NCBI RefSeq assembly: GCF_900106525.1 | Contig: NZ_FNOG01000004.1 | Coordinates: 351,464 to 415,463, forward strand | Direction: 5' to 3' | From: Lysobacter enzymogenes | GTDB lineage: Bacteria; Pseudomonadota; Gammaproteobacteria; Xanthomonadales; Xanthomonadaceae | Length of the DNA stretch: 64,000 bases | Shown here: piece after piece, positions 1-64,000 of the stretch | How the letters are laid out: the number at the start of each line of letters is the position of its first letter | Numbering within the stretch: position 1 is the stretch's first letter | Program-made: the position numbers and the translations under genes | The notes under the pieces: model-generated | What the model was told of the DNA's origin: nothing | Databases searched by the model: none | The model's input: the letters and a program-made list of their open reading frames with translations, nothing else

Positions 1-67
1 AGCGGCGCGCATAGTCGGTGAGTTCGGAACGAAGTTCGGCGAGTGCGTCGGGGCGTTGCGCTGGCAT
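1..67 (-). CDS. 5' end of an unidentified gene leaving the window
   Basis: An ATG on the minus strand at 67-65 opens a frame of 22 codons without a stop to the window edge (it begins MPAQRPDALAELR). Codon use has the G/C-rich third positions typical of this genome, and the gene would be divergent from the permease at 250. No Shine-Dalgarno is obvious. Too little is visible to name a product. It could also be a chance frame, but the position head-to-head with a promoter region is plausible for a real gene start. Confidence 0.35.
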   Translation of the reverse strand, partial: MPAQRPDALAELRSELTDYARR

Positions 68-249
68 GGAGACGGGCTGGCGATTCAGGAACGGGAGTCG
101 GGATTATCGCCGCCCGGACCATGACCGTGTGCGCTTGCCGCTTATTTACACCCTGAGTTAAGGTGGCCCGCCGCCCCGTACCGGGGTCGGTCACGTCGTC
201 GCCAGAACGACGGGCACAGATCACTTCTTACGAGAGAGAGGGGAGTTCG

Positions 250-1731
250 ATGTCGAGAGGCCTGTTCATCACCAAGCCGGTGGCACCCGCCGGCCATGTG
301 GACGCCGGCGAGCCCGTAGAGGGCAGCCTCCAAGGCGAGGCAACGCTGAAACGGTCTCTGACCGCGACCCAATTGGTGATGCTGGGCATCGGCGCGGTCA
401 TCGGCGCCGGCATCTTCGTCCTGTCCGGCCACGCCGCGGCCGAACACGCCGGCCCGGCGATCGTGCTGAGCTTCGTCATCGCCGGCTTCGCCTGCGCCCT
501 GGCCGGCCTGTGCTACGCCGAGTTCTCGGCGATGCTGCCGGTGTCGGGCAGCGCCTACTCCTATTCCTATGCCACGCTCGGCGAGTTCGTCGCCTGGTTC
601 ATCGGCTGGAACCTGGTGCTGGAATACCTGTTCGCCGCGTCCACCGTCGCGGTGGGCTGGTCGGGCTACCTCAACAGCCTGCTGACCAGCTTCGGCGTCG
701 GCCTGCCCGCGTCGCTGTCGACCGCGCCGCTCAACATGGTCGACGGCGCCTTCGTCTACACCGGCGGCCTGGTCAATCTGCCGGCGGTGGCGATCGTCGC
801 CGCGCTCAGCGGCCTGTGCTACGTCGGCATCACCCAGTCGGCCTTCATCAATACGATCATCGTGGCGATCAAGGTCGTGGTCATCACCTTGTTCGTCGCG
901 TTCGCCGCCAAGTACGTCAACCCGGACAACTGGGTGCCGTTCATTCCGGAAAGCCAGGGCCCCGGCAAGTACGGCATCGACGGCGTGATCCGCGGCGCCT
1001 CGGTGGTGTTCTTCGCCTACATCGGCTTCGACGCGGTCTCCACCGCCGCCGGCGAGGCCAAGAATCCGCAGCGCGACATGCCCATCGGTATCCTCGGCTC
1101 GCTGGTGATCTGCACCGTCATCTACATCATCGTCTCCGGCGTGCTGACCGGCCTGCTGCCGTACCACATGCTGAGCACGCCCAAGCCGGTGGCGACCGCG
1201 CTGGAAGCCTATCCGGCGCTGGGCTGGCTCAAGCTGCTGGTCGAAGTCGGCGCCATCGCCGGCCTGAGCTCGGTGATCCTGGTCATGCTGATGGGCCAGC
1301 CGCGCATCTTCTATTCGATGGCCAAGGACGGGCTGCTGCCGCAGTTCTTCGCCAAGGTGCATCCGAAGTTCCAGACCCCGTACGTGGGCACGATCGTCGT
1401 CGGCGTGTTCGCCTGCATCCTGGCCGGCCTGCTGCCGATCGGCCTGCTCGGCGAGCTGGTGTCGATGGGCACCCTGCTGGCGTTCGCCACGGTCTGCGTC
1501 GGCGTGCTGATCCTGCGCAACACCCGCCCCGACCTGCCGCGTCCGTTCCGCGTGCCGCTGGCGGTCGTGGTCTGCCCGCTCGGCGCGGTGGCCTGTCTGT
1601 ACCTGTTCTGGAAGCCGTTCTCCGAGCATTGGCACCTGATGACCGGCTGGACCGCGATCGGCATGCTGATCTACTTCGGCTACGGCTACCACAACAGCAA
1701 GCTGCGCAAGGCGGCGGGCGGCAAGGCCTGA
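250..1731 (+). CDS. APC-family amino-acid permease (cationic amino-acid transporter type)
   Basis: A 493-residue inner-membrane transporter of the amino acid-polyamine-organocation superfamily, predicted to import amino acids by cation symport. Seen: an N-terminal soluble stretch of about 35 residues, then the first helix with the substrate-binding [15 protein letters not shown] signature at about residues 45-60, GLCYAEF after helix 2, and about 12 hydrophobic segments up to a short basic C-terminus. The start at 250 is preceded by a purine-rich agaggggag; an upstream in-frame ATG at 163 has no such signal and would add 29 residues unlike the family. The next gene downstream is a close paralogue. 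The substrate cannot be read from sequence; the CAT/YfnA-like subgroup is the best guess. Confidence 0.9.
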
Positions 1732-1752
1732 ATCCGGCGCATCCATGATTCG

Positions 1753-1788
1753 AGGCCGGCGGGATAACCCGCCGGCCTTTTTCCTTTT
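1753..1788 (+). terminator. Rho-independent terminator after the first permease
   Basis: A perfect 11-bp GC-rich stem (1753-1763 with 1768-1778) closes an ataa loop and is followed by a run of T broken by two C. It ends the first permease transcript, so the second permease probably has its own promoter or depends on read-through. Confidence 0.85.
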
Positions 1789-1842
1789 ACAGCGGCACGT
1801 TTCTATCGCGTCCGGCTCCATCGTCGGAGACTTCGCTTGAAG

Positions 1843-1928
1843 CCGTCATTCCCGCGAACGCGGGAATCCAGAGACTTCAGAGTCTTGCCTCGGTGAAGCC
1901 CTGGATTCCCGCGCTCGCGGGAATGACG
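1843..1928. repeat. Paired inverted REP-like element (cattcccgcg type)
   Basis: Two copies of a short palindrome, cattcccgcgaacgcgggaat at about 1847-1867 and ggattcccgcgctcgcgggaatg at about 1903-1925, face each other across about 35 bases so that the whole unit folds on itself. This is a BIME-like arrangement of a short extragenic palindrome, distinct from the tgtaggagcggc family found elsewhere in the window. Confidence 0.7.
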
Positions 1929-1977
1929 ACCGAAGGATCGCAGCGCGCGGATAGACGCAACACCAGGACGAACCACC

Positions 1978-3408
1978 ATGCTGGAACAACTCCGGGCGAC
2001 CAAACACCCGCACGCCGCCCACACCGAGGCCGAAGGGCTGAGCCTGCACCGCACCCTCGGGCCCTGGGGCCTGACCGCGCTGGGCATCGGCGCGGTGATC
2101 GGCGGCGGCATCTTCGTCATCACCGGCAAGGCCGCGGCCGAGCACGCCGGCCCGGCGATCATGCTGTCCTTCATCCTCGCCGCGATCTGCTGCACCTTCT
2201 GCGCCCTGGCCTACGCCGAGTTCGCGGCGATGGTGCCGGTCTCCGGCAGCGCCTACACCTACACCTACGCCACCCTGGGCGAGCTGGCGGCCTGGTTCAT
2301 CGGCTGGATGCTGATCCTGGAGTACGGCGTGTCCGCCTCGGCGGTGGCGGTGAGTTGGACCGGCTACTTCCTGAGTTTGTTGCAGCACTTCGACATAACG
2401 CTGCCCGCGGCGCTGACGCAGGCGCCGCTGGACGCCAAGCTGCGCCCGACCGGCGCCATCGCCAACATCCCGGCCGCGACCATCGTGCTGCTGCTGACCT
2501 GGCTGTGTTATGTGGGCATCCGCAAGTCCTCGGCCATGAACATGGCCATGGTGGTGCTCAAGTCGGGCCTGATCGTGCTGGTGATCGTGGTCGGCTGGAA
2601 GTACGTCAACCCGGAGCTGTGGACGCCCTTCATCCCCGAATCGCAGGGCCACGGCAAGTACGGCTGGGAAGGCGTGCTGCGCGGCGCCTCGATGGTGTTC
2701 TTCGCCTACATCGGCTTCGAGGCGGTGTCGGTGGCGGCGCAGGAATCGCACAAGCCGCAGAAGGACATGCCGATCGGCATGATGGCCTCGCTGGCGATCT
2801 GCACCGTGCTGTACATCGCCATGGCCGCGGTGATGACGGGCCTGGCGCCCTACTACACCCTGGGCACCGACGAGCCGGTGGTGACCGCGATCGCCGCGCA
2901 CCCGGCGCTGAACTGGCTGCGCGTGGTGGTCGAAGTCGGCGCCCTGGTCGGGCTGTCGTCGGTGGTGCTGGTGATGATCATCGGCCAGCCGCGCATCTTC
3001 ATGATCATGGCCCGCGACGGCCTGCTGCCGCCGGTGTTCACCAAGATCCATCCCAAGCACCGCACCCCGCACATCAACACCGTCATCACCGGCATCGGCA
3101 TCGCCCTGCTGGCGGCGCTGTTCCCGCTCGACATCCTCGGCGACATGACCTCGATGGGCACCCTGATCGCGTTCGCCGCGGTCTGCGCCGGCGTGCTGAT
3201 CCTGCGCCGCACCCAGCCCGACCTGCCGCGGCCGTTCCGGATCCCGTTCGCCTGGCCGATCTGCATCAGCGGCATCCTCAGCTGCCTGGTGCTGCTGTCG
3301 ACGATGAGCGCGCACAACTGGATGCTGATGGGGGTCTGGACCGGCATCGGTTTCGCGATCTACTTCGCCTACGGCTACCGCCACAGCTTCCTCGCCAAGG
3401 GCCGCTGA
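1978..3408 (+). CDS. APC-family amino-acid permease, paralogue of the preceding gene
   Basis: A 476-residue polytopic inner-membrane transporter. It matches the upstream permease along its whole length: both have [10 protein letters not shown] at helix 1, [17 protein letters not shown] or [15 protein letters not shown], the [12 protein letters not shown] stretch, and a C-terminal YFAYGYRHS or YFGYGYHNS. The differences are concentrated at the N-terminus and in the loop after helix 4. The pair looks like an old tandem duplication with specialisation. The ATG at 1978 is the only start that keeps the usual short N-terminal arm; its Shine-Dalgarno is weak. Amino-acid import is known for the family; substrate is not inferable. 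Confidence 0.9.
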
Positions 3409-3425
3409 GCGCAGCGCTCCCCGCG

Positions 3426-3469
3426 AAGGCCGGCCCCGGGCGCCCCGGGGCCGGCCTTTCGTTTTTCTG
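3426..3469 (+). terminator. Rho-independent terminator after the second permease
   Basis: A 15-bp stem (3426-3440 with 3444-3458) with a three-base loop, followed by tttcgttttt. Confidence 0.85.
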
Positions 3470-3500
3470 GAAAAGCCTTCAGGCCTGGTGTTTCAGCGTT

Positions 3501-3585
3501 TGTGGGAGAGCCTTCAGGCCCGAGGCTCTCCGGTCGGATCGCGGCGATCTGAGACAAGAGCATCGGGCCTGAAGGCCCTCCCACA
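3501..3585. repeat. Inverted-repeat element of the tgtgggagggccttcaggcccga type
   Basis: The arm starting tgtgggagagccttcaggcccgaggct at 3501 is matched by an inverted copy ending gggcctgaaggccctcccaca at 3585. The unit of about 85 bp sits between the permease terminator and the mtn operon and looks like a second family of mobile palindromic repeats. Confidence 0.6.
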
Positions 3586-3605
3586 AGAGCGCCCTCCGGC
3601 TTGCC

Positions 3606-3626
3606 GCCATAACGCTGCGTTATGGC
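3606..3626. promoter_or_regulatory. Perfect 21-bp palindrome upstream of mtnB
   Basis: gccataacg and cgttatggc form two perfect 9-bp arms around ctg, 42 bases before the mtnB ATG. It has the size and symmetry of a dimeric repressor site and does not resemble a MetJ box. A TAAAAT at 3657-3662 lies six bases before the mtnB ATG, which has no Shine-Dalgarno, so transcription starting near the ATG (a leaderless message) is possible. The role as operator is inferred. Confidence 0.4.
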
Positions 3627-3668
3627 AAAAACGAGGCAAGCGCCACATCCGGGCGCTAAAATGGGCGC

Positions 3669-4307
3669 ATGAACAGCCCCCTGCCCTACGACCCGCAGCG
3701 CCTGGCGCATTGCGCCGGCGAGATCATCGTCAACGTGCGCGAGCTGGCCCAGCGCGGCTGGACCCCGGCCACCAGCAGCAACTTCTCGCGCCGCATCGAC
3801 GGCCAGCACGTGGCCATCACCGTCTCCGGCCGCGACAAGGGCCGGCTGACCGAAGAGGACATCATGGTCGTGGACCTGGACGGCGCCCCGGTGGCGACCA
3901 GCCACCGCCCGTCCGCCGAGACCCTGCTGCACACCCAGCTGTACAAGCGCTACCCCGAGATCGGCTGCGTCCTGCACACCCATTCGCAGACCCAGACCGT
4001 GGCCTCGCGCCTGTACTCCGGCCAGGGCCACGTGCACCTGGAAGGCTACGAGCTGCTCAAGGCCTTCGCCGGCACCACCACCCACGACACCGAGCTGGAC
4101 CTGCCGGTCTATCCCAACACCCAGGACATGCCGACCCTGGCCGCCCAGGTCGACGCCACCCTCGACCAGCAGGCGATGTGGGGCTATCTGATCGACGGCC
4201 ACGGCCTGTACGCCTGGGGCCGCGACATGGCCGAGGCCCGCCGCCACCTGGAGGCCTTCGAATTCCTGCTGGGTTGCGAACTCGAACTGCGGAGACTGCG
4301 CCGATGA
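3669..4307 (+). CDS. mtnB: Methylthioribulose-1-phosphate dehydratase
   Basis: Cytosolic zinc enzyme of the methionine salvage pathway, converting methylthioribulose-1-phosphate to the 2,3-diketo phosphate. The 212-residue protein is a class II aldolase/adducin-fold protein of normal length. Visible motifs are SNFSRR at about residue 38, VSGRDKG at about 52, SAETLLH with the catalytic-region Glu at 84, the zinc-binding HTH at residues 103-105, and the later [10 protein letters not shown]. It overlaps mtnD by an ATGA junction, and mtnC follows, which confirms the pathway assignment. No Shine-Dalgarno is visible. Confidence 0.95.
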
Positions 4308-4861
4308 GCCGCTTGCGTATTTTTCCCCAAGACCAGCCCGACAGCCCGGCGCTGAGCACCAGCGACCAAGCCGAGATCGCGCGCGAGCTGGCCAAGATCG
4401 GCGTCGGCTTCGAACAGTGGCAGGCGGCGCAGCCGGTCAAGCCGGGCGACACGCCCGAGACGATCATGGCCGCCTACCGCGCCGACATCGAGCGCATCAC
4501 GGTCGAGCGCGGCTTCAAGACCGTCGACGTGGTCAGCATCGCCCCGGACAACCCGCAGCGCGAAGCCATGCGCAGCAAGTTCCTCGACGAGCACTACCAC
4601 AAGGAAGACGAAGTGCGTTTCTTCGTCGCCGGCTCGGGCCTGTTCACCCTGCACGTCGAACCCAACGTGTACGAGATCAAGTGCGAACAAGGCGACCTGA
4701 TCTCGGTGCCCGACAGCACCCTGCACTGGTTCGACATGGGCCCGGAGCCCAGCTTCGTCGCGATCCGCTTCTTCACCGAGCCGGACGGCTGGGTCGGTTA
4801 CTTCACCGGGACCGACATCGCCCAGCAGTTTCCGCGCTACGAGCGCGGCCAAGCGGGCTGA
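4304..4861 (+). CDS. mtnD: Acireductone dioxygenase
   Basis: Cupin-fold metalloenzyme that oxidises the acireductone of the methionine salvage pathway; with Fe it yields the ketoacid precursor of methionine, with Ni the off-pathway products. The protein has 185 residues, as expected. The metal ligands are visible as H97 and H99 in [10 protein letters not shown]103, and H141 in STLHWFD. The ATG at 4304 overlaps the mtnB stop by four bases (translational coupling); longer upstream in-frame starts would run through mtnB and are not credible. Confidence 0.95.
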
Positions 4862-4867
4862 AAGCAG

Positions 4868-4996
4868 GAGATGGCGAACAGGAGATAGGAGATAGCGAAA
4901 GCCATCGCCTCGCCGTATTCGCCTTCGCTTCGCCTCCCGCTTTTCTCTATCTCCTATCTCCCATCTCCTATCTCCCATCTCCTACCGGCCATCTCC
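4868..4996 (+). repeat. Purine/pyrimidine heptamer repeats able to form a long hairpin between mtnD and mtnC
   Basis: Copies of ggagata at 4866-4895 (ggagataggagatag at 4881-4895) are followed by five tandem heptamers of the ctatctc/ccatctc type at 4947-4981. The segment 4881-4895 is perfectly complementary to 4947-4961, giving a 15-bp stem with about 51 bases in the loop, and neighbouring heptamers allow shifted pairings. The left arm resembles repeated Shine-Dalgarno sequence and the right arm repeated anti-Shine-Dalgarno. Confidence 0.65.
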
Positions 4997-5002
4997 TAGC
5001 CC

Positions 5003-5698
5003 ATGCCTATCCGCGCCATCCTCACCGACATCGAAGGCACCACCAGCAGCATTTCCTTCGTCAAGGACGTCCTGTTCCCGTATGCGCGGCGCGCCCTGCC
5101 CGGCTTCGTCGCCGCGCGAGGCAAGGAGCCGAACGTGCGCAAGTGGCTCGACGTGGTGGCGGTGGAGAACGGCGGCGCCTGCCAGGATTCGGTGATCGTC
5201 GAGGTGCTGCAGGGCTGGATCGACGAAGACCGCAAGCACACCGCGCTCAAGGCGCTGCAGGGCATGATCTGGGCCGACGGCTACAAGAGCGCGGACTTCA
5301 CCTCGCACATGTACCCGGACGCCGCGCCGGCACTGCAGCGCTGGAAGGACGCCGGCCTGCGCCTGTACGTGTACTCCTCCGGCAGCGTGCCGGCGCAGCG
5401 GCTGCTGTTCGGCCACAGCGACGCGGGCGACCTTACCGACCTGTTCTCCGGCTTCTTCGACACCGAAGTGGGCGGCAAGCGCGAGGCGGCGAGCTATCAG
5501 CGCATCCGCGAGAGCATCGGCCTGCCGGGCGAAGAGATCGCGTTCCTGTCCGACGTGGTCGAAGAACTCGACGCCGCGCGCGAAGCCGGCCTGGGCACGG
5601 TGCTGGTGGACCGGCGCGAAGACTACCCGCAACCGCGCGAAGGCGAAGCCACTCACGGCCACGTGCGGGTGGTTTCGTTCGACCAGATCGAGACCTGA
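5003..5698 (+). CDS. mtnC: Acireductone synthase (enolase-phosphatase E1)
   Basis: HAD-superfamily phosphatase that enolises and dephosphorylates 2,3-diketo-5-methylthiopentyl-1-phosphate, the step between MtnB and MtnD. The 231-residue protein shows the signature [14 protein letters not shown], with nucleophile D9 and E11, then YSSGSV (motif II) at about residue 131 and [12 protein letters not shown] (motif IV) near 190. It follows mtnD by 141 bases occupied by a structured repeat; the ATG at 5003 lacks a conventional Shine-Dalgarno, so expression may depend on that structure. Confidence 0.95.
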
Positions 5699-5718
5699 TC
5701 GCCACCACATGGGCTACC

Positions 5719-5909
5719 TGTAGGAGCGGCGCAAGCCGCGACCACGAAAAGACAGCTACGCCGCAATCATCGCCGCGCGCGAAACCCGCAATCCGTGCAG
5801 GTTGAGCCTTTCGCAGGCCTCCGCAAGCTTCGTCGCAAACGCAATGTCGCAGTCGCGGCTCGCGCCGCTCCTACAGGTAGCCCATGTAGGAGCGGCGCGA
5901 GCCGCGACC
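5719..5909. repeat. Three copies of the tgtaggagcggcgcgagccgcg repeat in the gap after mtnC
   Basis: The gap 5699-6001 holds no gene. It contains one copy at 5719-5744 and an inverted pair at 5845-5876 and 5885-5909. The short spacer makes the pair a long hairpin. These are copies of the interspersed palindromic repeat present at seven places in the window, always between genes. Confidence 0.8.
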
Positions 5910-6001
5910 ACGAAAAGACGACTACGCCGCAACGATCATCGCGCCCGCATTCCGCGTTCGCCGCGCTTTGAACGGCCCGCTCCCGCAGCGAATCCGCGCG
6001 G

Positions 6002-6214
6002 CTACAACAACCGGCTCAGATTCCTGACCCGCACCTCATCGCGCTCCACACCGTGCTCGCGCGCGGCCTGGCGACGAATGCGGTCGAGCAATTCGGCCGG
6101 ATCGAAACGGCCCGGTTCGCCGGGCGCGTAATCGAGCGTGGTCTGGCCCCAGACGATGAACCGGCCGCCGACCAGGATCTCGTAGTCGGCGAAGTAGCAG
6201 TAATGCGCGTCCAT
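6002..6214 (-). CDS. Small orphan protein, 70 residues
   Basis: I do not recognise the family. The protein starts MDAHYCYFADYEILVGGRF and ends with a basic, alpha-helical stretch (LLDRIRRQAAREHGVERDEV) suggestive of a small two-part alpha/beta fold; there is no signal peptide. It begins six bases after the stop of the AroQ-like gene, so the two are probably co-transcribed and may act together. Codon use looks genuine. Alternative frames in the same stretch contain Arg/Ala-rich nonsense. Confidence 0.55.
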   Translation of the reverse strand: MDAHYCYFADYEILVGGRFIVWGQTTLDYAPGEPGRFDPAELLDRIRRQAAREHGVERDEVRVRNLSRLL

Positions 6215-6220
6215 GGCCGC

Positions 6221-6736
6221 TCAGGTGCCGACGTGGATGTCGTTGCCGCTCTCCGCACAGCCCAGGTGCTCCAGCGCGATCGACAGCGCCAGGGTGTAGC
6301 TCTGCGCCGAGTAGCCGTGGACCAGGCGCAGGCGGCGGCCGCAGTCCGGCGCCAGGCTCGGCTCCAGCGCGTTCATGTGATCGTCGTGGACTTCGATGTA
6401 CGGCACCGGCAGCTGTTGCAGCGCGCCGCGCAGTTCCGCGCTGGCCGGCAGGCAGGCGCCCGGGTCGAGCAGCAGCAGTTCGGCGTTGGCCGCGCGCATG
6501 CCGCGCAGGCATTCCACCAGCTCGCTCTCGCTGCGGCAGCTGCGCAGCGTCAGCGCCTTGCCGGCGCCGGCGGCGCGTTCGACCAGGGTGGCGCGCACTT
6601 CGCCGGCCAGCGGCGGGACCATCGAATCGACGGCCGCATCGGTGTTCGGGCCGCGCAGGATCAGGATCGACACGTTATCACTCGCTGCGCACTCGGAGCG
6701 GTGCGCCATGGATGCCACTGTAGGAACCGCGGGCAT
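6221..6736 (-). CDS. Degenerate type II dehydroquinase-like protein
   Basis: The 171-residue protein aligns by eye with class II 3-dehydroquinate dehydratase: ILILRGPN at about 24-31 matches the ILxxNGPN strand, SESELVECL matches the Asp/Ser-Glu loop, LLLDPGACLPASAELRGAL matches NPGAxxHTSxALRDA, PYIEVHDDHMNALEP matches the catalytic-His IEVHxSN, and SYTLALSIAL matches the GYxLAL end. The flexible loop that carries the catalytic Arg and Tyr in true enzymes is replaced, and the substrate-binding Asn is Asp. Catalysis of the shikimate step is therefore doubtful. The start may be 6736 or the internal ATG at 6709; neither has a clear ribosome site. The 70-residue orphan follows immediately. Confidence 0.55.
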   Translation of the reverse strand: MPAVPTVASMAHRSECAASDNVSILILRGPNTDAAVDSMVPPLAGEVRATLVERAAGAGKALTLRSCRSESELVECLRGMRAANAELLLLDPGACLPASAELRGALQQLPVPYIEVHDDHMNALEPSLAPDCGRRLRLVHGYSAQSYTLALSIALEHLGCAESGNDIHVGT

Positions 6737-6827
6737 AAAGGCGCTATGCAGCGCGCGCGGCGGGCCGTAAAACCTGCGTCAATTCTGGCGACGCCCGCGC
6801 CGTATGGACGGCGGTGCGATTGCTCCG

Positions 6828-6984
6828 TGTGGGAGCGGCGCGAGCCGCGACCGCGCCAATGGAGCGACGACGCGATTGACGATCGCGCGCGCGTGTTTGC
6901 AGCCGTGAGCCGTGGCCGCTCGCCTGCAACGAGGTTGCGACGCAGTTGAAGTTTCGCGGTCGCGGCTCGCGCCGCTCCTACAGG
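6828..6984. repeat. Inverted pair of interspersed palindromic repeats
   Basis: A tgtgggagcggcgcgagccg copy at 6828-6855 faces an inverted copy at 6953-6984. They lie between the YdeI-family gene and the AroQ-like gene, about 97 bases apart, with no gene between. Confidence 0.75.
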
Positions 6985-6996
6985 AGGCAGCCGGAG

Positions 6997-7590
6997 CTAG
7001 CGATGGATCTTTTCGCCGCGCGCGAGCATGTCGATCAGCTTGGCGATGCGCGCGGCGCGGGTGTCGGGCTTCTTCGCGGTGTGCACGCGCCACAGCACGG
7101 CGTAGCGGTTGGCACCATCCAAAGTGTCGAAGAAACGGCGCGCTTTGGCCGATTGTGCCAGCGCGGCGGCCAGGTCTTCGGGCATTTCGATGGTCTTGGC
7201 CGAAGCGTAGGCGGCCGCCCAGCGTCCGTCGGCCTTGGCCGCGTCGATCTCGCGCTGGCCGCCGGCGCGCATGCGCCCCTGCGCGATCAGCGCCTCGCAT
7301 TTGCCGATGTTGATCTGCGACCACAGGCTGCGCGCGCGCCGCGGTACGAAGCGCTGCAGGAAATAGGTCTCGTCCAGGCTGCGCTTCTGCCCGTCGATCC
7401 AGCCGTGGCACAAGGCCACCTCCAACGCCTGCGCGTAGTTCAAGGTGACCACGCCCGTGCCCTTCTTGGCGATCTTCAGCCACAGCCCGGCCTTGGCCGG
7501 CGGCGAAGTAAGCCAATGTTCGAACTCGGCCGCGTCGGCGAACGCGATCGCCGGCAGGTCGTCGGCCGGGCCGATGGGCTTGGCGGTCAT
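6997..7590 (-). CDS. YdeI/OmpD-associated family protein
   Basis: A 197-residue cytosolic protein of the YdeI family (sometimes annotated as bacteriocin-protection protein); the biochemical role of the family is not established. Seen: FADAAEFEHWL near the start, GLWLKIAKKGTG at about residue 37, EVALCHGWIDGQKRSLDE at about 58, FVPRRARSLWSQINI at about 80, and a basic C-terminus. The ATG at 7590 overlaps the end of the upstream phosphoesterase by four bases, so the two are an operon. A much longer frame extending to 8604 is an artefact inside the phosphoesterase gene. Confidence 0.85.
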   Translation of the reverse strand: MTAKPIGPADDLPAIAFADAAEFEHWLTSPPAKAGLWLKIAKKGTGVVTLNYAQALEVALCHGWIDGQKRSLDETYFLQRFVPRRARSLWSQINIGKCEALIAQGRMRAGGQREIDAAKADGRWAAAYASAKTIEMPEDLAAALAQSAKARRFFDTLDGANRYAVLWRVHTAKKPDTRAARIAKLIDMLARGEKIHR

Positions 7591-9254
7591 GGCGCGGCCT
7601 CGATCAGGCGATAAGAAGTGCCCAGGCGCTGTTCGCCCTGCCAGGGGTCGAACGCGCGCACCTCGATGGCATGCTCGCCGGCGGCCAGGTCGGTCGGCAA
7701 TCCGGCGTTCCACAGATGCGGCGTGGGCGTGGCGGGCGCGGCGCGGTCGAAGCCGCGCAACTGCGCGGAAGCGTCGTCGCGCGCGTTCTCGCCCAGCAGC
7801 GCCGGATCGGGCTGCTCGACCCGGCGCATCGGCTTCCACGCGCCGCCGTCGATGCGGTACTCCACGCGGCTGTCGTCGCGGCCCATGAACACGTTGGCGT
7901 AGACGCCTCGGACCGGATACGAATCCTTGCGCAGCGCCTTGGGCGCATACAGCCGCAGATACTCGTTGGCGACCGCCGCCGCGCCGAGCGCGTGCCCGGC
8001 CGACGGCGCCGGATGCCAGCTCAGCGCGTAACCGGCATCGCCGCGCACGCGCAGGCGCGCGTAGCCGTTGGGCGTGCCGTCGCTCATGGTCGAATCGGGC
8101 AGGCCCTGCGCGTCCTTGATCCCGGACCAGAACGCGCCGCAGGCCGCGCCGACGTTGTACTCGTGCAGCGGCGCCGCGCCGCGCCAGCCGCTGTCGCCGC
8201 TGTGATAGACGTGGCGCTGGGCGTGGCTGTGCCCGCTCAGCACCAGCACGTGCGGGAACTCGCGCAGCAACCCGAACAGGCGCTCGCGGTCGGCATGGCG
8301 AAAGGTCTCGCGCCCGGGCGCGGCGTCGAACAGCGGGATGTGCATCGCCAGCACCAGCAGCCGGCGCTTGTCGGCGCGGGCCAGATAGGCCTGGAGGAAA
8401 TCGAACTGCTCCGGCCGCAGCCCGCCGATGTACTCGGGTTTGGAACCGGGCAGGTAGATCACGTCGTCGAGCACGACGAAGTTGGCCTGCGCCTCTTCCC
8501 AGGCGTAAGTGTCGGGGCCGTAGACGTGGCGGTAGCTCAGCAGCGAGTCTTCGTCGCTGCGGGCGTCGAAGTCGAGATCGTGATTGCCCGGCGCGTGCAG
8601 CCACGGTACGCCCAGGCTCGCGGTGACCGCGTTGATCTGCGGATACAGCGACAGATCGTCGTGGACGATATCGCCCAGGCTCAGGCCCAGATCGGCCAGC
8701 GGCGCGCGGCCTTTGCGCTGCGCCAGCAAGGGCTCGACGATGTCGCGGCGGTAGTAGCCGATTTCGGTAGCGTTGCGGGTCTGCGGATCGGCGAACACCA
8801 GTACGTCGAGGTCGCCGCTACGCGCGGCGCGCTTGTCGGGGATCAACGCGTAATCGCGGCAGCCCGGCGCGGCCTGCGGCATCCCGCCGTATTTCAGCGG
8901 CGGCGGCGCGCTGGGGTTCACGTTGAGCCAGTAATCCGGCAGGCCGCTGTCGGCGCGCGCCGCCAGCCGATAGCCGGCCGGCTTGATCAGGAACTGGCTG
9001 CTGCGCTCGCCGGGCGGCAGCGCGTAGCGGCCCTGCGCATCGGTCAGCACGATGCTGCGGCCGTCGGACACGCGCTGCCCGGCCAGCCCGGGCTCGCCCG
9101 GATCGCGCCGGCCGTTGCCGTTGCGATCCTCGAACACCGTGCCGCCGGCGCACGGCGGCGCGGAACCGGCCGGCGCCGCGGGCGCGGCGGCCAGCGCGAC
9201 GGTGGGCATCGCAGTGAGCAGGGACAGGGCGAGCAGGCTGGCGCGCAGGCGCAT
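7587..9254 (-). CDS. Exported calcineurin-like metallophosphoesterase with SdrD B-like N-domain
   Basis: A 555-residue exported hydrolase. A Sec signal peptide (Leu/Ala-rich, ending ALAAAP at about residue 25) is followed by a B-type immunoglobulin-like domain containing the calcium-loop-like sequence DRNGNGRRDPGEPG (about 42-56). The catalytic domain follows from about 150 with the metallophosphoesterase ladder: FADPQ, GDIVHD, GNHDLDF, MHIPLF and GHSHAQRH. A C-terminal beta domain covers about 420-555. Such proteins act on phosphomonoesters or diesters in the periplasm or outside; the substrate is unknown. It is the first gene of a two-gene operon with the YdeI-family gene. Confidence 0.85.
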   Translation of the reverse strand: MRLRASLLALSLLTAMPTVALAAAPAAPAGSAPPCAGGTVFEDRNGNGRRDPGEPGLAGQRVSDGRSIVLTDAQGRYALPPGERSSQFLIKPAGYRLAARADSGLPDYWLNVNPSAPPPLKYGGMPQAAPGCRDYALIPDKRAARSGDLDVLVFADPQTRNATEIGYYRRDIVEPLLAQRKGRAPLADLGLSLGDIVHDDLSLYPQINAVTASLGVPWLHAPGNHDLDFDARSDEDSLLSYRHVYGPDTYAWEEAQANFVVLDDVIYLPGSKPEYIGGLRPEQFDFLQAYLARADKRRLLVLAMHIPLFDAAPGRETFRHADRERLFGLLREFPHVLVLSGHSHAQRHVYHSGDSGWRGAAPLHEYNVGAACGAFWSGIKDAQGLPDSTMSDGTPNGYARLRVRGDAGYALSWHPAPSAGHALGAAAVANEYLRLYAPKALRKDSYPVRGVYANVFMGRDDSRVEYRIDGGAWKPMRRVEQPDPALLGENARDDASAQLRGFDRAAPATPTPHLWNAGLPTDLAAGEHAIEVRAFDPWQGEQRLGTSYRLIEAAP

Positions 9255-9392
9255 GGAACGGTCTCCGGAACGAAGCCGGCATTATGCGGCGGGTCCAGGC
9301 GGGGCGGCTGGGCGGGGGTGGCGCAATCAGGCCGGTGGGTGTCCGCGATTGGGCGGGCGGCGCGGGGTTGCGGGGTTTCGTCGCAGGTGCGG

Positions 9393-9480
9393 TGTCGCGG
9401 TCGCGGCTTGCGCCGCTCCTACAGGGGCTTCGGCTGCGGCATGGGCTCCTGTAGGAGCGGCGCGAGCCGCGACCGCGACA
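9393..9480. repeat. Inverted pair of interspersed palindromic repeats after hisIE
   Basis: Copies at 9393-9424 (tgtcgcggtcgcggcttgcg orientation) and 9450-9480 (tgtaggagcggcgcgagccg orientation) face each other with a 25-base loop. The hairpin lies just downstream of the last his gene and could stabilise the 3' end of the operon message. Confidence 0.8.
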
Positions 9481-9516
9481 TCGCGACTACGACGAAACCC
9501 GCTTCAACGCGGCAGG

Positions 9517-10173
9517 TTACTCGGCGGGTTTGAATCCGCGATGCGGCTGGCCGTGACGCTGCTGCAGCACCGCCACCGCATCGGCCAGCGACAGGCCGCG
9601 GGCGCGCAGCAGCACTTGCAGATGGAACAGCAGGTCGGCGGCTTCGCCGGCCAGCGCGGAATCGTCTTCGGCCACCGCGGCCAGCGCGGTTTCCACGCCC
9701 TCTTCGCCGACCTTCTGCGCGATCGAACGCAGCCCGCGCTCGAACAGGCCGGTGGTGTAACTGCCGGCCGGGCGCTCGCGTTCGCGCTGGGCGATCAGCG
9801 CGTCGAGTTCGCCGAGGAACGCCAGCGCGTCGCCTGGCGCATGGGGAAAACAGCTGTCGCGGCCGAGATGGCAGGTCGGCCCGTGCGGCAGCGCGCGCAC
9901 CAGCAAGGTGTCGCGGTCGCAGTCGGTTTCGATCGAGACCAGGTCGAGGAAGTGCCCCGAGCTTTCGCCCTTGGTCCACTGCCGCTGCTTGCTGCGGCTG
10001 AAGAAGGTGACGTGGCCGCTGTCGAGCGTGGCCCGCAGCGCGGCGCGGTCCATGTAGCCGAGCATCAGCACGCGCAGGCTGGCCGCGTCCTGCACCACCG
10101 CCGGCAGCAGGCCGTCCTGCTTGTCCCAGGCCAGCGCGTCGATCTCCTGCGGGCTCAGCGTGGCGGCGGCCAT
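9517..10173 (-). CDS. hisI: Bifunctional phosphoribosyl-AMP cyclohydrolase / phosphoribosyl-ATP pyrophosphatase
   Basis: Performs steps 2 and 3 of histidine synthesis. The 218 residues contain an N-terminal HisI domain with the metal-binding ETDCDRD (D84, D86, D88) and the zinc cysteines C101 and C108 in GPTCHLGRDSCF, followed by a HisE domain from about 118 with LDALIAQRERERP and the EEGVETALAA and EAADLLFHL motifs. The ATG at 10173 shares one base with the hisF stop (TGATG). This is the last gene of the operon and is followed by a palindromic repeat. Confidence 0.95.
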   Translation of the reverse strand: MAAATLSPQEIDALAWDKQDGLLPAVVQDAASLRVLMLGYMDRAALRATLDSGHVTFFSRSKQRQWTKGESSGHFLDLVSIETDCDRDTLLVRALPHGPTCHLGRDSCFPHAPGDALAFLGELDALIAQRERERPAGSYTTGLFERGLRSIAQKVGEEGVETALAAVAEDDSALAGEAADLLFHLQVLLRARGLSLADAVAVLQQRHGQPHRGFKPAE

Positions 10174-10982
10174 CAGTTCAACTCCCGCACCGGCACGCCC
10201 TGCGCGCTCAGCGCGCGCTTGAGTTCGGGAATGCGCACGCTGCCGGAATGGAACACGCTCGCCGCCAGCGCCGCATCGACGTCGGCGCGCAGGAACACTT
10301 CGCCGAAATGCTCGATCGCGCCGGCGCCGCCGGAGGCGATCAGCGGCACCGCGCAGATCGCCCGCACCGCGGCCAGCTGCTCGATGTCGTAACCGCTGCG
10401 CACGCCGTCGCTGCCCATGCAGTTGAGCACGATCTCGCCGGCGCCCAGGCGCTGCGCCTCGACCACCCAGTCCAGGGTGCGCTTGGGCAAGGCCTGGGTG
10501 CGCGAGGGGTCGCCGGTGTACTGGCGCACCCGCCACTGGCCGTCGGCGTCGCGCAGACTGTCGACGCCGACCACCACGCACTGCACGCCGAATTCCGCCG
10601 CGATCTCGCTTATCAAATCCGGCCGTTCCAGCGCCGGCGTGTTGATCGAGATCTTGTCGGCGCCGGCGTTGAGCACGCCGCGCGCGTCGGCGACGCTGCG
10701 GATGCCGCCGGCGACGCAGAACGGGATGTCGATCGCGCGCGACACCCGCTCGACCCAGTCGCGGTCGACGCTGCGCCCCTGCGGGCTGGCGGTGATGTCG
10801 TAGAACACCAGCTCGTCGGCGCCTTCGTCGCGATAGCGCAGCGCCAGCGCGACGATATCGCCCATGTCGACGTGATCGCGGAAGCGCACGCCCTTGACCA
10901 CGCGCCCGTCGCGCACGTCGAGGCAGGGCACGATGCGGCGGCTGAGCGTGGTCGTCGGCAAGGGCGTGGCGTTCTCGGGCAT
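10173..10982 (-). CDS. hisF: Imidazole glycerol phosphate synthase, cyclase subunit
   Basis: TIM-barrel subunit of the IGP synthase, which uses ammonia channelled from HisH to close the imidazole ring. The protein has 269 residues. Seen: [17 protein letters not shown] with catalytic D22, the ITAS phosphate loop, [15 protein letters not shown], a second catalytic Asp in VVVGVDS, and the C-terminal LIASGGAG. The N-terminus is about 10 residues longer than usual; the alternative of a later start has no ATG or GTG support. The gap to hisA is five bases. Confidence 0.95.
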
Positions 10983-10987
10983 AAGGG

Positions 10988-11743
10988 TCAGCAGCGGCGT
11001 ACTTGCTTCAAGGCATCGGTGAGTTGGAAGCGGCCTTCGATCAGGGCCTTGCCGAGCACCGCGCCGGAACAGCCGATGCTGTCGGCGGCGACGATGTCGG
11101 CGATGTCGCGGATGCCGCCGGAGGCCTGCAGCTGCACGTCCGGGGCGATTTCGCGGATGTGCTTGTACAGATCCAGGTTGGGCCCGGCCATGGTGCCGTC
11201 GCGCGAGACGTCGGTGCACAGCAGGTGGCGCAGGCCGGCGGCGGCGTAGCGCTCCAGCAGCGGTTCCAGGCGCACGCCGCTGTCCTGGGTCCAGCCGGCC
11301 ACCGGCAGTTCCCATTCGCCGGACTCGTTCTGGCGCACGTCCAGGGCGATGGTGATGCGTTCGGAACCGAAGCGCTTGAGCCAGCCGATCACCGTGTCCG
11401 GATCCTTGACCGCGAGCGAGCCGACCACGACCCGGTCGGCGCCGGCGTCGAGGATGGCTTCCACATCGGCCTCGCTGCGCACGCCGCCGCCGGTCTGCAC
11501 GCGCATCCAGCTGGAGGTGGTGATCGCGCGCAGCAGCGGCGCCAGGGTGTAGCCGCCGTAGCGCGCGGCGTCCAGGTCGATCAGGTGCAGCCACTTGGCG
11601 CCTGCTTCGGCGTAGCGCGTGGCCAGCGCCAGCGGTTCGGTTTCGTAGCGGGTTTCCTGGGCGTAGTCGCCCTGGTGCAGGCGCACGACGCGCCCGTCGC
11701 GAACGTCGATCGCGGGGTAGAGGGTGCTGTTGCCCATGTTCAT
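10988..11743 (-). CDS. hisA: 1-(5-phosphoribosyl)-5-[(5-phosphoribosylamino)methylideneamino]imidazole-4-carboxamide isomerase
   Basis: TIM-barrel isomerase (ProFAR isomerase) of histidine synthesis, 251 residues. Seen: [14 protein letters not shown] with catalytic Asp 13, [20 protein letters not shown], the second catalytic Asp in [10 protein letters not shown], and QASGGIRD. It overlaps the hisH stop by four bases. An internal start at the third codon (MGNSTLYP) is nearly as plausible. It is homologous to HisF next to it, as in all his operons. Confidence 0.95.
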
Positions 11744-12348
11744 GCCTCCAACGCCAGGAAATTGGCGAGCAGGCGCGAACCGACCGCGGCGGAACGCTCG
11801 GGGTGGAATTGGGCGCCGAAGCAGCGGCCGCGCCCGGCGACCGCGGTGAAGCGGGCGCCGTAGCCCGCGCTGGCCAAGGTGTCGGCGGTGACGGGGGCGG
11901 CGTAGCTGTGCACGAAATAGGCTTGATCGCGCTCGCCGATACCGGCCAGCAAGCGTTCGCCTAAGGCCGATTCATGCTTCTGAAGGAGATTCCATCCCAT
12001 ATGCGGCACTCGTACTCCTGGTCCGGTGGGCAGCCTGGTGATACGGCCCGGAAGGAGTCCGAGGCATTCGACCTCGCCCTCCTCCGAGGACTCGTACAAC
12101 AGCTGCATGCCCAGGCAGATCCCGAGCAGCGGCTGCTGCAAGCGGCGGATCGTGGCGACCAGGTCGAGTTCGCGCAGTCGGGCCATCGCGGGGGCGGCGG
12201 CGCCCACGCCCGGCAGAATCACGCGATCGGCTGAGGCGATCATCGCGGGGTCCGCGGTCAACATCGACCGCGCACCCAGCCGCTCCAATGCATAACGCAC
12301 CGAGCCGATGTTCCCCCCACCCGAATCGATGACAGCTACAACCGTCAT
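11740..12348 (-). CDS. hisH: Imidazole glycerol phosphate synthase, glutamine amidotransferase subunit
   Basis: Class I glutamine amidotransferase that supplies ammonia to HisF. The 202-residue protein has the catalytic triad C78 in [11 protein letters not shown] and H182/E184 in AQFHPER. Also seen are the N-terminal [12 protein letters not shown], the LPGVGA loop, and VPHMGWN. The chosen ATG at 12348 shares its first base with the hisB stop (TGATG); a longer frame to 12432 would add 28 residues unlike the family. Confidence 0.95.
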
Positions 12349-13484
12349 CACAGAACTCCCTTGGTACTCGGGAGTTCGCGCCCTTGACGGGCGATGGCCT
12401 GCCGCAGCGCGCGTGCGACGACCTTGAAACAAGCCTCTATTTTGTGGTGATCGTTATCACCTTCCACGTTCAGATTCAGGTTCAGCCCGGCGGTTTCGCA
12501 CAACGAACGGAAGAAATGCGGCAGCAGCTCGGTCGGGAAATCGCCGACCTTCTCGCGCGCGAAGCCGCCGCCGAAGACGAAGTACGGACGCCCGGAAAAA
12601 TCCAGCGCCGCGCGCGCCAGGGTCTCGTCCATCGGCAGCACGAACTCGTGCGCGGCCGGCGCGGCGACGTCGTCGCCCTGCCCCGCGCGCGGCTCGAAGC
12701 CGTAGCGGCCGATGCCGCGCTTGTCGCCGAGCGCTTCGCGCAGCGCCTGGCCCAGCGCCAGCGCGCTGTCTTCGATGGTGTGGTGCTCATCGATGTGCAG
12801 GTCGCCCTGGCAGCTCAGCTCCAGGGCGAAACCGCCGTGCTTGCCGAGCTGTTCGAGCATGTGGTCGAAGAAGCCCAGGCCGGTGGCGACCTGCGGCTCG
12901 GCCGCGCGGTCCAGGTCGACGCGCACCTGGATCCGGGTTTCCTTGGTGTTGCGCTGCACGCTGGCGGTGCGCGGGCGCTCGGCCAGCACGTGGGCGATGC
13001 CGGCCCAGTCCCACTCGCCGCCGAACTCGCGGGTCCGCAGCTGGAACGCGCGGATGCCCAGATTGGCGGCGAAGCCGTTGTCGGTCTCACGATCGCCGAC
13101 CATCGCCGAGCGCTCCCAATCGATGCCGCGGTCCTTCAGCAGCGGCAGCGCCAGGCCGATGCCGGGCTTGCGCGTCGGCAGGTTCTCGGCCGGGAAACTG
13201 GTGTCGATGAGCACGTCGCGGAACACGATGCCCTGGCTTTCGAACACCTGCATCATCAGCTCGTGCGGGCCGTCGAAGGACCAGCGCGGGAACGACTCGG
13301 TGCCCAGCCCGTCCTGGTTGGTGACCATGACGAATTCGTAGCCGGCGTCGCGCAGCTTCAGCATCGCCGGGATCGCCCCGCGCACGAAGCGCAGCTTGGC
13401 GTAGCTGTCGATCTGGAAATCCGCCGGCTCCTCGATCAGGGTGCCGTCGCGGTCGACGAACAGGATCGGCTTGAGCGCGCTCAT
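12348..13484 (-). CDS. hisB: Bifunctional histidinol-phosphatase / imidazoleglycerol-phosphate dehydratase
   Basis: Catalyses steps 7 and 9 of histidine synthesis. The 378 residues contain an N-terminal HAD phosphatase ([13 protein letters not shown] with D11 and D13, [14 protein letters not shown]) and from about residue 175 an IGPD domain with its two manganese-binding HHT/HHK motifs ([10 protein letters not shown] and DNDHHKIEA). It is about 20 residues longer than the E. coli protein because of an acidic/Ala insertion before HEFVLPMDE. It overlaps hisC by ATGA and hisH by TGATG. Confidence 0.95.
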
Positions 13485-14590
13485 GCGGCCACCCCACTGC
13501 GGCGCAGCGCGCGGCCCAGCACTTCGATCACTGCCGAGTTCTGCTCCGGCGTGCCCACGCTGATGCGCAGCGCATCGCCCAGGCCCGGCGCGTGGCGGAA
13601 GTCGCGCACCACCACGCCGGCGTCGAGCAAGGCATCGAGCGCGGCCTGGGCGTCGTCGAAACGCGCCAGCAGGAAATTGGCCTGCGAGGGATAGACCCGG
13701 CGCACGCCGGGCAGCGCGCGCAACGCCTGGAACAAACGTTCGCGCTCGCTCATCGCGGTGGCCACGCGCGCCTTGGTGGTATTGCCCGGCACTTCGCCGA
13801 GCGCGCGCAAGGCCAGGTTCACGCACGGCGTGGGCAACGGGTACGGCGCCTGGCAGCGCTGCAGCGCAGCGACGACCTGGGCGTCGGCGATCACGCTGCC
13901 GATGCGCGCGGCCGCCAGCGCATGCGCCTTCGACAATGTGCGCAGCACCGCGACGTTGCGGCGCCGCGCCAGCAAGGTGGTCGCGGAGTCGCCGTCGGCG
14001 AATTCGAGGTAGGCCTCGTCGACCACGACCAGGGCGCGGCCGCTCAAGCGCTGGGCCAGCGCGTCGATCGCCGCCAGCGGCTGCAAGGTGCCGGAGGGAT
14101 TGCCCGGCGAGCACACGAACACCAACTTGGCGCCCTCGCGCTCGGCCACCTCGGCCAGCGCGTCGAAATCGCAGGAAAAGCCGTCGGCGCCGTCGCGCAG
14201 CGGAGTTTCGACCACGCGCACGCCGTGCAGGCGCGCGCTGACCGCGTACATGCCGAAGGTCGGCGGCGCGATCGCGATGGCGTCGCCGCCGGGGCGGCAG
14301 AACGCGCGCACCAGCAGGTCGATGCCCTCGTCGCTGCCGCGTCCGGCCAGCAACTGCTCAGGTGCGCAGCCGTACAGCCGCGCCAGCGCCGCGCGCAGCG
14401 CCGCCGGCTGCGGGTCGGGATAGCGGCGCACCGCGCCGTCGCAATCGGCCACGCTCGGCCAGGCCGCCTCGTTGGCGTTGAGCCAGACCCGGCCGCTGCG
14501 GGTGTCGCTGCGCGCCGACTTGTAGCCGGCGAAATCGCGCAGGTCGTCGCGCAGCAGGTCGAGGGGATTGTCGTCGCGGGTCTGGGACAT
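13481..14590 (-). CDS. hisC: Histidinol-phosphate aminotransferase
   Basis: PLP-dependent fold-type I aminotransferase, 369 residues. Seen: [11 protein letters not shown] near the N-terminus, [19 protein letters not shown] at about 161, [10 protein letters not shown] at about 188, and the PLP lysine K221 in [15 protein letters not shown]. It starts 68 bases after hisD and overlaps hisB by four bases. A longer upstream frame runs into hisD and is not used. Confidence 0.95.
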
Positions 14591-14658
14591 GGCGGGGAGG
14601 ACCGGATCAGTTCTGCTTGGAAGGTGCAATCGCCCGGCGTGCGGCCGGGCGGACTCGC

Positions 14659-16002
14659 TCAGGCGCGGCGCGCCTGCGCCGGCGCGTCGGCCAGCGCGGC
14701 CAAGCGCAGCGCCACCGCCTCGCGGTGCGCGTCCAGGCCCTCGGCATCGGCCAGGATCACCGCGCAGGGGCCGATTTCCAGCAGCCCGCGCGGCTGCACT
14801 TCCTGCACGGTGATCGCGACCTGGAAGCTGGACACGTTGAGCCCGCCGGCATAACGCGCCGCGCCGCTGGTCGGCAGGACGTGGTTGGTGCCGCTGCAAT
14901 AATCGCCGAGCGCTTCCGGCGCCCAGTCGCCGAGGAACACCGAACCGGCGGCCTCGACCTTGGCCAGCCACGCGCGTGCGTCGCGCAGGGCCAGGATCAG
15001 GTGCTCGGGCGCGTAGCGGTTGCTGACCTGCATCGCGGTGGCGATCGAATCGACCTGGATCGAGCGCGACTTGGACAACGCGGCGCGCGCGGTGTCGGCG
15101 CGCGACAGCCGCGCCAGTTGGCGTTCGAGTTCGCTATCGACCGCGTCGAGCAGGGCTGCGTCGTCGCTGAGCAGGATCACTTGCGAGTCGGCCCCGTGCT
15201 CGGCCTGCGACAGCAGATCGGCGGCGACGAAATCGGCGCGCGCGCCGGCGTCGGCGATCACCAGCACCTCCGACGGCCCGGCCGGCATGTCGATCGCCGC
15301 GCCGCCTTCCAGCAGCGCGACCTGGCGCTTGGCCTCGGTGACATAGGCGTTGCCCGGCCCGAACAACTTGTCGCACTTGCCGATGGTTGCGGTGCCGAAG
15401 GCCATCGCCGCGATCGCCTGGGCGCCGCCGACCTTGTAGACCGTGCCGATGCCGCAGCGCCGGGCCGCGCACAGCACCGCCGGATCGGCGCTGCCGTCCT
15501 TGCGCGGCGGCGTGCACAGCACCACTTCGCGGCAGCCGGCCAGACGCGCCGGCACGCCCAGCATCAGCGCGGTCGACGGCAGCGGCGCCGAGCCGGCCGG
15601 CACGTACAAGCCGACCCGCGGGATCGGCCGTAGGATCCGTTCGCAGCGCACGCCCTCGGCAGTGTCGAGCGCATAGCCGGGCATCATGCCGGCGGCGTGG
15701 AAGCGTTCGATCCGGCGCGCGGCTTCGTCGATGGCGTTGCGCAGCGGCGCGCTTACCGCGGCCTCGGCAGCAGCGAATTCGGCTTGGGAGACGGCGAAGG
15801 CCTCGGGCGCGGCGCCGTCGAAGCGTTCGCCGAAGCGGCGCAGCGCGGCGTCGCCGTCGGCGCGCACTTCGGCCAGGATCGCGGCGACCGCATCGGCGGT
15901 GGTCTGACGGGTTTCCTGCGCCGGCCGGCGCAGCGCCTGCGCGCGCTGCCCGGCGTCGAGGGCGCTCCATTCGTAGCGTTGCATGGCGGCCCGGGCGTTC
16001 AT
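14659..16002 (-). CDS. hisD: Histidinol dehydrogenase
   Basis: Zinc-dependent NAD enzyme oxidising L-histidinol to histidine in two steps; 447 residues. Seen: [15 protein letters not shown], the [10 protein letters not shown] nucleotide-binding stretch, [12 protein letters not shown], the [12 protein letters not shown] motif, the zinc/active-site [10 protein letters not shown], and the C-terminal [10 protein letters not shown]. The ATG at 16002 overlaps the hisG stop by four bases; the much longer open frame to 17403 is a shadow of hisG. Confidence 0.95.
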
Positions 16003-16913
16003 GCCAGCATGCCCTCCACCGGCAGCACCATCAGCCCGCGCGCGCCGGCGCGCTTGAGTTCTTCCAGCCGCTGCCAGGTCACTGCGCCGTGGCACAGCGC
16101 CTGCAGGGCGACATCGTCGCCGTCGTCCAGACGCATCACCGTGGGCTGCTCGGCATCGGGCAGCAGCGGCAGCAGTTCGGCCAGCAGATCGCGCGGCGCC
16201 TGGAACATCAGCAGCTTGCTGTTGCGCACGCGCAGCGCGCCGTCGAGGCGGCGCAGCAGCAGGTCGGCCAGTTCGCCGCGCACGTCGTCGAATTTGTCGA
16301 CCGGGCCGGCCAGCACCGCCTCGCTTTCGACCAGGGTCTGCACCGCCTTGAGCTGGTTGGCCGACAGCGTGGCGCCGCTGGAGACCAGGTCGCAGATCGC
16401 CTCGGCCTGGCCCAGACGCGGGGCGATTTCGACCGAACCCGACAGCAGCACCACCTGCGCATCGATGCCCTGCTGCGCCAACCACTGCGACAACAGCGCC
16501 GGGTAGCTGGTGGCGATGCGCTTGCCGGACAGATCCTGCGGCCCCTGCCACTGCCACGCGTCGGGCACGGCGATGGACAGGCGGCAGCCGCCGAAACCCA
16601 GCGCGCGCCATTCGCGGAACGCCGGCGCGCGGCCGTTGCCGCGGCGGTCGCCGTCCTGTTCCAGCAGCACGTTGCGGCCGACCACGCCGAGGTCGCAGAC
16701 GCCGTCGGCGATCAGGCCGGGGATGTCGTCGTCGCGCACCAGCAGCAGGTCCACCGGCAGGGTTTCGCCGTAGCAGAACAAACGGTCGCGACTTTCGCGC
16801 CAGCTCAGGCCGCAGGCGGCGAGCAGCGAGCGCGCCGGATCGGCGAGGCGGCCGGACTTTTGGATCGCGATGCGCAGGCGGTCGCGTGCGGCGGCACTGG
16901 CGGGAGGGCTCAT
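15999..16913 (-). CDS. hisG: ATP phosphoribosyltransferase, long (HisG_L) form
   Basis: First committed enzyme of histidine synthesis, 304 residues, the long form with its own C-terminal ACT-like regulatory domain (about residues 225-304), so histidine feedback inhibition does not need a HisZ subunit. Seen: [11 protein letters not shown], the [25 protein letters not shown] binding stretch, and the [17 protein letters not shown] loop. It is 84 bases downstream of the YerC-type gene and overlaps hisD. Confidence 0.95.
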
Positions 16914-16997
16914 GGACTCGGTCTCGGGAGAAGGCGTGGGCGGGCGGCGGTGCGGGCCAGGGCCGGCGGCAGCGCCGGCGGCGGACGGAACGGGCCG

Positions 16998-17315
16998 TCA
17001 GCGATGTCGCAGGCCGCGCCGATGCAGGGCCGCGGCATAGCCGCCGGCGCCGCGCTCGAGCACCCGCGCGACGCGGCCGATGGTGGTCACGCTGACCTGG
17101 GTGCGGTCGTGGATTTCGCGATAAGGCACGCCCTCTTCCAGCAGCGGCACGACCCGCCAGCGGTCGCTCATCGCCTCCAGCTCGGCCGGCGTGCACAGGT
17201 CTTCGAGAAACGCGCGCACCTGCTCGGGCGAGCGCAGCGCGGACAAGGTCGCGGCGAGTTCGGCCAGAGAGTCTTCGGCGTAGGCTTCGACGGTGGTGGC
17301 GGTGCGGCGTTTCAT
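16998..17315 (-). CDS. YerC/TrpR-type transcriptional regulator, first gene of the his operon
   Basis: A 105-residue all-helical protein of the TrpR superfamily, YerC/YecD group. Seen: the helix [20 protein letters not shown], then [19 protein letters not shown] and the helix-turn-helix [21 protein letters not shown], ending in a basic tail. In TrpR the ligand is tryptophan; in this group placement at the head of histidine operons suggests control of his genes, perhaps in response to histidine. A strong dyad lies upstream at 17478-17513. The ATG at 17315 has no purine-rich ribosome site. Function as his regulator is inferred from position. Confidence 0.85.
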
Positions 17316-17477
17316 GGAGGAGGGCTGGACGGCTGAAGGAAAGGATGGATGAACGGGGAAGCGAATCTGGACCCGGCGGGGCGAGGCTCATCGGACCGCC
17401 CAACCATGGCGAGCGATCCAGCGGGCCGGCGTCTCGCCGGACACCCCTGGACGCATCTACCTGTACGAGAGAGCGAA

Positions 17478-17513
17478 CTAATGCATTAATGTGATAACGC
17501 GTTAATACATTAG
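17478..17513. promoter_or_regulatory. Candidate operator for the YerC/TrpR-type regulator
   Basis: ctaatgcattaa (17478-17489) and ttaatacattag (17502-17513) are inverted copies matching at 11 of 12 positions, separated by 12 bases; the symmetry continues with gcga/tcgc outside. Each arm is itself nearly palindromic (taatgcatta is perfect). Two symmetric TAATGnATTA units about two helical turns apart fit tandem binding by a TrpR-type dimer. It lies in the divergent region between the his operon and the GGDEF gene; the rest of 17316-17672 shows no gene. Confidence 0.6.
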
Positions 17514-17672
17514 CTCGCGAAACCGCCGTCCGTCAACCCGGCCTGCATGGCCCGGGATTTGCGTTAAGACTCCAGGCACGCGTCGCGCGCCGTCCACCGG
17601 CGCCGCCGCCCCTCCCTCACCGGCGCGACGGCCTGCGCCGGCAGGCCCAAGGAAGGTTCCGGTCCAAGGAAG

Positions 17673-19523
17673 ATGAATACGACTCCCGCCCGCTCCGCGC
17701 GCCCGTCGCCGTTGTTCCGGCTGTGGCTGCTGCTCTGCCTGTTGCTGTCGGGCGGGGTTCCGGCCGCCGCGGCGCAGAGCCTGCTCGACCTCGACCGGCA
17801 CAGCGCCGAGGTCGCACTGGCCCCGTTCACCGGCTACTACCACGACCCCGGCGGCCGCCTCGACTTGCCCGGCGCCGAACGCGCACGGGTCGAAGGGCGC
17901 TTTCGCCTGCTGCCGGGCGGCAACAGCTCGTTCGGCTTCCAGCGCGGCGCCTACTGGTTCCACTTCGCCGCGCGCAACGCCGACGCCGACACGCCGCGCT
18001 GGCTGCTGGTGCAGGGCTTCGCCCTGAGCGACCGCATCGACGTCTACACCCACAGCGACGACGGCGGCGTCCGCCACCAGCGCGGCGGCGACAACCTGCC
18101 GTTCGACTCGCGCGCGATCCGCTACCGCCATCCGAACTTCTGGATCGACCTGCCGGTCGGCCAGCGCGTGGACGTGTACGTGCGAGTGCAGAGCCAAAGC
18201 TCGATGCAGGTGCCGCTGACCCTGTACACGCCCAGCGCCTTCACCGAACAATCGCGCGACGCGCAACTGGGCATCGGCATCTACTACGGCATCCTGCTGG
18301 CGCTGTTCTTCTACAACCTGGTGCTGTGGCTGAGCCTGCGCGATTCGAGCTACTTCTGGTATCTGTTCCACATCTGCGCGTTCGGCCTGGTGCTGCTGAC
18401 CTTGAACGGCCTGGGGTTCGAATACCTATGGCCGGACTCGCCGTGGCTGGCCGACCACTCGGTGCCGCTGTCGATCTGCCTGGCCCAGGTCGGCATGCAG
18501 CAATTCGCGCGCGAATTCCTCGGCCTGTCGCAACGCTGGCGCTTGGGCGACTACGTCGGCCGGGGCATGATCGCCTTCTTCGTGCTGCTGGGGCTGATCG
18601 CGACCCAGGCGCCTTATCGCATCGTCACCCCGATCGCCTCGGCCGCGGTGTTCGTCAGCATCGGCTGGATCGCGGTGGCGAGCGTGGCGGCGCTGCGCCG
18701 CGGCTACAAGCCGGCGCGGCTGTTCCTGCTGGCGTGGTCGGCGTTCCTGCTCGGCACCGGCATGTTCGCGGCGATCGCCTTCGACCTGCTGCCGAAGGTG
18801 TTCATCACCGAATACGGCGTGCAGATCGGCTCGGCCCTGGAAATGCTGCTGTTGTCGGTGGCGCTGGGCTACCGCTACGCCTCGCTGCGCAACGAGAACG
18901 AACGGATCGTGCGCGAGGCCAAGGAACAGCTCGAACAGAAAGTCGAGCAGCGCACCGGCGAGCTGCGCACCGCGCTGGCGCAGTTGGAAAAAGCCCACGA
19001 CCGCCTGCGCGAAACCGCCCAGCGCGACGGCCTGACCGGGCTGCACAACCGCAGCCATTTCCGCGAGGCGTTCGAATCCTTGCTGCACCGCGCGCGCCGG
19101 CAGCGGCGGCCGCTGGCGCTGATGATGATCGACCTGGACCACTTCAAGCAGATCAACGACCACCACGGCCACCTGGTCGGCGACGAATGCCTGCGCTGGG
19201 CGGCCGGGCTGATTTCGCAGACGCTGGCGCCGCACCACGCGCTGCTGGCGCGCTTCGGCGGCGAGGAGTTCGTCGCCGTGCTGCCCGATCACGACCTGGA
19301 AGCGGGCTCGCGCGTGGCCGAAACCCTGCGCTTGCGCCTGCGCGCCCAACCCTGCCCCAGCCGCAGCCACGACATCCCGGTCACCGCCAGCATCGGCGTG
19401 CACGAGATCGCGCCGGATTCGGACCTCGGCGTCGAAGCGGCGCTGCAATTCGCCGACCAGGCGCTGTACCTGGCCAAGGCCGGCGGGCGCGATTGCGTGC
19501 GGATGTGGGGCGCGGCGGCCTAA
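17673..19523 (+). CDS. Diguanylate cyclase with 7TMR-DISM sensor region
   Basis: A 616-residue inner-membrane sensor enzyme that would make c-di-GMP. Order of parts: signal peptide (1-35), periplasmic 7TMR-DISMED2-like beta domain (about 40-180), seven hydrophobic helices (about 190-395), a charged coiled coil (about 400-445), and a GGDEF domain (about 450-605). The active-site motif is GGEEF at about residue 527, with DGLTGLHNRSHF and MIDLDHFKQINDHHGH upstream, so it should be active. The usual RxxD inhibitory site just before the motif is absent (HALL is found). The start is preceded by aaggaag. It is divergent from the his operon. Confidence 0.92.
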   Translation: MNTTPARSARPSPLFRLWLLLCLLLSGGVPAAAAQSLLDLDRHSAEVALAPFTGYYHDPGGRLDLPGAERARVEGRFRLLPGGNSSFGFQRGAYWFHFAARNADADTPRWLLVQGFALSDRIDVYTHSDDGGVRHQRGGDNLPFDSRAIRYRHPNFWIDLPVGQRVDVYVRVQSQSSMQVPLTLYTPSAFTEQSRDAQLGIGIYYGILLALFFYNLVLWLSLRDSSYFWYLFHICAFGLVLLTLNGLGFEYLWPDSPWLADHSVPLSICLAQVGMQQFAREFLGLSQRWRLGDYVGRGMIAFFVLLGLIATQAPYRIVTPIASAAVFVSIGWIAVASVAALRRGYKPARLFLLAWSAFLLGTGMFAAIAFDLLPKVFITEYGVQIGSALEMLLLSVALGYRYASLRNENERIVREAKEQLEQKVEQRTGELRTALAQLEKAHDRLRETAQRDGLTGLHNRSHFREAFESLLHRARRQRRPLALMMIDLDHFKQINDHHGHLVGDECLRWAAGLISQTLAPHHALLARFGGEEFVAVLPDHDLEAGSRVAETLRLRLRAQPCPSRSHDIPVTASIGVHEIAPDSDLGVEAALQFADQALYLAKAGGRDCVRMWGAAA

Positions 19524-19539
19524 ACGCGCCGCATTCGGC

Positions 19540-20088
19540 TCACGCCGGCGGCGCGTACATCACATCCGAGCGCAGCGCGTACTTCACGCCCTGCTCCACC
19601 GCCGAGCCTTCGTGCCAGGTGTCGTGCACGAACAGCAACGCGTCGCCGACGCGCGGCTCGACCCGGAACCCACGGAACGCGGTGTCGCCGCCGACGAAGC
19701 CGTCGTTGAGGTAGACCAGCAAGGTCAGCTTGCTCGACCGGCCGTCCTCGCTCCAGGGGCCGTCCTTGTGCATGCGGAAGCGCTGGCCCGGGCCGTATTT
19801 GTAGAAGCGCAATGCGCGCGGCAGCCCGGCGGGGATTTCGTTGTCGAGCGCCGGCAGATCGGCGGCGCGCAGGCGTTGCCACAGCGTGTCGACCCAGTGC
19901 GGCGATTCGAACACCACGCGCTTGTTGTTGCGCACGTGGGCCATCGATTTCTGGCCGCCGTCGGCGGTGCGCACGCCGGCGGGTTCGAAGCCGTGGGCTT
20001 CGGCCTGCGCGATCAAGGCCTCGCATTCGGCCGGGGTCAGCAGGCCGGCCAGGGTGAAGACGGTTGCGCTGTGATGGATGACCTGCAT
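19540..20088 (-). CDS. 2-oxoglutarate/Fe(II)-dependent oxygenase (prolyl 4-hydroxylase-like)
   Basis: A 182-residue double-stranded beta-helix dioxygenase. The iron ligands are H107 and D109 in FRMHKDG and H159 in FVHDTWHEG; K169 or R173 in VKYALRSDVMY would bind 2-oxoglutarate. N-terminal LLTPAECEALIAQAEAHGF is the typical opening helix of the P4Hc group. It probably hydroxylates a protein side chain or small molecule; the substrate is unknown. It is convergent with the diguanylate cyclase, with 16 bases between stops. Confidence 0.85.
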   Translation of the reverse strand: MQVIHHSATVFTLAGLLTPAECEALIAQAEAHGFEPAGVRTADGGQKSMAHVRNNKRVVFESPHWVDTLWQRLRAADLPALDNEIPAGLPRALRFYKYGPGQRFRMHKDGPWSEDGRSSKLTLLVYLNDGFVGGDTAFRGFRVEPRVGDALLFVHDTWHEGSAVEQGVKYALRSDVMYAPPA

Positions 20089-20226
20089 GGCGGCTGTCCG
20101 TGGCCTGGGGTGTTGTAGAACGATAGCGCCGATCGGCGGGGTACGGGCGTTGCGCCGGTCTGGACGAGGCTTGGCGGAACCGGTTGTGCGGCCGCGATCG
20201 GGTCGAGAATCGCGTCGCAGTTGTTA

Positions 20227-20506
20227 TGTCGCGGTCGCGGCTCGCGCCGCTCCTACAGTCTGGAACGAAACCGGCCGGAGCCCCTGTAGGAGCGGCGCGA
20301 GCCGCGACTGCGCTATCGCAGCGACGTCGAAACCCGCGTCGTAGTTGTATTGTCGCGGTCGCGGCTCGCGCCGCTCCTACAGTCTGAAACGAAACCGGCC
20401 GCAGACCCTGTAGGAGCGGCGCGAGCCGCGACTGCGCTATCGCAGCGACGTCGAAACCCGCGTCGCAGTTGCATTGTCGCGGTCGCGGCTTGCGCCGCTC
20501 CTACAA
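20227..20506. repeat. Tandem 124-bp units built from interspersed palindromic repeats
   Basis: The gap 20089-20566 holds no gene. From 20227 a unit of 124 bp is repeated in direct tandem (20227-20350, 20351-20474) and begins again at 20475-20506. Each full unit holds one tgtcgcggtcgcggctcgcg copy and one facing tgtaggagcggcgcgagccg copy, with near-identical spacers (gaaaccggccg and gcgctatcgcagcgacgtcg). The spacers differ at only a few positions, so the duplication is recent. Confidence 0.9.
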
Positions 20507-20532
20507 GGGGAAACGCGGCTTGCGCGGCGAAT

Positions 20533-20560
20533 GCGGCCCCTCCCAGGCGGGAGGGGCCGC
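20533..20560 (-). terminator. Hairpin just downstream of the ammonia-lyase gene
   Basis: A perfect 12-bp GC-only stem (20533-20544 with 20549-20560) around a four-base loop, directly after the lyase stop. It lacks a T-run on the minus strand, so it may be a transcript-end stabiliser rather than a classical terminator. Confidence 0.5.
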
Positions 20561-20566
20561 ACCGGA

Positions 20567-22483
20567 TCAGTCCTGCAGACCCGCGCGCACCGCCGACAGC
20601 ACGCTGCCGTCGCGCACCAGTTGCACCGCGGTCGCGACTTCGCCGTCGAGCGCGCGGTCGTGGTCGAGGAAGGCGATCGACTCGCGCAGCTTGGCGTGGG
20701 CGATGGCCACCGCGCGGCCCGGGCGGAACTCTTCGGCCGCCGACAACTCGGCGCGCAAGCCTTCGACTTCTGCCAGGAACCCGGCGTGATCGTCCGTGCC
20801 GGCGACCGGGCCGCCGGCGACCTTCGCCGCCAGGGTCGCGGCGTCGGCGCGGTCGGCCAGGTCGCGCGCGGCGTTGATCATGTCGCGGCGCAGGTCCAGC
20901 GCCTGGGCGGCGGTGTACAGCTCCAGCGCCAGCACCTTGCCCAGATCGTCGGCCATCGCCAGCACATGGCGCGCTTCGTTCGCGCCCATCGAGACGTGGT
21001 CTTCGGCGTTGGCGCTGGTCGGGATCGAATAGACCGAAGCCGGATGCGCGCGGCTGGCCAGGTCGTTGACGATGGCCGCGGCGGTGTACTGCACGATCAT
21101 GTGGCCCGACTCGGTGGCGTCTTCGTTGCCGATCAGGAAGCCCGGCAGGCCGTCGTTGGTCGCCGGGTCCACCAGCTTGTTGAGGCGGCGCTCGGAAATG
21201 CTCGCCAGCACCGGGATCGCGGCCTTGACGTAGCTCATCGCCAGCGCCAGCGGCATGCCGTGGAAATGGCCGGCGGAGATCACCTGCTGTTCGACGTGCT
21301 CGGCCTGCGCGTCGGGGAACACGATCGGGTTGTCGGTCAGCGAGTTGAGTTCGATCTCCAGCACCCGCGCAGCCTGGGCGATGGCGTCGCGCACCGCGCC
21401 GTGCACCTGCGGGATGCAGCGCAGCGAATAGCTGTCCTGCGGCTGGTGCTTCTTGCCGCCGCGGAACGGACGGAAGCGGGTGTAGAACTTCTCGCGACCG
21501 TGGCGCTGGCTGAAAGGCACCCAGTCCCAACCGATGTCGAAGCTCAGCTGCTGCGCGGCTTCGGTGTCCCAGCTCTGCGGCAGCCACGGACGGAAGCGCG
21601 GCACTAGGTGGTAGGGAATATCGGCCAGGGTCGAACCGTCGAGCAAGCTGCGCAGGTTCTCGGCCACCTTGACCTGACCCGGATGCGGACGCAGCGCATG
21701 CACTTCCGGCGCGAACGCGCCCAGGCGCCCGGCGAAGGCGTCGATGGTCATCGCCGCGGCGAGGTCGGCGGTGTCGAGCAGGTCTTCCAGCTTGCTCAGC
21801 GCCAGCACTCCGCAGGCCAGCATCTGCGCGGTGCCGTTGTTGAGTGCCAGGCCTTCCTTGTACGACAGCTTCACCGGCTCCAGACCGGCGCGCGCCAGCG
21901 CCTGCGCGCCCGGCAGGCGCTCGCCTTCGAAGAAGGCTTCGCCGCCGCCGAGCAGGACGATGGCCAGATGCGAGAGCGGCGCGAGGTCGCCGCTGGCGCC
22001 GACCGAACCCAGTTGCGGCACCACCGGCACGATCCCGGCGTTGAGCATCTGAGTCAGCGCCTGCAAGGTCTGCACGCGGATGCCGGAGTGGCCGCGCATC
22101 AGCGTGTTGATGCGGATGCACAGCATCGCGCGCACGATCTCCGGCGCGAACGGCTCGCCCACGCACACTGCGTGGGTGACGATCAGATTGCGCTGCAGCT
22201 CTTCGTGCAGGGTTTCGGGCGAGCGCTTGGCGCCCGGCAGTTGGTCGCGCAGGTGGTGGGCGCCGAGCAGGCGGTCGGCGTTGCTGCCGAAGCCGGTGGA
22301 CACGCCGTAGATGGGCTCTTCGCGGCGCACCTGTTCGGCCAGGAAATCGGCCGCGCGCGTCACGGCCGGCAGTTGCTCGGCGGATAGTTCGACCTGGGCG
22401 CCGTAAGCCACGGCGACGAGCTGGGACCGCGTCAGCGAGCGGCCGTCGAGTCGGATCTTGTTCAAAGCTGGGGTTCTCCGCAT
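20567..22483 (-). CDS. HAL/PAL-family aromatic amino-acid ammonia-lyase with insertion
   Basis: MIO-type lyase that would eliminate ammonia from histidine or a related amino acid. The 638 residues contain IYGVSTGFG (58-66), NLIVTH with the substrate-contacting His 104, GSVGASGDLAPLSH with the MIO tripeptide A163-S164-G165, and TSANAEDHVSM. It is about 130 residues longer than typical HutH: a small insertion near 78-92, a Trp/Arg-rich insertion at about 291-347, and a C-terminal extension. The position of the catalytic Glu in HutH (LVEN) is Gly 452 (LIGN). No hutU, hutI or hutG lies nearby, so a classical histidine-utilisation role is doubtful. hisS is the next gene upstream. Confidence 0.75.
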   Translation of the reverse strand: MRRTPALNKIRLDGRSLTRSQLVAVAYGAQVELSAEQLPAVTRAADFLAEQVRREEPIYGVSTGFGSNADRLLGAHHLRDQLPGAKRSPETLHEELQRNLIVTHAVCVGEPFAPEIVRAMLCIRINTLMRGHSGIRVQTLQALTQMLNAGIVPVVPQLGSVGASGDLAPLSHLAIVLLGGGEAFFEGERLPGAQALARAGLEPVKLSYKEGLALNNGTAQMLACGVLALSKLEDLLDTADLAAAMTIDAFAGRLGAFAPEVHALRPHPGQVKVAENLRSLLDGSTLADIPYHLVPRFRPWLPQSWDTEAAQQLSFDIGWDWVPFSQRHGREKFYTRFRPFRGGKKHQPQDSYSLRCIPQVHGAVRDAIAQAARVLEIELNSLTDNPIVFPDAQAEHVEQQVISAGHFHGMPLALAMSYVKAAIPVLASISERRLNKLVDPATNDGLPGFLIGNEDATESGHMIVQYTAAAIVNDLASRAHPASVYSIPTSANAEDHVSMGANEARHVLAMADDLGKVLALELYTAAQALDLRRDMINAARDLADRADAATLAAKVAGGPVAGTDDHAGFLAEVEGLRAELSAAEEFRPGRAVAIAHAKLRESIAFLDHDRALDGEVATAVQLVRDGSVLSAVRAGLQD

Positions 22484-22548
22484 CGCACCCTGGCGATCAT
22501 CTGCGCGGCGCCGGCGGATCGGCGGCGCGCATACTCGGGAGTCGGTGC

Positions 22549-22590
22549 GTCAGACAAAAGGAAACCGCGGCGGGTGAAGGCCGCGGCGTG
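22549..22590 (-). terminator. Terminator after hisS
   Basis: On the minus strand ccgcgg-N10-ccgcgg is followed by tttccttttgtct. It separates hisS from the ammonia-lyase; the remaining 22484-22760 region shows no gene. Confidence 0.55.
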
Positions 22591-22760
22591 GGTGTCGGCT
22601 CGCGCCGATGCTGCTGCCGGCGCCGGGCGATGCCGGCGCGGCGAATGACAGGATGGACGATGGCGGCGATGCGCGCGGCAACCCGCGGCACCGCGCGCGC
22701 ACGCCGCGGGCCGTGCGCGACGAACGCGCGCGCGGCCGCTGCGATGGGCGCGCCGCAAGG

Positions 22761-24149
22761 TCACTTCATGACCCGCGACTGTTCCAGTTCGACCCGCAAG
22801 GTGCGCGCGAGCTCGCTGCGCGCGACCTCGAACTGGTCCTCGCGGCGCAGGTCCTTGACCGTGGCGCTGCCCTTGGCGATTTCGTCCTCGCCCAGCACCA
22901 CCACGAAGCGGATGCCGGCGCGGTCGGCGTACTTGAACTGCTTGCCGAGCTTGGACGCTTCCATCACCACTTCGGTATTGAGCCCGGCCGCGCGCAGCTC
23001 GCTGGCCAGCGCCAGGCACTGCGGCAGGTGCGCATCGTCCATCTGGGTGATCAGCACCTGCACGCTGCTGTCGGCGGTGCTGACCAACCGAGCTTCCTGT
23101 AGTTGCCAGAACAACCGCGTCAGACCGATCGAGATGCCTACGCCCGGCAGTTTGGACTTGGTGTAGTGGCTGGCCAGGTCTTCGTAACGCCCGCCCGAGC
23201 AGATCGAACCCAACTGCGGGTAATCGTTGAGCGTGGTCTCGTAGACCGTGCCGGTGTAGTAGTCCAGGCCGCGGGCGATGGAGAAGTTCAGTGCGTAGTT
23301 GGCCTCCGGCACGCCCAGCGCGCGGATCAGCTCGAGCACTTCGCGCAGCTCGGCCACGCCCTGGCGCAGCGAGTCGTTGCCCTCGCCCAGCGCGTCCAGC
23401 TTGGCCAGCGCATCGGCGTGCGAGTTGGAACGCACCGCGACGAAATCGAGGATCCGGTCCACCGCGTCGCTGGGCAGGCCGAAATTCGCCCCGATCAGCA
23501 CATCGCGCACGTAATCGGCGCCGCGCTTGTCGAGCTTGTCGACCTCGCGCAGTACCAGCGCCTGCAGCTCGCCGTCGGCCACGCCCTGGGCTTCGAAGAA
23601 GCCGCGCAGCAGCTTGCGGTTGTTGAGCTGGATGGTGAATGCGCCGATGTCGAGCTCGGAGAACACCGCGTAGATGCAGGCCGGCAGCTCGGCGTCGTAG
23701 CGCACGCTGAGGCTGTCCTTGCCGATCACGTCGATATCGCACTGGTAGAACTCGCGGTAGCGGCCGCGCTGGTGACGCTCGCCGCGGTAGACGCGCTGCA
23801 TCTGATAGCGGCGGAACGGGAACGCCAGTTCGGCCTCGTGCTCGGCCACGTAGCGCGCCAGCGGCACGGTCAGGTCGAAGCGCAGCGCCAGTTCCGGCGT
23901 GGCGCGGCCGTCGCCTTCCTGTGCGTTGTTGGCGCGCGCGCCAGTCGACTCGACGAAATACACCTGACGCTCGGTCTCGCCGCCGGACTTGGTCAGCAAC
24001 ACCTCGGTCAGCTCCATCACCGGCGTTTCCACCGGCAGGAAGCCGAAGCGTTCGAAATTGCGGCGGATCGTGTCGAGCATGCGCTGGAACGCGATCTGGT
24101 CACGGGGCAGCAGCTCCATGACCCCGGGCGGGGTGCGAGGCTTGATCAA
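22761..24149 (-). CDS. hisS: Histidine--tRNA ligase
   Basis: Class II aminoacyl-tRNA synthetase, 462 residues from the start chosen here. Seen: class II motif 1 region [20 protein letters not shown], motif 2 [13 protein letters not shown], the histidine-specific [15 protein letters not shown], motif 3 [14 protein letters not shown], and a C-terminal anticodon-binding domain (about 365-462). I choose the TTG at 24149-24147 because it gives the family N-terminus (M)IKPRTPPG and has GGAG six bases upstream; the GTG at 24167 would add six residues and lacks a ribosome site. Confidence 0.95.
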
Positions 24150-24444
24150 GACAGACTCCGAAATCACTGCAAAAGGCGCGAAAGGGCGGGCCCGGAACGG
24201 GTGCGGCGGGCGTCCCCGAGGGGATGCGCCGCGGGCGCCGCCGGCATGCCGCTTAGTTTAGCGATTGCGCGGCCCCGGGACCGCACTCGCGCGCGCATCC
24301 CCGTCCAGCGCCGCCGGACGGCGCCCGCGCTGGAATTTGCCGGACTTTGCCGATAATGGCTGGGGCGCAGCCCCGCGCCACGCGGGTTTCCGGCCATCCG
24401 GGACGGGCGGCGCAACCGGAATGAAATTTTTCTGTCGTCCCCTA

Positions 24445-24473
24445 TTGCGCCCCCCGGTCAGCATCGCTAGAAT
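24445..24473 (+). promoter_or_regulatory. Promoter of tRNA-Pro
   Basis: TTGCGC (24445-24450) and TAGAAT (24468-24473) are separated by exactly 17 bases and end about 16 bases before the mature tRNA. The rest of the gap 24168-24444 shows no gene; it must also contain the hisS promoter, which I cannot place with confidence. Confidence 0.6.
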
Positions 24474-24489
24474 TTGCGGCTCACGAAGT

Positions 24490-24566
<77 letters not shown>

Positions 24567-24579
24567 ATCATCGTGCGAT

Positions 24580-24610
24580 AAAAGCCGGCCCAGTGCCGGC
24601 TTTTTCGTTT
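24580..24610 (+). terminator. Terminator of tRNA-Pro
   Basis: aaaagccggc pairs with gccggctttt around a short loop and runs into ttttcgttt. Confidence 0.9.
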
Positions 24611-24772
24611 GCGCGACAAACTCGCGAACGCATCGCCCACGCTGCTGCAAGCGCGACTGCGCCCCTCCCCGCCTGGATCGACGCAGTTTGCGCCCACGCC
24701 AAGAAGGGCCGCCGCCGCCTCGCCCCATCGCAGCCTGCGACTATGATGGCCCCGTCGACACGGGGGCGAGAC

Positions 24773-25285
24773 ATGAAAACAACGGCCTGCAATCGGTTCG
24801 CGCGAACCGCGGCGGTGTCGATGGCGGCTGCGATGCTGGCCGGGACGCTGTGTGCATGCAAAGTACAAGTCGGCCCCTCGCAGAAGAAGCAGGCGCAAGC
24901 CGTAAACACCGGCACCGAAGCCGAGCAGCTGCAATTGCTGCGCGCGGCCGAAGCCGTGGCGAAAGATCTCGACGCCGGCCGCTATACCGCGGCATGGGCC
25001 AAGGCTAGTCCGAGGCTGTCCAAGCAGGCGTCCCAGGAGGAGTTCGGGAACACCGCCGCGCGGATGAGGAGCGTCGCGGGCACGCCTGGAGAGCGCAAAG
25101 TCGCCGGCTTCGGGTTCGAGAACGAGATCGACGGCATCGCCGGGCGTTTCGGCACGATCGCGATCACGACCGAATTCTCCCGAATCAAGACCGGGCAGGA
25201 GAAGTTCGTCTTCGAGCACGTCGACGGCAAGTGGAAGCTGGCGGGCTACTTCGTGTCGGCGAAGGTCAAGTTCCAGTCCGATTGA
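24773..25285 (+). CDS. DUF4019-type putative lipoprotein
   Basis: A 170-residue exported protein. The N-terminus has basic residues, a hydrophobic core and a Cys-rich cleavage region (AGTLCACK), suggesting a lipoprotein with the acylated Cys at about 32. The body resembles DUF4019: LLRAAEAVAKDLDAGRYTAAW, then a beta-rich part ending FVFEHVDGKWKLAGYFV. The function of the family is unknown. The ATG at 24773 follows gggggcgag and gives a proper signal peptide; the longer frame from 24593 would bury it. The 139 bases after it show nothing. Confidence 0.75.
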   Translation: MKTTACNRFARTAAVSMAAAMLAGTLCACKVQVGPSQKKQAQAVNTGTEAEQLQLLRAAEAVAKDLDAGRYTAAWAKASPRLSKQASQEEFGNTAARMRSVAGTPGERKVAGFGFENEIDGIAGRFGTIAITTEFSRIKTGQEKFVFEHVDGKWKLAGYFVSAKVKFQSD

Positions 25286-25424
25286 GCCAGCGGCCGCCGA
25301 ATCAGCACCACGCCAGCGCGAGCGCTCGCGCGAACGTTCGCCCCACTGCGCCGTCGTCGCGCCGCGACATGGCCCGGCCGCGTTTGCGGCCACGGCGCAC
25401 CCATGCGCGGCAACGGCCGGCGCG

Positions 25425-27722
25425 CTAGCGCGCGCGCCGGATCGAAACCGGAATCGATTTGTACGCCGGGGTTCCGCTGCGCTCGTCGTACTGGTCCAAG
25501 GCCAGCAACCCGTTGGCTTCCGGGTAATACGCAGCGACCGAACCGGGCGCGATCTCGTAAGCCACCACGGTCTGCCCGCGCAGCGCACGCGGCGGTGCGC
25601 CTGCGTGCGCCGCCACCGTCTCGACATCGACCAAGTCGCCGTGCGCCAGCCCTAACCGCTGCAAATCGCGCGGGTTCACGAACACCACGTCGCGCCGCCC
25701 GGCGATGCCGCGGTAGCGGTCGTCGAGGCCGTAGATCGTGGTGTTGTACTGATCGTGGCTGCGGATCGTCGCCAGGCGCAGCGCGTCGGCGCCGCCGGCG
25801 CGCGGGTCTTCCTCGACCCCGGCGCAGAGCAGGAAGTTGGCCTTGCCCGAGGCGGTGCGCCATTCGCGCCGCGAGGCCGGCACGTCCAGGCGGAAACCGC
25901 CGGGCACCGCGATGCGCTCATTGAAACGATGGAAGTCGGGAAACACCGCTTCGATCTTGTCGCGGATCAGCGCGTAGTCGGCGATCAACCCGGCCCAGTC
26001 CACCTTGGTTTCAGCCAAGGTCGCCTGGGCGATGCCGGCGACGATGGCCGGTTCCGAACGCAGTTGCTCCGACGCCGGTTTCAGCGTGCCGCGCGAGGCG
26101 TGCACCATCGACATCGAATCTTCGACCGTCACCGACTGGCGGCCGCCGGCTTGCACATCCCGCTCGGTCCGGCCCAGGCACGGCAGCAGGATCGATTCGC
26201 GCGCAGTCAGCAGGTGCGAGCGGTTGAGCTTGGTCGCCACGTGCACGGCCAGTTCCAGCCCGCGCATGGCGGGGAACACGGTTTGCGGATCGGGCATGGC
26301 CACGGCGAGATTGCCGCCCAGGCAAATGATCGCCTTCGAACGCCCCGCCGCGATCGCCTGCAGCGCCTCCACCGCGTTGTGGCCCCTGGAATCCGGCGGG
26401 GCGAAGCCGAACGCGCGCTCGATCCCGTCGAGCAAGGCGCGCGAGGGAATCTCGGTGATGCCGACGGTGCGGTCGCCCTGCACGTTGGAATGGCCGCGCA
26501 AGGGGCAGATGCCCGCGCCCTCGCGGCCGATATTGCCGCGCAACAGCAACAGATTGGCCAATTGCTGGACGTTGGAGGTGCCGTGCCGGTGCTGGGTGAT
26601 GCCCATGCCGTAGCAGACGATCACCCGCTTCGCCGCGGCGTAGACTTGCGCCGCCGCCTCGATATCGGCGCGGCTCAGGCCCGAATGGGCTTGGATGGTC
26701 GGCCACGCCAACGCCTCCAAGTCCGCGGCCAAGGCCTCGAAACCGGTGGTGTGTTCGGCGATGAATTCGCGGTCGAGCAAGCCTTCGCCGCCATCGGCGA
26801 TGGCCGCCGCGTCGGCGGCCAGCAACGCCTTCATCATGCCCTTGAGTACCGCCACATCGCCGCCGACCTTGACCTGGTAATAGGTCGTGGCGATGGGCGT
26901 CGCGCTCAATGTCAGCATTTCCACCGGGTCCTGCGGCGCGGCGAAGCGCTCCAGTCCGCGTTCCTTGAGCGGGTTGAACACGACGATGGGCACGCCGCGG
27001 CGCGAGGCTTCGCGCAACGTCGACAGCATGCGCGGGTGGTTGGTGCCGGGGTTGTGGCCGATGGAGAAGATCGCGTCGCAGTGGTCGAAATCCTCCAGCG
27101 TCACCGTGCCCTTGCCGACGCCGATCGACTGCGGCAGGCCGACGCTGGTGGCCTCGTGGCACATGTTGGAGCAGTCGGGGAAATTGTTGCTGCCGTACTC
27201 GCGCACGAACAGCTGGTACAAGAACGCCGCTTCGTTGGAGGTGCGCCCGGAGGTGTAGAACTCCACCGTGGCGGGATCCTCGTAGCCGCGCAACAGCGCA
27301 CCGATGCGGGCGAAGGCCTCGTCCCAGGAAATCGGCAGATAGCGGTCGCTGGCGCGGTCGTACGCCATCGGATGGGTCAGCCGCCCGGCGTCTTCCAAGG
27401 CGTGATCGGACCATTCCCACAACTGCGCGAGCGTGTGCTCGGCGAAGAACTCCGGCGCCGCGCGCTTGCTGGTCGCCTCCCAGGTCACCGCCTTGGCGCC
27501 GTTCTCGCAGAACTCGAACGAAGAGGTGTGCTTGGGATCGGGCCAGGCGCAGCCGGGACAATCGAAGCCCCAGGGCTGGTTGACCCGCATCAGCGTGCGC
27601 ACGTCCTCGGCGATCGCCATCTGTCCCTTGAGCGCGCGCGCCACCGCGCCCAACGCGCCCCAACCGCCCGCCGAACCCTCGTAGGTTTTGACTCCGGGCA
27701 CTTCGTCGTCGTGCTTGGCCAT
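25425..27722 (-). CDS. FdhF/YdeP-family molybdopterin oxidoreductase
   Basis: A 765-residue cytosolic oxidoreductase of the molybdopterin-guanine-dinucleotide family, YdeP group (about 760 residues), whose E. coli member is linked to acid resistance; the natural substrate is unknown. Seen: the N-terminal DCPGCAWP with C55 and C58 plus C72, the cofactor region SNMCHEATSVGL, SIGHNPGTNHPR, LLLLRGNIGREGAGICPLRGHSNVQGD, and a C-terminal molydopterin dinucleotide-binding domain with DDRYRGIAGRRDVVFVNP. A GGAGGA precedes the ATG at 27722. It follows the DyP gene by 76 bases in the same direction. Confidence 0.9.
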   Translation of the reverse strand: MAKHDDEVPGVKTYEGSAGGWGALGAVARALKGQMAIAEDVRTLMRVNQPWGFDCPGCAWPDPKHTSSFEFCENGAKAVTWEATSKRAAPEFFAEHTLAQLWEWSDHALEDAGRLTHPMAYDRASDRYLPISWDEAFARIGALLRGYEDPATVEFYTSGRTSNEAAFLYQLFVREYGSNNFPDCSNMCHEATSVGLPQSIGVGKGTVTLEDFDHCDAIFSIGHNPGTNHPRMLSTLREASRRGVPIVVFNPLKERGLERFAAPQDPVEMLTLSATPIATTYYQVKVGGDVAVLKGMMKALLAADAAAIADGGEGLLDREFIAEHTTGFEALAADLEALAWPTIQAHSGLSRADIEAAAQVYAAAKRVIVCYGMGITQHRHGTSNVQQLANLLLLRGNIGREGAGICPLRGHSNVQGDRTVGITEIPSRALLDGIERAFGFAPPDSRGHNAVEALQAIAAGRSKAIICLGGNLAVAMPDPQTVFPAMRGLELAVHVATKLNRSHLLTARESILLPCLGRTERDVQAGGRQSVTVEDSMSMVHASRGTLKPASEQLRSEPAIVAGIAQATLAETKVDWAGLIADYALIRDKIEAVFPDFHRFNERIAVPGGFRLDVPASRREWRTASGKANFLLCAGVEEDPRAGGADALRLATIRSHDQYNTTIYGLDDRYRGIAGRRDVVFVNPRDLQRLGLAHGDLVDVETVAAHAGAPPRALRGQTVVAYEIAPGSVAAYYPEANGLLALDQYDERSGTPAYKSIPVSIRRAR

Positions 27723-27798
27723 GACAGCGTCCTCCGCCGCGCTCGCGGCATGATCGCGTGAAGCGCGCGCGCCGCGACCGCGGCGTACGCGCCGAACC

Positions 27799-28782
27799 CT
27801 ATGAAACCGCGGGCGCGGCGGCGGCGGCCGTCGCGGCCTGTTCGTCTTCGTCTTCGTCCTCCACGTCCGCCAGGAACGTCGCCGACGGCGCGAAGAACAG
27901 CGAGCCGGTGACCGCGCGGCTGAAGTCGAGCAGGCGGTCGTAATTGCCCGGCGGGTCGCCGAGGAACATGTTTTCCAGCATCCGCTCGATCCGCCGCGGC
28001 GAGCGCGCGTAGCCGATGAAGTAGGTGCCGAACTCGCTCTTGCTGGCATCGCCGAACGGCATGTTGTCGCGCACGATGCTGAGCTCCTCGCCGTTCTCCT
28101 CGATCACGGTCAGCACGTTGTGCGCGTAGGACGGCTTGGCCGCGTCGTCGAGCTCGACGTTGGACAGCTTGTGCCGGCCGACGATGCGCTCCTGCTGCTC
28201 GACCGGCAGCGATTCCCAGCCTTTGAGGTCGTGCAGGTATTTCTGCACGATCACGTAGCTGCCGCCGGCGAAGCCGGAATCTTCGGCGCCGACGATGGCC
28301 GAGTCGATCGCTTCCTGGTCGACCGGGTTCTCGGTGCCGTCGACGAAGCCGAGCAGGTCGCGCTGGTCGAAGTAGCGAAAACCGTGCACTTCCTCGGCCG
28401 TGGCTACCGCCTCGCCGAGGCGGGCGAGGATCTGCTGGGTCAGCTCGAAGCACAGGTCCATGCGCTCGGCGCGGATGTGGAACAGCAGATCGCCCGGGGT
28501 GGACACCGCGCGATGGCGGCCTTCGATGGCGCGGAACGGATGCAGCTCGGCCGGCGCGGGCGCGCCGAACAGGCGCGACCAGGCCTGGTCGCCGAACGCC
28601 AGGATGCACGACAGCCGCCCGTCGAGATCGCGGAAACCGACCGAACGCAGCAGGCCGGCCAGGTCCGCGCACAACGCGCGCACGGCGCGCCGATGTTGCG
28701 GCTCCGGCCGCAGGGTCACCACGAGAAACACGGCCGAACGGGTCAGGCCGGCAACGATGGGTTGGGCGACGACGGATGCCAC
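27799..28782 (-). CDS. DyP-type heme peroxidase
   Basis: A 327-residue dye-decolourising peroxidase, DypB-like by length and lack of a Tat signal. Seen: the family motif GFVDGTENP with catalytic D148, the candidate heme-ligand H221 in SYAHNVL, and the following IVRDNMPFG containing the distal-side Arg. The C-terminus has an acidic run (EDEDEDEQ) then an Ala-rich tail, which is not the usual encapsulin targeting peptide. The start is GTG with gaggtag upstream. It precedes the YdeP-like gene, so the two are probably one transcript. Confidence 0.92.
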   Translation of the reverse strand: MASVVAQPIVAGLTRSAVFLVVTLRPEPQHRRAVRALCADLAGLLRSVGFRDLDGRLSCILAFGDQAWSRLFGAPAPAELHPFRAIEGRHRAVSTPGDLLFHIRAERMDLCFELTQQILARLGEAVATAEEVHGFRYFDQRDLLGFVDGTENPVDQEAIDSAIVGAEDSGFAGGSYVIVQKYLHDLKGWESLPVEQQERIVGRHKLSNVELDDAAKPSYAHNVLTVIEENGEELSIVRDNMPFGDASKSEFGTYFIGYARSPRRIERMLENMFLGDPPGNYDRLLDFSRAVTGSLFFAPSATFLADVEDEDEDEQAATAAAAAPAVS

Positions 28783-28995
28783 GGACTACCTCGCGATGAT
28801 TCGGGTTCGATGAATGCGGGACGCAGGCTGCGGAAAACGCCGCATACGCGAGCGCGCCGCTGCCTCGTGCAGGCCGCGATGATAGCGCCGCCGACGGTGA
28901 AAACCGCGCGCAAGGGCGCCCGGCCGCGGCGCGGGTTTGAGCCGCGCGCCCACACGATGCTAGATTCGCCGGGTACCTCAAGACGGACAGTACGC

Positions 28996-29190
28996 ATGCG
29001 CAGGCAAGCCGATCTTCCTGAATCCGACGACGCGGCCGCTGCGGCCGACGCGGCGCCGGCGTGGCCGCGCGAGCCTTTAAGCCCGCAGCGCCTGCGCGAC
29101 GCCGAGGTCGCTCAGGCCCAGGCCACGCTCAAACGCGAGCTGGTGCGGGTGTATGCGCTGTCGTGCGGGGCCAGCCGGCCCAAGGGCTGA
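28996..29190 (+). CDS. Small orphan protein, 64 residues
   Basis: A short hydrophilic protein with an acidic/Ala-rich N-terminal half and a helical C-terminal half (LRDAEVAQAQATLKRELVRVYAL). It contains one Cys near the end. I do not recognise a family. It is divergent from the peroxidase gene; tagatt at about 28970 could be its -10. A longer frame upstream overlaps the peroxidase gene antisense and is discarded. Confidence 0.5.
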   Translation: MRRQADLPESDDAAAAADAAPAWPREPLSPQRLRDAEVAQAQATLKRELVRVYALSCGASRPKG

Positions 29191-29341
29191 ACCGATATGG
29201 CCGCGCGCAGGGATCGCGCGGATTTGCCTGCACTCTTGCCGCCGTTGGCGTTTACCGCCGCGTCTGCGTGAATCTGCCAGACGGGTTAAGACGAGCAGCG
29301 GTGATTTCGCAGCATTGAGCTAGCGGTGCCGGCCTATGCGA

Positions 29342-29432
29342 TGTCGCGGTCGCGGCTTGCGCCGCTCCTACAGGTAGCGACCGAAGTTTGCGATCTGCCT
29401 GTAGGAGCGGCGCGAGCCGCGACCGCGACATC
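29342..29432. repeat. Inverted pair of interspersed palindromic repeats
   Basis: Copies at 29342-29373 and 29400-29432 face each other; the flanking words tgcgatg and catcgcat extend the symmetry. They fill most of the gene-free 29191-29481 gap. Confidence 0.8.
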
Positions 29433-29481
29433 GCATAGGCCAGCGCCACTCGACTCGCGCGCGACTCGCCCGCCCCCTGCC

Positions 29482-30171
29482 TCACCCCAGCTCCCCCTGC
29501 GCCTCGCGCTCGCGCAACAAATCGCCGACCCGCACGAAGCCATAACCCTGCGCGCGCAGCGCCGGCACCAGCTCGCGCACGATCTCGACGATGCGCGACC
29601 GCGCCCGGCCGTGGTCGTCGTCGCCGTCGTGCAGCAGCACGATCGCACCGGGATGGGTTTGCGCCAGCACAGCGCCGGCCACGCAGTCGACGTGGCCGGG
29701 CGCGTCGGGTTCGAGCCAGTCGCACGGATCGATCGACCAGCCGGCGACGGTGTAGCCGTGCCGCGCCAGCAGGTCGACCTGATCGGCGCGGATCTCGCCG
29801 AAGGCCGGACGGAACAGCCGCGCCGACAGCGCGTCGGCGCCGGCGCGGCGCAGTTCGGCCGCGGCCGGAGCCACTTCGGCGTGCAGCAGGGTTTCGGCGT
29901 CGAGGCCGCGGGCGTCGACGTGGCTCATCGAATGATTGGCCAGTTCGTGGCCGTCGGCGAGCATGCGCGCGCTCAGCCACGGCGAGGCGCGCAGCAGGCG
30001 ACCGATGCAGAAGAAGGTCGCGGCCACTTCCAGTTCGCGCAGCGCGGTCAGCAGCGCCGGCGTCGCCTGGCCGGGGCCGTCGTCGAAACTCAGCGCGAGC
30101 GCGCGTCGGCGCGGCAGGCCGCGGCCGAGGTAGGCGCGCGGACGCTGGGCCAGGAAGGCGTGATAGTCCAT
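29482..30171 (-). CDS. NodB-like polysaccharide deacetylase
   Basis: A 229-residue carbohydrate esterase family 4 protein that would remove N-acetyl groups from a GlcNAc-containing chain. Seen: ALSFDDGPG with D30 (base) and D31 (metal), the metal-binding HxxxH as H80 and H84 in ELANHSMSHVD, RPAFGE, WSIDPCDW, and IVLLHDG. No signal peptide, so it works in the cytosol or at the inner face, as rhizobial NodB does. It starts seven bases after the glycosyltransferase stop, so the two enzymes are coupled. Confidence 0.88.
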   Translation of the reverse strand: MDYHAFLAQRPRAYLGRGLPRRRALALSFDDGPGQATPALLTALRELEVAATFFCIGRLLRASPWLSARMLADGHELANHSMSHVDARGLDAETLLHAEVAPAAAELRRAGADALSARLFRPAFGEIRADQVDLLARHGYTVAGWSIDPCDWLEPDAPGHVDCVAGAVLAQTHPGAIVLLHDGDDDHGRARSRIVEIVRELVPALRAQGYGFVRVGDLLREREAQGELG

Positions 30172-30178
30172 GCGCGCC

Positions 30179-31399
30179 TCAGCGGGTCATCCAGCTTTTG
30201 CGGCCGCCGCGCAACTCGTCGAGCAGGCCGATCAGATTGGCCGGCAGCAACAGCACGTCGATGACGGTGTTGTAGACCGAGACCAGCAGCAGATCCAGCG
30301 GCCCCAGTTGCAGCCGTTCGCGCGCGTGCAGCACCGAGACGAAATTGAGCGCGGCCATCAGCAGCCAGTTCAGTGCCGCCACCGCCAGCAGCGCGTGGCT
30401 GCGGTACAGCAGCGCGCCGGCCGCGGCCAGCAGCAGGGTCGGCACCAGCGCCGACTGCGCCCACAGCAGCCACCACGGCAGCATCTTCATCGTCCGCGGC
30501 CAGGAGATGCGCCAGGCCACGCGGAACGATTCCAGGCGCCCGCGCGCCCAGCGCCGGCGTTGGCGGAACAGGCCGCCCAAGGTGGTCGGGCAGATCGTGT
30601 AGGCCACCGCGTCGGGCGCGTAGGCGATCGAATAGCCGTGGGCTAGCGCGCGCCAGGTCCAGGCGATGTCCTCGACCAGCCACTCGCCCCAGCCGCCGAG
30701 TTCGCGGATCACGTCGGTGCGGTGCAGCGAGAACGCGCCGGCGACCACGTTGACCGAGCCGAGCTTGCTCTGCACGTAGCGGATCGCCGCCAGCGCGCCG
30801 ATGTGTTCGTAGAACTGCAACCGGTGCAGCCAGGATTGGTTGCGCCCGGCCGGCACGATCAACCCGCAGGCGGCGGCGTGGCGCGGCGAGGAATACAGCG
30901 CTTCGACCGCGCTGCGCAGCGCGCCGGGCAGGATCACCGTGTCGCTGTCGATCACCGTGACCACTTCCGAATCCGGCGACAACTGCGGCAGCGCCGCGTC
31001 CAAAGCCAAACCTTTGGCGCCGCCGTTGCGTTCGCGCGCGATCAGTTGGTAGCGCTTGCCGCGCGCTTGCCGCAGCCAGTCGGCGACCGCGGCGGCGGTG
31101 GCGTTGGTCGAACCGTCGTCGACCAGCAGCACTTCCACCGGCCCGGGATAGTCGTTGCCTTCGATCGATTCCAGCGTGTCCAGCAGCGAGCCTTCGGGCT
31201 CGTTGTAGAACGGCACCAGGATCGACACGAACGGATAGCGCGCCAGCACGCGCGACGGCGGCCGGCGCACACCGCGCCAGCACCCCCAGCCGATCAGGAA
31301 CAGCAGGCAGGCGAGCAGGATCAGAGTGGAAAAGCCGACCACGCCGGTCAGCAGCAACTGACTGAAGACGAGCCGATCGAAACCGAACTGGTTGAGCAT
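30179..31399 (-). CDS. Membrane glycosyltransferase family 2 (processive beta-glycan synthase type)
   Basis: A 406-residue inner-membrane synthase. Order: one N-terminal helix (about 15-38), a GT2 domain with VSILVPFYNE, LLVDDGST, the DxD-type VIDSDT, the acceptor-site VEDIAW and the processive-enzyme RQRRRWARG, then three or four C-terminal helices. This architecture is shared by PgaC, IcaA and NodC. With the deacetylase directly downstream it would make and trim a GlcNAc-like oligomer or polymer. Start 31399 is used; 31411 would add four residues. The long frame upstream is not credible. Confidence 0.88.
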   Translation of the reverse strand: MLNQFGFDRLVFSQLLLTGVVGFSTLILLACLLFLIGWGCWRGVRRPPSRVLARYPFVSILVPFYNEPEGSLLDTLESIEGNDYPGPVEVLLVDDGSTNATAAAVADWLRQARGKRYQLIARERNGGAKGLALDAALPQLSPDSEVVTVIDSDTVILPGALRSAVEALYSSPRHAAACGLIVPAGRNQSWLHRLQFYEHIGALAAIRYVQSKLGSVNVVAGAFSLHRTDVIRELGGWGEWLVEDIAWTWRALAHGYSIAYAPDAVAYTICPTTLGGLFRQRRRWARGRLESFRVAWRISWPRTMKMLPWWLLWAQSALVPTLLLAAAGALLYRSHALLAVAALNWLLMAALNFVSVLHARERLQLGPLDLLLVSVYNTVIDVLLLPANLIGLLDELRGGRKSWMTR

Positions 31400-31838
31400 G
31401 GGGCGGCGCATCCGGCGGACGCGGGCACGACGGCGCTGCGCGGATTCGCGCATGCGCTGCGGGCTCGCAGGGTCTGATTGGCAGACCGGACGCGTCGATA
31501 CGGACGGCCGCGATGCGGCGCCCGCACGCCTGGTGCTGAAGCTTGCGGATTGGAGCGGACGGAACGATTGCTTGGGGGGAACGCTGGCCGAAGCTGGTGC
31601 GGAAGGAAGCTCGCATCGGCTGCCGCGAAAGCGCAGTGCCCGATAGAAGAATTCCGACGCCGTCCGCGCGGCGCGAGCGCAGTGCATCGCCGCGCTTTCG
31701 CAACGAAGAATGAAAGCAGCGCACGATTTAATCTGTGACGGCGCCGTGCAGTTCCGCGAACGCCGCGCTGCGCCGCTCGACACGTGTTCGCGCATGAGCG
31801 AAGAATCGACGCGCCCCGTCCGCGTCCGAGCCGCTGTC
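31400..31838. other. Divergent gene-free region
   Basis: Between the glycosyltransferase (minus) and methyltransferase (plus) starts I see no gene, repeat copy or clear terminator. A tttaat at 31727-31732 might be a -10 for the plus-strand gene, without a good -35. An in-frame ATG at 31794 is the alternative start of the methyltransferase. Confidence 0.4.
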
Positions 31839-32522
31839 ATGAATCCGACTTTTTCCGCGTCCGCCGTTCCCGCCTTCCAGCCGCGCTTCGACATCGGCGC
31901 CGACCGCATCGATTGTGGGCGCGAGCCGCACGTCGACACCCACCAGGGCGCCGACGAACGCGCGAGCTGGCCGCTGCTGGACTATTCGAACTGCGAGCCG
32001 ACCGAAGATCAGGCGGCGATCAACCGCTGGCTGCGCAGCGCCGCGCTCGACGGCCTGGACGTGCTGCACGTGGGCACCGGCAATTCCTCGGTGGCGCGCC
32101 TGCTCGACGGTCGCGCGCGGGTGGTGTCGGTCACCGTCGCCCGCGGCGAGTTCGAGCACGCCCAGTCGCTGGGCCTGCGCGACTATCGCGTGCACCTGCT
32201 CAACAAGCACAGCCGCGATTTCGCCGAACGCTTCGCCGCGGCCGGCTTCGACTGCGTGCTCGACAACAACCTGGCCAGCTTCGCCTGCTGCCAGCGCCAT
32301 CTGGAGCGCTATTTCGACGCGCTGGCGCGGCTGCTCAAGCCCGGCGGCTTCGTCCTGACCCACTGGCTGGGCATGCAATGGACCCTGGATGTGGGCGTGG
32401 ACGATGTCGAAACCGTCTGGCGCCTGGACGCGGCCAAGCTCGAAGCCATCGCCGCCGCGTTCGGCTTCCAGGTCGAACGCGAGGGCGAACTGTTCTTCCT
32501 GCGCCGCCCGGCGCGGACCTGA
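31839..32522 (+). CDS. SAM-dependent methyltransferase (class I fold)
   Basis: A 227-residue soluble protein. VLHVGTGNSSVARLLD at about 70-85 is the glycine-rich SAM-binding loop, followed by VVSVTVARGEFEHA (acidic end of strand 2), CVLDNNLASFACC, and RLLKPGGFVLTHW (post-motif strand). The substrate is unknown. The MFS gene follows ten bases later, which hints at modification and export of a small molecule. An earlier ATG at 31794 would add 15 residues; neither start has a good ribosome site. Confidence 0.75.
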   Translation: MNPTFSASAVPAFQPRFDIGADRIDCGREPHVDTHQGADERASWPLLDYSNCEPTEDQAAINRWLRSAALDGLDVLHVGTGNSSVARLLDGRARVVSVTVARGEFEHAQSLGLRDYRVHLLNKHSRDFAERFAAAGFDCVLDNNLASFACCQRHLERYFDALARLLKPGGFVLTHWLGMQWTLDVGVDDVETVWRLDAAKLEAIAAAFGFQVEREGELFFLRRPART

Positions 32523-32532
32523 GCGCGTCCGC

Positions 32533-33846
32533 ATGAGCGCGCGCCGCAGCGCGGCCGCGCGGCTGCTGCGGATCGGCCGGCGCGACCGGCGTCCGGCCTG
32601 GCTGCTGCTCGACAATCTGATCACTACCTTCGGCGCCGCGTTCACCCTGATCGCGCTGCCGTTCCTGGTCATGCGCCTGAGCGGCCGCGCGCTCGACCTG
32701 GGCGCGGTCGCGGCGATCGAGGCGCTGCCGAGCCTGGTCTTGCTGTTCGCGTTCCGCGGCGCGCTCGATCGCTTCGATCCGGCGCGCCTGCTGTGGTGGT
32801 GCCGCGCGGCGTACGTGGCGATCAACCTCACCCTGGCCGCAGCGACCTGGTTCGACGCGATGAGCCTGGAACTGATCTATGCGCTGGCGCTGATCGGCGG
32901 CATCGTCTGGGCGGTGGCGTATCCGGCGGGGCGCGCCTGCTTCGGCCTGTACCTGCGCCGCGGCCTGCTGGCACCGGCCAATGCGGTGTTCGCGCTGGCC
33001 TCCAGCGTGGCGACGATGGCGATGCCGATGCTGGCCGGCGGCCTGATCCTGTCCTCGTCCGGCCCGCACGCGCTGGCCGCGGCGTTCGCGGTCGATGCGC
33101 TATGCGTGGCGGCCTCGCTGCCGCTGATCGCGGCGCTGCGCCGGCGCGGGCCGGCGCGCGGGCGCGAGGCCGTCGACGCGGAAGCCGGCGCCGCAACGAC
33201 GAACGCTGCGACCGTCAACGCGCCCGCCATCGCGCGCAGCTATTACCTCTACCTGCTCGCCAGCAGCCTGCTCGCGTTCGGCCCGGTGCAGATCCTGCTG
33301 CCGGTGCTGCTGGTGCAGCGCCACGATCCGCGCTATCTGGCGGTCTACGCCGCGCAGTTCCTCGGCGTGTCGCTGGCCGCAGCGCTCGCGGCGCGGCGCC
33401 CGCCCGAGCGCATGGAACGGATCTTGTACGGGGTGGCCGGTTGCTGGCTCGCGGCCGCCCTCGCCTACGTCTTGCTCGGCTGGGGCGCGGCGGCATGGCC
33501 GTTGGGCGCGACGGTGCTGGCGTTCGGTTTGCTCGCCGCAGCAAGCAACCACTACGGCATCCGCTCGCTGTCGTGGCTGCAGCGCAGAGCCGATCCGCGC
33601 CGGATGGGGCGCGAGATGACCTGGTTCTCGGCCGCGACCATGGGCGCGATGCCGCTGGCGGCGCTGGCGACCGGCTGGCTGATCGAAACCCGCGGCCTGG
33701 CCGGCGCGAGCCTGACTCTGGCGGCCGCGCTGGCCGCATGCGCACTGGCCGGCGCGATGCACCTGCATCTGCGCGCGACCGTCGCGCGGGCGGCCAGCCC
33801 ACGCGACGGCGCGGCGTCGCCGGCCGCGTTCGCGGCCGACGACTGA
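32533..33846 (+). CDS. MFS transporter
   Basis: A 437-residue major-facilitator protein with about 11-12 hydrophobic helices and a hydrophilic central loop (about 205-235, rich in Ala/Thr/Asn). The first half resembles drug or siderophore exporters of the MFS_3/enterobactin-exporter type (NLITTFGAAFTLIALPFLV near the start). It is translationally close to the methyltransferase, so export of its product is the simple guess. It is convergent with the next gene, with six bases between stops. Confidence 0.8.
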   Translation: MSARRSAAARLLRIGRRDRRPAWLLLDNLITTFGAAFTLIALPFLVMRLSGRALDLGAVAAIEALPSLVLLFAFRGALDRFDPARLLWWCRAAYVAINLTLAAATWFDAMSLELIYALALIGGIVWAVAYPAGRACFGLYLRRGLLAPANAVFALASSVATMAMPMLAGGLILSSSGPHALAAAFAVDALCVAASLPLIAALRRRGPARGREAVDAEAGAATTNAATVNAPAIARSYYLYLLASSLLAFGPVQILLPVLLVQRHDPRYLAVYAAQFLGVSLAAALAARRPPERMERILYGVAGCWLAAALAYVLLGWGAAAWPLGATVLAFGLLAAASNHYGIRSLSWLQRRADPRRMGREMTWFSAATMGAMPLAALATGWLIETRGLAGASLTLAAALAACALAGAMHLHLRATVARAASPRDGAASPAAFAADD

Positions 33847-33852
33847 AGCGTC

Positions 33853-36174
33853 TTACTTGGTTTGCAGGCCGTACATGAAGGTGTTCGGCACGCCGAGCAG
33901 CGGGCCGTCCGGCCCCGGTATCGGCGCATTCCACGGAGTGCCGTTGAGGTAGTTCGGCTGGCCCAGCGAATACAGGCCGGCTCCGACCGACGACAACGCG
34001 TTGAGCGCCTGCTTTTCGGTCGGCGCGGCGCCGTAGTACGTCACGAAACTGCGCGTCGCGCCCGGCGCCAACGATCCCAGACGGAAGTCCATGTGCGAGC
34101 CGAGATCGCCGGGGCCGTTGTCGGTCATCGCACCGGTGGTCGGGTGCGCGGCCAACGGATCGAGCGAAGTGAAGCCGTTGTTGTTCCAGCCCACCAGCAG
34201 CGGCGACGAACCGGCCAGGGTGATGTACTCCGAGAAGGTGTTCGGCGGCACGTCGTAATCGATGCCGCGGGTATAGCGCAGGTCCTTCACCGTGCTGCGC
34301 CCGATGTTCTGGATCGACACCTCGACGCGGTACAGGAACGGCGTCACCGCGGTCGGGATGAAGCGATGCACGATGCGGAAGGTGCTGCCGACGGTGACCG
34401 TCGAGGTGGCCCGGTCGAACGGCGCGGTCGGTTGCACCGTCAGCGGCGCAGCCACGACATTGGCGGTGGTGCCGCAACGCGAGGCGTGCGCGGTGATCGG
34501 CAACGCGGGGTCGGCGTTGGCCACGCCCCAGCCTTCGCACGGCGCGCCGGGCGCGGAGGCTTCGCCGTTGGTCGACATCAACCGCAGGCCGACCAGGCTG
34601 GTGCCGTACAGGCCCATCGAGGGCTTGATCGCCGGACACTCGATGTTGAGGTAGCCGGCGTCGTGCACGCCGAGCATGACGGTGCCGTTGTCGATCACGC
34701 CCGGGCAGCCGTTCGGCGGGTCGCGCTCGCACGCGTACTTCCAGTCGCTGGCCACGATCGGCTCGGTACCGGCCGCGGACCACTTGTCGATGCGCTTGGG
34801 CTCCGGCCGCGTGTCCTTGTACGGCAGGTCCACGCCCATGCCCTGCGGCGTCCAGTCCTGCGCGCAGCGGGTCTTGAGCACCGGATCGCTCTGCACGAAG
34901 TAGACGTCCTGCGGATCGCCGGAGCCGTCGCGGTCGGCGCCGGTGTAGCCGGCGAGCACGAAACGGTCGCCCTTGCGGTCGATCGCGTAGATCGCTTCGC
35001 GCTTCTCGTTGCCGTAGAGACGGGCCAGCGGGCCGGCGGCGTACTGGCGCAGGTCGGCCGGATTGGCGGCGAAACTGAAGCCTTGGGTGCCGTAGATCGT
35101 GCCGGCGACGGCGAGCGCGCCGTCGTTGCCGTCGATGTTGCGGGCCTCGACCACATCGAACGCGGTGAAGCCCTGCTTGTCGGGCGCATACCAGTCGGCC
35201 TGCGCCTTCGGATCGCAGCTGCCGCGACCGAAGCGCGCGAGGTACGGCCGCGGCAGCGCGCCTTCCGCAGGCCCGCGCGCCTCGCCCACCAACACGGTGT
35301 CGCCGCTGTAGCCGCGCGACAGCAAGGCGGTGAGGCCGTAGAAATCCCGGTGCTCGCGCTCGTCGCCCAGGGTGGTGGCGCACACCGGCGCGCCGTTGGC
35401 GTCGGTGCGGAACATCAGCGCCTTGCGCAGATCGCCGCCCGACGCGCCGCCGGCCACGACCAGATCCGTGAACGCGCCGGTCGCGGCGAGGTTTTCGGTG
35501 ACTGCGCGGAACTGCAGCGTCGGCCATTCGCGGCCGTCGTAGCGCTGGTCCCAGATCACGTTGCCGCCCAGATCCAGGCGCACGATACGGCCGAAGGTCC
35601 GGCCTTGGCTGGGCACGATCTCGTCGCCGACGACCACGATGTCGCCTTTCCCCGAGGAGGTCAGCGCGCCGCTCTGGATCAGGTCGTAGCCGGTGGCGAT
35701 GGCATTGCCGTCGGCGTTCTCCAGCAGCGTGGTCCAGACCATGTTGCCGGCGCAGTCCACGTTCATGACGTAGATGCGCGAACTGTCGCCCGCGCGCACC
35801 GTGCCGGTGACGGCGAAGCCGCGCCGTTCGCCCAGCTCGACGATGCCCAGGCCGGAAGAGAACTTGGCGCCGGCGATCGGATACGCGCGCTGCCAGGTGC
35901 CCGGCGCGGCGCCGTCGCTGACGCCGTTGTCGTCCATGCGCGTGATCAGCACCTGGTCGGAACTGCCGTTGCGGCGGGTGGCGACAGTGACCGAGCCGCC
36001 GCCCGGGCACTGGGCGACCGACTTGACGTCCTCGGCGGCGTCGCGCCATTCGGGCTGCCCGTAATACGTTTCGAAATTCTGCGCCTGCGCCAGGGGAGCG
36101 GCGAGCAGCAGACCGGCCGCCAGCGTTGCGGCGCATCGCCGCAGGCCGGGCCGTGTGAGTCCCTTCGTGTCCAT
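33853..36174 (-). CDS. Large exported protein of unknown function
   Basis: A 773-residue protein with a clear Sec signal peptide (about 1-33, ending PLAQAQ). The first part (about 35-400) contains repeated blades of the form DxxGNxIWxxxY and GDIVVVGDE, as in beta-propeller-like secreted proteins; the C-terminal part (about 470-773) is Ig-like beta-rich with several Cys pairs and ends FMYGLQTK. I do not recognise a named family. The start at 36174 is chosen because it gives the signal peptide; an upstream frame adds 27 unlikely residues. It may be surface or extracellular. Confidence 0.7.
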   Translation of the reverse strand: MDTKGLTRPGLRRCAATLAAGLLLAAPLAQAQNFETYYGQPEWRDAAEDVKSVAQCPGGGSVTVATRRNGSSDQVLITRMDDNGVSDGAAPGTWQRAYPIAGAKFSSGLGIVELGERRGFAVTGTVRAGDSSRIYVMNVDCAGNMVWTTLLENADGNAIATGYDLIQSGALTSSGKGDIVVVGDEIVPSQGRTFGRIVRLDLGGNVIWDQRYDGREWPTLQFRAVTENLAATGAFTDLVVAGGASGGDLRKALMFRTDANGAPVCATTLGDEREHRDFYGLTALLSRGYSGDTVLVGEARGPAEGALPRPYLARFGRGSCDPKAQADWYAPDKQGFTAFDVVEARNIDGNDGALAVAGTIYGTQGFSFAANPADLRQYAAGPLARLYGNEKREAIYAIDRKGDRFVLAGYTGADRDGSGDPQDVYFVQSDPVLKTRCAQDWTPQGMGVDLPYKDTRPEPKRIDKWSAAGTEPIVASDWKYACERDPPNGCPGVIDNGTVMLGVHDAGYLNIECPAIKPSMGLYGTSLVGLRLMSTNGEASAPGAPCEGWGVANADPALPITAHASRCGTTANVVAAPLTVQPTAPFDRATSTVTVGSTFRIVHRFIPTAVTPFLYRVEVSIQNIGRSTVKDLRYTRGIDYDVPPNTFSEYITLAGSSPLLVGWNNNGFTSLDPLAAHPTTGAMTDNGPGDLGSHMDFRLGSLAPGATRSFVTYYGAAPTEKQALNALSSVGAGLYSLGQPNYLNGTPWNAPIPGPDGPLLGVPNTFMYGLQTK

Positions 36175-36450
36175 GTCAGCCTCGTTTGCGGAACCAGTCC
36201 GCGCAGTGGCCGGCGCGGCGTAACGCGCCGGCGGAGTGGGCTTGCGTTGAACCACATGCGCGAACCATCGCGCGCATCGACCTTAGCGCGGCGCGCGACG
36301 ACGGCGAAGGACGGGCGTGGGCAGGAAACGGGACGCGGCGGGAAGGTTTCGCAGGCCGCGTGGGCACGCGTTGCGACGGCGTTAGCGGATCGGCGTTAAA
36401 GCGCGCAGTGCGTCACGCGCGGCGCACGGTCGCGCCGGCGGTCGTGTCGG

Positions 36451-36516
36451 CGCGGTCGCGACTCGCGTCGCTCCTACAGGGGCGACCTGTAGGAGCGACG
36501 CGAGTCGCGACCGCGA
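36451..36516. repeat. Inverted pair of variant palindromic repeats
   Basis: Copies at 36451-36480 and 36488-36516 face each other. Both carry the same compensated change (gcgactcgcgtcgctcc and ggagcgacgcgagtcgcg), unlike the copies elsewhere. The gap 36175-36546 contains nothing else I can name. Confidence 0.75.
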
Positions 36517-36546
36517 AGCCGCAAACTCGCGGCGCAACCGGTCGGG

Positions 36547-39500
36547 CTACTTCGCCTCGCCCAACAACTCGACCTCGGCCAGCTCGATCCCGCCCGCGCC
36601 CTCGCCCACCAGCCGCAGCCGGTAACGCGAGAATGCCTGCGGCGCGGCGATGGCGAATGCGCGCGTCTGCCGCCGCCACGGGAAGTTCTGGTCGCGGCGT
36701 TCGTCCAGCGTGGTCCACTGCTGGCCGTCGTTGGAGCCTTGCAGCGCCCAGGCCGCGGCGTCGCCGGGCTTGTCGGACGAGGTCAACGTGTACAGGCGCA
36801 CGGTCGCGGCGGCCTTGAAGTTCCAGCTCAGCAAGGGCATCGGCGCGTTGAGCCGGGCCGAGGTGGTCGCGTCGTCGTCGAACAAGGCCGCGGCCTGCTT
36901 GGCGTTCAAGCCGGCGACCGTGGCGTTGTCGCGCCGGGCCAGATCGCGCAGCGGCAACGGCAGTTCGCCGTCGGCGCTCAGCGATTCGGGCAGCGCCGCG
37001 GCCGCGCTGCCCCAGTTCGACGGGATCGGCCCCATCTTGAATTCCAGCAGCGCGCCTTGCGCGAGGCGCGCATGCGGCAGGGTCAACCGCTCCCACGGCT
37101 CGCCGTCGATCTTCAGCGACTGCACGTAACGATTGCGCGCGCTGACGCCGGGCGCGCGGATCTCGATGCGCTTGCCGCCCTCCAACGCGATGCTCATGCG
37201 CTCGAAGCGCGGCGCGCCGATCACGTACTCGGGCGAGCCCATGCGCAGCGGGTAGAAGCCGGCGGCGCTGAACAACCACCACGCGGACATCTCGCCGTTG
37301 TCTTCGTCGCCCGGATAGCCCTGGCCGATGTCGCTGCCGGCGTACAGGCGATCCATGATGTCGCGCACCTTCTCCTGGATCCGCCACGGCTGCCCGGCCA
37401 TCGCGTACATGTAAGGGATGTGGTGCGAGGGCTGGTTGCTGTGGCCGTACTGGCCCATGCGCACGTCGCGCGCTTCCAGCATTTCGTGGATCACCCCGCC
37501 GTAGCTGCCGGTCTCGAAGGTGCCGGGCGTGGCGAAGAACAGGTCGAGCTTGTTGCCCAGCGCGATCCGTCCGCCGTACAGCGCGGCCAGCCCGGCGCCG
37601 TCCTGCGGCGCGTGGAAGGCCATGTTCCAGGCGTTGGTCTCGGTGTAGTCGCCGCCCCAGCGGGTCGGTTCGAACTCGGTGTCGGTCGAACGCCAGCGGC
37701 CGTCGCGGTGGCGGCCGAGGAAGAAGCCCAGGCGCGGATGGAACAGGTTGACGTAGCCCAGCGCGCGGTTGCGGTAATAGGCCGCATCGTCGGCGTAGGC
37801 ATCGCGATACGGATCGTCGGCGCCGGCCTCGCGCGACAGCGCGGTGGCCAGCGCGCCGATGGCGAAGTCGTTGATGTAGCCGTCCATCGACCACGACAGC
37901 CCCTCGTCGGTGCTGGTGTCGGTGTAGCCGCGGAAGATCGCCCGCTCGATGCCCTTGCGCCCGGTGCCGGCGAGCGGGCTGGCGCTGGACGCGTTGCGGA
38001 TCGCCGACTGATAGAACCCGCGCACATCGAAGTTGCGCACGCCCTTGAGCCAGGCGTCGGCGAAGGCCACGTCCGAACTGGTGCCGACCATCAGGTCGGC
38101 GTAGCCCGGCGACGACCAGCGCGCGATCCAGCCGCCGTCGCGGTATTGCTGGACGAAGCCGTCGATCATCTCGCCGGCGCGGGTCGGGGTCAGCAGCACA
38201 TAGGCCGGCCACGCGGTGCGGTAGGTGTCCCAGAAGCCGTTGTTGACGTAGACCCGGCCGTCGACGATGCGCGCGCCGGTACGTTCGGCGTCGCTTTGCG
38301 CCGGCGCCGGCACGAACGGGCTGGCGTACTGCCAACGCGGCTGCTGCGCGCTGCCGGTGTTCTCGCTGGCGTTGTTGGGATACAGGAACAGGCGGTAGAG
38401 ATTGGAGTACAGCGTGCTGCGCTCGTGCTCGGGCGCGCCTTCGACCTGGACGATGCCCAGTTGCGCGTCCCACGCCGCCTGCGCGCGCTCGCGCACGCTG
38501 TCGAAGTCGTCGTCGGCGGCGATTTCCAGTTCGAGATTGCGCCGCGCCTGCTCCACCGAGATCAGCGAGGTGGCGATGCGCATCGTCACCTGGCGCTCGC
38601 GGCCGAGTTCGAAGCCGTACCAGGCCGAGACCCGGTCGCGCCCGGCCTCGCGCTGCAGGCGCTCGCCTTCGCTCGGCGGCCGGTCGAAGCGCGCATAGAC
38701 ATACAGCCGCCCGGCGCCGGCGGAGAGCTTGCTCTTGTTCTCGGTCCAGCCGCTGAGCGTGCCGGTTTCGCGGTCGAGCGCGATGTCGCCGTGCTCGTCG
38801 CGCTGATCGAACAACAACCGCCCGCGCTCTTCGGGGAAGCTGAAACGCAGCATCGCGGCGTGGTCGGTCGGGGCCATCTCGGCGACCATGCCGTTGTCGA
38901 AGCGCACCCGGTAGTAATCGGCGCGCGCGGTTTCCTGGTCGTGGCCGAAGCTCAGCGCGCGCTTGCCGCGGTCGAACTCGACCGCGCCCTCGCCGGGCGC
39001 CGGAAGGATATGGAACGCCTGGCGGTCGCCCATCCACGGGCTGGGCTCGTGCGACAGCGCCAGCGCCTCCAGCCGCGGCCGGTTGGCCTCGCCGTTGCGC
39101 TCCTGGTACTGGTAGATCCAATGCGAGCCGGCGTTGGTGGTCGGCGTCCAGAAATTGAAGCCGTGCGGCAGCGCCACCGCCGGGAAGTTGTTGCCGCGCG
39201 AATAGCGCGCGTTGGAATTGCTGCCGCGGCGGGTGTCGACGAATTCGCTGGGGTGCTTGGCCGCGAGCTTGTCGAGTTCCTTGTCCTTGCGCCGCGGCGC
39301 CGGCTCGATCCGCACATCGTCGAGATAACCGCCGTAGAGCGCGCCCGCGCCGCCATCGTGGACCAGCACGATCTTGCGCACGCGCTTGCCCGCGGCCACC
39401 TCGCCGATGCGGCTGGCGACCGCGTTCCACTGGTCCGGATACAGCAGCCGCGCCTCGCCCTGGCCGCGCGCGGTCAGGGCGAAACCGTAGCGGTCGACCG

Positions 39501-39966
39501 GCTTGAGCTGCGACAGGCGGCTGCCGTCGTCGAATTCCAGGTCGAGCGCGACGAAGGTCGAGGCGTAGCGCAGATCGTCCAGTTGCCCCGCCTTCGCATC
39601 GAGTTGCCGCGCCGACAGCGGGAACAGGCGATACGACAGCTCGCTGTCCTTGCTCACCGGTACATCGACCTCGAACACCTGCGCGCGTTGCTCGCCGCCG
39701 CCGTTGCCGTCGTAACGCAGCGAATGCAGACCGGTGAAACCGGCGTCGGGCTTGGCGGTCAGCGCCGCGGCAGCGGGCGGGCCGCCGGCCGGGCTCAATC
39801 GCGGCACGGCGCCGGCGAGCAGGGATGCGGCCGGGTCGGACGGCTCGAACGAACTCCAGAACGCCCGGCTTTTGGCCTGCGCCTGCGCGCCTGCGGCCAC
39901 GGCCAATGCCGCGGCCAGCACCGCCAGCCCTGCGCCCGCGCGGCGGCCGCCTCGGTTTACCGACAT
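36547..39966 (-). CDS. Glycoside hydrolase family 92 alpha-mannosidase
   Basis: An 1139-residue exported exo-alpha-mannosidase of the GH92 family, calcium-dependent inverting enzymes that trim alpha-mannosides, typically of fungal or host glycans. Order: signal peptide (about 1-31), N-terminal beta domains with YPDQWNAVA, the GH92 core (about 230-960) with GTSSDVAFADAWLKG near 629, SMDGYINDFAIGAL near 690, TETNAWNMAFHAPQDGAG, GQYGHSNQPSHHIPYMY, and GYPGDEDNGEMSAWW near 885, then a C-terminal F5/8 type C carbohydrate-binding domain (about 1020-1139). The ATG has aagggagc upstream. It is divergent from the pga operon and shares its intergenic region. Confidence 0.93.
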   Translation of the reverse strand: MSVNRGGRRAGAGLAVLAAALAVAAGAQAQAKSRAFWSSFEPSDPAASLLAGAVPRLSPAGGPPAAAALTAKPDAGFTGLHSLRYDGNGGGEQRAQVFEVDVPVSKDSELSYRLFPLSARQLDAKAGQLDDLRYASTFVALDLEFDDGSRLSQLKPVDRYGFALTARGQGEARLLYPDQWNAVASRIGEVAAGKRVRKIVLVHDGGAGALYGGYLDDVRIEPAPRRKDKELDKLAAKHPSEFVDTRRGSNSNARYSRGNNFPAVALPHGFNFWTPTTNAGSHWIYQYQERNGEANRPRLEALALSHEPSPWMGDRQAFHILPAPGEGAVEFDRGKRALSFGHDQETARADYYRVRFDNGMVAEMAPTDHAAMLRFSFPEERGRLLFDQRDEHGDIALDRETGTLSGWTENKSKLSAGAGRLYVYARFDRPPSEGERLQREAGRDRVSAWYGFELGRERQVTMRIATSLISVEQARRNLELEIAADDDFDSVRERAQAAWDAQLGIVQVEGAPEHERSTLYSNLYRLFLYPNNASENTGSAQQPRWQYASPFVPAPAQSDAERTGARIVDGRVYVNNGFWDTYRTAWPAYVLLTPTRAGEMIDGFVQQYRDGGWIARWSSPGYADLMVGTSSDVAFADAWLKGVRNFDVRGFYQSAIRNASSASPLAGTGRKGIERAIFRGYTDTSTDEGLSWSMDGYINDFAIGALATALSREAGADDPYRDAYADDAAYYRNRALGYVNLFHPRLGFFLGRHRDGRWRSTDTEFEPTRWGGDYTETNAWNMAFHAPQDGAGLAALYGGRIALGNKLDLFFATPGTFETGSYGGVIHEMLEARDVRMGQYGHSNQPSHHIPYMYAMAGQPWRIQEKVRDIMDRLYAGSDIGQGYPGDEDNGEMSAWWLFSAAGFYPLRMGSPEYVIGAPRFERMSIALEGGKRIEIRAPGVSARNRYVQSLKIDGEPWERLTLPHARLAQGALLEFKMGPIPSNWGSAAAALPESLSADGELPLPLRDLARRDNATVAGLNAKQAAALFDDDATTSARLNAPMPLLSWNFKAAATVRLYTLTSSDKPGDAAAWALQGSNDGQQWTTLDERRDQNFPWRRQTRAFAIAAPQAFSRYRLRLVGEGAGGIELAEVELLGEAK

Positions 39967-40188
39967 ATCTATTGCTCCCTTGCCCCGATCCGCGGCGCGC
40001 AGTGGGCGCCCCGACGTCTGTCGCGAACGGCGCCGATCGGCGCGTCCTCCTGCCTCGAATCGATTTGAATCGATCTAAAAGAGCAATGTCAAACCGCGGC
40101 GCAGCACATTAGACACCCCCTTCACGGCACAAAAATACAATCAAAACAACGGCTTGAATTATAAGAACTGATCGCCGTTCACACCCTC

Positions 40189-40204
40189 TTGGCACAGCTT
40201 TTGC
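40189..40204 (+). promoter_or_regulatory. Sigma-54 (-24/-12) promoter of the pga operon
   Basis: ttggcacagcttttgc matches the sigma-54 consensus TTGGCAC-N4-TTTGC, with GG at 40191-40192 and GC at 40203-40204 exactly ten bases apart. Transcription would start near 40216. In Xanthomonadaceae sigma-54 serves flagella and exopolysaccharide genes through FleQ-type activators; an activator site was not identified in the 220 bases upstream. Confidence 0.65.
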
Positions 40205-40214
40205 GTCCCTATCG

Positions 40215-40240
40215 CAAAATGTGATGTTTTTCACATTTTG
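40215..40240. promoter_or_regulatory. Perfect Clp/CRP-type palindrome upstream of pgaA
   Basis: caaaatgtga (40215-40224) and tcacattttg (40231-40240) are perfect inverted arms around tgtttt, containing the canonical TGTGA-N6-TCACA core. It sits at about +12 relative to the proposed sigma-54 start and 42 bases before the pgaA ATG, a position typical of repression; being symmetric it could also act on the divergent GH92 gene. The rest of 39967-40282 is AT-richer and gene-free. Confidence 0.75.
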
Positions 40241-40282
40241 ATCGGCCCAGATTTACCCGGGCCCCCACGGAAATCGGTGCCC

Positions 40283-42385
40283 ATGCCCACACAGCGTCCC
40301 CTGGCCCTCGCTGCCGCGCTCGCGGCGGTGATCGCAACCTGCCCTTCAACGTCAGTTTTTGCCGCACCGCGTCATAATGCAGACACCGTCGTGGGCGATC
40401 CCCTGCCCGAGATCGAGCGTCTGCGTGAACAACGGCAATGGCTGCCGGCGTTGGCGCGGATCGAAGCCGCCCAGGCCGCCCGCCCTGGCGACGACCGGCT
40501 CTATCGCCTGCAAGTGCTGACCCTGGCCGATCTCGGCGGCGCCGAGCGCGCCTGGAGCCTGGCCCAGGCCAAGCCGCAGTTGTTCAGCGAGGGCGAACGC
40601 CAGCGCCTGAGCGCCGACCGCTTCGCCCGCCGCGTGCTGTGGGGCGCGGGCTACCCGCAGAGCGAAGCCCAACGCCTGGACGAGATGCGCCAGGCGAGCG
40701 AACTGCTGGCGCAACACCGCGCCGCGCAGACCCCGCAGCAGCAACAGGCCGACCTGCGCTCGCGCTTCGACGAACTGGTGATGCTCAACTACCTGGAGCG
40801 CCACGCCGACGTGGTCGAGCGCTATCGCGCGCTGCAGGCGGAGAAGGTCGAGATCCCGATGTACGCGCTGGCCAAGGTCGGCCAGTCGCTGCTGGCGGCC
40901 AAGCATCCGGAGGAAGCGGCGACCGTGTTGGAAACCGTCGCCCGCCAGTGGCCCGAAGACGAAGACTCGCAACTGCAGCTGGCCTACGCCTATTCCGAAA
41001 GCGAGCGCTTCGGCGACGCCGACCGCCAGCTGGAGAAGATCAAGCAGGCGCAGCCCGCGTTCGTGCGCGTGCCCGGGGCCAAGGAAAGCCATCAGAACCA
41101 GCGCCATTACGACGCCGACAGCCAGCAGGCGATGATCCGCCTGTACGGCGAAGACACCGTCGGCGCGCAACAGCGCCTGGAGACGATGGCCAAGATCGGC
41201 CCGAACAATCCGGGCCTGCAGTCCGACCTGGGCGTGCTCTACCAAAAGCGCGGCTGGACCGACCGCGCGCTGGAACGCTTCCGCATGGCCCAGACGATGG
41301 AGCCGACCAACGTGTCCGCGCGCGTCGGCCAGGTCGGCGGCCTGCTCGAACACAACCGCGTCGATCTGGCCCGGCCGATCCACGACGAACTGCTGCAAAA
41401 CCGCGCGCGCGACGTCCAGGTCGAGCAGATGGGGCGCTCCTGGGACAGCCGGTTGGGCTGGCAATGGCAGGTGTCGACCGCGTTCGGCCGCAGCGATTCG
41501 GACGGCGACCGCGCCGCCACCGCTTCGCCGCTGGGCTCGCGCGATGCGACCCACAAGGTCGAAGTCGCCAGCCCGCTGATCGGCGATCGCTGGCGCCTGA
41601 CCGCGCACGCGCAAGACGCCTGGGCCGATTACGACAACGGCGACGGCGGCAAGGACCGCGTGCACGACCGCCGCACCGGCGTCGGCGCGCTGTACGCCTA
41701 CGATCGTTTGACCCTCGGCTTCGGCGTCGACCGCAGCAACGACCGCTGGCTGCCCAGCGGCGACCGCACCGGTTATTACCTCGACGCCGGCTGGCGTTTC
41801 AGCGACGTGCTGCAAGGCACCGCCTCGTGGTACGCGACCACGCCGGAGGCCTCGCTGCAGGCGCGCCGCGCCGGCCTGCACGCCGACGCGCTGAGCCTGG
41901 GCCTGCGCTGGACACCGAGCGAACGCAGCTCGCTGGCCGCGACCGCGCAGCAACTGCGCTACAGCGACGACAACACCCGCACCGCGTTCGGCCTCAGCGG
42001 CGCGCAGCGCCTGTACACCCGCCCGCACCTGCTGATCGACGGCCTGGCCGACGTGTTCGCCAGCCGCGCCAGCCGCACCGGCCCCGACATTCCCTACTTC
42101 AATCCCAGCCGCGACGGCTCGCTCAACCTCGGCCTGCGCATCGACCACCTGGCCTGGCGCCGTTACGAGCGCCACTTCCGCCAGCGCCTGACCGTGCAGG
42201 CCGGGCCGTATTGGCAGGAGAACTTCGGCAGCCACTGGGTGCCGCAGGTGCGCTACGAACACGAATGGCGCTTCGGCACCGGCCGAGTGCTGAATTACGG
42301 CGTGAACTGGTCGCGCCCGGTCTACGACGGCATCCGCGAAGACCGTCTGGGTTTCGACCTGAGCTTCCGTTGGGGAGAGCAATGA
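40283..42385 (+). CDS. pgaA: Poly-GlcNAc export porin PgaA
   Basis: Outer-membrane exporter of poly-beta-1,6-GlcNAc, 700 residues. A signal peptide (about 1-27, ending SVFA) is followed by TPR repeats (about 40-400, e.g. EEAATVLETVARQWPEDEDSQLQLAYAYSESE) and a C-terminal beta barrel (about 440-700) with alternating strands and a final strand RLGFDLSFRW. The mature N-terminus begins APRHNADTVVGD, which resembles a TonB box. The ATG at 40283 is used because it gives the signal peptide. It overlaps pgaB by ATGA. E. coli PgaA is about 100 residues longer. Confidence 0.9.
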   Translation: MPTQRPLALAAALAAVIATCPSTSVFAAPRHNADTVVGDPLPEIERLREQRQWLPALARIEAAQAARPGDDRLYRLQVLTLADLGGAERAWSLAQAKPQLFSEGERQRLSADRFARRVLWGAGYPQSEAQRLDEMRQASELLAQHRAAQTPQQQQADLRSRFDELVMLNYLERHADVVERYRALQAEKVEIPMYALAKVGQSLLAAKHPEEAATVLETVARQWPEDEDSQLQLAYAYSESERFGDADRQLEKIKQAQPAFVRVPGAKESHQNQRHYDADSQQAMIRLYGEDTVGAQQRLETMAKIGPNNPGLQSDLGVLYQKRGWTDRALERFRMAQTMEPTNVSARVGQVGGLLEHNRVDLARPIHDELLQNRARDVQVEQMGRSWDSRLGWQWQVSTAFGRSDSDGDRAATASPLGSRDATHKVEVASPLIGDRWRLTAHAQDAWADYDNGDGGKDRVHDRRTGVGALYAYDRLTLGFGVDRSNDRWLPSGDRTGYYLDAGWRFSDVLQGTASWYATTPEASLQARRAGLHADALSLGLRWTPSERSSLAATAQQLRYSDDNTRTAFGLSGAQRLYTRPHLLIDGLADVFASRASRTGPDIPYFNPSRDGSLNLGLRIDHLAWRRYERHFRQRLTVQAGPYWQENFGSHWVPQVRYEHEWRFGTGRVLNYGVNWSRPVYDGIREDRLGFDLSFRWGEQ

Positions 42386-44340
42386 GCATGACGCACGCAT
42401 CCATCCACGCCGCACTGCGCCGCGTCCTGTCCACCGCCGCGCTGCTGCTGGCCCTGCCGCTGGCCGCGCAGGCCGCGCCAGTGGCGCAAGGCGCGCAAGA
42501 CAAAGACCTCAGCGCCGCGCAGGCGGCCGAACGCGAAAGCCGCGGCGACCAGTTGCTGGTGCTGAGCTACCACGACGTGCGCGACGACGTCGCGCGCAAG
42601 GGCGACCCCGACGCCTACGCGGTCAGCACCCAGAACTTCGCCGCGCACCTGGACTGGCTGTCCGGCCACGGTTACCGCCCGGTGTCGCTGAGCGACGTCA
42701 TCAAGGCCTCGCGCGGCGAGCTCAAGCTGCCGCCCAAGGCGGTGCTGCTGACCTTCGACGACGGCCTGCGCAGCATCTACACCCACGTGTTCCCGCTGCT
42801 GCGCGCCTACAACTACCCGGCGCTGATGGCGGTGGTCACCGGCTGGGTCGACCTGCCGAAAGACCAGAAGGTCGACTACGGCCCGCGCATGTTCACCCAC
42901 GACGATTTCGTCACCTGGGACCAGTTGCGCGAGATGCAGGCCTCGGGCCTGGTCGAGATTTCCTCGCACAGCGACAACCTGCACCGCGGCATCACCTCCA
43001 ACCCGCAGGGCAACACCATGCCCGCGGCGATCACCCGCGAGTGGAGCGTCAAGGCCCAGCGCTACGAAACCGAGGCCGAATACCTCGATCGCGTGCGCCG
43101 CGACCTCACCGCCAGCAAGACCAAGATCGAGCGCGAACTGGGCGTGTCGCCGCACTCGGTGGTGTGGCCGTACGCGGCCTACAACAGCCAGACCAACGAC
43201 ATCGCCGACAAGCTCGGCATGAGCGTCACCTTCGATCTGGAAGGCCGCCACCAAACGATCGGGCGCGACCTGCACGGCCTCGCCCGCCTGTTGGTGTTCG
43301 ACAACCCCACCATCCAGGACCTCACCTTTGAGCTGCGCCACGACACCGAACTCGACGGCGTGCGCGCGCTGCAGGTCGACCTGGACTACGTCTACGACAA
43401 AGACCCGGCGCAGCAGGCGCGCAACCTCGACAAGCTGATCGAACGGATCAAGCAGGTCGGCCCCAGCCACGTGTTCCTGCAGGCCTTCGCCGACCCCGAC
43501 GGCAACGGTTCGGCCGACGCGCTGTACTTCCCCAACCGCCAGTTGCCGATGCGCGCGGACCTGTTCAACCGCGTCGCCTGGCAGATCAAGACCCGCGCCC
43601 GCGCCAAGGTGTTCGCGTGGCTGCCGGTGCTCGGCTACGAGCTGCCGGACAAGGCGCTGGACGCGCAACTGGCGATCAAGTCCAGCAACACGGCCGAAAC
43701 CCACCGGCTCAACCCGTTCGACCCGCGCACCCGCGAGATCGTCGCGCAGATCTACGAAGACCTCGCCATCAGCGGCTACACCGAAGGCCTGCTGTTCCAC
43801 GACGACGCCTTCCTGCGCGACGACGAACTGCGCGGCATCGCCCCGGCCGCGCCGGCCGCGCGCACCCAGGCGCTGATCGACTTCACCCAGGAACTGACCC
43901 GCGCCGCCGGCAAGTGGCGGCCCAAGCTGATCACCGTGCGCAACCTGTTCGCCGCGCCGGTGCTGCAGCCCAAGAGCGAGAGCTGGTTCGCCCAGGACCT
44001 GGCCGCGTTCAACAACGCCTACGACTACACCGCGGTGATGGCGATGCCGTGGATGGAGAACAGCCGCGACCCGCAGCGCTGGATGGACCAGTTGGTCGAA
44101 CGGGTCAAGGCCTCGCCGCGCGGCCTGTCGCACACCATCTTCGAACTGCAGACCGTGGACTGGCGCGACAAGAGCAAGCCGATTCCGGCCGAGCAGCTCA
44201 AGCGCATGGCGCGGCGCCTGCAGGCCGACGGCGCGCGCCATCTGGCGTGGTACCCGGACGACTTCATCGCCGACCGCCCCTCCACCGCCGACGCGCGCGA
44301 AATCATGTCCGCGCGCGGCTTCCCCTACCTCGAGAAATAA
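42382..44340 (+). CDS. pgaB: Poly-GlcNAc N-deacetylase PgaB
   Basis: Periplasmic two-domain enzyme, 652 residues, that partially deacetylates the polymer before export by PgaA. The N-terminal CE4 domain (about 45-290) shows LSYHDVRDD, LTFDDGLRS and SSHSDNLHRG (metal ligands and base); the C-terminal GH18-like domain (about 310-650) has VFAWLPVLGYELPD and LLFHDDAFLRDDE. The signal peptide ends AAQAAP without a lipobox Cys, so it is probably soluble, whereas E. coli PgaB is a lipoprotein. It overlaps pgaA and precedes pgaC by 94 bases. Confidence 0.92.
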   Translation: MSMTHASIHAALRRVLSTAALLLALPLAAQAAPVAQGAQDKDLSAAQAAERESRGDQLLVLSYHDVRDDVARKGDPDAYAVSTQNFAAHLDWLSGHGYRPVSLSDVIKASRGELKLPPKAVLLTFDDGLRSIYTHVFPLLRAYNYPALMAVVTGWVDLPKDQKVDYGPRMFTHDDFVTWDQLREMQASGLVEISSHSDNLHRGITSNPQGNTMPAAITREWSVKAQRYETEAEYLDRVRRDLTASKTKIERELGVSPHSVVWPYAAYNSQTNDIADKLGMSVTFDLEGRHQTIGRDLHGLARLLVFDNPTIQDLTFELRHDTELDGVRALQVDLDYVYDKDPAQQARNLDKLIERIKQVGPSHVFLQAFADPDGNGSADALYFPNRQLPMRADLFNRVAWQIKTRARAKVFAWLPVLGYELPDKALDAQLAIKSSNTAETHRLNPFDPRTREIVAQIYEDLAISGYTEGLLFHDDAFLRDDELRGIAPAAPAARTQALIDFTQELTRAAGKWRPKLITVRNLFAAPVLQPKSESWFAQDLAAFNNAYDYTAVMAMPWMENSRDPQRWMDQLVERVKASPRGLSHTIFELQTVDWRDKSKPIPAEQLKRMARRLQADGARHLAWYPDDFIADRPSTADAREIMSARGFPYLEK

Positions 44341-44434
44341 GCCGACACCGCCGCACCGCGCAGACAGACCGCACTTTCGAAACCAGACCGGCGCGCGGCC
44401 AGGATCGGCCGCCGTCGATGGAGCGTCGCCACGC

Positions 44435-45694
44435 ATGAGCCCTCAAACCAGTCCACTGTTGACCGCGCTGTTCCAGTTCGCGTTCTTCTATCCGATCGTG
44501 ATGTCGTTCTTCTGGATCGCCGGCGGGCTGTATTACTACTTCCGCCGCGAGCGCAGCGCGCGCGGCCGCACCGACCCGCCGCCGCTGGACGCGGCGCCGT
44601 TCGTCAGCATCCTGATCCCCTGCCACAACGAAGGCGACCACGTCCACGAAACCATCGCCGCCGCGCTGGCCCAGCGCTATCCCGATTTCGAAGTGATCGC
44701 GATCAACGACGGCAGCCGCGACGACACCGGCGAGCAGCTCAACCGCCTCGCCGCGATCCACCCGCGCCTGCGCGTGGTCCATCTGGACCGCAACCTGGGC
44801 AAGGCCAACGGCATGCGCATGGGCGCGCTGGCGGCGCGCTCGGAATACCTGGTGTGCATCGACGGCGATGCGCTGCTGGACGAATACGCCACCCACTGGA
44901 TGGTCTGGCACCTGATCTCCGGCGCGCGCGTCGGCGCGGTCACCGGCAACCCGCGCATCCGCAACCGCTCGACCTTGCTCGGCCGGCTGCAGGTCGGCGA
45001 GTTCTCCTCGATCATCGGCATGATCAAGCGCGCCCAGCGCGTGTACGGCCGCATCTTCACCGTGTCCGGGGTGATCTGCGCGTTCCGGCGCAGCGCCCTG
45101 CACCGCATCGGCTACTGGTCCGATTCGATGGTGACCGAGGACATCGACATCAGCTGGCGCCTGCAGATGGACCACTGGGACATCCGCTACGAACCCAACG
45201 CGATGTGCTTCATCCTCATGCCCGAAACCCTCAAGGGCCTGTGGAAACAGCGCCTGCGCTGGGCCCAGGGCGGCGTGGAAGTGCTGCTGCGCCACAGCCG
45301 CGACCTGTTCTCGTGGCGCAAGCGGCGGATGTGGGCGGTGATGGCCGAGTACGTCGCCAGCGTCGCCTGGGCCTACATCATGGCCTTCATCATTTTGCTG
45401 TGGGCGCTGGGCCTGTTCGTCGATCTGCCGGTGCAACTGCGCGTGAGCACGCTGCTGCCGTCGTGGCACGGAGTGATCCTGGCGCTGATCTGCCTGCTCC
45501 AGTTCGCTGCCAGCATCATCATCGATCGACGTTACGAAACCGGTGTCGGCCGCAATTACTACTGGATGATCTGGTACCCGATGGCCTATTGGCTGTTGAG
45601 CTTCTTCACCACCGTCACCGCGGTGCCCAAGGCCCTGCTCAAGCGCCGCGGCACCCTCGCGACCTGGGTCAGCCCGGACCGGGGGCTGCGATGA
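44435..45694 (+). CDS. pgaC: Poly-GlcNAc synthase PgaC
   Basis: Processive GT2 beta-1,6-N-acetylglucosaminyltransferase in the inner membrane, 419 residues. One or two N-terminal helices, then ILIPCHNEGDH, AINDGSRDD, the DxD site CIDGDALLDE, TEDIDISWRL and the QRLRWAQGG motif, followed by three C-terminal helices. In E. coli PgaC works with PgaD and is stabilised by c-di-GMP bound at their interface. Its stop overlaps the start of the PgaD fusion gene. Confidence 0.95.
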   Translation: MSPQTSPLLTALFQFAFFYPIVMSFFWIAGGLYYYFRRERSARGRTDPPPLDAAPFVSILIPCHNEGDHVHETIAAALAQRYPDFEVIAINDGSRDDTGEQLNRLAAIHPRLRVVHLDRNLGKANGMRMGALAARSEYLVCIDGDALLDEYATHWMVWHLISGARVGAVTGNPRIRNRSTLLGRLQVGEFSSIIGMIKRAQRVYGRIFTVSGVICAFRRSALHRIGYWSDSMVTEDIDISWRLQMDHWDIRYEPNAMCFILMPETLKGLWKQRLRWAQGGVEVLLRHSRDLFSWRKRRMWAVMAEYVASVAWAYIMAFIILLWALGLFVDLPVQLRVSTLLPSWHGVILALICLLQFAASIIIDRRYETGVGRNYYWMIWYPMAYWLLSFFTTVTAVPKALLKRRGTLATWVSPDRGLR

Positions 45695-47022
45695 GCAACG
45701 ACCGCCGCCCGCCCGACGAAGGCGCGCCGCCGCGCGGCGCCGACACCGGCCGCGCCGCCGACGGCTTCTCGCGTCCGGCGCACAGCACCGCCGCGCCGCC
45801 GCTGGCGCCGGCGAAATCCGCCGCACCCGCAGCACCCGGCAAGTCCAACAAGGCCGACAAACCCGCCTCGCACAAGCACGACTCGCGCCTGATCCAGAAA
45901 CCCGGCTCGCAGCACCCGCTGCCGCGCACGCTGTGGGGCGTGGTCACCGGCGCGTTCTGGCTGGCGTATCTGTACCTGTGGACGCCGGTGCTGACCCTGG
46001 TGCTGTGGCTGCTGGGCCTGCGCACGGTGGCCTCGGAGCTGTACCTGCGCACCCACGAAGTCGATCCGTTCCTGATGCTGGCCCTGCCCGCCACCGCCGC
46101 CGCAGTGGTCGCGCTGCTGCTGACGTGGGCCGAGTACAACCGCTGGCGTTTCGCCGGCGACGACGCCGAACGCCGCACCCGCCTGGCCGACGTGAGCCTG
46201 GACGAGGTCGCGCAAAGCCTCGGCGCCAGCGCCGAAGTGGCGCAGGCGCTCAACGCCGGCCGCGTCAGCGTGCTGCACATGGATACCAACCAGGCCGTGC
46301 CGCTGTCGGTGACCGCGGTGACGCCGAACCCGCCCGCGCAAAACCCGTTCCCGCCGCTGCCGCCCAAGCCGCGCTTTACCCGCACCGCGACCGCGCCGAG
46401 CAGCAACTGGCTGCTGGTGGTGGCGTTGGCGGCGATCGCGCTGGTGATCGGCGTGTTGATCGTGGTTTCGCACGGTTATCGCCAGATCGAAAGCTCCGAG
46501 CCGGTGCACGGGTTGGAAGGCGCACCGGGCATGGACCGTCCGGCGCTGCCGGCGAACGCCGACGGCCCGGGCTTCGTCGGCCCGGCCGACGACGCAGTGG
46601 CCGGCACGCCGGACGCCGCGACCCCGAACGCCGCCGCGCAAGCGGCCAGCGCCAAAGCCGATGCCGCCACCCGCGCGCGCGAAGCCAAAGCGCGGCGCGA
46701 GGCCCAGGCCAAAGCCCTGGCGCAACGCAAGGCCGCCGCGGCCAGCGCCAAACCGCGCCCGCTGCCCGGCTTCAGCCCCAAACCGGTCTACCCGCTGGAC
46801 GCGCTGCGCCAATCCGAAAGCGGCCTGGTGACCTTGCGCGTGCAAGTCTCGGCGCAGGGCGAACCGACCCGGGTCGACGTCAGCCGCCGCAGCGGCTTCC
46901 GCGCGCTCGACCGCGCCGCGGTCAGCACCGTGCGGCGCTGGAAGTTCGCGCCTGCGATGCGCGAAGGCAAGCCGGTGGCGGCGGTGGTGATCGTGCCGGT
47001 GGAGTTCAAGCCGCGCGATTAA
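45691..47022 (+). CDS. PgaD-TonB fusion protein
   Basis: A 443-residue inner-membrane protein with two parts. Part one is PgaD-like: a disordered Ala/Pro/Lys-rich N-tail (1-75), two helices (about 81-108 and 127-147) and the cytosolic WAEYNRWRF motif expected of PgaD, which in E. coli is only about 137 residues. Part two is a complete TonB-like module: a third helix (about 240-261), a long Ala/Pro/Lys linker (262-360) and a TonB C-terminal domain (361-441) with PVYPLDALRQSESGLV, SAQGEPTRVDVSRRSGF and VRRWKFAPAMREGKP. The frame is continuous with uniform base composition, so it is a true fusion, not a sequencing join. The start overlaps the pgaC stop. No exbB or exbD lies nearby. Confidence 0.88.
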   Translation: MSNDRRPPDEGAPPRGADTGRAADGFSRPAHSTAAPPLAPAKSAAPAAPGKSNKADKPASHKHDSRLIQKPGSQHPLPRTLWGVVTGAFWLAYLYLWTPVLTLVLWLLGLRTVASELYLRTHEVDPFLMLALPATAAAVVALLLTWAEYNRWRFAGDDAERRTRLADVSLDEVAQSLGASAEVAQALNAGRVSVLHMDTNQAVPLSVTAVTPNPPAQNPFPPLPPKPRFTRTATAPSSNWLLVVALAAIALVIGVLIVVSHGYRQIESSEPVHGLEGAPGMDRPALPANADGPGFVGPADDAVAGTPDAATPNAAAQAASAKADAATRAREAKARREAQAKALAQRKAAAASAKPRPLPGFSPKPVYPLDALRQSESGLVTLRVQVSAQGEPTRVDVSRRSGFRALDRAAVSTVRRWKFAPAMREGKPVAAVVIVPVEFKPRD

Positions 47023-47090
47023 AAGCACGACCGACGCAAACCCGACCGAACCAGCGCACAGCCGACGCGTGCGCCACCGCACGCATCGAC

Positions 47091-47119
47091 GCAAAGCCCC
47101 GCCACCGGCGGGGCTTTGC
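47091..47119. terminator. Hairpin terminator after the pga operon
   Basis: A perfect 13-bp stem (47091-47103 with 47107-47119, gcaaagccccgcc) around three bases. It lacks a long T-run but is strong and correctly placed 68 bases after the fusion gene. Confidence 0.7.
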
Positions 47120-47307
47120 GTAAGCGCCGCCCGCAGCCTCCACCGACGCGCGCATCGCGCCTTATCCGCTGCGCACATCGCGTCATAACCAACGCGATGC
47201 AGTGAGCGTAGGTGAGGGATGGATCGCCTGTGAGCGCAGTCACGACGACCGCGATATCGCCGGGCTACGTTGCGCAAGAACGCGTAGCCGCTCGTCAAGG
47301 GATCGAT

Positions 47308-48417
47308 ATGGCGCTCGTCCACTACCCGACTGCGCTCGCCTGCGACGAGCCCTTCGAGCCGTTGCAAGCGCACATCGCGGCCGCGCCGCCCGACCTCGCC
47401 GAACTCGGCGCGGCGGTCGCCCGCTGGCTGCGCACGCAGGCGCTCGACGTCGGCCGCGTCGCGCGGATCGAACGCCTCGCCGGCGGCCTGTCGCACCTGA
47501 CCTACCGGCTGCGCTGCGACCGCGACGACCTGGTGCTGCGCCGCCCGCTGCACGCGCAAGGCGGCGCGCAGCGGCTGCGGCGCGAATTCGCCCTGCAAGC
47601 CGCGCTCGCCCCGCACTATCCGGTGCCCGAGATGCTGCACCTGTGCGACGACCCGCACATCGCCGGCGCGCCGTTCTACCTCATGCGCTACGTGCCCGGC
47701 ATCGTCCCGCAGCGCAACGCGTTCGCGCACGCGACGCCGACGCCCGAGGATGCCCAGCGGCTGTGCGCCAACCTAGTCGACACATTGATCGCGCTGCACC
47801 GGATCGACCCGGGCGCGCTCGGCGGCGGCGGCGCGCTGCCGGCCGATCATCACCCGGCCTATTTGCGCAAGCGCCTGCAGCACTGGTCCAGCCGCTACCA
47901 CCGGCTCAAGGCCTGGACCCTGCCCGACCTGCGCTGGATGGCGCAATGGCTGATCGACCGCGTCCCCAGCCACGGCCCCGTGCGCGTGCTGCACAACGAC
48001 TGGCGCCTCGCCAACCTGGTCTTCGACGCCGCCCAGCCCACCCGCATCCGCGCGGTGCTGGATTGGGAATTCGCCGCGCTCGGCGACCCGCTGATGGACC
48101 TGGGCATCGCCCTGTCGTACTGGGTCGAACCCGGCGACAACGCGCTGATGCGGCGCTACCAATGGCAGCCCTCGCACCTGCCCGGCATGTTCACCCGCGA
48201 GCAGATCGCCGACCGCTACTTCGCCGCCACCGGCCGCAGCCGCGAGCACTGGCCGTTCTATCGCGTGTTCGGCCTGTTCCGCTACCTGATCAACCTGCAG
48301 GAGCTGCACCAGCGCCACGTCATCGAAGACGGCGAAGAAAAAGCCTTCCTCACCCGGATCTGGGCGCTGGCGCATTACCTCAACTGGACCTGCCGCGGCT
48401 TGACCCTCGGCGCCTGA
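47308..48417 (+). CDS. APH-family phosphotransferase
   Basis: A 369-residue cytosolic kinase-like protein of the aminoglycoside-phosphotransferase fold, in the group found with acyl-CoA metabolism. Seen: IERLAGGLSHLTYRL (glycine-rich loop), LVLRRPL with the ATP lysine replaced by Arg, the catalytic HNDWRLANLVFD and the metal-binding LDWEFAALGDP. The start at 47308 has aaggga upstream; frames opening at 47212 or 47230 would add 26-32 residues. The following gene encodes a thioesterase-like DUF4442 protein, so a role in acyl-CoA or lipid turnover is plausible. Confidence 0.85.
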   Translation: MALVHYPTALACDEPFEPLQAHIAAAPPDLAELGAAVARWLRTQALDVGRVARIERLAGGLSHLTYRLRCDRDDLVLRRPLHAQGGAQRLRREFALQAALAPHYPVPEMLHLCDDPHIAGAPFYLMRYVPGIVPQRNAFAHATPTPEDAQRLCANLVDTLIALHRIDPGALGGGGALPADHHPAYLRKRLQHWSSRYHRLKAWTLPDLRWMAQWLIDRVPSHGPVRVLHNDWRLANLVFDAAQPTRIRAVLDWEFAALGDPLMDLGIALSYWVEPGDNALMRRYQWQPSHLPGMFTREQIADRYFAATGRSREHWPFYRVFGLFRYLINLQELHQRHVIEDGEEKAFLTRIWALAHYLNWTCRGLTLGA

Positions 48418-48424
48418 GTCGGCC

Positions 48425-48955
48425 ATGCCCTTCTCGCGATTGCACGAGTGGATCCTCGGCGACCTGTCCGCCGCGCTGGAGCGCCTGGCGTTCCTGCCCG
48501 AAGCCTGGCGCTACCGGCTCGTGTCGGCGGCCGTGGGCCAGCAGAGCCGCTACTTCCGCACCCACCGCCTGCGCATCGTCCAGATCGCGCCGGGCCGCGT
48601 CTCGATCCTGGCCGGCAACCGCCGCGCGCTGCGCAACCGCGTCGGCGCGCTGCACGCGATGGCCGCCAGTGTCGCCGGCGAGTACGCCGCCGCGCTGGTG
48701 GTCGCGCAACACCTGCCGCGCGGCGCGCGCCTACTGGTCAAAAGCGTGCACGCCGACTTCCGCAAGCCGCTGCACGGCGGCGTGCAGGCGCAGGCCAGCC
48801 TGGATCCGGCGCAGATCGGCGCGGCCGCCAACGCCGGCGGCGGCCGCCTGCGCGTGCCGATGAAGGTCATCGACGAAACCGGCGCGGCGCCGGTGCGCGG
48901 ACACGTCGACGTGGTGTGGTCGTCGGCGCCGCGAACGCCACGGGCGCCAACGTGA
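48425..48955 (+). CDS. DUF4442 hotdog-fold protein
   Basis: A 176-residue protein of the DUF4442 group, related to PaaI-type thioesterases. The long helix-strand element ALRNRVGALHAMAASVAGEYAA and the later RLLVKSVHADFRKPLHGGV are typical; the catalytic residue is not certain. It follows the kinase by seven bases and overlaps the next gene if the latter uses GTG, suggesting a three-gene transcript. Confidence 0.75.
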   Translation: MPFSRLHEWILGDLSAALERLAFLPEAWRYRLVSAAVGQQSRYFRTHRLRIVQIAPGRVSILAGNRRALRNRVGALHAMAASVAGEYAAALVVAQHLPRGARLLVKSVHADFRKPLHGGVQAQASLDPAQIGAAANAGGGRLRVPMKVIDETGAAPVRGHVDVVWSSAPRTPRAPT

Positions 48956-50454
48956 GCGGCGAAAGCCGCGCGCCGGCTTCGGCGCAAACGCCTCCCCATC
49001 GGGACAACGCATCGGCGCAGCCCATCGCACCGATGCGAGCCACCGACACCACGCCCCCGCAAACCGCACGCGAACCCGCGCAAGCCGCAGACGCCCGCGC
49101 GCGAACGCCGCCCTCGTCCGGCCTCGTGCTCGCGGCCGCGTGCTTCGGCTTCATGATCGTTCAACTCGACGTCACCATCGTCAATCTCGCGCTGCCCACG
49201 CTGGCCGCCGACCTGCGCTCCGACCTCGCCGGCCTGCAATGGGTCATGGACGCCTACACCCTGCTGTTCGCCTCGCTGCTGCTGTCGGCCGGCGCCTTGA
49301 GCGACCGCATCGGCGCGCGCCGCAGTTTCCTGCTCGGGCTGGGCGGCTTCCTGCTCGCCTCGATCGCCTGCGGCCTCGCCGGCAACGTCGCGCAGTTGGT
49401 CGCCGCGCGCGCCCTGCAAGGCGTGTTCGCCGCGTTGCTGGTGCCGTCCTCGCTGGCCTTGCTCAACCACGCCTTCGCCCACGATCCGCCGCGCCGCGCG
49501 CGCGCCCTGGCGGTGTGGACCGCCTCGGGCGCGGCCGCGGCCACACTGGGCTCGGTCGCCGGCGGCGCGCTGCTGCAGACGCTGGGTTGGCGCAGCATCT
49601 TCCTGGTCAATCTGCCGATCTGCGCGGTGGGCATCGCGCTCGTATGGCGACTCGCGGAAACGCCACGCCGGCCCGAACGCGCGCTCGACCTCGCCGGACA
49701 ACTGCTGGCCGTCGTCGGACTGGCCGCGCTGATCGCCGCGATCATCGAAACCCCGCGCCTGGGCGCGCAGCATCCGGCGGTGTGGAGCGCGGCAGCGCTG
49801 GCCGTGGTCTGCGCGCTCGCCTTCGTCGCGGTGGAATCGCGCGCCGCGCAGCCGCTGCTGCCGCCGCGTTTGTTCGCGCGGCCGCGTTTCAGCCTCGCCC
49901 TGCTGTCGGCGCTGGCGGTCAGCCTGGCCTACTACAGCCTGCTGTTCGCCATGAGCCTGTACCTGCAACAGTTCGCCGGCTACACCGCGTTGCAGGCCGG
50001 CCTGGCCTACCTGCCGCTGGCCGCCGCCTTCATCGCCGCCAACCTGCTCAGCGCGCGCGTGCTGACCCGCCACGGCGTGCGCACCGCGATCGCGCTGGGC
50101 TCGGCGGTCTGCGCCGCCGGCTTCGCCTGGCTGAGCCGGCTCGCGCCCGGCGACGGCTACCTGTGGATCCTGCCCGCCTTCCTCGCCATTCCCGCCGGCA
50201 TGGGGCTGGCGATGCCGGCCGCCACCGGCCTGATCCTGAGCAGCGTCGAGCGCGAGCAATCGGGCACCGCGGCCGCCGCGATCAACGCGGTCCGGCAAAC
50301 CGGCGCGGCGCTGGGTGTGGCATTGTGCGGCCTGTTGCTCGCCGGCGGCGGCGCGGGCGCAGGCATGCGGACCGTCTGCTATGTCGCGATCGCGGCGCTG
50401 CTGGTCTCTGCGGCGCTCGCGTGGGCCTGCCTGCGCGAAGCGCCTTCGCCCTAG
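48952..50454 (+). CDS. MFS multidrug exporter, DHA2 (EmrB/QacA) family
   Basis: A drug:proton antiporter with about 14 helices, 500 residues from the GTG at 48952 (GTGA overlap with the DUF4442 gene) or 473 from the ATG at 49033. Seen: LDVTIVNLALPTLAADL in helix 1, typical of DHA2 pumps, LQWVMDAYTLLFASLLLSAGALSDRIGARR (motif A) and LALLNHAF. The N-terminal 60 residues are Pro/Thr/Ala-rich and disordered. The exported substrate is unknown. No adjacent TetR regulator is seen. Confidence 0.88.
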   Translation: MSGESRAPASAQTPPHRDNASAQPIAPMRATDTTPPQTAREPAQAADARARTPPSSGLVLAAACFGFMIVQLDVTIVNLALPTLAADLRSDLAGLQWVMDAYTLLFASLLLSAGALSDRIGARRSFLLGLGGFLLASIACGLAGNVAQLVAARALQGVFAALLVPSSLALLNHAFAHDPPRRARALAVWTASGAAAATLGSVAGGALLQTLGWRSIFLVNLPICAVGIALVWRLAETPRRPERALDLAGQLLAVVGLAALIAAIIETPRLGAQHPAVWSAAALAVVCALAFVAVESRAAQPLLPPRLFARPRFSLALLSALAVSLAYYSLLFAMSLYLQQFAGYTALQAGLAYLPLAAAFIAANLLSARVLTRHGVRTAIALGSAVCAAGFAWLSRLAPGDGYLWILPAFLAIPAGMGLAMPAATGLILSSVEREQSGTAAAAINAVRQTGAALGVALCGLLLAGGGAGAGMRTVCYVAIAALLVSAALAWACLREAPSP

Positions 50455-50515
50455 CGACGACGCGCGCCGCTCGACCGTCCGCACCACCGATTCCGCCGCC
50501 ACCCCAAGGCCAGCC

Positions 50516-50959
50516 ATGAGGCGCTCCATGACCACGCTCGCGGTACTCGCATCGATGATGGTTGGCAACGCCGGCCACGACGCCCACGCCGGCGACACCG
50601 CCGCGCGCCCGGCCATCGCCTACAAGATCCTGACCCGGCCGGAAAAGACCACGCTCGAAACCAGCGGCCGCTTCGAAGGTTCGCCGCAGGATGCCGCCGA
50701 CGGCTACATCCACCTGTCCACCGACGCCCAGCTCACCCGCACCGCCGACCGCCACTTCGCCGGCCAGTCCGATTTGTTCATCGCCGCGGTGGACCTCAAG
50801 GCCGCCGGCGACACGATCAAGTGGGAACTGTCGCCGCGCAGCGCGATGGAGTTTCCGCATCTGTACGGCGTGTTGCAGCAGCGCCAGGTGCTCTGGGTCG
50901 AGCCGCTGCGGCGGGACGAGCAAGGTCAGGTCGTCGTCCCCGCGAACGGCGCTCGATAA
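50516..50959 (+). CDS. DUF952 protein with an apparent signal peptide
   Basis: A 147-residue protein. Residues about 37-147 match DUF952 (glutathione-S-transferase-like fold of unknown function): AYKILTRPEKTTLETSGRFEGSP, DGYIHLSTDAQL, LFIAAVD, and FPHLYG near the end. Most members are cytosolic and lack a leader; here the first 30 residues (MTTLAVLASMMVGNAGHDAHAG) look like a Sec signal. The ATG follows caaggc. It lies 61 bases after the MFS gene and is convergent with arsB. Confidence 0.7.
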   Translation: MRRSMTTLAVLASMMVGNAGHDAHAGDTAARPAIAYKILTRPEKTTLETSGRFEGSPQDAADGYIHLSTDAQLTRTADRHFAGQSDLFIAAVDLKAAGDTIKWELSPRSAMEFPHLYGVLQQRQVLWVEPLRRDEQGQVVVPANGAR

Positions 50960-50980
50960 GGCCTCGCCGAATTCGCGCCC

Positions 50981-52285
50981 TCACCGCACCCACGGCAACC
51001 ACAGCCATAGCGCGACCAAGCTCGCCAGCAGCACCGGCGGGGTCAACACCAAGCCGACCTTCATGTACTCGCCCCAGCCGATCCGCTGGCCCTTGCCGGC
51101 CAGCACGTGCAGCCACAGCAGCGTCGCCAGCGAACCGATCGGAGTGAACTTCGGCCCCAGGTCGTTGCCGACCACGTTGGCGTAGACCATCAACTCGCGC
51201 GTCAGCGCCGGCACCGGCGCCGCGTCGATGGCCAGCGCGCCCACCAGCGTCGCCGGCATGTTGTTCATCACCGACGCCAGCACCGCCACAGCGAAGCCGG
51301 TGCCGACCGTGGCCGCGAACGTGCCCTGCGCCGCCAGCCAGGTCAGCACCGCACTGGCCTCCCGCGTCAGCCACGCATGGCCCAGGCCGTAGACGACCAG
51401 ATACATGCCCAGCGAAAACAGCACGATCTGCCACGGCGCCTCGCGCAACACCTTGCCTAACTGCACCGTCGCGCCGCGGCCGCCGCGGCCCCAACGGCCG
51501 GCGATGGCCATCAGCACCACCGCCGCCGCGCCGGTCACCGCCGCGATCGGCACGCCGAGCGGCCCGGTGACGAAGTACGAGAGCAACAGCAGCCCCAACA
51601 GCGGGAACGCCGCGCGGAACACCGCCTCGTCGCGGATCGCATGGCGCGGCGGCTCCAGCGCGTCGACCGCGTAACGCACGGCGATATCGCGGCGGAACCA
51701 CGCCCACAACACCAACAACGTCGTCGCGACCGAGACCAGGTTCACCGGCACCATCACCGCCGCATAGCGGCCGAACGGCACCTCGAAGAACTGCGCGCTG
51801 ACGATGTTGACCAGGTTCGACACCACCAGCGGCAGGCTGGCGGTGTCGGCGATGAAGCCGCAAGCGATGGTGAACGCCATCGCGCAGGTCGGGGCGACGT
51901 TGAGGCGCAGCAGGATCGCCAGCACGATCGGCGTCAGCAGCAACGCCGCGCCGTCGTTGGCGAACACCGCGGCGATGGCCGCGCCGAGCAGGACGATCAA
52001 CGGAAACAGCCGACGCCCGTCGCCGCCGCCCCAGCGCGCGACATGCAGCGCCGCCCAGGCGAAGAACCCCGCCTCGTCGAGGATCAGCGAAATCACGATC
52101 AAGGCGACGAAGGTGAAGGTCGCATCCCACACCAGCCCCCACACCGTGCCGACGTCGTGCCAGCCGACCACGCCCGTGGCCAAGGCGACGGCCGCGCCGG
52201 CCAGCGCCGACCAACCGATGCCGAGCCCGCGCGGCTGCCAGATGACGAAAATCAGGGTGACGACGAAAATAGCGAGGGCAAGCAT
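50981..52285 (-). CDS. arsB: Arsenite efflux membrane protein ArsB
   Basis: A 434-residue inner-membrane antiporter of the ArsB/NhaD superfamily with about 11-12 helices, expelling arsenite using the proton gradient. Seen: LDEAGFFAWAALHVARW, FANDGAALLLTPIVLAIL and the pseudo-symmetric second half with VMNNMPATLVGALAI and NDLGPKFTPIGSLATLLW, the ion-binding signature repeats. It is the last gene of the ars cluster, 64 bases after arsH. Confidence 0.93.
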   Translation of the reverse strand: MLALAIFVVTLIFVIWQPRGLGIGWSALAGAAVALATGVVGWHDVGTVWGLVWDATFTFVALIVISLILDEAGFFAWAALHVARWGGGDGRRLFPLIVLLGAAIAAVFANDGAALLLTPIVLAILLRLNVAPTCAMAFTIACGFIADTASLPLVVSNLVNIVSAQFFEVPFGRYAAVMVPVNLVSVATTLLVLWAWFRRDIAVRYAVDALEPPRHAIRDEAVFRAAFPLLGLLLLSYFVTGPLGVPIAAVTGAAAVVLMAIAGRWGRGGRGATVQLGKVLREAPWQIVLFSLGMYLVVYGLGHAWLTREASAVLTWLAAQGTFAATVGTGFAVAVLASVMNNMPATLVGALAIDAAPVPALTRELMVYANVVGNDLGPKFTPIGSLATLLWLHVLAGKGQRIGWGEYMKVGLVLTPPVLLASLVALWLWLPWVR

Positions 52286-52349
52286 GCGGCGCTCAGTCAG
52301 AGATCGAACGAAGATGGAAGACGCATCAAGCGATGCATCGGGCAGCGCC

Positions 52350-53075
52350 TTAGATGGCGCGTTGATTCACGCGCCGGGACAATTCTTCAGCGCTCTCCAC
52401 ACGCTCCGAGTATCGGTCGGTCAGATACGCCGAGCGCCCGCGCACCAGCCAGGTGAACTTGACCAGTTCCTCGCACACGTCGACCACGCGCTGGTAATAC
52501 GACGAAGGCTTCATCCGGCCCGCCTCGTCGAACTCCTGGAACGCCTTGGCCACCGACGACTGGTTCGGAATCGTGACCATGCGCATCCAGCGGCCGAGCG
52601 TGCGCAGCTGGTTGACCGCGTTGAAGCTCTGCGAACCGCCGGACACCTGCATCACCGCCAGCGTCTTGCCCTGGGTCGGCCGTCGCGAACCGACCGTCAG
52701 CGGAATCCAGTCGATCTGCGCCTTCATGATTCCGGTCATCGCACCGTGGCGTTCCGGGCTCACCCACACCATGCCCTCGGACCAATCGGCCAAGTCGCGC
52801 AGCTCCTGCACCTTGGGATGGTCCGGCTCGGCGCCGTCGGGCAGCGGCAGGTCGCGCGGGTCGTAGATCCGCACCTCGCAGCCGAACCAGCGCAGCAAAC
52901 GCGCAGCCTCATGGGCGAGAAAGCGCGAGTACGAACGCTCGCGCAGCGAGCCGTACAGGATCAGGATCCGCGGAGGATGGCTCGGATCGCCCGGCGCGGC
53001 GAGCGCGGCGGTGTCGATCGCCATCAGTTGCGCCGGGTCGAGGTTCGGCAACTCCATCGGCATCGCCTCGCTCAT
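52350..53075 (-). CDS. arsH: Arsenical resistance flavoprotein ArsH
   Basis: A 241-residue NADPH-dependent FMN reductase-fold protein that oxidises trivalent organoarsenicals. Seen: [21 protein letters not shown] (FMN phosphate loop) and [21 protein letters not shown], then [19 protein letters not shown]. The ATG at 53075 overlaps the arsC stop by four bases. A longer upstream frame runs antisense-like through arsC and is rejected. Confidence 0.95.
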
Positions 53076-53485
53076 GCCGACGCCCCGGGCAGCTTCACCA
53101 CTTCGCCGTCTTCCTTGACGAACGACGTCAGCGGATGCGCCAACAACGCCAGCACCTTCTCCGACGGCCGGCACAGCGCCGCGCCCTGGTCCGACACCAC
53201 GATCGGCCGGTTGATTAGGATCGGATGCGCCAGCATCGCGTCCAGCAAGGCCTCATCGCCCAGCGCCGGATCGGACAGGCCCAGCTCCGCATAAGGCGTG
53301 CCCTTCTCGCGCAGCAACTCGCGCGGCGCGATGCCCATCGCTGCGATCAAGCCCTGCAAGGTCTCGCGCGACGGCGGCGTTTTCAGGTACTCGACGACCA
53401 ACGGGTCTTCGCCCGATTGGCGGATCATCGCCAATGCATTGCGCGAGGTGCCGCAATCGGGGTTGTGGTAGATCGTGATGCGCAT
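53072..53485 (-). CDS. arsC: Arsenate reductase (glutaredoxin-dependent)
   Basis: A 137-residue ArsC/Spx-fold enzyme that reduces arsenate to arsenite. C11 in [12 protein letters not shown] is the catalytic cysteine, and the arginine-bearing ILINRPIVV segment matches the arsenate-binding residues of the E. coli type. It lies 132 bases after arsR and overlaps arsH. Confidence 0.95.
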
Positions 53486-53617
53486 GACGAAACCTCAGGT
53501 CGAGCCAGGACGAGGCGCCGACGCAGCCGGCACCCACTCGCGAAACATCGGCGCGGCAACGGCGCCCCTCATAGGCCGTCGGCGCGGAAAACCAAAAGCG
53601 AAACCGCTAGCCGCCGC

Positions 53618-53965
53618 TCATGAACACGTCTTCGCATCGCAAGCCGCGACGAAGTCGGTGAGCGGCGCGCAGATCTGCGGATTGCCGGAACAACAGTCTT
53701 CGGTGAGGAACGCGAGCAGCTCGCGCATATCGTCGTAACTGGCCGCGTACAAAATGCGTCGCCCGTCGCGCCAGGAGCGCAGCAGCTTCGCCCGCTCCAG
53801 CGCGGCCAGATGGAAGCTCATGCGGGTCGGCGCGATCGCCAGCGCCTCGGCGATCTCGCCCGAGGCCATCCCCTGCGGCCCCGCCCGCACCAGCATGCGG
53901 AAGGCCGCCAGCCGGTCGGCGTGAGCGAGGGCGGAGAGCGCCTGGACGGCGGTGTCGTCGTTCAT
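53618..53965 (-). CDS. arsR: Arsenic-responsive repressor ArsR
   Basis: A 115-residue winged-helix repressor. The DNA-binding helix is TRMSFHLAALERAKLL. The classical ELCVCD metal site in helix 3 is absent; instead the C-terminus carries C91, C92 and C99 in EDCCSGNPQIC plus C109 and C114, resembling the C-terminal arsenite site known from Acidithiobacillus ferrooxidans ArsR. The start at 53965 is 11 bases from a dyad that is the likely operator. It opens the arsR-arsC-arsH-arsB cluster. Confidence 0.92.
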   Translation of the reverse strand: MNDDTAVQALSALAHADRLAAFRMLVRAGPQGMASGEIAEALAIAPTRMSFHLAALERAKLLRSWRDGRRILYAASYDDMRELLAFLTEDCCSGNPQICAPLTDFVAACDAKTCS

Positions 53966-53972
53966 GGGCGAA

Positions 53973-54000
53973 ATACTACAAGAATACTTGTAGAGTTCAA
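53973..54000 (-). promoter_or_regulatory. arsR promoter and operator
   Basis: ctacaag and cttgtag form a perfect 7+4+7 dyad at 53976-53993. On the minus strand TTGAAC (54000-53995) and TAGTAT (53978-53973) flank a 16-base spacer that contains most of the dyad, so bound ArsR would block RNA polymerase. Transcription would start at or a base or two before the ATG, implying a leaderless message. Confidence 0.65.
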
Positions 54001-54226
54001 GAGCCAGCCGTGTATGGCTGGCTAGCGCCGCGGTCATCGTCACGGGAAATTGGGAAACGCCACAGAATGGCTCTGCGCCGCTACCGGTCGAGCACTCACG
54101 CAATGGCCATAACAGCTTCAGCGCCCTGCCCAGTTCGCCTGCTAACGTCTTCAAACAGCGCCGTCCAACCATTCACTCAAGCCGACGCAAGCTTTTGGCG
54201 AGCTTGATCCAGACATCAGGTCTTTC

Positions 54227-54754
54227 ATGCATCTATCCAGCGATGTACGGCCAGTCGACTCGTTCTTCCAAAAAACGGGCAATGCACTGCCCGCCTCTCC
54301 CGGCGTCTATGCCTTCTGGTGGATCGCAACGAAGTCGGAACTGATGTCGGCCAATAGGCACATCGTGCTGAAAGGGCCCCGCGGGCAAGCAGTGGATGTC
54401 GAGTACCGCGACTGGTGGCCGAACGAGCTCGCCTATCCGTGCCTGTATGTCGGCAAGACCACGAACATCAAGAAACGTTTCGCCCTGCACATCAAAAGGA
54501 AATGTCCTGGCCGACTTCACCCTCCGTCTTCGGATAACAGGAAAGCCAAGCCCCGGACGAGCTCATGCCAATTAAGGTTTGGAATCGAGCACATTTTCCC
54601 GAGGGAGCTGGACCCGCTGAGCGTCATCATGCGCAATGTGGGCTTTTCCTACACCACGGAATTTCTCGACAATGCGGTAGCGGAGCGATTCTTTACGGAA
54701 GACCGTCTGGTCGGCTGTTGGCGGCCTTGGTTCAACATTGACTCTGAGCGCTAG
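54227..54754 (+). CDS. GIY-YIG nuclease-like protein
   Basis: A 175-residue protein. GVYAFWW at about 27-33 and CLYVGKTTNIKKRFALHIK at about 72-90 are the two signature strands and the catalytic Arg region of the GIY-YIG nuclease domain, with an unusually long insert of about 40 residues between GVY and YVG. The C-terminal half (with AERFFTEDRLVGCWRPWFN) looks like the end of the fold. No other domain is present. Base composition is lower in GC than the neighbours. The next gene follows 64 bases later in the same direction and shares this composition. Confidence 0.65.
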   Translation: MHLSSDVRPVDSFFQKTGNALPASPGVYAFWWIATKSELMSANRHIVLKGPRGQAVDVEYRDWWPNELAYPCLYVGKTTNIKKRFALHIKRKCPGRLHPPSSDNRKAKPRTSSCQLRFGIEHIFPRELDPLSVIMRNVGFSYTTEFLDNAVAERFFTEDRLVGCWRPWFNIDSER

Positions 54755-54818
54755 AAGCCGGCATAACAACGCATTAGATGTCTGAGCAGCGTTGAACAAC
54801 AGACGAAGGGAAGCGCAC

Positions 54819-55637
54819 ATGAACCGATGGGACTGGATCTACGAAACGAATGACGCGATTTATAGCGCCATCAATGCATGCTGGAACGAGGAAGATCAAC
54901 GCACACACACTTGGGACGAGAACCGAATCACCGGAGATGTTCTGCGCGCGATCGGGACGTCGGGTACCGTGCACTGGGAAGATAAAGCCTGCAGCGCCTC
55001 TTGGAGAATGTTCAAGGCGTATGGCGACTACGAGACGGCCAACGGCGACATCGCACTCAACGTCACTCTATGCACGCAGCGAGGACATGTGCTGGCTGGG
55101 GTGAAGCATTTCGAAGCCAAAGCGGCGTGCCCAGACAAGAAGAAATACAAGGCAATAAGCCGGTCCCAGCTTGGTCGAATGGTTGGCTTGGTAAACCATG
55201 AAGTCCTGCTTTATTCGATCCAACCTGTATTCAAAGATCACTGGTGGCCAGGAAAACCATGCCCCGGAGCCGGGTCGCTTCCGACCGAGCTTGCCCTGGC
55301 ACTCGAGCCCGACGGTCATACGGCCTTAAACGCCAATGCAGTTTTATTCGTTCGCGTACTGGCGGACGCCCTTTGCGGTAGAGGCCTGGACACGAACCCA
55401 AAACGCGTCAGCGCTTTCCAGCATGAACTGAACCGTGTCGATGCCCGCTATGTCGGTGCGCCAAGACCCATCGCCCCACTTCAGCGTCCTGCTTTTCTTA
55501 TGCAAGCGCGCGTCGCAATCGGCGCAAACCTTGAGCTGAGGAGCGACTTCACACCTCCAAAGGCGTATCGCTCGCTTCCCGAAGCCGCCCCGCCCCCCGA
55601 CAAACCTTCCGGCGGCTCACCGTCCTCGCGTCCGTGA
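54819..55637 (+). CDS. Orphan protein paired with the GIY-YIG gene
   Basis: A 272-residue soluble protein of unknown family. It has an acidic, Trp-rich N-terminal third (NRWDWIYETNDAIYSAINACWNEEDQ), a central region with several Cys/Lys (EAKAACPDKKKYKAISRSQ), and a Pro/Ser-rich C-terminal tail. The ATG at 54819 has gaaggga upstream; 54792 would add nine residues. GC content is visibly below that of the flanking genes, and codons such as ATA and TTA-type are used, so the pair was probably acquired. The 172 bases after it show nothing recognisable. Confidence 0.6.
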   Translation: MNRWDWIYETNDAIYSAINACWNEEDQRTHTWDENRITGDVLRAIGTSGTVHWEDKACSASWRMFKAYGDYETANGDIALNVTLCTQRGHVLAGVKHFEAKAACPDKKKYKAISRSQLGRMVGLVNHEVLLYSIQPVFKDHWWPGKPCPGAGSLPTELALALEPDGHTALNANAVLFVRVLADALCGRGLDTNPKRVSAFQHELNRVDARYVGAPRPIAPLQRPAFLMQARVAIGANLELRSDFTPPKAYRSLPEAAPPPDKPSGGSPSSRP

Positions 55638-55809
55638 TCGCGAGGCCAACGCCGGCCGCCAGAACCTGATGGCATCATCAACCGCCTGCGCGCCCCTTCG
55701 TATCGCGGTTCACCACATCCAGCGAGTCGGCAGCTCGCTGATGATCGGTAACGGCGCACTGGCATTCGGCTGGCGCCGCGCGGCGGCCAGACTGCAACGT
55801 CGCCGATTC

Positions 55810-58116
55810 TCACCGGCTCAGCGGAATCTCCAGATAGCTGCCGCCATACCAGCGCACCCGCAGCGGTTCGCCGGCGTCGGCGATGCTCTCGGCGGCGACC
55901 GGCTTGCCGCTGCCGTAGTTGATCTGCTGCTGCGGATTGCGCAGCACGCTCACCACCGCCAGCAAGCGGCTGCCGGCCTGCATGCGCTTGCTGGTGGCGC
56001 GTCCGGCTTCGAAGTTCAGTACCGTGCGGCGATCCGGCTGCAACAGTTGCCGGCGGCTGAGGTCGCCGACGTAGCTGGCGCGCGATTGATAACGCGACAG
56101 CTCGAAGTAACGCCCGTCCGGCATCCATTCATACAACGAAATGTTGAAGTCGAAATCGCGCTTGTTCGCGCTCGCCTCCAGCCGGCCGGAAAACAGGCCG
56201 CTGAACTCTTCGGCCGCGGCGAAAGGCGCGCTGACGAACACCACGCTGCCGGCCGTGTCCAGCTCGGCATCGACGATGCCGCCGCCGGGCACGATGCGGT
56301 CGGCGTCGCTGCGGTCGCGCAGGTCGATCGTCTGCTCAGCAAAGACGTCCGCGCCGGCGGGCGTCGCCAGCAACCCATGCCGGCCATCACCGCCGGCGGC
56401 CGCACCGAAGTAGAAACGCTGCCGCCGCTGCGCCATCGCCGCCAGCGACGGCGCGTGCTTCCACTCGTTCGCGCCCATCACCTGGTAGTTGATCCGGTCG
56501 GCCAGCAGCGCCGGCTTCGGCGCGCCCTTGAACACGTAGTCGAACCACTGATAGCGCAACTCGCCCAGGTCGATCTGCGCCTGCGGGTCGAGCGTGTACC
56601 CGCGCAAACGCGTGCCCGTGGCGACGGTGCCGCGCTGGCCGCTGATGTGGTTGTACGGCCCGATCACCAGGTAATGCTCGGCGTTCGGGCGATAGCGATA
56701 ATGCTCGCGCAGGTAATACAGCGCACCGATCTGGGCGCCGTCGTAATAGCCGGTGGTGGTCAGCACCGGCAGGTCCAGCGCGGCGAATTCGTCGCGGTAA
56801 GGGATCATCGCCTGCCAATACGCGTCGTAATCCGGATGCGACAGCCAACGCAGGTAGAACGGGTTCGGCGTGCCGTCGATCTGCGGCAGCTCGCGGTAAG
56901 CGCGGCCGCTGAGATACCACTGGCGATACAGGCGATTCCAGCGCGCCTCGTCCTCCATCGCCGCGGTGTCCACCTGGCGGTTGTTGGTCACGTAGAACGG
57001 CCAGTAGTACTGGAAGGCGTAGGAGATGCCGCCCTCCATCGGCACGTCGATGCCCGGCGCGCCGGTCACCGACGGCATCAGCGCCTTCAACGCCTTGGGC
57101 CGGCGCTTGGCCGCGGCCCACTGGGTGAAGCCCTCGTAGCTGCCGCCATACATGCCCACGCGCCCGTCGCTCCACGGCTGCGCGGCGATCCAGTCGATCA
57201 GCGTCGCGGCATCGTCGCCGTCGTGCTCGTAAGGCACCGCGCGGTCCGTGCTGCAGCCCTTGCCGCGGCTGGTGCCGGTGACGCCGACATAACCGTTGGA
57301 CGCCGACCGCCGCGCCTCGTTGAGCGTGGTGACCGGGTCGGCGTAGATGGTGAAGTTCAACAGCGTCGGCCGCTTCGCCGGCGCGCCGCGCGGGCGCACG
57401 ACTGTGGCGCAGACGGTGGCGCCGTCGGGCGTGGCCACGGCCACGTCGCGCTCGATCAGATAGCGCCGCGCATCGTCGCCGGCCACCAGCGCCGGCAACC
57501 GCGCCGACATCGCCGCATCGCTGCGCTCGGCCAGATAGCTGCGCACCAGCGCTACCGCAGCGTCGCGATCCAGCGCCGGCCGCTCGCGCAACGGCGCCAG
57601 CGCATCGGCCAGCGCGCGGCGCTGGCGCGGCGCGTCCGCCGCCTCGGCATTGAGCACGCGCATCGCCACGCCGGCGCGGCGGTCGTCCATCGTCGCCACC
57701 GTCTCGGCGAACGCGCGCTCCAACGCCGCGTCGAAGCCCTGCCCATGCCGCGCCTGCAAGGCCTTGGCGCGCGCATACAGACGGTAATGGGCGACGTTCG
57801 GCCGCACCGGCACCGGCCCCTGGGTGGCGCTCGCGGCGAACGCCTCCAGGCTGCGCTCGGCCGCGGCGTAATCGCCGGCCGCCAGTTGCAGGCGGAAGCG
57901 CTGATTCGAATCGCCGCCGCTCGCGCCGTCGCTGTCATCGGCAAGCAAGCGCCGCGCCAACGCCGGCATCGCCGCGTCCAGGCGCTCCGGGTCGTCGGCG
58001 ACGCCCGCGGGCAAGGCATACAGCGCAGACGGCGCAGCAGGCGCCGCCGACGCAGCCTCGCCAGCGCAGAACAACCCCACGGCCACCGGCGCCGTCATCA
58101 CGATGGATCGCAGCAT
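55810..58116 (-). CDS. CocE/NonD-family hydrolase (S15-like), exported
   Basis: A 768-residue alpha/beta-hydrolase. A signal peptide (about 1-25, ending ASAAP) precedes an unusual helical N-terminal region (about 30-215, TPR-like, e.g. GDYAAAERSLEAFAAS), then the catalytic domain with GTSRGKGCS, the nucleophile GGSYEGF at about residue 325, YYDGAQIGAL, and HYLVIGPYNHISGQRG with the active-site His, and the C-terminal jelly-roll (about 560-768). Such enzymes hydrolyse esters, amides or X-Pro peptides. The start at 58116 has gggagggcg upstream. The lower-GC pair lies behind it. Confidence 0.88.
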   Translation of the reverse strand: MLRSIVMTAPVAVGLFCAGEAASAAPAAPSALYALPAGVADDPERLDAAMPALARRLLADDSDGASGGDSNQRFRLQLAAGDYAAAERSLEAFAASATQGPVPVRPNVAHYRLYARAKALQARHGQGFDAALERAFAETVATMDDRRAGVAMRVLNAEAADAPRQRRALADALAPLRERPALDRDAAVALVRSYLAERSDAAMSARLPALVAGDDARRYLIERDVAVATPDGATVCATVVRPRGAPAKRPTLLNFTIYADPVTTLNEARRSASNGYVGVTGTSRGKGCSTDRAVPYEHDGDDAATLIDWIAAQPWSDGRVGMYGGSYEGFTQWAAAKRRPKALKALMPSVTGAPGIDVPMEGGISYAFQYYWPFYVTNNRQVDTAAMEDEARWNRLYRQWYLSGRAYRELPQIDGTPNPFYLRWLSHPDYDAYWQAMIPYRDEFAALDLPVLTTTGYYDGAQIGALYYLREHYRYRPNAEHYLVIGPYNHISGQRGTVATGTRLRGYTLDPQAQIDLGELRYQWFDYVFKGAPKPALLADRINYQVMGANEWKHAPSLAAMAQRRQRFYFGAAAGGDGRHGLLATPAGADVFAEQTIDLRDRSDADRIVPGGGIVDAELDTAGSVVFVSAPFAAAEEFSGLFSGRLEASANKRDFDFNISLYEWMPDGRYFELSRYQSRASYVGDLSRRQLLQPDRRTVLNFEAGRATSKRMQAGSRLLAVVSVLRNPQQQINYGSGKPVAAESIADAGEPLRVRWYGGSYLEIPLSR

Positions 58117-58192
58117 TCGCCCTCCCAGGCGCAACGGAATCCTTCAAGGGATGCCGTCACCGGCCGGATCGTCGCGCGCGCGCCGCAAAAAG

Positions 58193-58215
58193 CAAAGGCC
58201 CCGCTGATCGCGGGG
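58193..58215 (-). terminator. Orphan minus-strand terminator
   Basis: On the minus strand ggccccgc-gatca-gcggggcc is followed by tttgctttttg. It lies directly after the truncated paralogue at 58231-58300 and matches in kind the terminator after the intact gene at 60191-60673. Confidence 0.65.
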
Positions 58216-58230
58216 CCGTTGCGTTGCCAG

Positions 58231-58300
58231 CCTTCAGGCCTTGGCCGAATCGCCCGGCGGCCCGGCCCGCTTGGCCGACGTGCGATTGAACCCCCGAACG
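58231..58300 (-). pseudogene. 3' remnant of a paralogue of the gene at 60191-60673
   Basis: The minus-strand frame reads FNRTSAKRAGPPGDSAKA and stops, almost identical to the last 18 residues of the intact orphan protein (FNRTSAKRAEPPGESARA); the underlying DNA is also similar (gcttggccgacgtgcgattgaa and gcttggccgaggtgcgattgaa). Upstream of this the similarity ends, so only the 3' end and terminator of a duplicated gene survive. A small open frame of 61 residues (58234-58419) covers it but is not a credible gene. Confidence 0.6.
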
Positions 58301-58387
58301 AGGTCGCCGACACTGGCGCGCGGCGCACCGAATCCACTTGCGCGGCACGCCCTCCCCAAAACCGAACCCTCCCCAGGCACCGCCCCC

Positions 58388-59044
58388 ATGCCCTCCTGGC
58401 TTTCCGACACCCGGCCCATCGCGTCGCTGCAAGTCGACGTGTGCTTCCTGATCCAGGAGCGCCTGTACTACGGTCCCGACCGGTTTTCCGATCCGGCCGA
58501 CCTGCAGACGTTCGCCGAGCCGCTGGCGCCGCCCGCCCTGCCGATGCAGGATCCCGGCCTGGTCCGCTCTGCCGAAGCGCGGGGCTATGAGCGCGCGCTG
58601 GCCGATCACTACCGCCAGATCGTGCGCCTGGCCCGCCAGCACCGATTGCCGTTCAATTCCATCCGCCACTATTTCTGGCTGCGCCTGTGGCTGTGGAATC
58701 CCGAGCAGCGCGTCGGCATCGCCTTTCCGTGGTACGACAGCTTCGCCGAGATCGACGGCTTTCTGCGGCCGCTGGTCGACATCGCCGACGGCCCCGTGCA
58801 CGACGACACGGATCAAGGCTGGGCGCTGCAGACCTACGCCCGGGACGACACGCTGTACTTCCTGCAAAGCGATCCGGACGAAGACGCAACCCAAGTCGCG
58901 ATCTCCACGCCGCGCGCCGCACTAGTGGCCCAAGTCGCGGAACTGCGCGAACGCATGCACGGCATCCTCGCGCGGCTTCACGACGAACTCGGCGCCGACG
59001 TCTGGTCCGCCTACGTCCGCGACGAACCCACGTTCAAGGCCTAA
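58388..59044 (+). CDS. Orphan protein, 218 residues
   Basis: A soluble protein without signal peptide that I do not recognise. It is rich in aromatic residues: SIRHYFWLRLWLWNPEQRVGIAFPWYDSF at about 92-120, and an acidic stretch DGPVHDDTDQ. The C-terminal third is a predicted coiled helix (AALVAQVAELRERMHGILARLHDELGADV). It begins a cluster of orphan genes. The start at 58388 lacks a strong ribosome site, but longer frames read antisense through the paralogue remnant. Confidence 0.6.
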   Translation: MPSWLSDTRPIASLQVDVCFLIQERLYYGPDRFSDPADLQTFAEPLAPPALPMQDPGLVRSAEARGYERALADHYRQIVRLARQHRLPFNSIRHYFWLRLWLWNPEQRVGIAFPWYDSFAEIDGFLRPLVDIADGPVHDDTDQGWALQTYARDDTLYFLQSDPDEDATQVAISTPRAALVAQVAELRERMHGILARLHDELGADVWSAYVRDEPTFKA

Positions 59045-59217
59045 CACCGCGCCGGCGCCCCAACACGCGCGGACGCCGGCAACGCCATCCGCCCGAACCC
59101 GACCGCCTCGTCGCCCGTCTGCGCGCCCGCGCAGGCGGGCGTTGACCGCTCACGCCCCCACGCCACGTTCCTTCAGGGTTGCGCCCCGCCACCCCACGCA
59201 CACCAAGGAACACGGCC

Positions 59218-60036
59218 ATGAGCTTCCCGGATTGCCAGTTTTCCCACATCACCTGGCTCAACACCGAAAGCGCCGCCTACCAGGCGCTGAGCGCGGGCCT
59301 CAAGAACCCGGCCACCGCGCCCGACGCGGTCGCCCACTTCCTCGAAACCCTCACCGCCGCCCACCAGGACTTCAAGCGCGGGCTCGGCCCGGGCGCGAAC
59401 ACGATGGCCCTGCTCAAGGCCTACCAGGACAAGACCGGCATCATCTCCACCCGCGACTACACCCTGCCCGACATCCCCAGCAACCCCAACGATCCCGGCA
59501 ACAGCATCGCCCTCGACCTGATCGAAGGCATCGCCGGCGCGGCGGAAACCGAGATCGGCATCGGCATCAGCCTGTACACGCTGGTGCTCGACCTCATCGA
59601 ACTGTTCAACATCAAGCTGCACCTGCAAGGCGTGCTGTTCAACACCGCCAACACCGACCTCAGCGAGATCCACTTCCACATCGGCCCGAACGGCCAAGCG
59701 AACGTATTGCCGCTGGCGACCACGATCCCCGCCGCCAAGGCGATCATGAACCCGGTCGACAAGAAGAATTACCCCTGCGTCGGCTTCGCCCTGTTCGGCG
59801 GCGTGGGCGTGCAGTCGCTGGAAGGCTTCTATATCGCGGTGAGCGCGTACCGCAAGCACGGCCAACCGATCCAGGCCTACTGCCAGTTCTACGCCGGCGA
59901 GCGCGGCGTCGCGCCCGGCACCGACGACCGCCACCACGCGCCGCTGCGCGAGGTCTGCTACACCACCGAATTCGTCGGGGTGATGTCGGAGAAACGCTCG
60001 GTGCCGAATGGAATCGTCGCGGTCTTCTGCGGATAA
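59218..60036 (+). CDS. Orphan protein with amphipathic central segment, 272 residues
   Basis: A soluble protein of unknown family. N-terminal third helical (AYQALSAGLKNPATAPDAVAHF); residues about 110-155 form a Gly/Ile/Leu-rich stretch (LIEGIAGAAETEIGIGISLY then TLVLDLIELFNIKLHL) that could be a buried beta sheet or a membrane-inserting segment; the C-terminal part is beta-rich with several Cys (NYPCVGFALF, QAYCQFYAGE, EVCYTTEFVGV). No signal peptide. The ATG has aaggaa upstream. Terminator-like sequence for the opposing gene follows. Confidence 0.6.
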   Translation: MSFPDCQFSHITWLNTESAAYQALSAGLKNPATAPDAVAHFLETLTAAHQDFKRGLGPGANTMALLKAYQDKTGIISTRDYTLPDIPSNPNDPGNSIALDLIEGIAGAAETEIGIGISLYTLVLDLIELFNIKLHLQGVLFNTANTDLSEIHFHIGPNGQANVLPLATTIPAAKAIMNPVDKKNYPCVGFALFGGVGVQSLEGFYIAVSAYRKHGQPIQAYCQFYAGERGVAPGTDDRHHAPLREVCYTTEFVGVMSEKRSVPNGIVAVFCG

Positions 60037-60149
60037 GCGCCGCCGGCCCGCCGCGCGCACGCAGGCGCGCCCACTGCACCCGCACCTGCGGCGCAAGCGC
60101 CGCCGCCGCGGGTTCCAGATTCGCAGGCGGCCGCGCCCCGCCCCAAAAA

Positions 60150-60178
60150 AACAGGCCCCGCGCAACGCGGGGCCTGTT
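60150..60178 (-). terminator. Terminator of the 160-residue orphan gene
   Basis: On the minus strand aggccccgcgttgcgcggggcct is followed by gttttttt, a classical rho-independent terminator just after the gene at 60191-60673. Confidence 0.85.
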
Positions 60179-60190
60179 CGTATCCAGCAC

Positions 60191-60673
60191 TCAAGCCCTG
60201 GCCGATTCGCCCGGCGGCTCGGCGCGCTTGGCCGAGGTGCGATTGAACCGCGCCGACAGCATCTGCCGCAGCGCCTCCAGGCCCTCGCCCTTGCCGGCGA
60301 TCTTGAGGAAGGCATACCCCTCCAGCCCGTTGGTCATCAGATCGCTGCCCAGCGCGGTCTCGGTGTCGCGCATGCGCTCGTGCAGGCGGGTCAGGCGCAG
60401 CGCGCGCGGGCGCAGGGTGTCGAGCAAGGCCAGATCGCGGCGCAAGCCGTCGAGGTCGAAATTGCGCGGCAGGATGCCGGGGTTCTCGCCCATCACATGC
60501 AGCGCCTGGCGGCAGAAGGCTTCGGATTTGTCGCCCATCTTGGTCAGCTGGCGGCGCTGGTCCAGCGGCAGCGCCACCAGCCCGGCAAGGTGGATTTCCA
60601 GCACGTTCAGCGCCTCGTCGATGGCGGCGATGGACTCGGCGGACAGGGTCAGGTCGATCAGGTTCTGGCTCAT
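60191..60673 (-). CDS. Orphan helical protein, 160 residues
   Basis: An all-helical soluble protein. Seen: LSAESIAAIDEALNVLEIHLAGLVAL, LTKMGDKSEAFCRQALHVMGENP and DLALLDTLRPRALRLTRLHERMRDTETALGSDLM. I recall similar uncharacterised proteins with the K-MGDKS-F motif in many bacteria, but no function. The start at 60673 has aagga upstream; 60688 would add five residues. A truncated second copy lies at 58231-58300. Confidence 0.7.
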   Translation of the reverse strand: MSQNLIDLTLSAESIAAIDEALNVLEIHLAGLVALPLDQRRQLTKMGDKSEAFCRQALHVMGENPGILPRNFDLDGLRRDLALLDTLRPRALRLTRLHERMRDTETALGSDLMTNGLEGYAFLKIAGKGEGLEALRQMLSARFNRTSAKRAEPPGESARA

Positions 60674-60779
60674 GGCAGTCCTTGGCAATCGGGGGATTCA
60701 CGCCGGCCCCAGCGGCCGGTCCGCGCAGCCTAGAACCGCGCGCGCGACCCGCCACGCCCCGCGCGCAAGCCCCGCCGCC

Positions 60780-61180
60780 CCGACCGCAAGCCGTTGCGCC
60801 TTGCGCGCACACCGCCAACACCCAAGCGCAAACCCGCGCGGGCCGCGCGCGACACCTCCGGCTTGCGCGCAAAGCGCCGCGCGTTGCGCCCGCAAGCCAC
60901 ATCGGCTTGCGCGCAAGCCTTGCCGCAGCAAGCGCAAGCCGTTGCGCCCCGCGCGCAACCCAAACGGCTTGCGCACAAGCCCCGACGCATTGCGAACGCA
61001 AGGTGCGAAGCGTGGCGCGCAAGATTCGGCAGCCCGCGCGCAACGCGCCGCGGCTGGCGGCTGGGATGCGCGAGCTTGCGGGCGGGGCGCCGCAGCTTGC
61101 GGGCGGACCCGAACCGCCCGACACCGGAGCGAATCGCCTTGCGCGCGGCCCGTTTCGGCTTGCGCGCAAAGCGTTTTGTG
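60780..61180. repeat. Array of degenerate cttgcgcgcaag palindromes
   Basis: The gene-free stretch 60674-61284 is crowded with cttgcgcgcaag and variants: exact or near-exact at 60862-60872, 60906-60917, 60968-60979 and 61159-61169, with many partial forms (gcaagccgttgcgcc occurs twice, near 60786 and 60940). Spacing is irregular, about 45-60 bases between the better copies. The whole block yields long frames in several registers with Gly-Leu-Arg-Ala periodicity, which are artefacts of the repeat. Confidence 0.7.
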
Positions 61181-61284
61181 TTGCGGCCGGAGCGATTCCG
61201 GCCGATGCCCGACCCCAGCGACTGGCTGACGGGACGAGGCGGCTTGCGCCCACCCCGCCCCCACTCAAACCGGGCCGGCGCGGA

Positions 61285-61569
61285 TCAGTGCAGGCGCTGC
61301 GACGCCGCAGACCCGGCGCCGCCGTCCCCGGTGGGCGTCCACACACAGGCATCCATGACCGGATCCAGCCGGCGCGCCAGCGCCTGGAAGACTTCGCGCA
61401 ACAAACGGTGATCCTGGCCGGGCGGATAACCGATCTCGATCAACACCTCCGGCTGCAAGGTCCGCACGATGCCGTGCAGTTCCTGCTGGAACGCCGAGAG
61501 GGCTTTGAACGCGTCAACGGGCATGACCACGCCTTCGGGCGGCGGCGTGTGGTCGGGGGTGCGGGGCAT
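61285..61569 (-). CDS. Small orphan protein, 94 residues
   Basis: A short soluble protein: Pro-rich opening (MPRTPDHTPPPEG), then a helix-strand region (FKALSAFQQELHGIVRTLQP, VLIEIGYPPGQDHRLLREVF) and a flexible end. I do not recognise it. The ATG at 61569 has aggag eight bases upstream, which decides the start over longer frames that begin in a non-coding stretch. Confidence 0.6.
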   Translation of the reverse strand: MPRTPDHTPPPEGVVMPVDAFKALSAFQQELHGIVRTLQPEVLIEIGYPPGQDHRLLREVFQALARRLDPVMDACVWTPTGDGGAGSAASQRLH

Positions 61570-61925
61570 ACGCGGTACTCCTGTCCTTGGGCGGGAACCC
61601 GCCGGACGCAGACGCGCCGGCGGGATGTCGGGAGGCTCTAAACCGCAAACAGACGGCGGGCGTATTCCCCTTTCGGGTGTTGTATTAGCCGCCCTCCCGA
61701 CGCAGGACGCAGCATCGGTCATGCCCAAACTTCAGGCATGAAAAACCCACCGATTTTCGGAGGTGGGTTCCGCTGTTTGAGGAGTTTAGAGGCTCCTTGG
61801 CTGCGACTTTGCTGAGACCAACAAAGGCTGTCAATCAGACACGTCCGATTTTATCGCCGGAGATCAACGACGCAAGCTGCTAACCCAAGCATAACGGACT
61901 ATGTTATTTTTTAAAAACAAGAAAA
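61570..61925. other. Gene-free junction between high-GC and lower-GC DNA
   Basis: GC content falls sharply within this stretch, from the genome norm left of about 61700 to AT-richer DNA on the right. It holds the terminator at 61741-61769 and otherwise nothing I can name; no tRNA fragment or integrase is seen here. Confidence 0.5.
61741..61769 (-). terminator. Terminator after the large right-hand orphan gene
   Basis: An 8-bp stem aacccacc/ggtgggtt (61744-61751 with 61762-61769) with a ten-base loop, followed on the minus strand by TTT. Confidence 0.75.
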
Positions 61926-64000
61926 TCAGCGATTGCGCTTGGCACGAGAGGCAGGCCGAACCTTGGCAATAGCGCGATTAACCGAGTACTGATCTTCAAC
62001 ACTCAAAGCACTCAAATCCTTTTCAACTTGAATCAGGTACTCTTCCCCACGATACAACTTAAGGACTCTCGCAAAAAATCTCGGCGCATCACCACATCGA
62101 ATAGCTGTCAATGCGAAATGCCCCGGCCTCCAGCTTGAATATACGAAAGCTTCAACAAGATCTTCGCGAGCGGATTTCCGCGAGTACTTACCAAGAAAGG
62201 AAAATACTCCAAAAAAATCAGATGCCTCCTCATCTTTATCAAGACGGAGGTAAATTTCGGGAAAAAGAGCCGCAACAAGCAGAGAGACTGGGCGTCGGCG
62301 CGCCAGTAAGAGCGGCGCTACTAACCAGGCGGCAGCGCGCCCATAAGAATTCCGTGCCGATTCCCCAGCGTCGAACATCAGCTTCGCGCATGCATCAAGT
62401 GCATCCTCTGAAAGATCAAAATTTCGTCGCTCCTTCAACATACGAGCAAACTCATCCACAACAGCAACAAAGCATGCGCGAACTTCGATTTGAGACCTCT
62501 CAAATATGATTGCATTTCTACTGGCAACCTCAGCAGAAAGCCCACGCGACAAGCCAACTTTGACCACCCATAGCCCATCAACCTTAGAGCCCAACGCGTT
62601 GAGCAAAAGCAATAGGGTGTCGCCATCATCTTCTTCAAAACTAATCGACAAGAATTTCTTCAACGCGTGAGATACGACTTCAGCCTTAGCCTCTCCGTCA
62701 GCTTTCGAGATATAAGCCCGAACAAAATGAGCATACGCATTGAGCGGAAGAGCATCTTCTAGAACGATGCGCGCCAAAATATCTATTTCGAAGTTCGCGG
62801 AGTACCTTACAGCTCCCACACCTATCACTTCATGGGATAGCAACTCCCGGAGCTCCTTAACGCTTGCATGTCTGAACAAAATCGCCAGCAGCTTACCTTT
62901 CAAATCCTCGGAAACACCGTCTCTATTAATTACCCATAGAACATCAGCAACACTTGATCTCAGCGTTGCTTCGATCATTTCATCTCGACGCGGGGAAGGC
63001 TTCAGTGAAATCAAAGCATCACGTGCAGCGAGAAACCCATCGATTTCCTCTGCACGAGCCAAGAGCGCCTCACATAGCTCCATTGCACCAAAATCATTGA
63101 CATGCCCTAGCCATCTCAGCTCATTTGCAACACCTATGCTGTCCAGTTTTTCGAAGATTGGCTCAGCGACTGGAAGATGGCGAGCCTCCACCAATAGCGG
63201 AAGCAGCACAGCACTCGCATCATCTGCAAACTGAGGCGCGGCGGCGTCCCTCAGTACGGCGCCCGTCTTTTCTATTAGAGCATCAGAGCTTATAGACAGC
63301 TTTGATAGCTCCGTATTTTGAAATACTAGCTTTGCAAACACATCCGGCGGAGCGTCAATAAGAGCATTCTCGATCTGAGGCTTAGCTCCTTCACTAAAAC
63401 CAGCAGCGATACTAGGAACGAGAGCGCCAATCTCCCCCTTTACATCGGGCCGTCGCAACAACTCAATCGCGCCACGGGGAGAGCGCTTTGCAAGATTAGT
63501 CGCAAGCCTCTCAATAGCAGCGTGCCCTGCCGGCATCGTGCCGCTTTGAAGCTTCCTCACAATAGCTCCGACAAAGTCCCATGCGTCGTCGACAGGAAGG
63601 CTAACAGCCACGTTGCGAGCAGCAGAGACCAGGCGATGCTCTAGCAGACTAGAAACTAAATCACTATTCACCAGGCCAGAGTTGGCAATATCAAGCAATC
63701 CCAGCACTGCCGTAGGCGTCTGTTCAACTTTTGCAACAAGCTCATCCCATAACAAGGCTATACGCAGCACCGAGGCACTATTAACCGAATTTCCACGAAC
63801 CAACTCATTCTCACGAGCGGACAAAAGCTTTGGATTAGGATCAACAAAAACCCGACGAACAACTGCACCCGTCCATCTATGTCTTTCAGCCTGTTGCAGA
63901 CGCCCATCAATCTTGCGACCAGCCCAGCCAGCGAACTTAGCCTTCGCATTCAACGGCGCAAACACAAGATCGAAGTCACGTCCACCAATCCTTCTGGGCG
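61926..64000 (-). CDS. Large orphan protein in lower-GC DNA, C-terminal part (runs off window)
   Basis: The frame is open to the window edge, so at least 690 residues are visible and the N-terminus is missing; the internal GTG at 63965 is not a believable start because upstream codons (reading GGRDFDLVFAPLNAKAKF across it) look like continuous protein. The visible part is Leu/Ala-rich and predicted all-helical, like HEAT/ARM-type or helical-repeat proteins, ending in a very basic tail (RPASRAKRNR). No catalytic motif is recognised. GC content is near 50% against about 70% elsewhere, a sign of recent acquisition; large helical proteins of this kind are common in defence islands, but that is only context. 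Confidence 0.65.
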   Translation of the reverse strand, partial: PRRIGGRDFDLVFAPLNAKAKFAGWAGRKIDGRLQQAERHRWTGAVVRRVFVDPNPKLLSARENELVRGNSVNSASVLRIALLWDELVAKVEQTPTAVLGLLDIANSGLVNSDLVSSLLEHRLVSAARNVAVSLPVDDAWDFVGAIVRKLQSGTMPAGHAAIERLATNLAKRSPRGAIELLRRPDVKGEIGALVPSIAAGFSEGAKPQIENALIDAPPDVFAKLVFQNTELSKLSISSDALIEKTGAVLRDAAAPQFADDASAVLLPLLVEARHLPVAEPIFEKLDSIGVANELRWLGHVNDFGAMELCEALLARAEEIDGFLAARDALISLKPSPRRDEMIEATLRSSVADVLWVINRDGVSEDLKGKLLAILFRHASVKELRELLSHEVIGVGAVRYSANFEIDILARIVLEDALPLNAYAHFVRAYISKADGEAKAEVVSHALKKFLSISFEEDDGDTLLLLLNALGSKVDGLWVVKVGLSRGLSAEVASRNAIIFERSQIEVRACFVAVVDEFARMLKERRNFDLSEDALDACAKLMFDAGESARNSYGRAAAWLVAPLLLARRRPVSLLVAALFPEIYLRLDKDEEASDFFGVFSFLGKYSRKSAREDLVEAFVYSSWRPGHFALTAIRCGDAPRFFARVLKLYRGEEYLIQVEKDLSALSVEDQYSVNRAIAKVRPASRAKRNR

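Follow-up and report, generated by a model that had tools for sequence, protein, structure and literature searches.

A PgaD–TonB fusion protein in the pga operon of Lysobacter enzymogenes, a candidate trans-envelope arm on the PNAG synthase

Results

The window, by which we mean the whole 64,000-nucleotide stretch of Lysobacter enzymogenes DNA that was analysed, contains a pgaABCD operon that looks intact, since pgaA, pgaB and pgaC all score above their NCBIfam equivalog cut-offs (Table 1). The pgaB ATG overlaps the pgaA stop, and the pgaC stop and the ATG of the last gene overlap as ATGA. This last gene had been described in an initial annotation, made from the sequence alone, as encoding a 443-residue fusion of PgaD and TonB. 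We find a single reading frame with exactly these bounds and zero internal stops. In a related species, Lysobacter capsici, pgaABC is expressed, and a gidA mutant shows lower pgaABC expression and forms less biofilm (PMC8969512).

Table 1. Genes and protein segments at the pga locus (window positions; bit scores from NCBIfam profiles)
Feature	Position	Strand	Residues	Remarks
GH92 glycoside hydrolase gene	36547..39966	-		Pfam; divergent, before pgaA
pgaA	40283..42385	+		TPR and outer-membrane barrel; TIGR03939, 391.2 bits (cut-off 366.65)
pgaB	42382..44340	+		deacetylase; TIGR03938, 794.8 bits (cut-off 321.9)
pgaC	44435..45694	+		synthase; TIGR03937, 639.3 bits (cut-off 422.3)
pgaD-tonB fusion gene	45691..47022	+	443 aa	Pfam, NCBIfam
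Variable N-terminal tail	45691..45870	+	1-60	
PgaD domain	45871..46308	+	61-206 (Pfam 68-200)	WAEYNRWRF
Transmembrane helices of the PgaD part				hydropathy cores 91-109 and 127-145
Proline-rich stretch 5' of TM3	46309..46401	+	207-237	putatively on the cytoplasmic side
TM3, third transmembrane helix	46402..46476	+	238-262	hydropathy core 241-259
Juxtamembrane stretch	46477..46551	+	263-287	EGxPGxDRP
Ala-rich linker	46552..46746	+	288-352	
TonB C-terminal domain (tip)	46747..47019	+	353-443 (Pfam 363-440)	

Both domains of the fusion protein exceed their Pfam and NCBIfam cut-offs, confirming the architecture. The PgaD domain scores 76.3 bits in Pfam (3.1e-21; cut-off 27) and 108.9 bits against TIGR03940, PGA_PgaD (cut-off 31.45). 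The doubt raised with the annotation, that the C-terminal part might fail to score as TonB_C, is dispelled by an above-cut-off Pfam match (1.7e-21) and by 69.7 bits against TIGR01352, tonB_Cterm (cut-off 27.1); tolA_full from NCBIfam reaches only 14.6 bits, below its cut-off of 59.45. As had been assumed for an ordinary PgaD, the E. coli protein has 137 residues and PgaD as its only match above the curated Pfam cut-off, and the 172-residue PgaD of an unfused congener likewise matches PgaD alone. The first 150 residues had been called PgaD-like; their identity as PgaD and the presence of two helices hold, and only the extent needs correction, with the domain match lying at 68-200 behind a variable tail of about 60 residues. 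By hydropathy, the PgaD part spans the membrane twice in all 17 fusions that we collected (see below). The proline-rich stretch would lie in the cytoplasm, and the arm would point outward past TM3. Just outside TM3, an EGxPGxDRP sequence is present in all 15 Lysobacter fusions and absent from the other two, those of G087 and G158 (15/17).

Surveyed in samples of genomes, the fusion has a narrow taxonomic range. All 20 genomes of the genus encode a pgaD, which is the full fusion in 15 and a plain PgaD of 169-189 residues in five. A search of 390 family genomes, including these 20, returned a full-length match in 17, namely the same 15 together with G087 and G158, two genomes of another genus (2 of the 370 further family genomes); among the matches listed, the remaining PgaD matches stop by model position 227. 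No further fusion was found in samples of the order (398 genomes, limit E 1e-34), class (369, 1e-34) and phylum (398, 1e-28), which overlap each other and the family set; as these searches covered samples of genomes, they could have overlooked an independent fusion in a distant group. A scan of named genomes gave five fusion loci, all in Lysobacter, including L. antibioticus and several strains named Lysobacter sp. A match occurs in 17 plasmid records, none over 80% of the query, and the ten of them that were listed match the tip only. No separate tonB lies beside the pga operon at any of the 24 unfused loci compared (from about 6.5 kb before the match to about 2.5 kb behind it). The suspicion that the fusion arose in assembly can be laid to rest: it is no artefact, because 15 of the 20 genus genomes carry it in full, seven of these 15 being assembled as one contig each.

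Structure prediction with AlphaFold2, carried out on six sequences, gave a fusion-protein model that is weak overall (mean pLDDT 53) and contains a confident fold at residues 381-440 (block pLDDT 81-89), in the C-terminal domain. When this model was compared with the PDB by Foldseek, the best 16 matches were TonB, HasB or FusB C-terminal domains and rank 17 was TolA; a single match has E <= 0.001, and rmsd values are 5-20 Å across whole alignments. Among proteins of solved structure, TonB2 comes closest to the tip by sequence (phmmer; 2k9k, 6.2e-8). Elsewhere, helices were modelled at 77-107 and 126-155 (pLDDT about 46-61), at 239-268 in the TM3 region, within a low-confidence part, and, with middling confidence, at 316-350 of the linker. 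With a mean pLDDT of only 53, the assignment of TM3 and the linker draws on sequence.

Selection on the individual segments was estimated as summed dN over summed dS from eleven pairs of close relatives; as the pairs have species in common, they are not independent. The PgaD domain gave a ratio of 0.16, the proline-rich stretch 0.22, TM3 0.23 (10 of 11 pairs usable), the juxtamembrane stretch 0.19 and the TonB tip 0.24; the linker stood at 0.60 and the N-terminal tail, with 10 of 11 pairs usable, at 0.66. TM3, the juxtamembrane stretch and the tip are thus under purifying selection. All 15 clade members have kept the tip, at a mean identity of 76%, next to 77% for the PgaD domain. The linker measures 77-98 residues in all 17 fusions (76-94 by another measure), and its mean identity falls to 28% among the 15 fused Lysobacter. 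The tip has thus been preserved, and how far the arm can reach is conserved better than the sequence of the linker. The linker had been likened to the Ala/Pro/Lys type; it is indeed rich in alanine (23%) but not in proline as in TonB, with a median of 12% Pro across the 17 fusions (range 7-22%) against 42% in one usual-type TonB of this genome.

The initial annotation also proposed that the arm would couple the proton-motive force and the outer membrane to polymer synthesis or export. In a structure from E. coli, the TonB helix touches ExbB with Ser16 and His20 of its SHLS motif (PMC12215075), and TonB binds ExbD via a D-box (PMC12215075, PMC10907165). We searched the anchor helices for the relaxed motif [SACTG]-X3-His instead of Ser-X3-His and found it in the TM3 of none of the 17 fusions. 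Controls were nine usual-type TonBs from the same genomes, chosen by eye for an N-terminal anchor: five have the motif, all as Ala-X3-His (L003, L156, L165, L166, L169), one has a His without the small residue (L159), and three carry Asn instead of His (L001, L168, L170), so that a missing His is not decisive on its own. L008 from the same genome as the window, outside this control set, has a true Ser-X3-His by eye. Among the fusions, that of G087 has a His just before TM3, and 5 of the 17 have Gln or Phe in place of the His found at the outer end of this helix. A strict D-box pattern after the anchor occurs in 0 of 17 fusions and was not counted, because it is too insensitive, detecting only one of the nine usual-type TonBs.

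Six ExbD genes are present in the genome; three of them follow, on contig C3, the gene of the usual-type TonB with 42% Pro, and contig C9, to which the window belongs, has no ExbD gene. Pfam shows no plug domain in PgaA, and none of the genome's 59 plug-domain matches falls inside the window. The proposed link to the proton-motive force is therefore not borne out by the absent motif (0/17), the plug-less PgaA and the lack of an ExbD gene on the contig, whereas the link towards the outer membrane is retained on the grounds of architecture, probable topology and selection. "Full TonB" is too strong a description: a membrane anchor and a TonB C-terminal domain are present, but the anchor is the third helix of a PgaD and lacks the motor histidine.

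We also looked for features of the exporter proteins that accompany the arm. The TIGR03939 match of the window's PgaA begins only at profile position 165 out of 800, and PgaA proteins of the compared family loci have about 675-700 residues (653 in one) versus 807 in E. coli; one of 570 residues (G334) has a misassigned start and was omitted from the PgaA tree. In 40 of 41 family PgaA proteins, 81-98 of the 188 residues spanning E. coli PgaA 33-220 have counterparts. E. coli PgaB has a lipobox, while in 38 of the 41 family loci nothing resembling a lipobox precedes the deacetylase motif of PgaB. In all 17 fused species, the window included, PgaB is without a Cys there to which a lipid could be attached, and 21 of the 24 unfused PgaB proteins also lack a lipobox-like motif, the exceptions being G163, G171 and G386 (in G386 the motif precedes the likely start). 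Neither the short PgaA nor the lipobox-less PgaB tracks the fusion, because unfused relatives have both. We therefore rejected two ideas: that the arm and a shortened PgaA N-terminus compensate for each other, since PgaA is short in fused and unfused loci alike, and that the missing lipid anchor of PgaB goes with the fusion. No PgaA stretch of more than two residues is specific to the 15 fused Lysobacter as against the other 26 loci. A candidate TonB box, the DTVVG that follows the signal peptide in the window's PgaA, was discarded, as by eye it is missing in the other 14 fused Lysobacter.

How the fusion arose was approached with 41 pga loci, of which 20 are from the genus and 21 were chosen from the family; the TonB tip occurs at the 17 fused and at none of the 24 unfused loci. 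In a PgaC tree the fused Lysobacter stand beside unfused Lysobacter; in the PgaA and PgaB trees their nearest relatives are the unfused G070 and G173. From this disagreement the operon is a mosaic (loci L104-L143), PgaA/PgaB and PgaC of the fused Lysobacter having different nearest relatives. Since G070 and G173 are unfused, the divergence of PgaA and PgaB follows this mosaic ancestry and not the fusion. G087 and G158 group with the unfused G050 and G115 in all three trees. The PgaD-domain tree, however, has a branch (84/90) that sets the 17 fusions together apart from the rest, and the alternative that joins G087/G158 to G050/G115 is not rejected (p-AU 0.344). A tree of the tips (86 columns; TonB tips under 78 residues left out) is poorly resolved, with six long-branched usual-type TonBs falling among the fusions, and a single fusion clade is not rejected (p-AU 0.335). 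One fusion event followed by one transfer would be the simplest reading, and we favour it on these sequence comparisons; a double origin is disfavoured by the PgaD-domain tree, which unites the 17 fusions, despite the PgaA, PgaB and PgaC trees.

The tip tree leaves the donor unsettled. By score, the closest paralogs of the tip among those compared are a tandem TonB-like pair between aroA and serS (L173, G000:C7:294000-309000, about 6950-8400, - strand). These are one-helix proteins whose copies lack [SACTG]-X3-His, and similar pairs occur in other family genomes.

Discussion

Our analysis describes a PgaD with an additional arm that is probably extracytoplasmic. The protein resembles PgaD (TIGR03940, PF13994) in its profile match, its two helices and its place as the last gene of pgaABCD, in ATGA overlap with pgaC. 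Unlike E. coli PgaD, it is more than a small membrane subunit (443 residues versus 137), adding a third helix, a linker, a TonB C-terminal domain and a variable N-terminal tail. With TonB (TIGR01352, PF03544) it shares the C-terminal domain, recognised by profile and predicted fold, a membrane anchor and a linker of about 90 residues. It departs from TonB in its anchor, a PgaD helix without [SACTG]-X3-His, in its linker, which is Ala-rich and has less proline, and in its setting, as the window contains neither an ExbD gene nor a gene for a plug-bearing receptor. We found no PgaD–TonB protein, and no work joining PgaD, TonB and Lysobacter, in the titles and abstract openings of the papers listed by literature searches that lacked most subscription papers. 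A survey of exopolysaccharide operons treats gene fusions, and its main text mentions neither TonB nor Lysobacter (PMC7112194).

What could such an arm do? In E. coli, a complex of PgaD and PgaC is stabilised by c-di-GMP, as reviewed in PMC8461298. According to PMC9384988, a link between the PgaCD and PgaAB complexes is without experimental support, and the same paper proposes PgaA residues 33-220 as a membrane bridge in E. coli. A tie of the synthase to the outer membrane is plausible from the architecture of the fusion protein, its likely topology and the selection acting on it, and we propose the following model, to which we assign a probability of about one half. The arm would be an unpowered tether across the envelope, joining the PgaCD synthase to the PgaA/PgaB exporter. 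The two PgaD helices would sit with PgaC, in a complex that c-di-GMP may stabilise as in E. coli. The third helix would carry the chain out of the cytoplasm, and the linker, kept in length, would take the TonB-type domain towards the outer membrane or the cell wall. There the tip may dock, by the strand pairing known from TonB tips, on the periplasmic face of PgaA/PgaB or of a partner of theirs, and synthesis and export would be held at one site. If 35 residues form a helix and all others an extended chain, the fully stretched linker would measure roughly 230 Å by simple arithmetic, and an arm with a linker of 77-98 residues could span the envelope gap. We count in favour of the tether the two domain matches, the confident fold of the tip, the purifying selection on TM3, the juxtamembrane stretch and the tip, the conserved length of the linker, the motor histidine missing from all 17 fusions, the absence of about half of the PgaA bridge segment and a PgaB without a Cys for a lipid; against it stand the five congeners without an arm, the lack of a fusion-specific stretch in PgaA, the mosaic ancestry behind the divergence of PgaA and PgaB, and the occurrence of the PgaA/PgaB features in unfused relatives too.

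TonB domains have an affinity for peptidoglycan. It is conceivable that the tip binds the wall and pins the synthase there without contacting PgaA/PgaB, and the linker would be long enough for it to reach the wall; the lack of a fusion-specific insertion in PgaA would also fit. We consider this unlikely, as no known peptidoglycan-binding family matches the protein in Pfam or NCBIfam at E values up to 1.

ExbBD, or TolQR, might instead drive the arm by the proton-motive force, so that it pulls on PgaA/PgaB for polymer export. Such a powered arm would make use of a genuine TonB C-terminal domain on an inner-membrane anchor in a genome with six ExbD genes, and the three usual-type TonBs with Asn in place of His mean that the missing His does not decide the matter by itself. 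It is nevertheless disfavoured, and we rate it as improbable: the motif found in five of nine usual-type TonBs is absent from TM3 throughout the fusions, the linker is far poorer in proline than that of the genome's own usual-type TonB, PgaA offers no plug, and the contig has no ExbD gene. A variant that we regard as similarly improbable is a dynamic coupler that bears force. Here c-di-GMP would lock PgaD on PgaC, the tip would capture the exporter, and either an ion motor, through a non-histidine contact, or the growing polymer itself would act through the arm. If this were true, PNAG would be the first exopolysaccharide of the synthase-dependent kind to be coupled across the envelope in the manner of TonB.

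The tip could also dock on the TonB boxes of TonB-dependent receptors and so tie PNAG synthesis to nutrient or surface sensing. Potential partners are numerous, judging from the 59 plug-domain matches in the genome, but with none of them inside the window and no receptor tied to the fusion we hold this role to be doubtful. That read-through or recombination merely joined a tonB-like gene to pgaD, leaving an idle tail, would agree with the five armless congeners and with the restriction of the fusion, among the sampled genomes, to a single genus and two relatives, and is very improbable in view of the dN/dS values of the tip (0.24) and of TM3 and the juxtamembrane stretch (0.19-0.23) and of a tip kept by every clade member at nearly the identity of the PgaD domain.

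The tether that we prefer has partial parallels in other envelope machines. In the gliding machinery of Myxococcus, TonB C-terminal domains occur in GltG and GltJ, outside nutrient uptake, and these proteins have been proposed to work with the AglRQS channel (PMC5349195); we liken them to the present protein by their description. The contact of Alg44 with AlgK in the alginate system is a related case, made by proteins that differ from PgaD–TonB. To our knowledge, Alg44 has no TonB domain. With a natural trans-envelope arm on a PNAG synthase subunit and close relatives that are armless, Lysobacter, a genus of soil bacteria, makes the link between synthase and exporter directly testable. If the tether is true, polysaccharide export would have taken over a TonB domain for use as a structural arm.
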